From Treponema sp. (GTDB lineage Bacteria; Spirochaetota; Spirochaetia; Treponematales; Breznakiellaceae): DNA of 44,677 nucleotides. The position numbers and the translations under genes are program-made. The notes under the pieces are model-generated. The model saw nothing but the letters and a program-made list of their open reading frames with translations. It was not told the DNA's origin and did not search any database. This document shows, piece after piece, positions 1-44,677 of this stretch. The stretch is from positions 1-44,677 of the forward strand of contig JAITRH010000199.1 in assembly GCA_031288495.1 (NCBI GenBank). The letters are read 5' to 3'. Position 1 is the stretch's first letter. Each line of letters opens with the position of its first letter.

Positions 1-6
1 CACCAC

Positions 7-147
7 GGTCAACAAGGTAAGGGGCCGGAAAACAAAGGAGGCCCACCGATTAAGGGGATTACACCGCTGGTTTGTCCAAAACATCCGCTTCACCGGTGCC
101 GGGCTTGAGCCCGCCGTCGGTGGACACCATTCCTTACCCTGTGGACC
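7..147. mobile_element. MITE-like dispersed repeat, copy 1 (terminal inverted repeats)
   Basis: GGTCAACAAGGTAAGG (7-22) and CCTTACCCTGTGGACC (132-147), imperfect TIRs matching at 14/16 positions; interior GGGCTTGAGCCCGCCGTCGGTGGACACCATTCC parallels copy 2 GGGCTTTAGCCCGCAATCGGTGGGCACCATTCC. Confidence 0.6.
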
Positions 148-165
148 GGGGGAGTCCTCCCCCGG
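146..165. terminator. Strong GC hairpin just beyond the nifN-B stop codon, candidate end-of-operon terminator
   Basis: CCGGGGGA-gtcc-TCCCCCGG, perfect 8-bp stem, a few bases 3' of the minus-strand nif operon stop (173-175); no clear U tract. A second inverted repeat AGAACCGG-cc-CCGGTTCT at 175-192 overlaps the stop codon. Confidence 0.4.
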
Positions 166-172
166 TTCCTGC

Positions 173-2917
173 TTAGAACCGGCCCCGGTTCTTATGTGGA
201 ACCGTCCCTTCCGGTGCAGGGTTCAAATATGCCTTCGCCGCTTCTTTCACCGCCTCCTCAATCGGGCGGTAGGTCGTATAGGTGCTAATCCCCAGGGTAC
301 GGAACCGGTTCCTGGGGGCTTCCCCTATGCGCAGAGCTATAACGCCGTTACAGTCTCCGATGGTTTTTACCATAGTATCCATGAGGTTTTCTTTTGCCCC
401 CCGGTCCCCGGTACAATAGGTGAGGGCCTTCCTGAATTCCTTAAAACGGGCTTCACCGTCCTGCCATTCGTAGATGTAGAAGGCCTCGGCATGGCCGAAG
501 TGCTGATCCACCAGCACCCCGCCTCGGGACGAGACGGCAAAGCGCAGCGTCCTGTCCGCAGGGACGGCTTCTAAGCCGGCGGTTCCGCTCCTGTCCGTTG
601 CGAGGATTGCTTCGGCAGTTCTACCCTCCGCCTCTTCCCCCAGTTCCCCGGAACGGTCCCAATCCAGAGTACCCGCCGCGTCCGCCCGGCAGCGGCGGCA
701 GTGATACATCTGGGGGATCCGGGATGCGCAGCTCTTACGCAAGTCCATGATTTCCCGGCTGCTCAGCATGGACGCCTTTTCAAAGGCGGTGCCTGCTACC
801 GGAATGAGCTGCATGATATTGAAGAGATCCGCCCCCAGTTCCCGCACCTTCTCCGCTATGGCCGGGAGCTGATCCGCGTTAATACCCTTGAGGGCCACCG
901 CATTTACCTTGCAGACCATCCCGAGCTCCCGCAGCCGGCGTATCCCTGCCAGTTGGTTGGCCAGAAGCAGGGCCGCCCCGGTTTCCCCGGTGTACCGTTC
1001 ACCCTGATAGTCCACATGGCGGTAAATCTGCGCCCCTATCCGCGGGTGAAGGGCATTCACCGTTACCGTTACATGGGAAACCCCCAATCCGGCAAGCTCC
1101 TCCGCATAGAAGGGGAGCAGGAGGCCGTTGGTAGAAAGGCAGAAGATCGCCTCAGGATCGGATCGCCTGATAAGGGTCAGGGTTTCCCGGGTCTTTTCAA
1201 AATCCGCAAGGCTGTCCCCGGGACCGGCTATGCCCGCTACGGTAATCTCCGGCATAAGTTCCTTTGCCCTGAGGTACCGTTCCAGGGCCTTAGCCGGGGA
1301 CGCCGCCGCCGCGGTAAGACCGGGACGGCTTTCATTGGTACAACCGTACATACGGATACAGTAATTACATTGGATATTGCAGTGTACCGCTACGGGCAGA
1401 TGGATTCTCCCCTGGGTGCCGCCGCATCCGGAGAAGCAGGGATGCGCCGTGCTTTTCCGCAGGTTGAGAGCCCTGCTCGTTTCCTGAATCACCGGGGCCG
1501 TTTCCCGGATCTCCGGGGACTCTTCGGGTTCCGCTGCCCCGGGAGCCCCGCCGCGGTAATAGTTCCGGTAGAGCTCTTGCCTGAAATGGCGCTCGGTTTC
1601 CCCCAGGATGGTATTGGTGATCCGGTCAAGCAGGGTTAATCCCCCATAGCCCAGAGTACGGATACGCTGCCCCCCTACCTGATCGTGGATAGGGAAGGCG
1701 CAGCGTACCAGGGGTATGCCCAGACGCTCCTCTATGCGCCTGCCCTCTGAACTGCCGATGAGTATATTCACCCCATAGTCCCCGGCCAGTTCCTCAAGGG
1801 CGTCAAAATCACGGTCATCCATAACCGCGGTCTTTTGATCCCCATGAAATTCCCTGACGGGGGCCAGTTCTTCTTCCAGCAGGGCCGTAAACCCGGGGCA
1901 GGGGGAACCGGTCAGGGCAAGCGCGGGGAGGGCCCCGTTTTCCATGAGGAGCCGGCAGAGGGAATAGACAAAATCCGGTTCCCCAAATACCGCCGCCGCA
2001 ATACGGGCGTTGTACTTGTGGGAATCCACCATGGCATCCAGATACCGGCCCCGCTCTTTTCTTAAGTCTTCCGTAACCCGTCCCCCCAGGTCTTCCAGCA
2101 GCCGGATCAGGCGATCCGTATCACGGAGCCCTATGGGAAGGGGGGAACGCAGCAGAGGAACGCCGTAGGCGGCTTCCAGATAGCGTCCGGGGGAACAGTC
2201 CTCTTCGATGAAGGAACTCAGTTCAATGGTACACCGGGCGCCGGCCATAGAGGCGATCTCCTCAAGGCCGGTCCCCGCGGCGGAAAGACGACGGTACACC
2301 TGCTCGTGGGGGCCGTCCAGGTTCTCCGAAAGATCCGGGAGGAGGGTTACCCCTAGGCCCATCTCTTTGAAAAGACCTTTAAGGAAGCGGGTATCCGCGG
2401 GGCTTATCATGCCGGTGATGATATTCACCCTGTCCTTGAACGGCCCCTTCATTTCGGTCTGCTCCACCAGCGCCCGCAGGGCCCTAAAAAAACCCTCGTA
2501 CTGGGTACCTCCGTATCCGGGAGAGTGCACGGTGATGATCTTGGTACGTACCTGGGGGCGCTCTGTAAGAAAATCCCGGACCATTCTATCCACATCTTCC
2601 CCTATGGTTTCCGCAAGGCAGGTGGTAGAAAGCCCTATTACCTGGGGATCGTAGAGTTTGATGAGATTATCCAGCCCTTTCACCAGGTTCTTCTCCCCGC
2701 CGAACACCGTCCCCTCCTCGGTGAGGGATGAGGATGCAATATCCACGGGTTCGTTATAATGGGTGGCCATGTGCCGCCTGATATAGGTGGCGCAGCCTTG
2801 GGAGCCGTGGAGTATATTCATACAGCCCCGTATGCCGCAAAAGGCGCCGACACTTCCCATGGGCATACACATCTTGCAGGGATTGCTATTCAAATGAACA
2901 AGATTCTTACGCATCAT
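173..2917 (-). CDS. nifN-nifB: NifN-NifB-NifX-like fusion protein (FeMo-cofactor scaffold, radical-SAM NifB and dinitrogenase cofactor-binding domain)
   Basis: N-terminal NifN features (NPCKMCMPMGSVGAFCGIRGCMNILHGSQGC, STTCLAETIGEDV); central NifB features (HPCFSGCGGTQGRIHLPVAVHCNIQCNYCIRMYGCTNESRPG, with CxxxCxxC); C-terminal LRFAVSSRGGVLVDQHFGHAEAFYIYEW typical of NifX/NafY/NifB-tail domains. One uninterrupted ORF. Confidence 0.95.
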   Translation of the reverse strand: MMRKNLVHLNSNPCKMCMPMGSVGAFCGIRGCMNILHGSQGCATYIRRHMATHYNEPVDIASSSLTEEGTVFGGEKNLVKGLDNLIKLYDPQVIGLSTTCLAETIGEDVDRMVRDFLTERPQVRTKIITVHSPGYGGTQYEGFFRALRALVEQTEMKGPFKDRVNIITGMISPADTRFLKGLFKEMGLGVTLLPDLSENLDGPHEQVYRRLSAAGTGLEEIASMAGARCTIELSSFIEEDCSPGRYLEAAYGVPLLRSPLPIGLRDTDRLIRLLEDLGGRVTEDLRKERGRYLDAMVDSHKYNARIAAAVFGEPDFVYSLCRLLMENGALPALALTGSPCPGFTALLEEELAPVREFHGDQKTAVMDDRDFDALEELAGDYGVNILIGSSEGRRIEERLGIPLVRCAFPIHDQVGGQRIRTLGYGGLTLLDRITNTILGETERHFRQELYRNYYRGGAPGAAEPEESPEIRETAPVIQETSRALNLRKSTAHPCFSGCGGTQGRIHLPVAVHCNIQCNYCIRMYGCTNESRPGLTAAAASPAKALERYLRAKELMPEITVAGIAGPGDSLADFEKTRETLTLIRRSDPEAIFCLSTNGLLLPFYAEELAGLGVSHVTVTVNALHPRIGAQIYRHVDYQGERYTGETGAALLLANQLAGIRRLRELGMVCKVNAVALKGINADQLPAIAEKVRELGADLFNIMQLIPVAGTAFEKASMLSSREIMDLRKSCASRIPQMYHCRRCRADAAGTLDWDRSGELGEEAEGRTAEAILATDRSGTAGLEAVPADRTLRFAVSSRGGVLVDQHFGHAEAFYIYEWQDGEARFKEFRKALTYCTGDRGAKENLMDTMVKTIGDCNGVIALRIGEAPRNRFRTLGISTYTTYRPIEEAVKEAAKAYLNPAPEGTVPHKNRGRF

Positions 2918-2923
2918 CCTTTC

Positions 2924-4255
2924 CTATAAAAATTGCCAAACCGGGCTATTCATGGAAAGATGAATCTCCCGCATAAAATGAGCCGTCCCTTCGTAACCTG
3001 CCAGGGCGTGTTTGCGCTCGTGGTTATGATCGCAGAAGGCTATGCCCAGCTTATAGGCCAGGGGCCGTTCCTTAACGCCGCCGACCAGAATATCCGCCCC
3101 CTTCTCCCGCATAAACGATGCCAGTTCCGCGGGGGTGGCGTCGTCCAGGACTACCGCATCATCACCCACGAGGCTTCCGATGATCTCGTAATCCTCCTTT
3201 TGGCCGGTCTGGGTTCCCACTACCACGGTTTCCATGCCCAGGGAGGTAAACTGCCGGATAAGGGAGATTGCCTTAAAGCCGCCGCCCACATAGACCGCCG
3301 CTTTCTTCCCCCTCAAATGGGGAAGGTATCTTTCCACGAGGGGCTGTAAAGCCGCTTCCTGCTTCCGGCAAAAGGCTTCCGCCTTCTCCCGGGCCGGCTC
3401 ATCCCCCAAGGCTTCGGCTATACGCAGCAGCGAGGAAGAGGTATCCCCAATGCCGAAGAAGCTGACCTTGATATAGGGGATACCCATCTCTTCCTCCATA
3501 CGCCTGGCCAGGTAGGTCATGGACCCCGCGCACTGTACCAGGTTGAGCTTTGCCCCGGGCGCCCTGATGAGGGTTTCGTAGGATGCGTCCCCCGTAACCG
3601 TAGATACCACCGGTATACCCAGGGCTTTCAGATAATTGGCGATGATCCATATCTCCCCGGCAAGGTTAAAGTCCCCAAGGATGTTAACCCCCCTGCCGGC
3701 GTTTCCCACGGGCAGGGCGTGGGGGCGTATCAGTTCCATGATGGCATTGCAGGCCATACGGTAGCCGAAGGACTTGTTCCCCGAAAACCCCGGGGACTTT
3801 ACCGGAATAACCCGTATAGCGTGGCGTTTTTCCGCAGCCCGGCACACCGCTTCTACATCGTCCCCGATAACCCCCACAATGCAGGTGGCGTAGATAAAGA
3901 TAAGCCGGGGGTGGTACTGTTCCGCGGCCTCGTCAATTGCCCGGGTCAGTTTTTCCGTTCCGCCGAAGACTATATCCTCTTCCCGCAGATCCGTAGAGAA
4001 GCTCTGGCGGTAGAGTTCACTCCCGCTTGAAAGGCTCCCCCGGATATCCCAGGTATAGGATGCACACCCTATAGGGCCGTGGACTATATGGAACGCATCG
4101 GTGATGGGGTTCAGCACTACCCGGGCGCCGCAGTATACACAGGCGCGCTGGCTCACCGAACCGGAGACGCTGTTCTTGTCGCACCGTATCCCCGCGCCCT
4201 CTTTGCCGCGGCCTATGGAAACCTTCCGTTCCTCTAGTATTTCTACTGCTTCCAT
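2924..4255 (-). CDS. nifE: Nitrogenase cofactor biosynthesis protein NifE
   Basis: RACVYCGARVVLNPITDAFHIVHGPIGCASYTWDIRG and IFIYATCIVGVIGDDV; position between nifK and nifN. Confidence 0.95.
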   Translation of the reverse strand: MEAVEILEERKVSIGRGKEGAGIRCDKNSVSGSVSQRACVYCGARVVLNPITDAFHIVHGPIGCASYTWDIRGSLSSGSELYRQSFSTDLREEDIVFGGTEKLTRAIDEAAEQYHPRLIFIYATCIVGVIGDDVEAVCRAAEKRHAIRVIPVKSPGFSGNKSFGYRMACNAIMELIRPHALPVGNAGRGVNILGDFNLAGEIWIIANYLKALGIPVVSTVTGDASYETLIRAPGAKLNLVQCAGSMTYLARRMEEEMGIPYIKVSFFGIGDTSSSLLRIAEALGDEPAREKAEAFCRKQEAALQPLVERYLPHLRGKKAAVYVGGGFKAISLIRQFTSLGMETVVVGTQTGQKEDYEIIGSLVGDDAVVLDDATPAELASFMREKGADILVGGVKERPLAYKLGIAFCDHNHERKHALAGYEGTAHFMREIHLSMNSPVWQFL

Positions 4256-4266
4256 ATCCTTATCTC

Positions 4267-5631
4267 CTACATGACCAGTTCCAGGTCTTCATCCGCCGCG
4301 TCCCTGTCCTGGCGGTCCATCAGCGCCTCGGTGATCTTTTCAAAGAGCCGCAATGCCCCCCGGTACCCAAGCAGGGGGAAATAGGAGTGGGCGTACCGAT
4401 CCAGGATAGGAAAGCCCACCCGTACAAAGGGAATATCCTCGGCCTTGGCGATCTGCTTGCCGTAGGAAGAGCCCAGCATAAGGTCTACCCCGTCGTTCTT
4501 GATCCACTGATGAAGGTCAAAGAGATCCGCGGAAGCCTTGGCGGTACAGCCGGCAAGGCCGTACCGGGAGAAAAGGCCCGTGGCCTTCCGCACAAAGGCA
4601 TCGCCGGGTGTACCGGTCATAACATATTTGGGTATCATGCCCATTTCGAGCACAAAGCCGGTGAGGGCCAGCACGGTGTCGGGATCCCCGAAAACCGCCA
4701 CGCATTTCCCTGAAAGGTAGAAATGGGCGTCCAGGATCACATCGATAAGCTGGCCCCGTTCTTCCTCAAGAGCGTAGGGAACTTCCCGACAGGCCCAGCG
4801 GGAAAGGGCTGTGAGCAAGGTATCGGTGTTCTCTATCCCGATGGGCAAAGGCACAAGATCATAAGGAACGGAGCACTGCCGGCTTAAGACCTCCGCCGGT
4901 TCTTCGCTGGTCAGTTCTCCCAGGGCAAAGACCCGGGGGCAGTCCCCAAGGCTCACGATCGCTTCAATTGTGGTCCCCCCGGGAGGATACATGACATAGT
5001 TCCCCGTCATGGGGGCATCCATCACCTCGCTCGTATCGGGGAAGAGGATAAAGGGAATCTCCATGAGCGTGAAGAGCCGCTTGAGTTCCCGCATATCCCC
5101 CGGATTTACAAAACCGGGGAAGACTCCCACCCTGTCATGGGGCTTCCCCCGGGATTTACTCAGGTATCGAATGAACCCCGCCATCATATTGTAGTAGCCG
5201 TTGATATGGCTTCCCACATAGCTCGGGGTATTGGTATGAACCACGAGCTTGCCCGGGGGAATTTCCATGTCCTGAATATACGCATTGAGGTCGTCTCCGA
5301 TCGTTTCGGAAAGACAGGTAGTATGCACCGCAATGATGTCGGGATCGTAGATATCGAAGATATTCTTCACCGCGGTTTTAAGGTTACTGCCGCCCCCGAA
5401 GACCGACGCCCCTTCGGTAAAGGAACTGGTAGAACCTATAGCGGGCTCTTTGAAGTGCCGGGACAGGTAGGTCCGGTGATAGGAACTGCACCCCTGGGAA
5501 CCGTGGCTGTGGGGCATACAGCGGTGTACCCCCAAGGCGGCATAGAGGGCGCCCACAGGCTGACAGGTCTTGCAGGGATTTATCCGCAGGGCGCTCCGCT
5601 GGTAGATCTCTTGGGGCGTGAGGTTAAGCAT
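4267..5631 (-). CDS. nifK: Nitrogenase MoFe protein beta subunit (short N-terminus type)
   Basis: RINPCKTCQPVGALYAALGVHRCMPHSHGSQGCSSYHRTYLSRHFKEPAIGSTSSFTEGASVFGG; VHTTCLSETIGDDL P-cluster motifs; 454 aa. Confidence 0.96.
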   Translation of the reverse strand: MLNLTPQEIYQRSALRINPCKTCQPVGALYAALGVHRCMPHSHGSQGCSSYHRTYLSRHFKEPAIGSTSSFTEGASVFGGGSNLKTAVKNIFDIYDPDIIAVHTTCLSETIGDDLNAYIQDMEIPPGKLVVHTNTPSYVGSHINGYYNMMAGFIRYLSKSRGKPHDRVGVFPGFVNPGDMRELKRLFTLMEIPFILFPDTSEVMDAPMTGNYVMYPPGGTTIEAIVSLGDCPRVFALGELTSEEPAEVLSRQCSVPYDLVPLPIGIENTDTLLTALSRWACREVPYALEEERGQLIDVILDAHFYLSGKCVAVFGDPDTVLALTGFVLEMGMIPKYVMTGTPGDAFVRKATGLFSRYGLAGCTAKASADLFDLHQWIKNDGVDLMLGSSYGKQIAKAEDIPFVRVGFPILDRYAHSYFPLLGYRGALRLFEKITEALMDRQDRDAADEDLELVM

Positions 5632-7225
5632 CGGTGTCCTCCTTTACGGCAGCTTCCAGCATGGGCTTATTCTTCCAGGGCGGGGCAATAAGCCTCCAGG
5701 CAGGGGCATAGATCCCCATAGTAATATCCCGGGCAAAGTTGACGGCCCCCTGGAACCCCGCATAGGGCCCCGAATAATCGTAGGAGTGAAGCTGCCGCGA
5801 CAAAACCCCCGCCTTTTGCAGCATGTATTTATCCTTGATGCCGGAGAAGAAAATATCCGGCTTGAGTTGGGCAAGGAATGCTTCCGTCTCGTAATGGTTA
5901 AGATCGTCCACCACATAGGAGCCGGTTTTCATATCGGGAATGAGCCCCCGGTAATCCTCCAACTGTATCGTGCCTTTCAGTTCCGCATAGCGTTCCGGTG
6001 TCAGATAGGAATGGTACGCGGCCTCGTCCTTTTTTACCACCAGATGTTCGATGTTCTTGTTATCCGCATCTTCCTTGATGGTAGGGATCACCTTGCGGCC
6101 CTCGTAGTCGTCGCGGTGGGCAAACTCATGCCCTGCAAGAACCGTGGTAACGCCGAAATCCGCCAGGAGGTACTGGTAGTGGTGCGCCCGGGATCCTCCC
6201 ACATAGAGGGCGGCTGTTTTACCCTGGAGCTTTTCCCGGTAGTAATCCCGGGCCTCCGTAATCTGGGCCAGTTCGTCGGCGATCACCTCCTCGGTGCGCC
6301 GGATCAGATCCTCATTGCCGAAATAGGCCGCTATTTCCCGCAGGGAGACCAGCGTGGCGTCTATGCCGATAAAGTTGATCTTGAGCCAGTCAATGCCGTA
6401 CTTGGTCTTCATCATCTCGGCAATATAGTTGATGGATCTATGGCACTGAACCAGATTGAGGTTCGCAAGATGCGCGTTTTTCAGTTCCTCGTAGCTGCCG
6501 TCCCCGGTCATCACCGACACGACCTCGTAGCCTATGCGCTTGAGGAGCCGCTCGGTTTCCCAGCCGTCGCCGCCGATGTTGTATTCACCGAGAATGTTCA
6601 GCGCATACCGGGTCTTGGGGGCCTTATCCCCGGTACCGATAACCCGGCGCATCAGGGTGTTGTTGGCGATATGGTGGCCTGCGCTCTGGCTTACCCCCTT
6701 GTAGCCCTCGCAGCTATAGGCCATACACTGGATGCCGTAAAGCGTTTCGGTTTCCGCGGCTACCGCATGAATATCATCACCGATAAGCCCTACAGGACAG
6801 GTAGAACAGATCATGATACACCCAGGATGAAAGATATCCACCGCTTCCTTGATAGCCTGCCGGAGTTTCTTTTCACCGCCGAATACGATATCCGGTTCCT
6901 GCATATCCGTAGAAAAACAGTATTGGATGTAAGCGCCGGTCTCGGAGCGCGCCTTGTTCCGCCGGGTTCCCCAGGCATAGTAGCTGCACCCTATAGGGCC
7001 GTGTACCAGGACCAGCACATCCTTGAGGGGGCCAAGAACCACCCCCTTACACCCCGCATAACAGCAGCCCCGCATGGTCATGATCCCCGGTATGGTCCGG
7101 TTATTGGCGGCGATATGCTGATCCGGCTTTGTCTCGTCTACCTCGACTATATGTTCCTTCCGGTTTTTATAGACCCTGGCGCTGTACTTGTCCAGCACGG
7201 TGGTTTTAACCTTATTCACTTGCAC
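5624..7225 (-). CDS. nifD: Nitrogenase MoFe protein alpha subunit
   Basis: GCCYAGCKGVVLGPLKDVLVLVHGPIGCSYYAWGTRRN; CSTCPVGLIGDDI; CEGYKGVSQSAGHHIANN; NLVQCHRSINYI; RQLHSYDYSGPYAGFQG. 533 aa with an extra segment resembling Clostridium pasteurianum NifD. Confidence 0.97.
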   Translation of the reverse strand: MQVNKVKTTVLDKYSARVYKNRKEHIVEVDETKPDQHIAANNRTIPGIMTMRGCCYAGCKGVVLGPLKDVLVLVHGPIGCSYYAWGTRRNKARSETGAYIQYCFSTDMQEPDIVFGGEKKLRQAIKEAVDIFHPGCIMICSTCPVGLIGDDIHAVAAETETLYGIQCMAYSCEGYKGVSQSAGHHIANNTLMRRVIGTGDKAPKTRYALNILGEYNIGGDGWETERLLKRIGYEVVSVMTGDGSYEELKNAHLANLNLVQCHRSINYIAEMMKTKYGIDWLKINFIGIDATLVSLREIAAYFGNEDLIRRTEEVIADELAQITEARDYYREKLQGKTAALYVGGSRAHHYQYLLADFGVTTVLAGHEFAHRDDYEGRKVIPTIKEDADNKNIEHLVVKKDEAAYHSYLTPERYAELKGTIQLEDYRGLIPDMKTGSYVVDDLNHYETEAFLAQLKPDIFFSGIKDKYMLQKAGVLSRQLHSYDYSGPYAGFQGAVNFARDITMGIYAPAWRLIAPPWKNKPMLEAAVKEDTDA

Positions 7226-7237
7226 CTCTCCTCATGT

Positions 7238-7612
7238 TTAAAGTCCGCTTTCCCCGGTGCGGACCCCGTAGGTCTCGCCGGCGGGGAGTATAAAGATCCT
7301 GCCGTCCCCGGGATTCCCGGTCTGGTTTACCCTGATGATGGTCTTTACCGCCAGTTCCACCTGATCATCCTCGATAATCAGGGTGAAGAACCGTTTGGGG
7401 ATAAGCCGCATGCTTTCGGTAAGGGCTTCCCCTACATCGGATACGGGGAGTTCCCCGGTATTCACCACTATCTGAAGGGTGAGCGGATCCAGGTGTTTCT
7501 TCCCCCGGCCGAGGCATGGACGGCAGAGAAAGGCCGGAAACCCCGCATTGGCCAGAGCTTCCTTGGTCTCGTTCACCTTATTGGTTCTGATAAAGGTCAT
7601 TACTTCTTTCAT
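7238..7612 (-). CDS. nifI2: PII-family nitrogenase regulator NifI2
   Basis: GlnB-like fold signature (MKEVMTFIRTNKVNETKEALANAGFPAF, GDGRIFILPAGETYGVRTGESGL) located directly upstream of nifD. Confidence 0.92.
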   Translation of the reverse strand: MKEVMTFIRTNKVNETKEALANAGFPAFLCRPCLGRGKKHLDPLTLQIVVNTGELPVSDVGEALTESMRLIPKRFFTLIIEDDQVELAVKTIIRVNQTGNPGDGRIFILPAGETYGVRTGESGL

Positions 7613-7621
7613 GGCGCCGTC

Positions 7622-7948
7622 CTACAGGCCCTGCTTGCCGGTGCTGATGGTATAGGCATCCACCACAGGGCTGATAAAGATCCGGCCGTCCCCATAACGG
7701 CCCTTGTCGCCGGTTCTCGCATTCCGCATGATCACCTTCACGACATCATCTTTATCCTCGTCATTGATCACCATAAGCAGCATCTCCTTGGGTATCTCGT
7801 CATAATGAACATCCCCAACGGCAATTCCCTTCTGTTTGCCCCGTCCAAAAACATCCATCTTGGTAACCGCGGGAAAGCCCGCCGCCAGTAATTCGCTCAA
7901 GACTATTCCTACTTTTTCAGGCCGTATAATCGCCCGGACCAGTACCAT
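7622..7948 (-). CDS. nifI1: PII-family nitrogenase regulator NifI1
   Basis: MVLVRAIIRPEKVGIVLSELLAAGFPAVTKMDVFGRGKQKG and YGDGRIFISPVVDAYTISTGKQGL; located between nifH and nifI2. Confidence 0.93.
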   Translation of the reverse strand: MVLVRAIIRPEKVGIVLSELLAAGFPAVTKMDVFGRGKQKGIAVGDVHYDEIPKEMLLMVINDEDKDDVVKVIMRNARTGDKGRYGDGRIFISPVVDAYTISTGKQGL

Positions 7949-8033
7949 ACATACCTCCTAAAAATCAGGGGTCCTCCGGCAATTCCGGCTGGATTCCCGG
8001 AGGTTTCCCCTATAAAATCGATTCAATAGACCC

Positions 8034-8870
<837 letters not shown>

Positions 8871-9280
8871 TTAAGCCTTGTAAAGCGGTTATAGATGTAT
8901 ATGAAATTCCATCGAAGGCTGGGGTTGCAGCATTTGACCTGTTGCCGGAGCCTCAAATTTATTAGATTTTTATACATTTTACCCCTTTTTTGCGGTTATT
9001 TATACGAAAATACCGTATATTTATTCAATGTTCAAGAGGTAAAGGTAATTTTTTTTAAAAAAACCGTGTTTTTTGCAACTCCAATCTATCCTGCGGCGGC
9101 GGATAGCCTGAGCATCCATTGAAAGGGGGATGCCCTGCGGGAAACCCGGATGACCCGGGACGTGGGGTTGTGCTGGCCTCCATCCTGTAAGCGCCAGGCC
9201 CGGCTCGATCGTATCCGCGAAAACAGGGGAAAGAGCGGGGCTCTCGATGGGCCGAGCGCGGAGCCGCGGAAACCAACGCC

Positions 9281-10192
9281 CTAAAAACCGCCGGCATACC
9301 CCGCCTTCTTGAGCGCGTCCCGGGACGCGAGGCTGACTTTGGAGCTGCCTTCGAAAACGTCGTAACCCCAGCCGCGCTCAATGGGCGCGATGTTCACCGT
9401 TACAAGGCTCTCACAGCCGCTAAACGCCTGCCCGCCAATCTCCGTAACGCTCTCCGGTATAGTAACGGACGCAAGGCTCCTACAGCCTCTAAATGCCTGC
9501 CCGCCAATCTCCGTAACGCCCTCCGGTATGGTAACGGACGCAAGGCTCCTACAGTCAGCAAACGCCATCGCGCCAATTACCGTAACGCCCTCCGGTATGG
9601 TAACGGACGCAAGGCTCTCACAGCCAGCAAACGCCATCGCGCCAATTATCGTAACACCCTCCGGTATGGTAACGGACGCAAGGCTCCTACAGCCCTGAAA
9701 CGCCCCCCTGCCAATTACCGTAACGCCCTCCGGTATGGTAACGGACGCAAGGCTCTCACAGTCACTAAACACCCATTCGCCAATCGCCGTAACGCCCTCC
9801 GGTATGGTAACGGACGCAAGGCTCCCGCAACCACTAAACGCCAACTCGCCAATCGCCGTAACGCCCTCCGGTATGACGACGGATACAAGGCTCCCGCAGC
9901 CCCAAAACGCCCGCGCGCCAATCACCGTAACGCCCTCCGGTATGGTAACGGACGCAAGGCTCCTACAGTCTCTAAACGCCATCCCGCCAATCTCCCGGAC
10001 AGGGAAGCCCTGTATGTCCGCCGGAATGACCACCGCGGCGCTTTTCCCCACATACCTCGTGATAACCACGCCGTCTCCGGCGGCGTTAAGATCCACCTCG
10101 AAGTCGCTTTCCGGGTTTGGCTTGGTTTGCCCATACCCCGCCAGCGCCGCCAGCATACAAGCGGCGATCAAACACAGGCTCTTTTTCTTCAT
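9281..10192 (-). CDS. BspA-like leucine-rich repeat (LRR_5/TpLRR) protein, probably exported
   Basis: About eight near-identical 23-aa repeats (C[R/E/G]SLASVTIPEGVTxIGxxAF); N-terminal MKKKSLCLIAACMLAALAGYG looks like a signal peptide or lipoprotein leader. Start taken at the internal ATG ending at 10192; the ORF track extends to 10255. Confidence 0.85.
   Translation of the reverse strand: MKKKSLCLIAACMLAALAGYGQTKPNPESDFEVDLNAAGDGVVITRYVGKSAAVVIPADIQGFPVREIGGMAFRDCRSLASVTIPEGVTVIGARAFWGCGSLVSVVIPEGVTAIGELAFSGCGSLASVTIPEGVTAIGEWVFSDCESLASVTIPEGVTVIGRGAFQGCRSLASVTIPEGVTIIGAMAFAGCESLASVTIPEGVTVIGAMAFADCRSLASVTIPEGVTEIGGQAFRGCRSLASVTIPESVTEIGGQAFSGCESLVTVNIAPIERGWGYDVFEGSSKVSLASRDALKKAGYAGGF
9390..9990 (-). 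repeat. 69-bp tandem repeats encoding the LRR units
   Basis: Repeated 'gtaacgccctccggtatggtaacggacgcaaggctc' on the plus strand at ~69-bp spacing, high nucleotide identity. Confidence 0.9.
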
Positions 10193-10230
10193 CTTTTTAC
10201 TCCTTTTCATAAAAATCATACATATGAACA

Positions 10231-11235
10231 TTATAACACGCGCGGCGTCCCGCACAGGCTAACCCGCAAACAATGAGCGGTGAACGAAAGCGTCCGCGGA
10301 GTGCGGGCCAAGCCTGCGGGCTTTAGCCCGGCCCTGATTATTATAATCGCGGTATCCGCGGACGTCTCATGGAATGAGCGCGGAGGAAAGCTCCCCCCCC
10401 ACGGGCCTTTCTTCCCGTCGTTCTCTAGCTGAACGGCGAAATACGCGGTCTTCCCGCTGTCCCCGTAGTTAAACTCAAGCACGTCCTTTTTGCGCTTGGT
10501 AAAAAAAGACATGCGGAGTTCTTCCGGGTTCGCGGGCGGCGTTTCCCCGGGCGCGGCGACGCTGTACCACACGCGGTAGCCCTTGTTCGCGGGGTCTCCG
10601 GGGCTGCCGGTTACATAGATCAGCGTTATCCCCAGTTCATGCCGCCCCACAAGAAAGGTTTCCACCGTTACCTGGGTCGTGGGCGCCCCGCTTGGCGTGG
10701 AAATGACGTCGTGGGGCTTGAGCTCAAGGGCAATGTAGTCCGCGTCCGTGAGGGGCGGGGAGAGGAAATACCGCCGCTTGAAGTCCCGCATGAACGCGGC
10801 GGCGCTTTCTCTGTACGCCGTATGGTCTAGCGATTTTAGGGTGAAGTCTTGAGACAATGAGCTGTTGTCTAAAGACTGCGGGGTGTTGTCTAAAGACAAT
10901 GGGTTGCTGTCTTGAGACAATGAGTTGCTGTCTAAAGACGACGGGTTATTGTCTAAAGACTGCGGAGTGAAGTCTTGAGACAATGGGTTGTTGTCTTTAG
11001 ACAATGAGTTGTTCTCTAAAGACAATGGGTTATTGTCTTTAGACAATGCCGTATTGTGGCGCAAGCCCAGGGTATTGTGCCGTTCCAAAGAGAAAATGTA
11101 ATTAAAAAGCGGGAATTGAGGTCTTAAGCGCTTGACATGCCGTCTTTTATATAAAGTATAGCTGTAAGCGGGCAATTCCGCTTTGCGGAATTGCCTCGGA
11201 GTTTTTCTTCGCAAAACGCCACAGACAGACGGCAT
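10231..11235 (-). CDS. Hypothetical protein with N-terminal 7-aa repeats and a C-terminal domain of unknown function
   Basis: ORF with (SLDNNPL/SQDFTPQ)n repeats, then FMRDFKRRYFLSPPLTDADYIALELKPHD...YRVWYSVAAPGETPPANPEELRMSFFTKRKKDVLEFNYGDSGKTAYFAVQLENDGKKGPWGG. The true start is uncertain, since the first ~35 codons overlap an intergenic-type repeat and hairpin. Confidence 0.6.
   Translation of the reverse strand: MPSVCGVLRRKTPRQFRKAELPAYSYTLYKRRHVKRLRPQFPLFNYIFSLERHNTLGLRHNTALSKDNNPLSLENNSLSKDNNPLSQDFTPQSLDNNPSSLDSNSLSQDSNPLSLDNTPQSLDNSSLSQDFTLKSLDHTAYRESAAAFMRDFKRRYFLSPPLTDADYIALELKPHDVISTPSGAPTTQVTVETFLVGRHELGITLIYVTGSPGDPANKGYRVWYSVAAPGETPPANPEELRMSFFTKRKKDVLEFNYGDSGKTAYFAVQLENDGKKGPWGGSFPPRSFHETSADTAIIIIRAGLKPAGLARTPRTLSFTAHCLRVSLCGTPRVL
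10844..11053. repeat. 10 x 21-bp tandem repeat, each unit centred on a GTCT-NN-AGAC palindrome
   Basis: Units such as ttgtctaaagacaatgggttg, ttgtctttagacaatgagttg, aagtcttgagacaatgggttg in exact 21-bp register. Confidence 0.93.
11171..11195. repeat. Perfect hairpin GGCAATTCCGC-ttt-GCGGAATTGCC
   Basis: 11-bp inverted repeat with a 3-nt loop, read directly. Confidence 0.85.
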
Positions 11236-11573
11236 GACCTGAAAGAGGACTTCGTAAAACGCCGAAGCCGGAGCGTTGGTACGGGTAACGCGGCATTGCC
11301 CCGGAGTGTTGCTTCACAAAAGGCCACCCGAGGCGGGCGGGGTGGAATCCTTTGTGGCCGTCGGCGTCAAAAGCATTGGAATAATATAAGCCCTCCGAAT
11401 ACTGTATGCAAGCGGGATTGAAGTAATGCTATAGGAGAAATGAGTACGGGAGCTTCCCTTGTATCGTTTTAGCTCCGTCTTTATCCGGTAAGCCCATACG
11501 AAGGGCTACCCTGTAGCCTGCCGCCCTCCCCAAACCGGTGGAAGCTCGGGGTAAAACCGAGTATCATGGTTCC

Positions 11574-13214
11574 ATGAACGGAGTGTTGGAAAGTGAGGTA
11601 TCGCAAGCCTCCACTGAGGAGTGGGAACGGGCGGAATTGGAATTACTCTTTGATATAGCCCGAACCTTTGATAAGTATGTGGAACTGCGGAGCGCCTTAG
11701 GACCCCTCTTGAGCCTCCTTGAAATCCGGGCAGGCCTCACCTGGGGTATGGTAACCCTCTTGGATCGGTCCAGGGGGATATTAACAATAGAAGAAGCCTA
11801 TGGACTTTCCCCGGAAGAGAAGGAACGGGGCCGTTACCGGCTTGGAGAAGGCTTGGTGGGCCGGGTGTTTGAATCGGGACAGGCGATTATGGTGCAGGAT
11901 CTCGCTCAGGAAACCCGTTTTCTTAACCGGGCCAAGAACCGGACCAGGGCGGATATGGAGGGGCTCAGCTATTACTGTGTCCCCATCAAGTCCTATGGAG
12001 GGGTTATCGGCACCCTCAGCGCGGAACGCCGCATTCAGCATGATTCCTGCCATGAACGTTTAGAGATGCAGATGCGGAAGGATCGGGCCTTACTGGAGAA
12101 AGTCTCCGCTATCATCGCAGATTCAGCGAAGCTCCGGGAGCGGATTTTGGAAGAGCAGTTCCGGTGCCGGGAAGTTCAGGGGGATTCTCCGGGAGCGTCC
12201 TATTGCTCCGGCGATAGGTTCAGTCCTCAAGGCCGGGGTGGCCGGATCGTGAAAGGGAGCGCCATCATGGGGACGAGTAAGGCCATGCGGGGGGTTTACG
12301 AGATGCTCACCCAGGTGGCTCCCAGCGACGCCACGGTACTTATCACCGGGGAGAGCGGTACCGGTAAGGAACTGGTGGCGGTGGAGTTACACCGGCTTTC
12401 AAAGCGGGCCGGAGCGGCGCTGGTGAAGATAAACTGTGCGGCCCTGCCGGAATCAATTATTGAAAGTGAACTCTTTGGGCATGAAAAAGGGGCCTTTACC
12501 GGAGCCACCAGTCAACGCAAGGGCCGGTTTGAGCTGGCCCATCAGGGGACGATTTTTCTGGATGAAATCGGGGAGCTGCCGCCTCAGATCCAGGTAAAAC
12601 TCCTGCGGGTCCTGCAAGAACGGGAACTGGAACGGGTCGGCGGCACTGCTACCATCAAGGTCAATGTCCGGCTCATTGCGGCAACCAATAGGAATTTGGA
12701 GAAAGCGGTTACCGAGGGCCGGTTTCGGGAAGATCTGTACTACCGGCTCAATGTATTCCCCTTGCAGGTCCCCCCCTTACGGGAACGGAAGAGCGACATC
12801 GTCCTTTTAGCGGATCATTTTGCGGAAAAATACGCGGAAAAGAACGGTAAGCTCATCAAGCGGATATCCACTCCGGCGCTGGATTTACTCACCAGTTATT
12901 CCTGGCCCGGTAATGTCCGGGAATTGGAGAACTGTATCGAACGGGCGGTGATCCTTTCTAACGACAGGGTGATCCATGCCTATAACCTGCCTCCGAGTCT
13001 CCAATCCGCGGTTTCCACCAAAACCGAACCTATTACGACCCTGGAAGCGGCTCTTTCCCGGCTTGAAAAGGAACTCATCATCGAGGCGCTGAAGATCAGC
13101 GAAGGTAATATGGCGGCGGCAGCCCGCCGTCTGGGTATCACGGAACGGCAGATGGGGCTGCGGGTCCGCCATTACGGCATTAACTGGCGGCTCTACAGAT
13201 CCATAAAAATGTAA
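11574..13214 (+). CDS. nifA: NifA-type sigma54-dependent transcriptional activator (GAF - AAA+ - Fis HTH)
   Basis: GAF-like N-terminus; [11 protein letters not shown] Walker [41 protein letters not shown]-terminal [27 protein letters not shown]. Close to the nif operon. Start chosen at ATG 11574; the ORF track begins at 11538. Confidence 0.88.
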
Positions 13215-13404
13215 CATCCTCATCGCCCCTGCCAAAAGTCCCCGGCTTCATAGTGAAGATGAGAGCCACGCCGCTTGCAGCCCTGAAGAGGAGACGCTCT
13301 CATTTTCCCTTAACCCTTAAGCCCATGAGAAAGGGTATACCCCCTACAAACAGGGCACAGGTCCCTGCGGCACAAACCTTTCACGGCGGTTCATGGAACG
13401 CACC

Positions 13405-16400
13405 TTACCGGTACTCCTCCCAGGGCTTTAGCTCCAGCCCTTTCTCCCGCTGGTACTCAAGGGCATCAATAAACTCCTTGGCCACCTTGATGTTGGTGAA
13501 CAGGGGAATGTCAAAGTCCACGGCCATTCGGCGGATGAGGTAATTGTTCTTAAGCTCCGTCTCCCGGTTGTTCTTGGGTACATTGATGATCATGTCAATC
13601 TTCCGGCTCTTGATAAAGTCCGCAATGTTCGGCTCCTTGGACTCGAGGGGCCAGTGGAGGGGGGTAACCGCCATGCCATGGGAACCGAGGAATTGCGCCG
13701 TGCCCCGGGAGGCGTACAGTGCATACCCCATGGCAATGAGCTTCCGGGCGGAATCCACAAAGTCCGCCTTATCCCCAATAGGCCCGGTGGAAAGGAGGAT
13801 CCCCTTCTTGGGAATCCGGTACCCCACCGAGAGCAGGGCTTTGAGAAAGGCGTCGTGGAGTTCCGTCCCTATACAACCCACTTCCCCGGTAGAGGCCATC
13901 TCAACTCCCGAGACCGGATCAACCCCGTGGAGCCGGGAAAAGCTGAACTGCGCCGCCTTGACCCCAACCCATTCCAAGTCCAGAGCCGAAGCAGGGGCCG
14001 TTTGTACGGGTTCGTCCAGCATAGCCTTAACCGCCATCTCGATCATGTTCACTCGGCTTACCTTTGAGCAGAAGGGGAAACTCCGGCTGGCCCGGAGATT
14101 GCACTCGATCACTTGGACCCGGTTCCGCTGGGCCAGAAACTGGATGTTGAACGGCCCGGTTATGTCCAGAGCTTTGGCAATATGGGAACTGATCTTGTGG
14201 ATCTTCCGAATGGTCTCAATGTAAAGCCGCTGCGCCGGGAGCACCACCGTAGCGTCCCCCGAATGGACCCCGGCGTTTTCAATGTGTTCGGTGATGGCGT
14301 GGAAGAGAATTTCCCCCCGTTTTGCTACTGCATCAATTTCGATTTCTTTGGAATTATCCACGAACTTGGAGATCACCACCGGATGCTCGGCAGAGACATC
14401 CGTGGCCAGGTTCAAGAAGGTTTCAAGGCTCCCGTCATCCCAGGCCACGTTCATGGCAGCCCCGGAGAGCACGTAACTGGGCCGAATGAGTACGGGGTAT
14501 CCTACGGTTCGGGCAAAGGCCTTCGCAGAAGGCAAGTCGGTAAGCTCTTTCCATGGGGGTTGTTCGATCTTGAGATCATCCAAGAGCGCGGAGAATTTGT
14601 ACCGATCCTCTGCCATGTCAATGGATTGAGGGGTGGTTCCATAGATGAGGACTCCTGCATGGTAAAGTTTCGTAGCTAAGTTATTGGGAATCTGTCCCCC
14701 CATCGAGAGGATGATGCCCTCGGGACGTTCCCGTTCATATATATCCAGAATCCGTTCCAGGGTAAGCTCCTCAAAATAGAGCCGGTCGCATACATCGTAA
14801 TCGGTGGAGACGGTTTCAGGGTTGCAGTTCACCATGATGGTGTAACGGCCCAGCTTCCGGGCGGTTTCCACGGCGTTGACACAACACCAGTCGAATTCCA
14901 CGCTACTCCCGATCCGGTACGCCCCGGAACCCAGGACCATCACCCCCCGGCCGGCAGGGGCCGCATCATCCCGGGAACCGCTTCCCAGCCCTGCATTCCC
15001 ATAGGTCATATAGAGGTAATTGGTTTTGGCAGGATATTCCGCAGCCAGGGTATCGATTTGTTTGATCTGGGGCCGCAGGCGGTAATCTTCCCGGAGCGCC
15101 CGGATCTGCGCCTCTGAAAAGCCCGCCAGGGCGCCGATTCGGGCATCGGAAAAGCCCATGCGTTTTGCCTTAGCCAGCATCTCCACGGGAATAGTATGCC
15201 TAGAGGGTATGGATGAGCTCTGCAGCTCGGGCTCGGGAACTGCTTCCCCAGGGTGTTTCAGGGCTCTCAGGGCCTTTTCGGTTTCGAGGACCCGGGCGAT
15301 TTTGGCGAGGAACCACCGGTCGATCTTGGTAAGCCGGTGGATCCGGTCTATGGACCAGCCTTCCGCAAGGGCCCGGTAGATGACAAAGATCCGCCGGTCC
15401 GTTGGCTTAGTCAGGGCGTCCTGGATTTTCCCGGATTCAATCCCGCAGAGGCTGTCCTCACCGGCAAGCCCCGGCGCGCCGATGCCGGTCATACGCAGGG
15501 CCTTCTGGAGGGCCTCTTCAAAGCTCCGGCCTATGGACATGACCTCCCCCACGGACTTCATCTCCGAACCGATACGGGTTTCCACATGCTTGAACTTGGT
15601 AAGGTCCCAGCGGGGCACTTTCACCACACAGTAATCCAAGGCAGGCTCGAAACAAGAGCCCGTTACCCGGGTGATACGATTCTCAATCTCCGCAAGGGAG
15701 AAACCCAGGGCGAGTTTGGCCGCCACAAAGGCCAAGGGGTAGCCGGTGGCCTTGGAAGCCAGGGCGGAACTCCGGGAAAGCCGGGCGTTTACTTCGATAA
15801 TGCGGTAATCCTCTGAGGCGGGATCCAGGGCGTATTGGATATTACACTCCCCTACGATCCCCAGGTGGCGGATCACCTTAAGGGCAATACCCCTGAGTTT
15901 GTGGTATTCCGAGTCCGTAAGGGTTTGAGAAGGGGCCACCACAATACTTTCCCCGGTATGGATGCCCAAGGGATCGAAGTTCTCCATATTACAGACCGTG
16001 ATGCAGTTGTTATATACATCCCGGACCACCTCGTATTCGATCTCCTTCCAGCCTCCGAGCCATTCTTCCACCAGGATTTGAGGGGCCTGGGAAAAAGCCC
16101 GGTCGCAGCGCCCCAGGAGAGCTTCTTCATTGCGGCAGATCCCTGAACCTGCTCCGCCCAGGGCAAAGGCCGCCCGGACCATCAGGGGATAGCCGATTTC
16201 CCGGGCCGCGGCTGCGGCCTCTTGAGTACTGGTAACCGCGATGCTTCGAGGGCTTTTAACGTGGATTTCGTTCAAACGGTTTACAAAGCGTTCCCGGTCT
16301 TCGGTGTCTTCAATGGCTGCAATCGGGGTACCCAGGACTTTGACCCCGTAGCGCTCCAGCAGCCCTTCCCGGGCCAGAGCAACTCCGCAGTTAAGGGCGG

Positions 16401-16677
16401 TTTGACCGCCAAAGGCTAAAAGGAGGCTGTCCACCTGCTCCTTCTCGATTACCGGTCCCACATATTCGGGACTCAGCGGGAGAAAATAGGTGGCATCTGC
16501 CATACCCTCGCTGGTTTGGATGGTGGCGATGTTGGGATTGATGAGGACCGTTTTGATGCCCTCTTCCCGTAGGGCCTTGAGGGCTTGGGAACCGGAATAG
16601 TCGAACTCCCCGGCCTGTCCGATTTTAAGACCCCCGGAACCGAGGACCAGGACCTTTTTTACCGTATCTTGTATCAT
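13405..16677 (-). CDS. carB: Carbamoyl-phosphate synthase large subunit
   Basis: MIQDTVKKVLVLGSGGLKIGQAGEFDYSGSQALKALREEGIKTVLINPNIATIQT; duplicated ATP-grasp halves; MGS-like C-terminus. Start taken at the internal ATG ending at 16677. Confidence 0.96.
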   Translation of the reverse strand: MIQDTVKKVLVLGSGGLKIGQAGEFDYSGSQALKALREEGIKTVLINPNIATIQTSEGMADATYFLPLSPEYVGPVIEKEQVDSLLLAFGGQTALNCGVALAREGLLERYGVKVLGTPIAAIEDTEDRERFVNRLNEIHVKSPRSIAVTSTQEAAAAAREIGYPLMVRAAFALGGAGSGICRNEEALLGRCDRAFSQAPQILVEEWLGGWKEIEYEVVRDVYNNCITVCNMENFDPLGIHTGESIVVAPSQTLTDSEYHKLRGIALKVIRHLGIVGECNIQYALDPASEDYRIIEVNARLSRSSALASKATGYPLAFVAAKLALGFSLAEIENRITRVTGSCFEPALDYCVVKVPRWDLTKFKHVETRIGSEMKSVGEVMSIGRSFEEALQKALRMTGIGAPGLAGEDSLCGIESGKIQDALTKPTDRRIFVIYRALAEGWSIDRIHRLTKIDRWFLAKIARVLETEKALRALKHPGEAVPEPELQSSSIPSRHTIPVEMLAKAKRMGFSDARIGALAGFSEAQIRALREDYRLRPQIKQIDTLAAEYPAKTNYLYMTYGNAGLGSGSRDDAAPAGRGVMVLGSGAYRIGSSVEFDWCCVNAVETARKLGRYTIMVNCNPETVSTDYDVCDRLYFEELTLERILDIYERERPEGIILSMGGQIPNNLATKLYHAGVLIYGTTPQSIDMAEDRYKFSALLDDLKIEQPPWKELTDLPSAKAFARTVGYPVLIRPSYVLSGAAMNVAWDDGSLETFLNLATDVSAEHPVVISKFVDNSKEIEIDAVAKRGEILFHAITEHIENAGVHSGDATVVLPAQRLYIETIRKIHKISSHIAKALDITGPFNIQFLAQRNRVQVIECNLRASRSFPFCSKVSRVNMIEMAVKAMLDEPVQTAPASALDLEWVGVKAAQFSFSRLHGVDPVSGVEMASTGEVGCIGTELHDAFLKALLSVGYRIPKKGILLSTGPIGDKADFVDSARKLIAMGYALYASRGTAQFLGSHGMAVTPLHWPLESKEPNIADFIKSRKIDMIINVPKNNRETELKNNYLIRRMAVDFDIPLFTNIKVAKEFIDALEYQREKGLELKPWEEYR

Positions 16678-16847
16678 GGTATCCTTTTTTGGTGTATGGT
16701 ACTGGTTCTTAGGGGTTTTGAAAACCCGTAAGCGATTATGGTCAGGATAAACGCATAGCACCCTTCCGGATGCCCTCTCGGTACCTCATAGGGGCTACAA
16801 TTTGATCTACAAAATTACCGGGGTCAGAAGGGAATTATTTCTGTTTG

Positions 16848-17036
16848 GAAGGAGCTTAATCCGGTTTGGAGGGAGCTTAATCCGGCTCGGAGGGGAAGTA
16901 TTGAGGCTTTGAGCAGAACCGGTTCTACCCGGAAAGGAACCATCGGGACTCCGAGCAGAACCGGTTCTACCCGGAAAGGAACCATCGGGACTCCGAACAG
17001 AACCGGTTCTATCCGGAAAGGAACCATCGGGACTCC
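16848..17036. repeat. 21-bp-period tandem array including three 42-bp units
   Basis: GAGCAGAACCGGTTCTACCCGGAAAGGAACCATCGGGACTCC at 16911, 16953 and 16995 (42 bp each); weaker 21-bp units (agcttaatccggtttggaggg) precede it in the same register. Confidence 0.88.
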
Positions 17037-17117
17037 GAACCCGGGCCCGGCAGGTGCAAAAAGCGGATGGCCCCGAGGGGTAAAACCGGTATAGCCGTGC
17101 AGGGGATGGAGCCCCTC

Positions 17118-18260
17118 CTATCCTGCGCCGCGAACCGAATCGATAAACCGGTCGATCAAAAACTCCGTGTCCCGTGGACCGGGACAGCCTTCGGGGTGGA
17201 ACTGCACCGCGGAAAAAGGCCCGTGCGTAGACCGGATACCCTCAATGGTACCGTCGTTGGCATTGACAAACCAGGGTTCCCAGGTTTTGGGAAGGGTATC
17301 CCCCCGCACGGCATACCCGTGGTTTTGGCTGGTGATGTAGCAGCGTTTGGTCCCTACTTCGATGCAGGGCTGATTCTGCCCCCGGTGGCCGTAAGGCAAC
17401 TTGTAGGTGTCTGCTCCTGCGGCCAGGGCCATGATCTGATTCCCCAGGCAGATCCCAAAGATGGGCTTGCCTCGGTCAAAAGCATGGCGGATCGCGGCAA
17501 TCGTTTTACTACAGGCCTTAGGGTCTCCAGGGCCGTTAGAAAGAAACAGGCCGTCATAAGCAATATCCTTAAGATCCTGATCCCAGGGAAGACAAAGCAC
17601 CTCCACCTTCCGGGCAAGCAGGCAGCGCAGGATATTTGCCTTGGCCCCACAGTCGATGAGGGCTATCCGGGGAATCTTTGCTGCCTCGCTGCCTGGGGGC
17701 CTTAAGGTCTTAGGTTCTTTGGGGGACACATCCGCCACCGGGTGGGAGAGGATCCCTGAATCTATAGTAACCTCCCGACTCCCCTCAAGGAGGATCTTCC
17801 CCTGCATGACCCCCTGTTCCCGTAAACGGCAGGCGAGGGAACGGGTATCTATACCGTAGATTCCAGGAACCTGGTGTTTCTCAAGCCATGCAGAAAGAGC
17901 AATCCCCGATGCAAAGTGGCTGGGTTCCTCGCAAACCTCGGCAACCACAAACCCTGCCACCTGAATCCGGTGGGATTCAAAGTGAAGGGGAATACCCTGT
18001 TCGTCCATATAAGGCTCCCCGGTTTTGGGTTTGACCGGAACCCCGTAATTTCCCATCAAAGGATAAGTGGAGACCAGAATCTGCCCCCGGAAACTGGGGT
18101 CTGTCAATGCCTGAGGGTAACCGGTCATACCGGTGGTAAAGACCACCTCCCCTGCCTGGGATCGTTTGCCTCCAAAGGACCAGCCTGTATATTCACCGCC
18201 GTCTTCTAAAACAAGAGTCGCTTGGCGAACCAGCGGGGATGGGGGAATGGTTTTTTTCAT
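17118..18260 (-). CDS. carA: Carbamoyl-phosphate synthase small subunit (glutamine amidotransferase)
   Basis: ATLVLEDGGEYTGWSFGGKRSQAGEVVFTTGMTGYPQALTDPSFRGQILVSTYPLMGNYG; IFGICLGNQIMALAAGADTYKLPYGHRGQNQP. Confidence 0.96.
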   Translation of the reverse strand: MKKTIPPSPLVRQATLVLEDGGEYTGWSFGGKRSQAGEVVFTTGMTGYPQALTDPSFRGQILVSTYPLMGNYGVPVKPKTGEPYMDEQGIPLHFESHRIQVAGFVVAEVCEEPSHFASGIALSAWLEKHQVPGIYGIDTRSLACRLREQGVMQGKILLEGSREVTIDSGILSHPVADVSPKEPKTLRPPGSEAAKIPRIALIDCGAKANILRCLLARKVEVLCLPWDQDLKDIAYDGLFLSNGPGDPKACSKTIAAIRHAFDRGKPIFGICLGNQIMALAAGADTYKLPYGHRGQNQPCIEVGTKRCYITSQNHGYAVRGDTLPKTWEPWFVNANDGTIEGIRSTHGPFSAVQFHPEGCPGPRDTEFLIDRFIDSVRGAG

Positions 18261-18437
18261 GATTTTGCTTCCTGAAAGATAGACATAGCGGATACCCTAT
18301 AGTAGACTCAAATCCATATTATGACAAGTATAGATCCTGCGGCCTCCCTTTAGTACATCAAGAAAGGCTCCTCTGTTTGATGGGGAGTGTTGCGGTTCCT
18401 GCTCCACGGGTCTTGACCTTGTATGGTTACAGAGGCC

Positions 18438-18464
18438 GCTTCAAAATCCGCTTCGTTTTGAAGC
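18438..18464 (+). promoter_or_regulatory. Hairpin in the leader of the hemerythrin gene
   Basis: GCTTCAAAA-tccgcttcg-TTTTGAAGC, 9-bp stem and 9-nt loop, 36 bp upstream of the ATG; similar in form to the hairpin at 35524-35546. Confidence 0.4.
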
Positions 18465-18500
18465 AGCCCCGCATAGAATAAAATTATCAGGAGGTGTTTT

Positions 18501-18947
18501 ATGGGGGATGATAGGTTTATTGCATGGAAAGATACCTATTCAGTGGGTATATCTAAAATTGATGAGCAGCATCAAGAATTGATTAATCTCACGCAGCTTC
18601 TTTATCAGGCTTGTCTCAATGGGACTGAGACGGGAAGGTTTTATTTTAAGAAGGTCATGCACGATCTGGTGAATTATGTAACCTTTCACTTTTCTGCAGA
18701 AGAAAAGCTTATGGAAAAGATTGGTTTTCCCGGATTGCCGGAACATAAAAAAGAGCATGAGCGTTTTGTTAAAAAAGTGCTGGAGGAGGTTAAAAACTTT
18801 GAGAGCGGCAGGGCAATCGTTCCCAATACCTTTGTGCGGTACCTGCGGGAGTGGATATTAACCCATATCGCCAAGACGGATCAGCAGTATGGAAGCTATG
18901 CCACGAAGGGTAAGCCCAAGAAAGTACTCGAAGATCTGGTAATCTAA
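18501..18947 (+). CDS. Bacteriohemerythrin
   Basis: EQHQEL, HFSAEEKLM, HKKEH, HIAKTDQQY ligand pattern (H, HxxxE, HxxxH, HxxxxD); upstream 'aggaggt'. Confidence 0.93.
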   Translation: MGDDRFIAWKDTYSVGISKIDEQHQELINLTQLLYQACLNGTETGRFYFKKVMHDLVNYVTFHFSAEEKLMEKIGFPGLPEHKKEHERFVKKVLEEVKNFESGRAIVPNTFVRYLREWILTHIAKTDQQYGSYATKGKPKKVLEDLVI

Positions 18948-19679
18948 GTTCGATGCCTTACCTGTGAAGCCCTTCCCGAGGGAAAGACCCCAAATAGGCG
19001 CACAGGGAGATGGACCTGGATGCCCTTAGTGATGGCGTATCCTGGTGGAGAAGGGCAAAAGGGGAGGATGTTTTCATGATTAAACCCCGTTGTTTTTTTC
19101 AAGAAAGGGTTTAATCCTGGGAAGGGGTGTGCACTATCTTCTTTATAAAGAGCCCGGAACGGTCGTACAGGCGGCTAGCCGCCTTCTTGCACAGGTGATG
19201 GCTGTGGTCTTGCTTTTCATTGACATTGCGCCTGTTCAGGAGCTATACTTATGACCATAGGCCTTATCAGGAGATAGGGCCTTATTCACTGGGTAGGTAA
19301 TGTATATCCAGGGGAGTAATTTTGCCTTGAAAAAACCAGTAAGGCAGAATTATAAGAATTCGATCCATCGTTAATGATGTTTTGGCTCAGAGTGATGGCT
19401 CGGGTGGGTACCGGTTCCCGGTCGCTTGAGGTGAAAAGCCTGAATCGACCGGGAATTTTGGAAAGGATCTAGAACGCAGGATGGATGCGCTAATCCTGAA
19501 GGAGTCCTGCAAAAATTGCAGCCGGCCATGAACATACCAAGAAGGGAACTTTTTCATGGATTTACAACCCGGTGAGTCCAGGGAAGCCGTCCCTGAGGGA
19601 CACCCTTTTTCTTCTATATATAATATATATAAAGCAGTAAGGTAGCTTTCCTGTGACGATACGGGCGAGGCTCTATCCA

Positions 19680-22211
19680 TTAACCTACATAATCGGCAAG
19701 TCTTCTATAGGTTTGATTCACCACGCGCTTTACCTCCAGATCCGCATGTTCCCCGAGGTCGTCGATGAGGGCCTCCACGCTGGCTAGACTTTCGTTCAGG
19801 CTGGTATGAAAACCCCGGGAACAGGTAACCCAGTAATTGCCTGTACCGTCGGTCAAAAGGCAGATAAACCCCAAATCCTTCTTGTTCACCTTCCATACCG
19901 CGGGACTTACCAGGTCTGGGAGGACCTTGAGCAGGGCCGGAAGGTTCTCCTGGGAATTGAACCGTTCTTTCCGAGGCCACTGCTTTTCCAATACCCCTTC
20001 AAGATCCAGTGAGGCTGCCAGGGAAAGGATGAGTTCCAGTTTCTCTCCTTGCAGCAGGGTATAGGAGCCTCCCAGGGTAATCCTGCCCCGCAGTCCCTTA
20101 TACATAGACAAGGGAGCGGTTCCAAGGTGAGCTTTTACCTTAACCAACCGTTCCCAGGGCAGGGAAACCAGTTTTTTTCCTTTAACGGTCCCAATTTCAA
20201 ACACTTCATCCCCAATCTTGATGGTACGGGTAAAATCCCGGATCCGTTTGGGCGGGGTATCTGAGCTTGGTTCCTTGGCCACAGGCCGGGAAGTCTTTGC
20301 CCCCAGGCGTTCAAATAAGGTATCGCTTATTTTTTCTAGGGCTTTTCGTGAAAGAGGAGAAACCGACATGGCATACATCCGGGTGGTCCGCACGATTTCA
20401 CCGGCTACGATGTATTCGGGATTCATCTTGAACATCACTGAACCGGGGTGAATCAATATCCGATCCGCAGTGAGGCTCCGGTACATGTCCCGGCCTTCCC
20501 GGACACAGACAAACTGGATAAGCCCCCGGGCCACTGCACAGAGGTAGTCTTCGGTCTGGAAATGGGGAGCCCTTGCAAGAATGGGAATCTTAAGCCCACT
20601 GACAATCTCCCCAAGCTGGGCGGTAACATGGATAATTTCCGTCATTGCTCGTTCATCCAGGTAATTTTTTTCGCAAAACTGCACCTTGTTACGGGCATCG
20701 TGATATGCCTGATAGAGTTTGAGATAGGAAACAAAATCCCCTCCGGGATCCCGGAAACGGTGGTGAGCCTTACGGGCATCGGTTTCCTCTCCCGGAGGCA
20801 GGATATAAGGGCTTTGGGTCGAAAGAAAGGCTGCGGCAATGAGGGTCTCTTGGATTACCTGGGGATAGTGCAAGATGGCCTCCACGATGATCCGGGACTG
20901 CCGGGGAGCTAGGGGAAACTCGGTCATAAGTTTTCCTATCCTGGAAAGGGTCCGGTCCTTTTCCAGGGCGTTCAGGAGGTTCAGGGTCTCAATAGCCGCG
21001 ATGAGCCCCTCTCGGTTCGGAGGGGCAATGAAATCAAATTCCTCAAATGCGGTCAAACCCAGGTCAGCCATGCGAAGCACTACTTCAGAGAGGTCGGTAC
21101 GATAAATTTCTTCGGTGGTAAAGAGGAGCCGGTTTTCAAAATCCTTTCGTGTGTAGAGCCGGTAAGCGGTTCCCGGCTGAGTACGGCCTGCCCGGCCCTT
21201 GCGCTGATTTGCCGATGCCTTGGAAACAGGGCCTTCTACCAGACTTGAGGTGAAGGTCCGGGGGTTATAGTAGTTGAGTTTGGATAAACCCGAGTCGATC
21301 ACCGTAGTAATACCGTCGATGGTAACCGAGGTTTCCGCAATATTGGTGGCAATCACCACCTTGGTTTTTCCCTGAGGAGCCCCTTCAAAGACCCGTTCCT
21401 GTTCATCCTTACCGAGCCGGCCATAGAGGGGAATCAGGTGCAGGTATGAAGCCACGGGGCCTGAGACAAGCCGGTTCATGCAGTCCTTGATCATCTTTTC
21501 ACCGGACAAAAAGACCAGGATATCCCCGGATCGCTCTTCACTTATGACTCGTTCGATAATGGCATCGATCTTGTCCAGAATGGCGTCTATGGCGGTTTGT
21601 CCTCCGGGCGGGGATCCCGGCGTTGACAGTACTGCCGGGGGATCGTAGATGAGGGTAACCGGATAGATAACGGCATCGATTTTTACCACCGGGCATTCCC
21701 CAAAATACACGGAAAAAACCTGGGCATTAATGGTCGCTGAAGATACAATAACCTTAAATTCCGTCCGTATTTCCAAGACCCGCTTCAACAAACCCAGGAT
21801 AAAATCGATATTGAGGCTCCGTTCATGGGCCTCGTCCACAATAATGCTGCCGTATTTGGAAAGGTAGGGGTCGAGTTTCATCTCCTGTAAGAGGATACCA
21901 TCGGTCATGATCTTGATCGCCGTGGAGGGATCGGTTTTATCTTCGAAACGCATCTTATACCCCACGATCCCTGGTATGGTGCATCCCAGCTGACGGGCAA
22001 TAAACTCGCTGACTGAAACCGCGGCAATACGCCGGGGCTGGGTTACCCCGATAACGCCGTTTTTTGTATACCCCGCATCATGGAGTATCACCGGTAACTG
22101 GGTAGTTTTCCCTGAACCGGTGGGGCTTTCTACCACCACTACTTGATTGCCTTCAAGCGCTTTCAGTATGAGGTCTTTATGTTCATATACAGGAAGTTGT
22201 AGATAATTCAT
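19680..22211 (-). CDS. DEAH-box ATP-dependent RNA helicase (HrpA/HrpB-like)
   Basis: VVVESPTGSGKTTQLPVI, VDEAHERSLNIDFILGLLKR, SSATINAQVF, ATNIAETSVTIDGITTVIDSGLSKLNYYNPRTF, QRKGRAGRTQPG. Start taken at ATG 22211. Confidence 0.93.
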   Translation of the reverse strand: MNYLQLPVYEHKDLILKALEGNQVVVVESPTGSGKTTQLPVILHDAGYTKNGVIGVTQPRRIAAVSVSEFIARQLGCTIPGIVGYKMRFEDKTDPSTAIKIMTDGILLQEMKLDPYLSKYGSIIVDEAHERSLNIDFILGLLKRVLEIRTEFKVIVSSATINAQVFSVYFGECPVVKIDAVIYPVTLIYDPPAVLSTPGSPPGGQTAIDAILDKIDAIIERVISEERSGDILVFLSGEKMIKDCMNRLVSGPVASYLHLIPLYGRLGKDEQERVFEGAPQGKTKVVIATNIAETSVTIDGITTVIDSGLSKLNYYNPRTFTSSLVEGPVSKASANQRKGRAGRTQPGTAYRLYTRKDFENRLLFTTEEIYRTDLSEVVLRMADLGLTAFEEFDFIAPPNREGLIAAIETLNLLNALEKDRTLSRIGKLMTEFPLAPRQSRIIVEAILHYPQVIQETLIAAAFLSTQSPYILPPGEETDARKAHHRFRDPGGDFVSYLKLYQAYHDARNKVQFCEKNYLDERAMTEIIHVTAQLGEIVSGLKIPILARAPHFQTEDYLCAVARGLIQFVCVREGRDMYRSLTADRILIHPGSVMFKMNPEYIVAGEIVRTTRMYAMSVSPLSRKALEKISDTLFERLGAKTSRPVAKEPSSDTPPKRIRDFTRTIKIGDEVFEIGTVKGKKLVSLPWERLVKVKAHLGTAPLSMYKGLRGRITLGGSYTLLQGEKLELILSLAASLDLEGVLEKQWPRKERFNSQENLPALLKVLPDLVSPAVWKVNKKDLGFICLLTDGTGNYWVTCSRGFHTSLNESLASVEALIDDLGEHADLEVKRVVNQTYRRLADYVG

Positions 22212-22386
22212 AGATTTATAATAGAGTACATCCACCGGGAACGCATAGTCAGGAATTAGGGGGACTCTGCGCTATTTTAACATCTGTAAAAAACAGGGTT
22301 CGGTCCTTGAGTCCTCATATTCGCCCGTAACCAGCTTGTAGTTGTCCTCTTACTTTATAAAGGAAATAAAGAACACCCTCTCTTAA

Positions 22387-22457
22387 AGCGGCCGACGGGA
22401 GTCGAACCCGCGTCACGAGCTTGGGAAGCTCGGGTAATACCGTTATACAACGGCCGC
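22387..22457 (-). tRNA. tRNA-Gly (anticodon CCC)
   Basis: Reverse complement GCGGCCG-TTGTATAACGGTATTACCCGAGCTTCCCAAGCTCGTGACGCGGGTTCGACTCCCGTCGGCCGC-T: 7-bp acceptor stem, anticodon stem CGAGC/GCTCG with loop TTCCCAA, GGTTCGACTCC T-arm. Confidence 0.95.
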
Positions 22458-22590
22458 TTCAAATAAGCTTAAGATAATTTCATTATACTCAAGAAGATTT
22501 TTTTGTCAATATACCCATGCATCTTTTAGGGATACATTTAAAAAATTTGGGGAAAGTTTAAAAGGTATACGTAACCCTTCATGAGGTCTA

Positions 22591-22609
22591 CCCTTTGTGG
22601 TACAAAGGG
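22591..22609. repeat. Perfect hairpin CCCTTTGT-ggt-ACAAAGGG in a long intergenic region
   Basis: 8-bp inverted repeat read directly. Confidence 0.7.
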
Positions 22610-23394
22610 ATAAGGATGAGCGTAACTCCTTATACTATCAGGAGTAAGGATATATTTGACTTTGCCGTATTGAACATTCACCTAAACATACCTATTTTGA
22701 AATAACGCCCTACCAGGAGATCCTGAAGCCCCGACTCCATTCCTTTTATTACAGGGGTTATGGGGAGTGGTGGGCTTGCCCAGCCTGTATTTTTCCTTGG
22801 TGTAGGTAGATTAACCAGCGGCGTTACCTCCCCATGCTTAGGGCGGTGTGGCCCCTGGAGAATGGCTTGTTGTGTACCCGGGTTCCTCTGAAAACCCTCA
22901 TAGATGAATCTGCTTCTCTGCTACCGCTCCGGTCTCTCCCTTTTTTGATGATGATCTATGCTGGCATTGCTAAGCAGGCCCTGTCCGAATGACCTCCCTC
23001 TCGGCGGAATCTATGCGATCTTGGTCCTAGCGGAAGATCCTATGGCGGCTTACTTCTTGCACCCTTAGGGGATGTTCAGATCAGAACCTTTTTGCCCAAA
23101 GCCTAAAAGCATATCCCTCCCTTATACAGGAAGGGTATGAGACCTTACACCATACGTCCGCTTAACCTGAGGCTATCTATAGATAAGCTGATTAGGTTGC
23201 CTATTTTACATTACGCAATCATGGTAATTCTTTATATCATAAAGAATTAAAGAATATAAACTATCTCCCCTGAGAAGAATAAGGGCTTAAAATCCCCAAA
23301 GGAATGTATCCACCCTTATCCTTATGATTACACACCCTTGGAAAGAGCGAAAAACCCCTCAATAGTTAGCGGCATGTTCAATGACACCTGCGTT

Positions 23395-23811
23395 CTAAGA
23401 AACCACATCCTTCGATTTGATATATTGGGCAAGCTTGAAATCTTGAATCTTGATGTGGCTCACCAGCCAATCGCCGATACTGGAGTGGACTTCCTTGATC
23501 AATCCCTCCGTAGGACCTGACCATATCAAACGGTGGGTTAAATCCTTAACTCTGGCTTTAAACGTGTCGTGGTACTCTTTGTGATTCGGATAATCAGGGT
23601 AGTTATATTTTTGTTGGATTTTCTCTTCATCAAAAAAATGTTTAATGGTGTAGGTGTTCAGAAAATCCAGATTTTTCGTCAATTCTTCACTTCCCTTTCT
23701 CACCCGGCATGTATCCAAGAGCTTGTTGATTGCCTCAAATAACTGTTTATGCTGCGTATCTATTATCTCATGACCGGTTTCTAAGGTGCTATCCCAGCAA
23801 TATGCCACCAT
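23395..23811 (-). CDS. Bacteriohemerythrin (distinct subfamily)
   Basis: WDSTLETGHEIIDTQHKQLFEAINKLLD, HFFDEEKIQ, HKEYHDTF, HIKIQDFKLAQYI. Confidence 0.92.
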   Translation of the reverse strand: MVAYCWDSTLETGHEIIDTQHKQLFEAINKLLDTCRVRKGSEELTKNLDFLNTYTIKHFFDEEKIQQKYNYPDYPNHKEYHDTFKARVKDLTHRLIWSGPTEGLIKEVHSSIGDWLVSHIKIQDFKLAQYIKSKDVVS

Positions 23812-23907
23812 GAACGTTCTCTCCTTAAGTATAGTACTGATCTTAGTAAACCTCCCTTTGAAATTTCCTCAATTCTCCAGCGATTATACTATCCCCTACA
23901 CCCTTCT

Positions 23908-25980
23908 TTATTCAAGGGGTGGAAAATATCCTATACTATCCCGGCCTGAACGCTCTAACAGGTACACCTCCGCTTCTATGGGTAGATATGCCCTACCGAA
24001 ATCAGTGGGTAACTGGGATCGATACTTGAGAATATACGACCCTGTAGGATGAGAGACGATACTTTCTATGATAGGTCCAATACCTTCAGGCCGATAGAGA
24101 GACACAAGCTGCCCGCCGGTCTGATCACAGAGATACTGAAGCGCTTCATCCCCCGGTTTCCCCCCGACTATAATCCCATGAAAGACAATGCCGTTATTCG
24201 CAAGATAAGCAGCCAACTCCGAAAGGGTATACTGTTCAAAAGCAAGATCCCCCACACTTCCGGCTCCTACAAACACCACGGCCCGCTTCTTTTCACCGGG
24301 AAGCAGATCCGTAGCGGCAAGCCGCAGTCCCAAGTCAAAACGCCACCGCGGGGTGTAGGATGCCCCGTTTCCCCGGGCACTCTGGGACCAATGGGCCTCA
24401 TCGGTCCGTTCCTTCAGGGGCTGTTCACTGGCAGAAATGAGGGAGACCACCTGACCTTTAAGATTCTTGGTAATATCCCGGGCCGCGGCAACTAAATCAT
24501 CTTGAAGCCCTATGGTCTGCTGGGAGCGCTCCATAAGGATAGCTATATCCGCAGTTTCAGAACGATAGGTTGCACCCACAAATTGCTGTTCCGTCACGGT
24601 ATAGCCTTTCTCGCTCAAAAGAAAATTCCGGCCATCAAGCCCCAGAATGGGCCGCCGAAGCCGATCTTGAACTGAAATCTCCAGGGTAATGTGGGGAAAG
24701 GCATCCGCCGCCACCCGGTCTATCTGTACAAAAAGGCCTGCCGCCATATCGGTAAACCGGGTCATCACCGCGACTTCGTTTTCCTGAAAATTGGCGGCTA
24801 ATACATTACCGTTCTGGTCCATGGCAGCTCCCACGATACGCATCCTAGCATTACCGGCGACACCCATTTCCTGGATGACCGCAGAGTCAGGGTTAATAAG
24901 GAGAATTCGATTGGTATCCGCTACCAGGAGCCGGCCATCAGGAAGAAATCGGAGGCTTTCAGGGCCAGCCAAGCCTTCCTGAATGAGCATACCCAGGTAC
25001 GTGCCGTTCCGATCGAATACATAGATCCGTTTTGCTACACTGTCCGCTACATAGACCCTCCCCTTCCGGGCTGCGATACCCGTAGGAGCAAGGAAGCCTG
25101 GAAAACCCGGGCTTTTGGTACCCAGGGAGAGGATAAAAACTCCCTCAGGATCAAACTTAGAAATCCGGCAATTACCATAATCCACCACATACAGGTAGCC
25201 CTCTTCATCTATGGCCAGATTCTGAGGACCTACAAACATTCCATTTCCCCGTCCCTTGGTTCCGATATAGGACTGCCACTCCCCGGTACTGGTGAGCACG
25301 CTCACCCGTCCCCCTCGGTATTCTGAAAGAAAAAGTCTGCCGTCCTTTCCTCTTACCAGGTCATAGGGCCGGTCAAAGCCGTTGAGGGGACCTCGTTGGC
25401 GCTGCCTGACTATACCGTTTACATCAATACGGACAAGTTCATTACTCCCGTAAGCCACCACCCAGGCAGACCCATCTTCCAGGGGTAAAATCGCGGTAGG
25501 CTGTTTAAAAAGGCTTATGGAATCATACCGGCCAGGGTACCGGCCTGCGGCTATATACCGAATGCCATCCTCTAAGATGGGTAAGAGGCTGCGCCGGTTC
25601 CGTACCGTCTCAATACGGCTGCCCAGCAACAGGGCATCCTCTGAGGCAGGACTGTATACCGAGGCAGCTAAACGCCACTGCCCGATAGCCGTTTCTTCCA
25701 GCCCAGACCGGTAATAGGCCCGGCCGAGCCAATCCATGATGAGCGGGTCCCCGGGACGAAAGGACAGGGCTTGTTCAAAAGAGAGAATCGCCTCGTTAAA
25801 GGCAAAACGGTTATACGCCTGGACTCCCAGCCGGAATTCCTCCCGCGCATAGAGGGCATTCAGATCAGCACCGTCAAAACTCTCTTGCGCCTCAAGCCCA
25901 ACAAACGAAATAAACAACACAAAACCAAAACAAAACATTCGCCGCCGGCGGATACTCTGAATGATTTGCAAAGGCTGCAT
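23908..25980 (-). CDS. NHL-repeat / VWA-like domain protein with N-terminal TPR-like region, probably exported
   Basis: Signal-like MFCFGFVLFISFVGLEAQ; repeated beta-propeller segments (GPQNLAIDEEGYLYVVDYGNCRISKFDPEG); C-terminal VWA-like region (ADIAILMERSQQTIGLQDDLVAAARDI...RAVVFVGAG). Confidence 0.8.
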   Translation of the reverse strand: MQPLQIIQSIRRRRMFCFGFVLFISFVGLEAQESFDGADLNALYAREEFRLGVQAYNRFAFNEAILSFEQALSFRPGDPLIMDWLGRAYYRSGLEETAIGQWRLAASVYSPASEDALLLGSRIETVRNRRSLLPILEDGIRYIAAGRYPGRYDSISLFKQPTAILPLEDGSAWVVAYGSNELVRIDVNGIVRQRQRGPLNGFDRPYDLVRGKDGRLFLSEYRGGRVSVLTSTGEWQSYIGTKGRGNGMFVGPQNLAIDEEGYLYVVDYGNCRISKFDPEGVFILSLGTKSPGFPGFLAPTGIAARKGRVYVADSVAKRIYVFDRNGTYLGMLIQEGLAGPESLRFLPDGRLLVADTNRILLINPDSAVIQEMGVAGNARMRIVGAAMDQNGNVLAANFQENEVAVMTRFTDMAAGLFVQIDRVAADAFPHITLEISVQDRLRRPILGLDGRNFLLSEKGYTVTEQQFVGATYRSETADIAILMERSQQTIGLQDDLVAAARDITKNLKGQVVSLISASEQPLKERTDEAHWSQSARGNGASYTPRWRFDLGLRLAATDLLPGEKKRAVVFVGAGSVGDLAFEQYTLSELAAYLANNGIVFHGIIVGGKPGDEALQYLCDQTGGQLVSLYRPEGIGPIIESIVSHPTGSYILKYRSQLPTDFGRAYLPIEAEVYLLERSGRDSIGYFPPLE

Positions 25981-26678
25981 CAGGTCTCACCTGCCACGAT
26001 CTGTATATGTTTCCGTATCTCTTTTTGCTGGGATGCTACGGAGGCTATACTCAGCGCTCGGCGCAGCCAATTTCTCGCTTCCATAGCCTCCCCATTCTTA
26101 AAATAGGCCCATCCTAAAGAATCAAGATACGCTGCATTGTCAGGATTACGATCTACCGCTTTCTTGCAGAACACCAGTCCCTGCTGTACATTCATGGCAG
26201 TATCCACCAAGATATATCCCAGGCCATTCATAGCAGTGGTATTGTTATTATCTAATTGCAGGGCTTTGGTATACAACTCCACGGCTTTTTGATACTGCTT
26301 CTCGGAACAAGCCGAATAGGCCAGGACCGTATAGAGCTGTACCGATTCAAATCCGATTTCCGAGAGACGGTTCAGTTCAAATTCCGCCATTTGCGTCCGT
26401 TCAGTAATGACATAAATGTAGGCTAAGGTCAAACGGCATTGATATACCCTCAGGATATTTGATTCCGCGTTTATCACCTGTTCCAGATGGAAAAGGGCAT
26501 CATCGAAATGCCCGAGTTTTGTATAACAAAGCCCCAAATAGTAGGCAAGTTCGGTAGTAACTTTGATATCTTCTGTATTGCTAAGTAACTGCTGAAATAT
26601 CCGCAAGGCCATATCCCATCGTTTCAGATTAAAAAGGCGAATTCCCTCTTGTAATGTTTCCGTAAGCGTTGCCGTCAT
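25980..26678 (-). CDS. TPR-repeat protein
   Basis: Repeated TPR signatures (AYYLGLCYTKLGHFDDALFHLEQVI, NNTTAMNGLGYILVD, NAAYLDSLGWAYFKNGEAMEARNWLRRAL); stop/start overlap with the downstream NHL gene. Confidence 0.88.
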   Translation of the reverse strand: MTATLTETLQEGIRLFNLKRWDMALRIFQQLLSNTEDIKVTTELAYYLGLCYTKLGHFDDALFHLEQVINAESNILRVYQCRLTLAYIYVITERTQMAEFELNRLSEIGFESVQLYTVLAYSACSEKQYQKAVELYTKALQLDNNNTTAMNGLGYILVDTAMNVQQGLVFCKKAVDRNPDNAAYLDSLGWAYFKNGEAMEARNWLRRALSIASVASQQKEIRKHIQIVAGET

Positions 26679-26840
26679 CTCAGATAGTCCCCCTTGTTTC
26701 TAAACCTTATCGCGATAAGCACTACTCTGCTTAAAAAGCCATTCTCATCTAACCGTACCTACCGGCAGGGATTTTAAAACCGACTCCTCTATTAATTATC
26801 TTACAAAACAGGTAATTTCTTCACTGAAATCTAAGCGATT

Positions 26841-27617
26841 TCACCGGTATTTTTTAGGAGGGCGGTGGGCGACAGCGGCGTATTCCGGCGCACCGGGACA
26901 GAGATCCCGGCTTACCACCGGATGCACGAATATGGGGCTTACGGAGACGTAGTTTCGGGAAACCGCATCCCAGTCCGAACCGTTTTCCGGTTCAGCCCCT
27001 GCTGCTCCGGCATTCATAAAACAATATTTCTTGCCGTCAGGAGCATCAAAGACCGATACCCCGTCATGGTAAACCCGCAAGGCAGGAAAGGTAGTCGCTA
27101 TACCCTCAGGACCTCCGGGGGTATTAGGGATGTTTACATTGATGAAGGTATCGGTCTTCCACGGTGCGATCAATGCTTCAAGATGCTCCACCGCAAAGGA
27201 TACCGCCGCTTCCCAGTAAAAAGTACCCTCCCCCGCTAGGGAAAAGGCTATGGCCGGCAGATCGGAGAGACTCCCCTGGCGGGCCGCTGCAGCAGTACCG
27301 GAATAGACGATATCGGTTCCCATATTCGCGCCTTTATTGATACCGGATACCACCAGGTCAGGCTTAACCGGGAGGATCCCTGATAGGGCCACCATGACAC
27401 AATCTGCGGGAGTCCCGGAACAGGCCCAGGTATCCCTTCCTTGAGGGGTCAAACCGATAGGGGCGGATAAAAAAGACAGGCTGTGGGAAACCCCAGAACG
27501 GTTTGAATCAGGAGCTACAACCCATATACGGTGCCGGCCCTGGGCACGCAAAGCCGCTGCCAAGAGGAGCAAACCCTCTCCTGCGATGCCGTCATCATTG
27601 GTTACGAGTATATTCAT
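26841..27617 (-). CDS. surE: 5'/3'-nucleotidase SurE
   Basis: MNILVTNDDGIAGEGLLLLAAALR...APDSNRSGVSHSLSF; DLVVSGINKGANMGTDIVYSGTAAAARQG. Confidence 0.95.
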   Translation of the reverse strand: MNILVTNDDGIAGEGLLLLAAALRAQGRHRIWVVAPDSNRSGVSHSLSFLSAPIGLTPQGRDTWACSGTPADCVMVALSGILPVKPDLVVSGINKGANMGTDIVYSGTAAAARQGSLSDLPAIAFSLAGEGTFYWEAAVSFAVEHLEALIAPWKTDTFINVNIPNTPGGPEGIATTFPALRVYHDGVSVFDAPDGKKYCFMNAGAAGAEPENGSDWDAVSRNYVSVSPIFVHPVVSRDLCPGAPEYAAVAHRPPKKYR

Positions 27618-27623
27618 GAAACA

Positions 27624-28787
27624 TTAAGCCGGTACAAGCCGGGTTCCTGTGCCAAGCTTGATTTCATACAGAACCGGATGGAATCCGAAGATCCGTTCAT
27701 AATCCTCAAGCCGCCGCCGGTATTCTTCAATCGACCCTTCTTTAATAAAGGTATAGGTACAGCCTCCAAAACCCGGGCCGGTCATCCGGGAACCGAGGAC
27801 GCCGTCGATTTCCTGAGCCCGTTTCACGAGCCAGTCAATCTCCGGACAGGACACCTCATACAAATCCCGAAGACTCTCGTGAGAATGGAGTATAACCTTG
27901 GAAAGGGCCGGAACATCCATCTTATTCAGGGCCTCTTCAGCGTCATACACCCGCCTGAGTTCCTGGACAATATGCATGCTACGCCGCCGGATTTCTTCAG
28001 GGAGATCTCCCATGGATTCAATCAGATCCGCAGTAACAAAATCCCGCAAACTGGCCCCTTCTTTTTTCTGAGCAAGCAACTCAAGGCCCTTCTTGATATC
28101 ATGCCGGCGCTCGTTCAGTTCATCTTCCACCCCCATACGGGGTACCCGAGAATCCATGATGAGGATCTTATACGCGGAAATACTCGATTTGATCCGGCTT
28201 ACCTCCAAGGTGGTTTCATCTACCATGAGAAACTCATCCTGCCGGGCAGCCAGGGCAATGACATAATCAACGGGATTGGTAGGCTCCTCAAAAAAGAGCT
28301 TGTTGGAAAGGATAAGCCGGTCTAACAGGTCGTCGTCGCCGATAGCTACGTTGAAAAATTCCCGCAGGGCCACAGCCGCGGCTACCTCTATGGCCGATGA
28401 AGATGCAAGTCCAATATGCTGAGGAATATTCCCGCTCAGGGTAAAATTCAGGCCTTTTACAGGATACCCCATACTCGCAAATATATGGATCCCCACCTTG
28501 ATATAATTAGCCCACCGATCTTCCCGTTTATACTTAAGATTTACCAGGGTGGTTCGTTTCCGTTCTCCCAGATCCGCAGCATAAAAACGAAGGGAACTAT
28601 CCTTCCGGGGGCTTACCGCAACACGGATATACCGATCGATTGCTGAAGAGAGAAATAATCGAGCCGCCGGCTCCCCATGCTCGCCCAGGTAATGAACCCT
28701 GCCGGGCGCTTCGGCAATAACCATAGGTTCGGATCGGTCAGCGTTTAACGCGTATTCTTTACGATGGATATGACCGATGTCCAACAT
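27624..28787 (-). CDS. GHMP kinase, galactokinase-like
   Basis: APGRVHYLGEHGEPAARLFLSSAID, GNIPQHIGLASSSAIEVAAAVALREF, GVLGSRMTGPGFGGCTYTFI. The galactose-binding signature is altered. Confidence 0.8.
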   Translation of the reverse strand: MLDIGHIHRKEYALNADRSEPMVIAEAPGRVHYLGEHGEPAARLFLSSAIDRYIRVAVSPRKDSSLRFYAADLGERKRTTLVNLKYKREDRWANYIKVGIHIFASMGYPVKGLNFTLSGNIPQHIGLASSSAIEVAAAVALREFFNVAIGDDDLLDRLILSNKLFFEEPTNPVDYVIALAARQDEFLMVDETTLEVSRIKSSISAYKILIMDSRVPRMGVEDELNERRHDIKKGLELLAQKKEGASLRDFVTADLIESMGDLPEEIRRRSMHIVQELRRVYDAEEALNKMDVPALSKVILHSHESLRDLYEVSCPEIDWLVKRAQEIDGVLGSRMTGPGFGGCTYTFIKEGSIEEYRRRLEDYERIFGFHPVLYEIKLGTGTRLVPA

Positions 28788-29229
28788 GTATTAAAACCCT
28801 TATCAAATTTTTCATTGCTTTCTCTAAATCATAATAAACTAGAAGGGTTATCTGCCAACCAAAGACCTTCTTGCAATCCTTATTTAGAATCATCTTCTTT
28901 AAATAGGATATTCTGTAACTCCCTATTACTAAAAACCCTTATGCTTAATAATACTCGGAAAACGGGGTATTGTTCAATCAAAATGATAAAAATTACCCGC
29001 TCATTTAACAGGAATTGGTACTAAACCTCAGGCCTTTTCCGAACACCTGTTCATATAAACCCTAGAAGACGCCTATAGTTACAAAGGGAACTCCTCAGGA
29101 CTCGAGGAGCAATCTCTTTGCCGGGAATGTTCCTCACGAGCGGCTTGGTCAAGAGCCCGCAGGATAAAGGCACAGCCTGTGCTCAGCCTGTTTTTAGGGC
29201 ATACCATCCGGGCTGCTTGTCTGGAATGT

Positions 29230-29400
29230 TGGAATTAGTGAGTCCAGAACACTGGAGCTGGTAGGCCCCGACTCCCTGGGGCTAGTAGGGTGTGTCCCCT
29301 GCACGCTAGGAGGCCCCGGCCCCCTGGGGCTAGTTCACCCAGAACGCCGGAGCTAATTGGCCCGGAAGCTTGGGGCTGGTTGGCCCGGAACCGGGAATTA
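29230..29400. repeat. Degenerate tandem array, ~7-8 units of 23-24 bp
   Basis: Core GGRGCTrGTwGGCCC recurs at offsets of 23 or 24 bp (GCT at 29257, 29281, 29305, 29329, 29352, 29375). Confidence 0.8.
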
Positions 29401-29508
29401 CCGCATACGTACCATGAGCTTGGCCATAGAGCAGAAAGGCCGCGAATGTATCCGAATCATTCCCGGACCCCTCCTATTCCATTGCTCCCCCAATCGGGGT
29501 ATGGCAAA

Positions 29509-32500
29509 TCAATCCGATGCCTTCAAGGAATCGGCCAGGGTGATATGCCGTAGTTTTTTCAGCATTACCAGATCCACCCCTCCGGAGAAGACCAGGGTCA
29601 AGGCCGTAGAAAGCCCAAAGCTGAGCGGTGCGATACGTCTGCCGAACATGAGATCCGCATTTTCAGCCACGCCGATGATAAACCTATGGAGGGGTATGCC
29701 CAGCAAGAGGCCCAATCCGGCGCCAAGGATACTGAGGACGCTTATTTCCCGGAATATATACGCCGCAGCTTCGGCCTGGTGGAAGCCCAAGACCCGGAGG
29801 GTAGCGATCTCCCGGGTTCGCTCGGTAATGTTAATGTTGGTGAGGTTATAGAGCACAATCATGGCAAGCCCTCCGGCAGCGAAGATAAGCACCAGAACCA
29901 CAAACCCGATACTGTCCAGCAGCTTGGTATAAGAGGCCTGGACCTGAGGGATAAACTCAACGCCGCTTATTTCCTTATGGGAGAGGAGATCCGCCGCAAG
30001 CGCATCCTGCAGGGTTCCCGAGTGGCCGGTGTGGGCAAAAAGGGTCCGGTATACCAAGGGATCCCCCAGTTCCTGGGTATATACCCTCGTCCCCAGGTAG
30101 ACCGGAGCGCCCACGTAGTTTTCGGTAATCCCCGATAGGATGAAGGAACCCCGCCGGCCTGCAGCGTTTTCCAGCACTACCGTATCCCCGGGTTTAAGCC
30201 CCCAGGTTTCGGCTATTTTTTCGGTGAGTACCACCGAGGTAGCGGAAAAAGGAAGGGGCCGCCGGGTTTTCCGGTCCCGCAGGGTGATATAGTCCCCTAG
30301 GGCCTCGGGGTTTTGGGGAACCACCAGGGAAACGCTGAGCCCTTTGGTATCGGCCCCGGGGAACAGCACCGCCGATTCACTGTGGATGGGGAGCCACCGG
30401 CTTAAGCCGCTCCCCGGGGGAGGCTCAGGAAAGGCATCCTCCTTCAGGGAAAAGCTAAGCTGTACATCGTATCGAAGGATTTCCTCAAACTGGGTCCGGG
30501 CAATATCGATCATAGAATCCCGAAGCCCGAAGGCCGCTACCATGAGGGCGGTACAGCCGGCGATTCCGGTAACGGTCATAAAGAAATGCTTCTTCTGCCG
30601 GATCAGGTTTCGGGCGGTAACCTTATGGGTAAACTTCATACGGGTCCAGAGCCACGGAAGGTATTCAAGAAAGATCCGTTTCCCGCATTTCGGGGGCCGG
30701 GGCAGCATGAGGAACGCGGGCTTTTCCCAGAGGGTGTGATACGCGGCATAGACCGTAGCTCCCAGGGTACAGCTCAAGACCAGGGCGCAGGCGATAAGCC
30801 CAAAGGGCCAGTTAAATTCGGTTACCAATGGGGGCAGGTGATACCTGGTGGCAAAGGCCCGGTAAATGATGACAGGCAGTCCCTGGAAACCTGCGGCCAT
30901 CCCCACGAGGCAGCCCAAAACCCCGGTTAAACCGCCGTAAACCAGGTACTTGTACAGGATGCTCCGTTTTTTATACCCCAGGGCCTTTAAGGTACCGATG
31001 GGAATCCGATCTTCCTCCACCATGCGGGTCATGGTGGTAAGGGCTACCAAAACCGCGATAAGGAGAAAAAACAGGGGAAAGACTTTTGCCACATCGGCGA
31101 TCTTTTCCGCGTTAACCTGGTAGTTTATATACCCCATATTGGTATTGCGGTCCAGCACGTACCAGCGAGGGGTTTCAATGGTCAGAGCCTCCACCTGCTT
31201 CCGGGCATCCGCAAGGGCCGCTGCGCCGGCCTGCAGGGCTTGGCGGGCTTCCTGCTCCTTAGCCCTATAAGCGGCCTCCCCTGCGGCAAGGCGACGGCGG
31301 GCTTCGGCCAGGTTCCGCTGCGCTTCGGCGATTTCCTGTTCCCCCGCGGCAAGCTCTGCCTGAGCTTCGGAAAATTGCCTGGCCGCTTGGGCTTTACCTG
31401 CTTCAAGCTGCGCCCGAGCCTTACGCAGTTCCCCTGCTTCTCCCCTAAGCCGGTCCATACCGGCTTCAAGAGCCGCACGGCCTGCATCGTATTCCGCCAC
31501 TCCCCGGCGGGCCTTGGGAAAGAGCATCTTGAAAAAGGAAGCCCTGGTCTTCTCCACCTCGCCCTGAACCGCATCAAGCCGAACCTTGCTTGCCCCAAGG
31601 GTCTGCCGCGCTTCTGCCAAGGCCGCTTCTCCCCGGTTTAGCATCCCTTCGGTATCCCGGATCTCCTGTTCCGCTTGATGCTTGTTTGCGGCAAAGGCGG
31701 CCTTGCCCTGAGCCAGGCGGGTCTCCGCAGCGGCCAGTTCCCTTGCTCCTTCGGCGATTTCCGCGGCCCCCTGGTCCAGTTCTTTACGGGCCGCGGCAAG
31801 CTTCTGTGCAGCGGTGATGCTTTCCTGCTCGTAGGTGGTTTCCGCGTGGGTTAGTTGTCCCTGGGCCTGGATGCTGGCTTCCGTAAGGATTACTTCCCGG
31901 CGGATCCTTGAACGTTCCTTACCGAGGGCTTCAATGGTACCTTTGCCCTTGTCTACCAGGGTTTGGTAAGAAGGGGTAAAGGCCCTCAGGGACCGGGCGT
32001 TTTTCAGGGTGATATAGCAATCCGTATAAGCCGGGAGGGCGTAAGCGCTTTCCCGGATGTACAGGATCATGCCGAGCCGGCCGTTGCCGATGGTGCTGGG
32101 TTCCCGTTCAGTAGAAATATAGAGGGGGCTCTTGACAATGCCGGTAACGGTAAAGGTCTTGCAGGTGTATACCTCGTTAAGACCGGTCACGGGCCCGTAA
32201 TCCAGGGAGCCCTCGGAGATGGAAAGGGTGGTACCCACCGGGATGGGGACCAGAAATCCTCCAGGGGCCTGTACCAAACACTCATCTTCCTGTTCCGGCA
32301 TCCGGCCCATGAGCAGTTCCGGGCGGTTTACGAATCCCCCCCGGTGCAGGGTTTCCAGGGGAAGCCCGTAAATCCGGGTAACCAGTTCTTCCTCCCGGGA
32401 GGTTTTGACCAGGGCATCCATGACATAAGCCCCCTGGACCAGAGCGACCTCATCAAGCCGGGCCAGGGCGTCCAGGTCGGCGGTGCTTATACCCATGGTG

Positions 32501-32757
32501 GCCTTGATGGTGAGGTCCATCATATTGGTCTCGTCGAAGTACCTATCCACCGACGCCTTCATATCCGGAGTAGTGGCGAGGAGGCCGGAGAGAAACCCCA
32601 CCCCCAGGGCAACAATGGCAAAGATCGCCAGGAAACGCCCCAGGCTGGATCGGATTTCCCGGATGATGAGGGTCCGGTAGGTTCTCCCGCAGGGTCTCGG
32701 CTTCTTAGCCCTCTTTTTTTCCCCATAGAGAGCCGAATCCGCATAGGGGTTTACCAT
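29509..32757 (-). CDS. ABC transporter permease (FtsX/MacB-like, with a large periplasmic coiled coil)
   Basis: FtsX-type permease segments (FPLFFLLIAVLVALTTMTRMVEEDRIPIGTLKALGYKKRSIL; ITERTREIATLRVLGFHQAEAAAYIFREISVLSILGA) with a long Ala/Glu/Arg-rich coiled coil. Confidence 0.9.
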   Translation of the reverse strand: MVNPYADSALYGEKKRAKKPRPCGRTYRTLIIREIRSSLGRFLAIFAIVALGVGFLSGLLATTPDMKASVDRYFDETNMMDLTIKATMGISTADLDALARLDEVALVQGAYVMDALVKTSREEELVTRIYGLPLETLHRGGFVNRPELLMGRMPEQEDECLVQAPGGFLVPIPVGTTLSISEGSLDYGPVTGLNEVYTCKTFTVTGIVKSPLYISTEREPSTIGNGRLGMILYIRESAYALPAYTDCYITLKNARSLRAFTPSYQTLVDKGKGTIEALGKERSRIRREVILTEASIQAQGQLTHAETTYEQESITAAQKLAAARKELDQGAAEIAEGARELAAAETRLAQGKAAFAANKHQAEQEIRDTEGMLNRGEAALAEARQTLGASKVRLDAVQGEVEKTRASFFKMLFPKARRGVAEYDAGRAALEAGMDRLRGEAGELRKARAQLEAGKAQAARQFSEAQAELAAGEQEIAEAQRNLAEARRRLAAGEAAYRAKEQEARQALQAGAAALADARKQVEALTIETPRWYVLDRNTNMGYINYQVNAEKIADVAKVFPLFFLLIAVLVALTTMTRMVEEDRIPIGTLKALGYKKRSILYKYLVYGGLTGVLGCLVGMAAGFQGLPVIIYRAFATRYHLPPLVTEFNWPFGLIACALVLSCTLGATVYAAYHTLWEKPAFLMLPRPPKCGKRIFLEYLPWLWTRMKFTHKVTARNLIRQKKHFFMTVTGIAGCTALMVAAFGLRDSMIDIARTQFEEILRYDVQLSFSLKEDAFPEPPPGSGLSRWLPIHSESAVLFPGADTKGLSVSLVVPQNPEALGDYITLRDRKTRRPLPFSATSVVLTEKIAETWGLKPGDTVVLENAAGRRGSFILSGITENYVGAPVYLGTRVYTQELGDPLVYRTLFAHTGHSGTLQDALAADLLSHKEISGVEFIPQVQASYTKLLDSIGFVVLVLIFAAGGLAMIVLYNLTNINITERTREIATLRVLGFHQAEAAAYIFREISVLSILGAGLGLLLGIPLHRFIIGVAENADLMFGRRIAPLSFGLSTALTLVFSGGVDLVMLKKLRHITLADSLKASD

Positions 32758-33491
32758 TCGATTTGTTCCACCCCCACCGGGGCTTGCCGGCGCTCCACCT
32801 TGAGGATTTGTCCATTCTTGATGTGGATAACCCGATCCGCCATGGGGGAGATGGCTTGATTGTGGGTAATGAGGATGACGGTTTTGCCGGTTTTCCTACA
32901 GCTCTCCTGGAGGAGCTGCAGGATCTGTTTCCCGGTCTGATAATCCAGGGCACCGGTGGGTTCATCGCAAAGGAGGATCTTGGGGTTTTTGGCCAGGGCC
33001 CGGGCAATAGCAACCCGCTGCTGTTCTCCGCCTGAAAGCTGGGCTGGAAAATTATGCATCCGATGGGAGAGGCCCACCGCGGCGAGGACCTCCTTCGGGT
33101 CATAGGGATCAAGGCAAATTTCCGAGGCAAGTTCCACATTTTCCAGGGCGGTCAGGTTCTGAATCAGGTTATAAAACTGAAAGACAAAGCCCACGTCGTG
33201 CCGGCGGTAATCGGTTAACTGCCGCTCGTTCATACGGCTGATGACGGAGGTATCCAGGATAATGGTCCCCCGGTCGCAGGAGTCCATGCCCCCCAGCATG
33301 TTAAGGAGGGTGGTCTTACCCGCGCCGCTGGGACCAACGATAACACAGAATTCCCCTTTTTCGATGCTGAAACTCATCGTATCCGCGGCGATGATCCGCT
33401 GTGCAGGTGCTTCGTTATGGTTTTTACGGTTCTCCCCAAAGTGATAATATTTACATACCCGGTTAAATTCGATATAAGCCATACTGTCCAC
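32751..33491 (-). CDS. ABC transporter ATP-binding protein (LolD/MacB family)
   Basis: [61 protein letters not shown]; overlaps the permease start. Confidence 0.96.
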
Positions 33492-33777
33492 TCCGTATAC
33501 CCTGCAGGATACACCTAAAGAACAAATGCAGGAGCGCCGGGGCAGGTGCTGCGCTATAGGGGATCCCTGGGCTTAGCCCCCTGTTTTGAAAGGCGAGGGG
33601 GAACCCTTACTCCGCCTAAGCAGGGCCCTGTGCTTCCGTGTCAAAAGAGCACTCCCCGTACCATGCAGGTTATAAAGAAACGGTTCAATGCCCCGGCCTT
33701 AGGGTACGCCTTGATACTCTGGGTCCATCCTGCTAGTATAAATATACCGTTTATCTCCTGTTATTTCTACTCATACT

Positions 33778-35211
33778 ATGCTTAACAGGATTATGGGTAT
33801 GATTGCAAGGCGGGTTCGACTCGCTGCTGTCTATGGAGCAGGGTTAGAAGGGGCCGCGGCCCTTGAGTTCACGGGAGAGGAGCACGTTGTGTACGCCAGT
33901 CCTTATGAGATGCAGCGCTTGAGCCGTCATATACGATGTCGCTATAGGGCAGGGATCATGTGCCTGCTGCTGTGTTCCGCCCCCTTTTTGGCGGCCCAAA
34001 GCGAGGGGGACCCGCGTCGAGGAGATGCCTTGACCGTCAAGATCGCGGTGCTGGGACCCGGGGATGAACTGTATTTTTGGTGGGGCCACATCGGACTTAT
34101 CATTGAAGATGGGATCACCGGCAGGGCCCGGTTCTATGACTATGGGCAGTTTTCTTTTGAACAGGACCACTTTTTTGTTAATTTTGCCTTGGGCCGGCTC
34201 CTCTATAGCTGCGGCGCATCCTCTGCGGAAACCACTATTCGGGCCTACATCAGAGCGAACCGGGATGTAACCCTCTATACCCTGGATCTGCCGCCGAAAA
34301 AACGAGGGGAAATCCGGGATTTTGCGGAGACCCACATCCTCCCGGAAAACCGGAATTATTATTACCACCACTTTCGGGATAACTGTGCCACGCGGATTCG
34401 GGACATCCTGGATCTTGCCACCGATGGACAATTTAAGGCACGGTTTAGTAAAGCCCAAGGCCGCTATACCCTGCGTCAGCATATCCGCCGGCATACCTGG
34501 TTTTCCCCGTTTTTTGACTGGCTCCTCAACTTCTTGATGGGACAGGATATTGATACTCCTATCACGATATGGGAAGAAATGTTTCTCCCCGGGGAGATTG
34601 GCCGCCGGATTGAAGATTTCTCCTATCATGACCGGGAAGGGAACGAACGGAAACTGGTTGCTTCGGTGGAAGTACGTAACCGGGCCATAAACCGTCCTGC
34701 GGTTTTAGACACGCCCCCCAGGCAGTGGATCCGGGCGCTCCTTGCGGGTTTGGGTATTGCCGGGGCCCTCGGGGCCATCCGGGGAATTCGAAACTGGTGG
34801 CCTGCCCTATACCATCTGCTGTGGGGGCTCACTCAGAGCGGGCTGGGACTGTTCTTTGGGATTGCCGGTTCGCTCCTGTTCTTTATGAGCTTTTTCACGA
34901 ACCATGATTATACCTACCATAACAGTAACATCCTCTTCATAAATCCCCTGCTTTTAGGGGCCGTCCCCTTGGGGTTTATCCTGGCCTTTGGTAAGCATCC
35001 GGCAAAACGATTTTTGGCTGAAGCGGTTTTGAAGGCCCTCTGGTGCGCCATGCTTTTCGGCAGCGTCCTTTCCATGGTGATTAAGTGCTTTCCTGGGTTT
35101 TACCAGCAGAATCAGGTAAGCCAGGCTTTGGTGATACCCTTTGCCCTGATCCTAAGCGGGGTCCCGCTATGGGTAGGGGAGGCGATACACTATAAGAAAC
35201 GAGCCTCCTAG
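33778..35211 (+). CDS. DUF4105/Lnb-like membrane protein
   Basis: GDELYFWWGHIGLIIEDGITGRARFYDYGQFSFEQDHFFVNFALGRLLYSCGA; YYHHFRDNCATRIRDILD; C-terminal TM segments. The true start may be downstream, near the signal peptide AGIMCLLLCSAPFLAAQ. Confidence 0.8.
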   Translation: MLNRIMGMIARRVRLAAVYGAGLEGAAALEFTGEEHVVYASPYEMQRLSRHIRCRYRAGIMCLLLCSAPFLAAQSEGDPRRGDALTVKIAVLGPGDELYFWWGHIGLIIEDGITGRARFYDYGQFSFEQDHFFVNFALGRLLYSCGASSAETTIRAYIRANRDVTLYTLDLPPKKRGEIRDFAETHILPENRNYYYHHFRDNCATRIRDILDLATDGQFKARFSKAQGRYTLRQHIRRHTWFSPFFDWLLNFLMGQDIDTPITIWEEMFLPGEIGRRIEDFSYHDREGNERKLVASVEVRNRAINRPAVLDTPPRQWIRALLAGLGIAGALGAIRGIRNWWPALYHLLWGLTQSGLGLFFGIAGSLLFFMSFFTNHDYTYHNSNILFINPLLLGAVPLGFILAFGKHPAKRFLAEAVLKALWCAMLFGSVLSMVIKCFPGFYQQNQVSQALVIPFALILSGVPLWVGEAIHYKKRAS

Positions 35212-35523
35212 TCGTTTCCGGGAGGGCTTCTCTTTTCGTATACCCCTCCATGAAAAGACCCGGTGTTGGCCCGGGCTGAACAGGTACCGGGATTGCCCTG
35301 GACGAGCAGGAGCGTGCTCTCCAGCCGCCTTTTAAACATCCTTACCAATACAAGACCTGTGCCGCCGCTCCAGTAGCCGGAATCGGTATAATAGCGTTAT
35401 GTTATCTTTAGAGAGCCGGACCGATTTTAAAACTCCCTGAGTAAGGTGTCTTGCGGTCCGATGCAGTGGGCTTGAGCAACAGTGGTCTAACCTGTGTTTC
35501 CTCTTTAAAATACTAAACGAGGG

Positions 35524-35546
35524 GTTTCAATGGGACATTTTGAAAC
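35524..35546 (+). promoter_or_regulatory. Leader hairpin upstream of the receiver-like gene
   Basis: GTTTCAA-tgggacatt-TTGAAAC, 7-bp stem and 9-nt loop, followed by AGCC as at 18438-18464. Confidence 0.4.
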
Positions 35547-35593
35547 AGCCTCAGGCTATTCGCATATAGTAACATAAATGAAGGAGTATTTTC

Positions 35594-35947
35594 ATGAAAA
35601 CAATTATTCATGTGGATAATAGCGAGTTTTTCAGGAAGTTAATGAAAGGATTTTTCATGGAAAAGGGATTTATAGGAACCTGTTTTTCCCATGGAGAGGA
35701 GGCCCTAAAAGTGATTAACCAGGGGAATGTTTCGGTGGTCATTACGGGTCTGGCGCTTTCCGATATGGACGGGAAGGAGTTTATTAAGCGCATCTGCGCT
35801 TCTTCCTATACAGGGCCGATTATCGTCCTCACCTCAAATAACGCGAAAGAAGAACGCCAGGCTTTATCCTATCCCAAGATCCAAGCCTGTATCTCCAAAT
35901 CAGAAGCATGGCAGGAAAAGCTCTTACCCTATTTGATCAATGGGTGA
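35594..35947 (+). CDS. CheY-like (pseudo)receiver domain protein
   Basis: TIIHVDNSEFFRKLMKGFFMEKGF...VVITGLALSDMDGKEFIKRI...PIIVLTSNNAKEE; the usual phospho-Asp position is Gly. Confidence 0.85.
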   Translation: MKTIIHVDNSEFFRKLMKGFFMEKGFIGTCFSHGEEALKVINQGNVSVVITGLALSDMDGKEFIKRICASSYTGPIIVLTSNNAKEERQALSYPKIQACISKSEAWQEKLLPYLING

Positions 35948-35987
35948 ATTGGAGGCGTCCTATGCAGCGGAACCTCCCGGATCCGTG

Positions 35988-36102
35988 TAATCGGGGAATG
36001 GTTCCACCTAGCCCTAGCGTTCTCGACCTACTGGCAATAGGGAGCCTATTCCACCGAGCAAGTGGGGATGGTTCCAATGAGCAATCGGGATAGGGTTCCC
36101 AG
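35988..36102. repeat. Degenerate tandem array of 5 x 23 bp
   Basis: taatcggggaatggttccaccta / gccctagcgttctcgacctactg / gcaatagggagcctattccaccg / agcaagtggggatggttccaatg / agcaatcgggatagggttcccag. Confidence 0.75.
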
Positions 36103-36258
36103 GGTCAACAGGGTAAGGGGCCAGAAAACAAACGGGGTCCCCTCGGTCCGCCGGACCGGAGGTCCGGGATTACCCCGCTTTTTCGTTCAAAAGATCCTCG
36201 TAATCGGTGTGGGGCTTTAGCCCGCAATCGGTGGGCACCATTCCGTAACGTGTTGACC
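36103..36258. mobile_element. MITE-like dispersed repeat, copy 2 (terminal inverted repeats)
   Basis: GGTCAACAGGGTAAGG (36103-36118) and CCGTAACGTGTTGACC (36243-36258), imperfect TIRs matching at 13/16 positions; internal GGGCTTTAGCCC hairpin; interior similar to 7-147. Confidence 0.6.
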
Positions 36259-36475
36259 GTGGGTTTAGAACCCTCCATGAACCCGCATTTTCTTTCTGAC
36301 TGCCTACCGGCAGGGCGGCGATCTCCCTCTAACGGATCAAACGCCTTTAGGCGTCCTACTAAAGCGCCTTTAACAAGCCGGTTAAGCGCCTTGTACCGGA
36401 ACCGCCGCCTGCTCAGCGCTGAGCCACGGTGGGCAGGTGGTCAAAGGCCACGGTGCGGGGAAGCCGGCCCGGCTG

Positions 36476-38497
36476 CTAGGGGCCGCTTGATACGGCGCCT
36501 ATCTGGGTGATTTTCTGAATCTCATCACGGATGGCCGCGGCCTGCTCAAACTCCAGCTTCTTGGCGTGTTCCAGCATCTCCCCGTTCAAAGCGGCAATGA
36601 GCTGTTTCCGCTGGCTCGGAATGAGGAGGTTGTAGGATTTCTTGAGAACCTCTATGGACAGGGCAGCGGCGTCTTTTTCTTCTGTGGCATGGCGCACCAG
36701 AATGTCCGCAATGGCCTTCTTCACCGTCGTGGGGGTGATGCCGTGGGCCTGGTTGTAGGCCGTCTGGATCTGCCGGCGGCGGCGGGTTTCGGCAATCGCC
36801 TGGTCCATGGCGTCGCTCATGCGATCCGCATACATCACCACCTTGCCTGCGGCGTTCCGGGCTGCCCGGCCTATGATCTGCACAAGGCTCGTGAGGGAAC
36901 GGAGGAAGCCGATCTTATCCGCATCCAGGATCCCGATAAACGAAACCTCCGGCAGATCTATCCCTTCCCGCAACAGGTTGATCCCCACCAGGATGTCGAA
37001 ATCGCCCTGCCTGAGCTGGGTCAGAATCTCTACCCGCTCAATGGTTTCCACTTCGCTATGGATGTACCGAACCTTGAGGCCCAAGCCGGAAAGGTAATCC
37101 GTCAAATCTTCGGCCATTTTCTTGGTTAAGGTGAGGATCAGGGACCGTTCTCCCGCGGCAATGCGGCGACGAACCTCCCCGTAAATATCCTCCATCTGAC
37201 CTTCGCTGGGGCGGACTTCTATCTCCGGATCCAAGAGTCCCGTAGGCCGGATGAGCTGCTGCACCACCCGCTTTGACCGGTCCAGTTCGAGCTTGCCCGG
37301 GGTGGCGGAGACAAACACGGTCTGGCCCATGCGTCGGACAAACTCATCGTAACGCAGGGGCCGATTATCCAAAGCGCAGGGAAGGCGAAACCCGTAGTCC
37401 ACCAGGTTCATTTTCCGGCTGCGATCCCCGGCGTACATGGCTCCCAACTGAGGCACGGTGACGTGGCTTTCATCGATAAAGGTGAGGTGCCCCGGCGCCC
37501 CATCGGGGGCCTTGGGGAAATAATCGATCAGCGTGTCCGGGGCCGAACCGGGGGCGCGGCCCGCTAAGGGCGCGGAGTAGTTTTCGATTCCCGGACAATA
37601 CCCCATCTCGGTAAGCATCTCGATATCGTATTCCACCCGGGTCTTGAGCCGCTCCGCTTCCAGGGACTTGCCCTGGGTTTTAAGAAACCCGTACCGTTCG
37701 GCAAGCTCGGTTTTAATACGTTCCAGGGCCTGCCGGATCATGTCTTGGGGCATGACGAACTGTTTCGCCGGGTAAATCACCGCCCGGTCAAGCTCCTCAA
37801 GGACCTCACCGGAGAGGGGATTGACCCGGCGGATCCGCTCGATCCGGTCCCAATCCAGGTCAACCCGGTAGGCTTCTTCCATGTAGGCAGGGTAAATTTC
37901 CAGGGTATCCCCCCGCCGGCGGAAGCGGCCCCGTTCGAGGACCGCATCATTGCGCTCGTATTGCAGCTCCACAAAACGCCGGGTCAGGGCCTCCACATCA
38001 ATGGTCTCTCCTTTGGAAAAGGCAGCGGTCATGGTACGGTAAATCTCCGGGGTAGCCAGGCCGTAGATACAGGAGACCGTGGCTACGATGATCACATCTT
38101 CCCGTTCCATGAGGCTCCGGGTAGCGGAAAGCCGCATCCGCTCAATCTCCTCATTAACCGAAGCGTCTTTTTCAATGTACAGGTCCCGGCTTGCCACATA
38201 CGCCTCCGGCTGGTAGTAATCGTAGTAGGACACAAAGTACTCCACCGCATTATGAGGAAAGAAACCCCGAAATTCCCGGAACAGTTGGGCCGCTAAGGTT
38301 TTGTTGTGGCTGATGATGAGGGTGGGCATCTGGACCGCTTCGATGATCTTCGCCATGGTGAAGGTCTTACCCGAACCCGTAACCCCCTGGAGGGTTTGAT
38401 AGGGATCCCCGGCTTTGATGCCTGCCGTCAACATCTCAACCGCCTCCCCCTGATCCCCTGCAGGACTGAAGGGAGAGACCAGTTCAAATACACGCAT
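36476..38497 (-). CDS. uvrB: Excinuclease ABC subunit B
   Basis: MRVFELVSPFSPAGDQGEAVEML; GVTGSGKTFTMAKII; VEYFVSYYDYYQPEAYVASRDLYIEKDASVNEEIERMRLSATRSL; C-terminal UVR motif. Start taken at ATG 38497. Confidence 0.97.
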   Translation of the reverse strand: MRVFELVSPFSPAGDQGEAVEMLTAGIKAGDPYQTLQGVTGSGKTFTMAKIIEAVQMPTLIISHNKTLAAQLFREFRGFFPHNAVEYFVSYYDYYQPEAYVASRDLYIEKDASVNEEIERMRLSATRSLMEREDVIIVATVSCIYGLATPEIYRTMTAAFSKGETIDVEALTRRFVELQYERNDAVLERGRFRRRGDTLEIYPAYMEEAYRVDLDWDRIERIRRVNPLSGEVLEELDRAVIYPAKQFVMPQDMIRQALERIKTELAERYGFLKTQGKSLEAERLKTRVEYDIEMLTEMGYCPGIENYSAPLAGRAPGSAPDTLIDYFPKAPDGAPGHLTFIDESHVTVPQLGAMYAGDRSRKMNLVDYGFRLPCALDNRPLRYDEFVRRMGQTVFVSATPGKLELDRSKRVVQQLIRPTGLLDPEIEVRPSEGQMEDIYGEVRRRIAAGERSLILTLTKKMAEDLTDYLSGLGLKVRYIHSEVETIERVEILTQLRQGDFDILVGINLLREGIDLPEVSFIGILDADKIGFLRSLTSLVQIIGRAARNAAGKVVMYADRMSDAMDQAIAETRRRRQIQTAYNQAHGITPTTVKKAIADILVRHATEEKDAAALSIEVLKKSYNLLIPSQRKQLIAALNGEMLEHAKKLEFEQAAAIRDEIQKITQIGAVSSGP

Positions 38498-38510
38498 GCT
38501 GCCGATAGGA

Positions 38511-38963
38511 TTATTTAATAAGACTTTGCAGGGCTCCCTGTTTTTTAAGGGCCTGAAGGTATTCTGCATATTTTATATCGCTCAAGGCGATATGGGTTAA
38601 TATCCAATCCCGCAGGAAGCGAACGAAGTTGTTGGGCACAAAGCTCTTGCCGCTCTCGAAGCTCTTCACTTCTTCCAAAACCTGTTTGACGAAACTGGTA
38701 TGCTGTACTTTATGGGTCGCCAATTCAGGGAAGTTGATACGCTCCATGATCCGTTCTTCCGAGGTAAAATGGAACTGGACATAGTCCACTGCGCCACGGA
38801 TGACTTCCTTGAAATACGCCCGGGCTTTTTCTTCCCCATCCCGGCAGGCGTCATAGAGCTTATTCGTCAAGACGAGCAGTTCCTTATGCTGTTCATCAAT
38901 GGAGGGTATTCCCACCGAATACCGATCTTCCCATGCCACAAAAACTTCCTTTTCCATTTTCAT
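38511..38963 (-). CDS. Bacteriohemerythrin
   Basis: EQHKELL, HFTSEERIM, HKVQHTSF, HIALSDIKY ligand motif. Confidence 0.93.
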   Translation of the reverse strand: MKMEKEVFVAWEDRYSVGIPSIDEQHKELLVLTNKLYDACRDGEEKARAYFKEVIRGAVDYVQFHFTSEERIMERINFPELATHKVQHTSFVKQVLEEVKSFESGKSFVPNNFVRFLRDWILTHIALSDIKYAEYLQALKKQGALQSLIK

Positions 38964-39021
38964 CCTTCCTGTGTATAATCAATGCTCCGCCTAAACTAGG
39001 CGTGGGTATCCTGCGAAAAAC

Positions 39022-39504
39022 TTAAGCCCTACCCCCTGCTGCCACGGCGGATTCCGTGAAGGTCAATTTATCCGCCACTAAGGACTCCTTCTGGGCATAT
39101 TTGATATAATCCCCATACTTTTGATCTTCCTTGCCGATATGGGTTAATATCCAATCCCGGAGGAACCGGACAAAAATATTGGGTATGATGGTCTTTCCAC
39201 TCTCGAATTGTTTTACATCTACCAGTACTTTTTTCACAAAATGCTCATGCTGCTTCTTGTGCTCAGCTAAATCGGGAAACTCAATCAGTTCCATGAGTCT
39301 TTCTTCCGCAGAGAAATGAAAACGTACATAACCCACAATTTCATGTAAAGCCTGTTTAAAATACGTCCGCCTCGGCTCGGCGCCCCGCATACACGCTTCA
39401 TAGAGATTGATCGTGAGCTGTACCAAGTCTTGATGCTGTTTATCAATTTGCGGTATACCTACCGAGTAGGTATCTTTCCATGTAATAAACGCTGCTTCTT
39501 TCAT
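39022..39504 (-). CDS. Bacteriohemerythrin
   Basis: KQHQDLVQL, HFSAEERLM, HKKQHEHF, HIGKEDQKY; ATG at 39504 preceded by AAGGGG. The ORF track extends to 39549. Confidence 0.93.
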   Translation of the reverse strand: MKEAAFITWKDTYSVGIPQIDKQHQDLVQLTINLYEACMRGAEPRRTYFKQALHEIVGYVRFHFSAEERLMELIEFPDLAEHKKQHEHFVKKVLVDVKQFESGKTIIPNIFVRFLRDWILTHIGKEDQKYGDYIKYAQKESLVADKLTFTESAVAAGGRA

Positions 39505-39641
39505 AAAACACCCCTTAATAAGGCTGGAAGGAGCAATGTAAATCTTCATTACTCTTTTATTAAATATAGCGAATTTAGTCTACTACAAGGTATAGGGTAT
39601 GTCTATAATAGCGTAACAAAAAACAGGATGCTTGATGGTTC

Positions 39642-41705
39642 TTAGGTGAATCGGTGTTTAAGCAAGGCAAGGACATCCTCTGCTTCGGCGGCGCAGGCCC
39701 CCGGAGTCTTGGCTTCAGGGTACTCCACCAGATGCGGGGGAATCTCCGCAAGAAACGGAGAAGGACTGCACTCGATAGTGCTCTGGAGGCGGCGCCGTTT
39801 CAGGCAGCTTGAAATGAAGAGCTTGTCCCGGGCCCTGGTGATGGCCACATAAAAGAGACGCCGTTCTTCTTCGAGGTCTCCCTCCCCTGCTTCAAGACTC
39901 CGGGTATGGGGGATGATGCCGTCCTCTGCGCCGGCGATGAAAACAACGGGAAATTCCAGGCCTTTGGCTGCATGGATGGTCATCAGGTTTACCTTGCCCG
40001 TATCCGTATCCTCCGTGCTGTCCTCCCGGGTGATGAGGCTGATGCGGTTGAGGTAGGGATAGAGGGTGGGGTCCAGGTTATCAGGATCATGCTCCCAGTG
40101 GGCGATGGATTCGATGAGGGAACTGATATTGGCAAATTTCCACCGGGCCACCTGTTCGTTCTTGCTGAATTCCGTAACCAGGTAGCCCCAATAATCAATA
40201 GCGTCTACCAAAGCCCGGACCTTTTGGGAGAGCCCCCGTTTCCCCGGCATGGTTTCCCTGCATCCTTCAATGAGGGTCATAAAGCTGTCTATATCGGCAT
40301 TGTCGGTCTCCTGGAAACTCTGATCCCTAAAGGTGTCTAGGGCATACCGAAGGGTAAGCATCGCGCTCCAGAGGGAGGAATGATTGTGCCGGGCCTGTTC
40401 AGCCAGGGCTGCCACCGTGGTTTTGCCTATGCCCCGCCGGGGGGTATTAAGGATCCGCAAGAGGTTCACATCGTCATCGGGATTGGCAATGACCCGGAGG
40501 TAGGAGATAATGTCCTTGATCTCCTTGCGCTGGAAGAAACCGGTTCCTCCTGAAACCCGGTACGGGATATTTTCCGCTAAAAAGGCCTCCTCCATGGCGC
40601 GGGTCAGGGAATTGGTCCTGATGAGGACCCCGAAATCGGTGTAGGTGAGCCCTTCCCTGAGGCGGATCTTCTTAATCTCCCCTACGATGAAGTCCGCCTC
40701 ATCGCTTTCGTTTTGAGGGGTGAAGATCTGGATGGGCTTCCCCCCGCCATTCCCGGACCAGAGCTTTTTCTCTTTTCGGTTGGTATTGTTAGAGATGACC
40801 CCATTGGCGGCTTCCAGAATGGTGGTGGTAGAACGGTAATTCTGTTCCAGCTTGATCTCCAGGGTTCCTGGAAAATCCTGCTCAAACCTGCGGATATTCT
40901 CGTAGTTGGCCCCCCGCCAGGAGTAGATTGACTGGTCGTCGTCTCCTACCACGCAGATATTCCGTTCGATAGGATCCGTAAGGAGCCGCATGAGCCGGTA
41001 CTGGGTAACGCTGGTATCTTGAAATTCATCCACCATGATGTACCGGTACCGGCGCCGGTATTTTTCCAGAACCTCAGGGTAGCGTTCCAGCAGTTCCATA
41101 GGAATGACCAGGAGATCCTCAAAATCCAGGGCGTTGAAGATGTTAAGGCGCTGTTGATACTCTTCATACACCGGCTCAAAGGCGGCATTAGCCCCCTGCC
41201 CCCAGTGGAGGCGGCCTATCTTAATGTTGGAAAAGAGCTGCCCCAAGGCATAGAGGTCCACTCCCTCCGGGGAAAGCTTACATTCCCTCAGGCTGTCTTT
41301 GATCAGCTGCATCTTATCGGTTTCATCATAAATCGAGAAATTCTTACGGTATCCCAGGCGCTCGATCTCGTCCCGGAGGATCTTCACCCCAAAGGAATGG
41401 AAGGTGCTGACCGTCAGGTTTTGCAGCTTCTTCCGGGTGAGCCCTTTGACCCGCTCCTCCATTTCCCGGGCCGCTTTATTGGTGAAGGTCAGGGCCAGGA
41501 TCGCGGACTGGGGAATTCCTCGTTCCAACATAGCGGCGATACGGTAGGTGATGACCCTGGTTTTCCCGGAACCTGCGCCGGCAATGATCAGCACCGGACC
41601 GTGGATCGCTTGTACCGCTTGGATCTGGGGACTGTTTAAGGCTTCGCCCCCTCCGGTGCCGGAGAACCCCCGAATATGCCCAGCCATGACTACCTCATGA
41701 CCCAC
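39642..41705 (-). CDS. UvrD/PcrA-family DNA helicase
   Basis: LIIAGAGSGKTRVITYRIAAML; LALTFTNKAAREMEERV; VDEFQDTSVTQYRLMRLL; VVGDDDQSIYSWRGANYENI; TIHAAKGLEFPVVFIAG. Confidence 0.96.
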   Translation of the reverse strand: MGHEVVMAGHIRGFSGTGGGEALNSPQIQAVQAIHGPVLIIAGAGSGKTRVITYRIAAMLERGIPQSAILALTFTNKAAREMEERVKGLTRKKLQNLTVSTFHSFGVKILRDEIERLGYRKNFSIYDETDKMQLIKDSLRECKLSPEGVDLYALGQLFSNIKIGRLHWGQGANAAFEPVYEEYQQRLNIFNALDFEDLLVIPMELLERYPEVLEKYRRRYRYIMVDEFQDTSVTQYRLMRLLTDPIERNICVVGDDDQSIYSWRGANYENIRRFEQDFPGTLEIKLEQNYRSTTTILEAANGVISNNTNRKEKKLWSGNGGGKPIQIFTPQNESDEADFIVGEIKKIRLREGLTYTDFGVLIRTNSLTRAMEEAFLAENIPYRVSGGTGFFQRKEIKDIISYLRVIANPDDDVNLLRILNTPRRGIGKTTVAALAEQARHNHSSLWSAMLTLRYALDTFRDQSFQETDNADIDSFMTLIEGCRETMPGKRGLSQKVRALVDAIDYWGYLVTEFSKNEQVARWKFANISSLIESIAHWEHDPDNLDPTLYPYLNRISLITREDSTEDTDTGKVNLMTIHAAKGLEFPVVFIAGAEDGIIPHTRSLEAGEGDLEEERRLFYVAITRARDKLFISSCLKRRRLQSTIECSPSPFLAEIPPHLVEYPEAKTPGACAAEAEDVLALLKHRFT

Positions 41706-42294
41706 AGGTTCCGCCGGAAAGCAGAGCCCCGAGGCTCCGGCCCGCCTTCCCCCGGTGGCTTATCCGGTTTTTCTCTTCCGCGGTAAGCTCGGCCACGGTA
41801 CGGCCCAGTGCAGGAATGTAGAGGATCGGGTCATACCCAAAACCGCCGCCGCCCCGTTCTTCCCGGAGAATCTCCCCTTCCAGGGTTTCCTGGACCGCGA
41901 AGAAGCGATCCCGGCTCAAGAGCGCCACCATGGCGCAAACGAACCGGGCGCTCCGCCGAGGTCTGTCCCCCAGTTCTTGCAGGATCAGGGTATTGCGGGC
42001 TGAGGCGCTGAGGTTTTCCCCTGGGCCCGCACCGTACCGGGCAGAATAAATCCCCGGCCTGCCTGCAAGAGCATCCACGCAGAGTCCTGAATCGTCTGCA
42101 ATGACCGGCTCCTTAAGGAGCCGATAGAGGGCTTGGGCTTTGATAAGGGCGTTGTCAAGAAAGGTTTTTCCCGTTTCCTGGGGATTGAAATCCAAAATAC
42201 CCCCCTCTTGGGGGATTTTAATCCTATGGCCGGATAAAAGGGCCGCAAGTTCCGTCTTTTTATGGGTATTTCCCGTGGCAAACCAAAGGGTCAT
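41695..42294 (-). CDS. rdgB: XTP/dITP diphosphatase (RdgB/HAM1 family)
   Basis: MTLWFATGNTHKKTELAALLSG; PVIADDSGLCVDALAGRPGIYSARYG; EERGGGGFGYDPILYIPALGRTVAELTAEEKNRISHRGKA. Start set at ATG 42294. Confidence 0.94.
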   Translation of the reverse strand: MTLWFATGNTHKKTELAALLSGHRIKIPQEGGILDFNPQETGKTFLDNALIKAQALYRLLKEPVIADDSGLCVDALAGRPGIYSARYGAGPGENLSASARNTLILQELGDRPRRSARFVCAMVALLSRDRFFAVQETLEGEILREERGGGGFGYDPILYIPALGRTVAELTAEEKNRISHRGKAGRSLGALLSGGTCGS

Positions 42295-42352
42295 GGGCTG
42301 ATGGTAGCATATCCGGCCAAGGAAGGCTATGCCCCCAAGGAATCCCGGTAAA

Positions 42353-42395
42353 CCCCAGGTGTACGACCTGGGGCATACGCTCCCGGCAGGGAGCG
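42353..42395. repeat. Two consecutive perfect hairpins
   Basis: CCCCAGGT-gtacg-ACCTGGGG (42353-42373) and CGCTCCC-ggca-GGGAGCG (42378-42395). Confidence 0.65.
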
Positions 42396-42403
42396 GCGAG
42401 CCC

Positions 42404-42465
42404 GGGATTGGGCGGATTTTTCGTGCTAAACCCCGCTTCACCGGTGAAATCGGCGGACCCCATAC
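42404..42465. mobile_element. Partial/diverged third copy of the dispersed repeat seen at 7-147 and 36103-36258
   Basis: GGGATT...TTTTTCGTGCTAAACCCCGCTTCACCGGTGAAATCGGCGGACCCCAT; shares CCGCTTCACCGGTG with copy 1 and the GGGATT/TTTTTCGT context with copy 2. Confidence 0.4.
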
Positions 42466-42873
42466 TGAGGGGAACCGTGCTTCCGGGGCCTGCCTGAGGG
42501 CGGCGGGACCGACGCTTCCTTCGGCATTCCCGGCTGCATAGATACCCCATGTTTCGCCCCATAACGGGCAAAAACCACCCCGGGGGTTTGCGCTTTTGCA
42601 GCGCTTCACCCCAGAACCGGTTTTCCTTTGGGGTATGTTCCAAGGTTGAAACATACATACCTATTCTTCCGGTTCCGCAAGGGTCTTCCCCTGCAAACCA
42701 GGTATATGCCGGTCGCCCGCCGGTAAGAGCGCTCCGGCGGAGCCGCGCTCCCCAAACAGAGCGCCATGAACCGGGAGCAGTGGGCAGTATCATTTTCAGG
42801 GCGGAGGCGGTACCATAGAGGAAAGTCCGGCGCCCTTCCTGTGGGCCGGACCAAGGGCATTTAAGGAGGCTAT

Positions 42874-43620
42874 ATGGCGGTATTGCACACGATTAAGGCA
42901 TGGCTCTATGAGAACCTGCTCACGGAGGACAAGAACGATTACGCGGCCCGGGTCAGCCCGGAGCGGACCCTCAGCGTCCGGGACATCTGCCGGTCCGCGG
43001 TGGAGCGCGGCGGCGCGGACATCAACGCCGCGGCGATGGAGCATGCGGTGGACCTGTTCCACAAGGAGATGGCCTACCGGCTCTGCGACGGCTTCTCGGT
43101 GAACACGTCCTGGTACAACGCCTCAACCCACGTGAAGGGGGTGTTCACAAGCCCCGCGGAGCCCTTCGACCCCGCGAAGCACACCGTGGCGGTGGAGTTC
43201 CGCCAGGGCGCGGAGCTGCGCCGGGAGCTCGGCCTCGTGAGCGTGCAGATTCTGGGCAAGGCCGAGTCGGGCTTCTTCATCGCGGAGGTGCGGGACTTGC
43301 GTACCGGCAGCGTGAACGACCTGTTGACCCCGGGCCGGAACGCGAAGATCTCCGGGGGCAAGCTCAAGGTCGAGGGGGAGGACCCGTCAAACGGCGTGTA
43401 CTTCGTGAACGAGGCGGACGGGACACGGGTGAAGGTGGACGCAGCGGACATCGTGGAGAACCAGAAAGGGCACCTCCTCATCGTCGTCCCCGCATTGGTA
43501 GCGGGAACCTACCGGCTGGAAGTAACAACCCAGTATGGAAGCGGCGGCACGGCGCTTAAAGCTCCCCGCACCACGGCCTTCGACCGCCTGCTCACCGTGG
43601 CTGCCGCGGTCCCGGTATAA
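42874..43620 (+). CDS. HU-like DNA-binding / DUF4469-type protein
   Basis: AWLYENLLTEDKNDYAARVSPERTLSVRDICRSAVERGG...LCDGFSVNTSWYNASTHVKGVF...VNDLLTPGRNAKISGGKLKVEGEDPSNGVYFVNEADGTRVKV; RBS AAGGAGG at 42863-42869. Confidence 0.82.
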   Translation: MAVLHTIKAWLYENLLTEDKNDYAARVSPERTLSVRDICRSAVERGGADINAAAMEHAVDLFHKEMAYRLCDGFSVNTSWYNASTHVKGVFTSPAEPFDPAKHTVAVEFRQGAELRRELGLVSVQILGKAESGFFIAEVRDLRTGSVNDLLTPGRNAKISGGKLKVEGEDPSNGVYFVNEADGTRVKVDAADIVENQKGHLLIVVPALVAGTYRLEVTTQYGSGGTALKAPRTTAFDRLLTVAAAVPV

Positions 43621-43624
43621 GTTA

Positions 43625-43693
43625 TCAGACGGTGCGTCTGACGGCCATCAGACGGTGCGTCCGGTGTACGTCAGACGGTGCGTCAGCAGTACG
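43625..43693. repeat. 3 x 23-bp tandem repeat
   Basis: tcagacggtgcgtctgacggcca / tcagacggtgcgtccggtgtacg / tcagacggtgcgtcagcagtacg. Confidence 0.9.
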
Positions 43694-43810
43694 GCGCGTG
43701 AGCAGGCCCGCTCCGCCCCCGCCGCAGGTTCACTCCGGAACCAGCGGCCTGCGGAGCAGGCCATCCAGCAATTTTGGACCTCCGCGCTTAAATCCTGGGC
43801 TGCACCGCCC

Positions 43811-43879
43811 GGTTCAAGGTGTTTGACCCGCCCGGCGCAAGGTGCTTGACCCGCCTGGTGCAAGGTATTTGCGCCGGGC
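43811..43879. repeat. 3 x 23-bp tandem repeat
   Basis: ggttcaaggtgtttgacccgccc / ggcgcaaggtgcttgacccgcct / ggtgcaaggtatttgcgccgggc. Confidence 0.88.
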
Positions 43880-43970
43880 GAAAGTCCACGGACGAAAGTC
43901 CGCTTATTCGGATTGTCGAGTTACCCTTATTATTATAGCAAGTGGTTTATAGGAGGAGTAAGAAAACGCC

Positions 43971-44552
43971 ATGCCCAACGCACAGCCACAGGAAAAGCCT
44001 TATTATACCTATGCGGATTTTCTGGAATGGGATGAAGGTACCCATGCAGAAATCATTGACGGGGAGCTGTATATGATGGCCCCCCCATCGACATTCCACC
44101 AATTTATGAGGATGGAATTAGCTGCCCAATTACATGCTTTCCTTAAGGGTAAACCTTGTGGGGTATACGCTGCTCCCTTTGGGGTTAGACTCTTTCCTCG
44201 ACCTGACCGGCAGGATGCTACCGTGGTGGAACCGGATATTGTCGTGGTCTGCGACCGTTCCAAACTAGACGAGCGGGGCTGTAACGGGGCACCGGATATG
44301 GTCATTGAGATTTTGTCCCCATCCACCGCCCGGACCGACAAGGTTGTCAAGTTCCATACGTATCTTGCTGCCGGCGTTAAGGAATACTGGATAGTCAACC
44401 CTGACGAAAAAATAATCCAAGTGCATATCCTGGAGAACGGGCACTATACCGTGGATATGTATGATGAGACCGGTAAGGTTCCGGTTATGGTGCTGCCCGG
44501 CTGTATCATTGATGTATCGGTTATTTTTGGCGGCTTTGGGCATGGAATCTAG
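43971..44552 (+). CDS. Uma2-family (DUF820) putative restriction endonuclease-like protein
   Basis: YYTYADFLEWDEGTHAEIIDGELYMMAPPSTFHQ; VVEPDIVVVCDRSKLDERGCNGAPDMVIEILSPSTARTDKVVKFHTYLAAGVKEYWIVNPDEKIIQVH. Confidence 0.93.
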   Translation: MPNAQPQEKPYYTYADFLEWDEGTHAEIIDGELYMMAPPSTFHQFMRMELAAQLHAFLKGKPCGVYAAPFGVRLFPRPDRQDATVVEPDIVVVCDRSKLDERGCNGAPDMVIEILSPSTARTDKVVKFHTYLAAGVKEYWIVNPDEKIIQVHILENGHYTVDMYDETGKVPVMVLPGCIIDVSVIFGGFGHGI

Positions 44553-44572
44553 GCCCGTCCACCGGCCTTTAA

Positions 44573-44608
44573 TCCACGGATTTTAATCCACGGATTTTAA
44601 TCCGAGAT
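44573..44608. repeat. Short 15-bp direct repeat
   Basis: taatccacggatttt taatccacggatttt taatccgaga. Confidence 0.7.
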
Positions 44609-44677
44609 TACCCGGATTACACACCCTGAGATGAGACCACGGAAAAAGGTCCGCCCGAGGTGGGCCACAAGCCCCCG

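Follow-up and report, generated by a model that had tools for sequence, protein, structure and literature searches.

A NifN-NifB-NifX fusion of clostridial type in the nif operon of a Treponema-like spirochaete

The window analysed here, a stretch of 44,677 nucleotides, is contig C82 of a MAG that is 83% complete and consists of 252 contigs. The host is a Treponema-like spirochaete of termite-gut type. At one end of the window lies a nif operon in the order nifH-nifI1-nifI2-nifD-nifK-nifE-nifN-B-X, with all genes on the minus strand and a gap of 6 bases between nifE, upstream, and the fusion gene. The features are as follows:

1-172, no strand assigned: dispersed repeat, directly 3' of the fusion gene
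173-2917, minus strand: nifN-B-X fusion gene, 914 aa, ATG start (ORF, Pfam, NCBIfam, motifs)
218-556, minus strand: NifX-like domain, aa 788-900, including His806 (HFGHA)
638-1444, minus strand: radical-SAM NifB domain, aa about 492-760, NifB motifs complete
1442-1573, minus strand: linker, aa 449-492, partly of low confidence (pLDDT < 50 at 456-479)
1568-2917, minus strand: NifN domain, aa 1-450, Oxidored_nitro at 17-437, P-cluster-type Cys 17, 42 and 100
2924-4255, minus strand: nifE, Cys 25, 39, 64, 125 and 242 (Pfam, NCBIfam, motifs)
4267-5631, minus strand: nifK (Pfam, NCBIfam)
5624-7225, minus strand: nifD, 533 aa (Pfam, NCBIfam)
7238-7612, minus strand: nifI2, P-II family (Pfam)
7622-7948, minus strand: nifI1, P-II family (Pfam)
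8034-8855, minus strand: nifH (Pfam, NCBIfam)
11538-13214, plus strand: NifA-like sigma-54 activator, conserved at the same place in the congener G008

A consensus scan for a sigma-54 promoter upstream of nifH performed no better than chance and yielded none in 8856-9300. A second copy of the dispersed repeat family is located at 36099-36263 of the window.

An earlier, sequence-only reading of this DNA had described an unbroken 914-aa frame with NifN, NifB and NifX parts at 173-2917. The ORF, Pfam and NCBIfam analyses confirm this description with exact coordinates, place the gene on the minus strand and find no internal stop codon. The three Pfam domains named in that reading were all detected above their curated cut-offs, namely Oxidored_nitro (17-437, E=3.6e-111), Radical_SAM (509-690, 1.4e-13) and Nitro_FeMo-Co (802-894, 8.9e-18), and the nifB model TIGR01290 (NCBIfam) matched aa 487-895, also above cut-off. 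The motif list given for NifB in PMC5715403 (Cx3Cx2C, ExRP, AGPG, TxTxN, Cx2CRxDAxG) is complete in the fused NifB, where we located HPC at 492, CNIQCNYC at 513, ExRP at 529, AGPG at 564, TxTxN at 617 and CxxCRxDAxG at 740. The NifX-like part contains HFGHA at 806, and His806 is likened to NifX His35 by motif, not by structure. Across the fusions in a 52-sequence alignment, the NifB cluster cysteines, NifN Cys17, Cys42 and Cys100, and His806 are invariant.

The NifN model TIGR01285 scored the fusion at 253.7 bits, below its cut-off of 326.8, and the nifK model TIGR01286 scored the NifN part at 273.5, also below its own cut-off. The TIGR01285 cut-off is a naming threshold rather than a defining trait of NifN, and we retain the NifN assignment because the phylogeny described below sets this part with other NifN, apart from NifK, and because a nifK and a nifE are already present in the operon. 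An AlphaFold2 model of the fusion as a single chain, built from the 52-row fusion alignment, comprises three confident units (mean pLDDT 83.3, pTM 0.55) connected by two linkers (456-479 and 762-787) modelled with low confidence. Given the pTM of 0.55, the model leaves the relative placement of the domains unsettled. Its best structural matches are NifK and NifN chains, followed by NifB (6y1x, 7bi7, 7jmb).

A protein search over 84,980 species genomes retrieved 192 related stretches, a set biased towards fusions because the query itself is a fusion. In all of the best 80 of these 192, a single ORF spans NifN and NifB, and nearly all include the NifX part; identity of the window fusion to these public fusions is 47-78%. 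Because 80/80 loci among the best 80 of 192 encode an unbroken fusion, a frame fusion produced by sequencing error was ruled out. Among the carriers of NifN-B fusions in the search are ten stretches (L120, L077, L116, L073, L043, L079, L084, L087, L090 and L092) whose labels include Actinomycetota, Thermodesulfobacteriota, Planctomycetota, Mycoplasmatota, Deferribacterota and Fibrobacterota. The short MAG contigs among these non-Firmicutes carriers may be misbinned; Gordonibacter sp. 28C (L120) is one such carrier that has no MAG label. In L116, the ORF match ends ahead of the NifX part.

The fused NifN has cysteine at all three positions of the NifK P-cluster ligands, in 80/80 fusions of the best 80 of 192, so that NifE (three) and the fused NifN (three) together present six P-cluster-type cysteines. 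NifN of A. vinelandii, by contrast, has Ser, Cys and Gly at these positions, that is, one cysteine (alignment to 3pdi_B), as does Paraburkholderia NifN. The separate NifN of Desulfovibrio and of native Treponema also have the three cysteines, so this is a trait of the lineage rather than of the fusion. P-cluster-type cysteines have already been reported for many NifEN, and the 'group II' NifEN have three NifE and three NifN cysteines as in the window (both from the available part of PMC11168457); accordingly, we rejected the six-cysteine NifEN as a novelty. The window differs in that its NifN is fused to NifB: the available part of PMC11168457 is silent on fusions and describes a six-cysteine NifEN as yet to be isolated.

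The host assignment of the operon rests on its two flanks. Beyond the operon, carB (13.4-16.8 kb) and an FtsX family gene (29.5-32.8 kb) are up to 95% and up to 87% identical, respectively, to genes of congeners. G008 has conserved both carB and the NifA-like gene (83-86% at the DNA level), and its similarity to the window ends at 11,531; a search for nif genes in this congener gave no match. On the other side, the repeat at 1-172 matches its own genome 46 times; across 39 other genomes of the order just three matches turn up, all short and partial, and G021, a second spirochaete genome discussed below, has none. With congener-like genes on one side and a genome-specific repeat on the other, both flanks belong to the host genome. 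It might still be argued that assembly or binning linked spirochaete DNA to a nif part from some other gut bacterium, such as a clostridium, given the fragmentation of the MAG, the position of the operon at a contig end, and the LRR repeat genes between nifH and the conserved flank. We consider such an artefact very improbable: the repeat begins directly past the stop codon of the fusion and is nearly absent elsewhere in the order, the flanking genes are 87-95% identical to those of congeners, and a second spirochaete MAG (G021, stretch L119) has the same operon with a fusion 78% identical to that of the window, too distant for cross-contamination.

Among the search matches, the nearest named relative that shares this operon is a Treponema MAG. 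L119, the closest relative (Treponema Kf353_bin43), appears to be the same contig as C33 of G021. The operon order in L119 is that of the window, and a 2Fe-2S ferredoxin gene followed by nifV(omega) comes after nifN-B. The earlier placement of the fusion at the end of the nif operon therefore did not hold: the fusion gene ends the contig but probably not the operon. In the host's own genome, a second copy of the fusion tail is found on C168, a contig of 3 kb, where it is followed by a ferredoxin gene, whose nearest curated model is fdxn_Clost, and by a split nifV, with nifV(omega) before nifV(alpha). Very likely C168 takes up the operon again on the far side of a repeat, through a putative join. 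The fusion 3'-end remnant on C168 (L012 2604-2714) encodes 37 aa, is 88% identical at the DNA level over 107 bases, and is surrounded by short tandem-like repeats.

Phylogenetic analysis bears directly on the origin of the operon. In the NifN tree, rooted with NifK as outgroup, all of the fusions sampled are united in a single clade (SH-aLRT 99) that sits on a long stem; within it, the window and L119 pair at 98 and are joined by L043 at 97. Native NifN of the family, including those of the congeners G006 and G009, fall outside this clade, and NifK of the window operon groups like the window NifN, not with the congeners. The trees of the NifB part match the NifN tree in outline, so that the comparison with clostridial NifN-B suggested by the sequence-only reading gave a concordant answer, both trees placing the window within the clostridial-type fusion clade. 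A tree constrained to put the NifB of the window and L119 next to native NifB could not be rejected (p-AU 0.095), which makes the depth at which the two branch within the fusion clade uncertain; because this test is not decisive, we judge the origin on the NifN tree. Some NifB-NifX proteins of the family that are not fused to NifN take different positions in the NifB trees: the careful tree nests them within the fusion clade at moderate support (82/86), the quick tree sets them just outside it. These proteins (L122, L123, L124, L125 and L126, from G044, G033, G042, G020 and G018) share about 50% identity with the fused NifB, and most of their genes adjoin nitrogenase-like rather than nif genes. 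They may be fission products or may represent the pre-fusion state.

Native nifN and nifB are adjacent in the family, and in G038 and G024 they are in frame with one stop codon between them, a configuration from which the fusion could have been born inside this spirochaete family if the stop codon of nifN was lost. The intervening codon is TAG in G038 (L130:6798-9560) and TGA in G024 (L024:1-2820). Such a local birth is hardly credible, however, because the window NifN groups with clostridial fusions on a long, strongly supported stem (SH-aLRT 99) and not with congener NifN, because NifK of the same operon behaves likewise, and because the congener NifN and NifB are just 40-43% identical to the window fusion. 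In the three congeners sampled, nifN and nifB are separate and distant from the fusion. We regard it as highly likely that the locus is a clostridial-type NifN-B-X in a group-III-type Mo-nitrogenase operon that was acquired horizontally by a Treponema-like spirochaete; the donor and the direction of transfer are what we infer. Two other Treponema MAGs (L066 and L117) group with termite-gut Fibrobacterota and Ruminiclostridium cellobioparum termitidis. A single origin of the four Treponema fusions was rejected (p-AU 5e-55), and at least two acquisitions therefore took place.

It had also been proposed that the fusion lets the organism do without separate nifB, nifN and nifX. For nifN this agrees with the genome, in that searches of the 83%-complete assembly found no second NifN. 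For nifB and nifX it is not supported: a stand-alone NifB of 313 aa with complete motifs (CNIQCRFC, EQRP, AGPG, TVTVN, CQHCRADAAG) is encoded on contig C180, a NifX-like gene is present in an HDK cluster on C64 (L010:6547-10729), with no nifB beside it, and a further NifX-like gene adjoins cysK on C30. Separate nifB and nifN elsewhere in the genome had been named as evidence against the proposal, and one of the two is there. The functions of NifB and NifX are thus not unique to the fusion, and the fusion may not be the sole source of NifB-co, given the motif-complete NifB on C180.

The C180 NifB gene lies beside cysK in a nitrogenase-like cluster (L009:12317-17140) that also includes genes resembling nifH, nifD and nifK. 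The best solved match of the C180 D protein is a methylthio-alkane reductase-type chain (9d9u/9fmg, E about 1e-59), and the D protein of C64 is a closer match to methylthio-alkane reductase (E=5e-123). The complete motif set of the C180 NifB would allow it to feed the nitrogenase, leaving the fused NifB redundant, either non-functional or specialised. This seems improbable to us: the fused NifB retains every residue for catalysis and cluster binding, the C180 gene sits among its own HDK-like genes by cysK, and MarB provides a comparable case of a dedicated NifB homologue, for methylthio-alkane reductase (PMC12552129). Were the product of the fused NifB to be channelled to NifEN, the nitrogenase-like enzymes would need the free NifB.

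The activity of the fusion is predicted from its sequence. The NifN part would combine with NifE into a NifEN scaffold, beside which the tethered radical-SAM NifB would convert paired [4Fe-4S] clusters to the 8Fe-9S-C L-cluster (NifB-co); the NifX-like domain, with His806, could bind the L-cluster and pass it on; and NifEN, with NifH and homocitrate, would turn the L-cluster into FeMo-co. Parts for each step are present: the NifB motifs, His806, and NifE Cys25 and Cys242 at their expected places. Cofactor channelling in the fusion is plausible by analogy and in keeping with what has been published on engineered NifEN-B. In Azotobacter NifEN-B, the SAM methyl group is transferred to the K-cluster en route to the L-cluster (PMC4535184), and NifEN-B' performs the work of both NifEN and NifB, with a tunnel predicted between them (PMC13031127). 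In these A. vinelandii constructs the NifN C-terminus is joined to the NifB N-terminus, as in the window; the window fusion differs in being natural and in keeping the NifX domain, which NifEN-B' is without. NifX passes NifB-co to NifE via a His and NifE Cys25 (PMC13128457), and in Klebsiella NifB the NifX-like domain is dispensable (PMC5715403). A bolder, rather unlikely extension is that NifE and NifN-B-X would hold an 8Fe P-cluster-like centre at their interface, with the L-cluster factory attached alongside; the resulting NifEN would load itself and be capable of both FeMo-co assembly and substrate reduction. If true, such an enzyme would resemble the supposed ancestor of nitrogenase.

As the sequence-only reading had recognised, fusion as such is not new, the three-domain architecture having been described in clostridia (PMC5715403). 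Three-domain NifB proteins are recorded for C. pasteurianum, C. acetobutylicum and C. beijerinckii (Chen et al. 2001, cited by PMC5715403), and the clostridial NifN-B has, like the window, NifN, radical SAM and NifX in this order in one chain. The operon order is shared as well, including the position of nifI1/nifI2 between nifH and nifD described for C. acetobutylicum and C. beijerinckii (PMC4246453), and the window fusion is 47-58% identical to the clostridial sequences. The host, in contrast, belongs to the Spirochaetota, whereas the three-domain architecture was described in 2017 as confined to Firmicutes (PMC5715403).

Taken together, what is added to a long-known architecture is evolutionary: a spirochaete carrier on a horizontally acquired nif operon. 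Natural six-cysteine fusions are candidates for tests of cofactor channelling and of P-cluster-bearing NifEN, none of which had been isolated according to the available part of PMC11168457. The natural range of the NifN-B-X architecture is extended to spirochaetes, and the results suggest that fused nif operons cross phyla in the termite gut, replacing native unfused ones.
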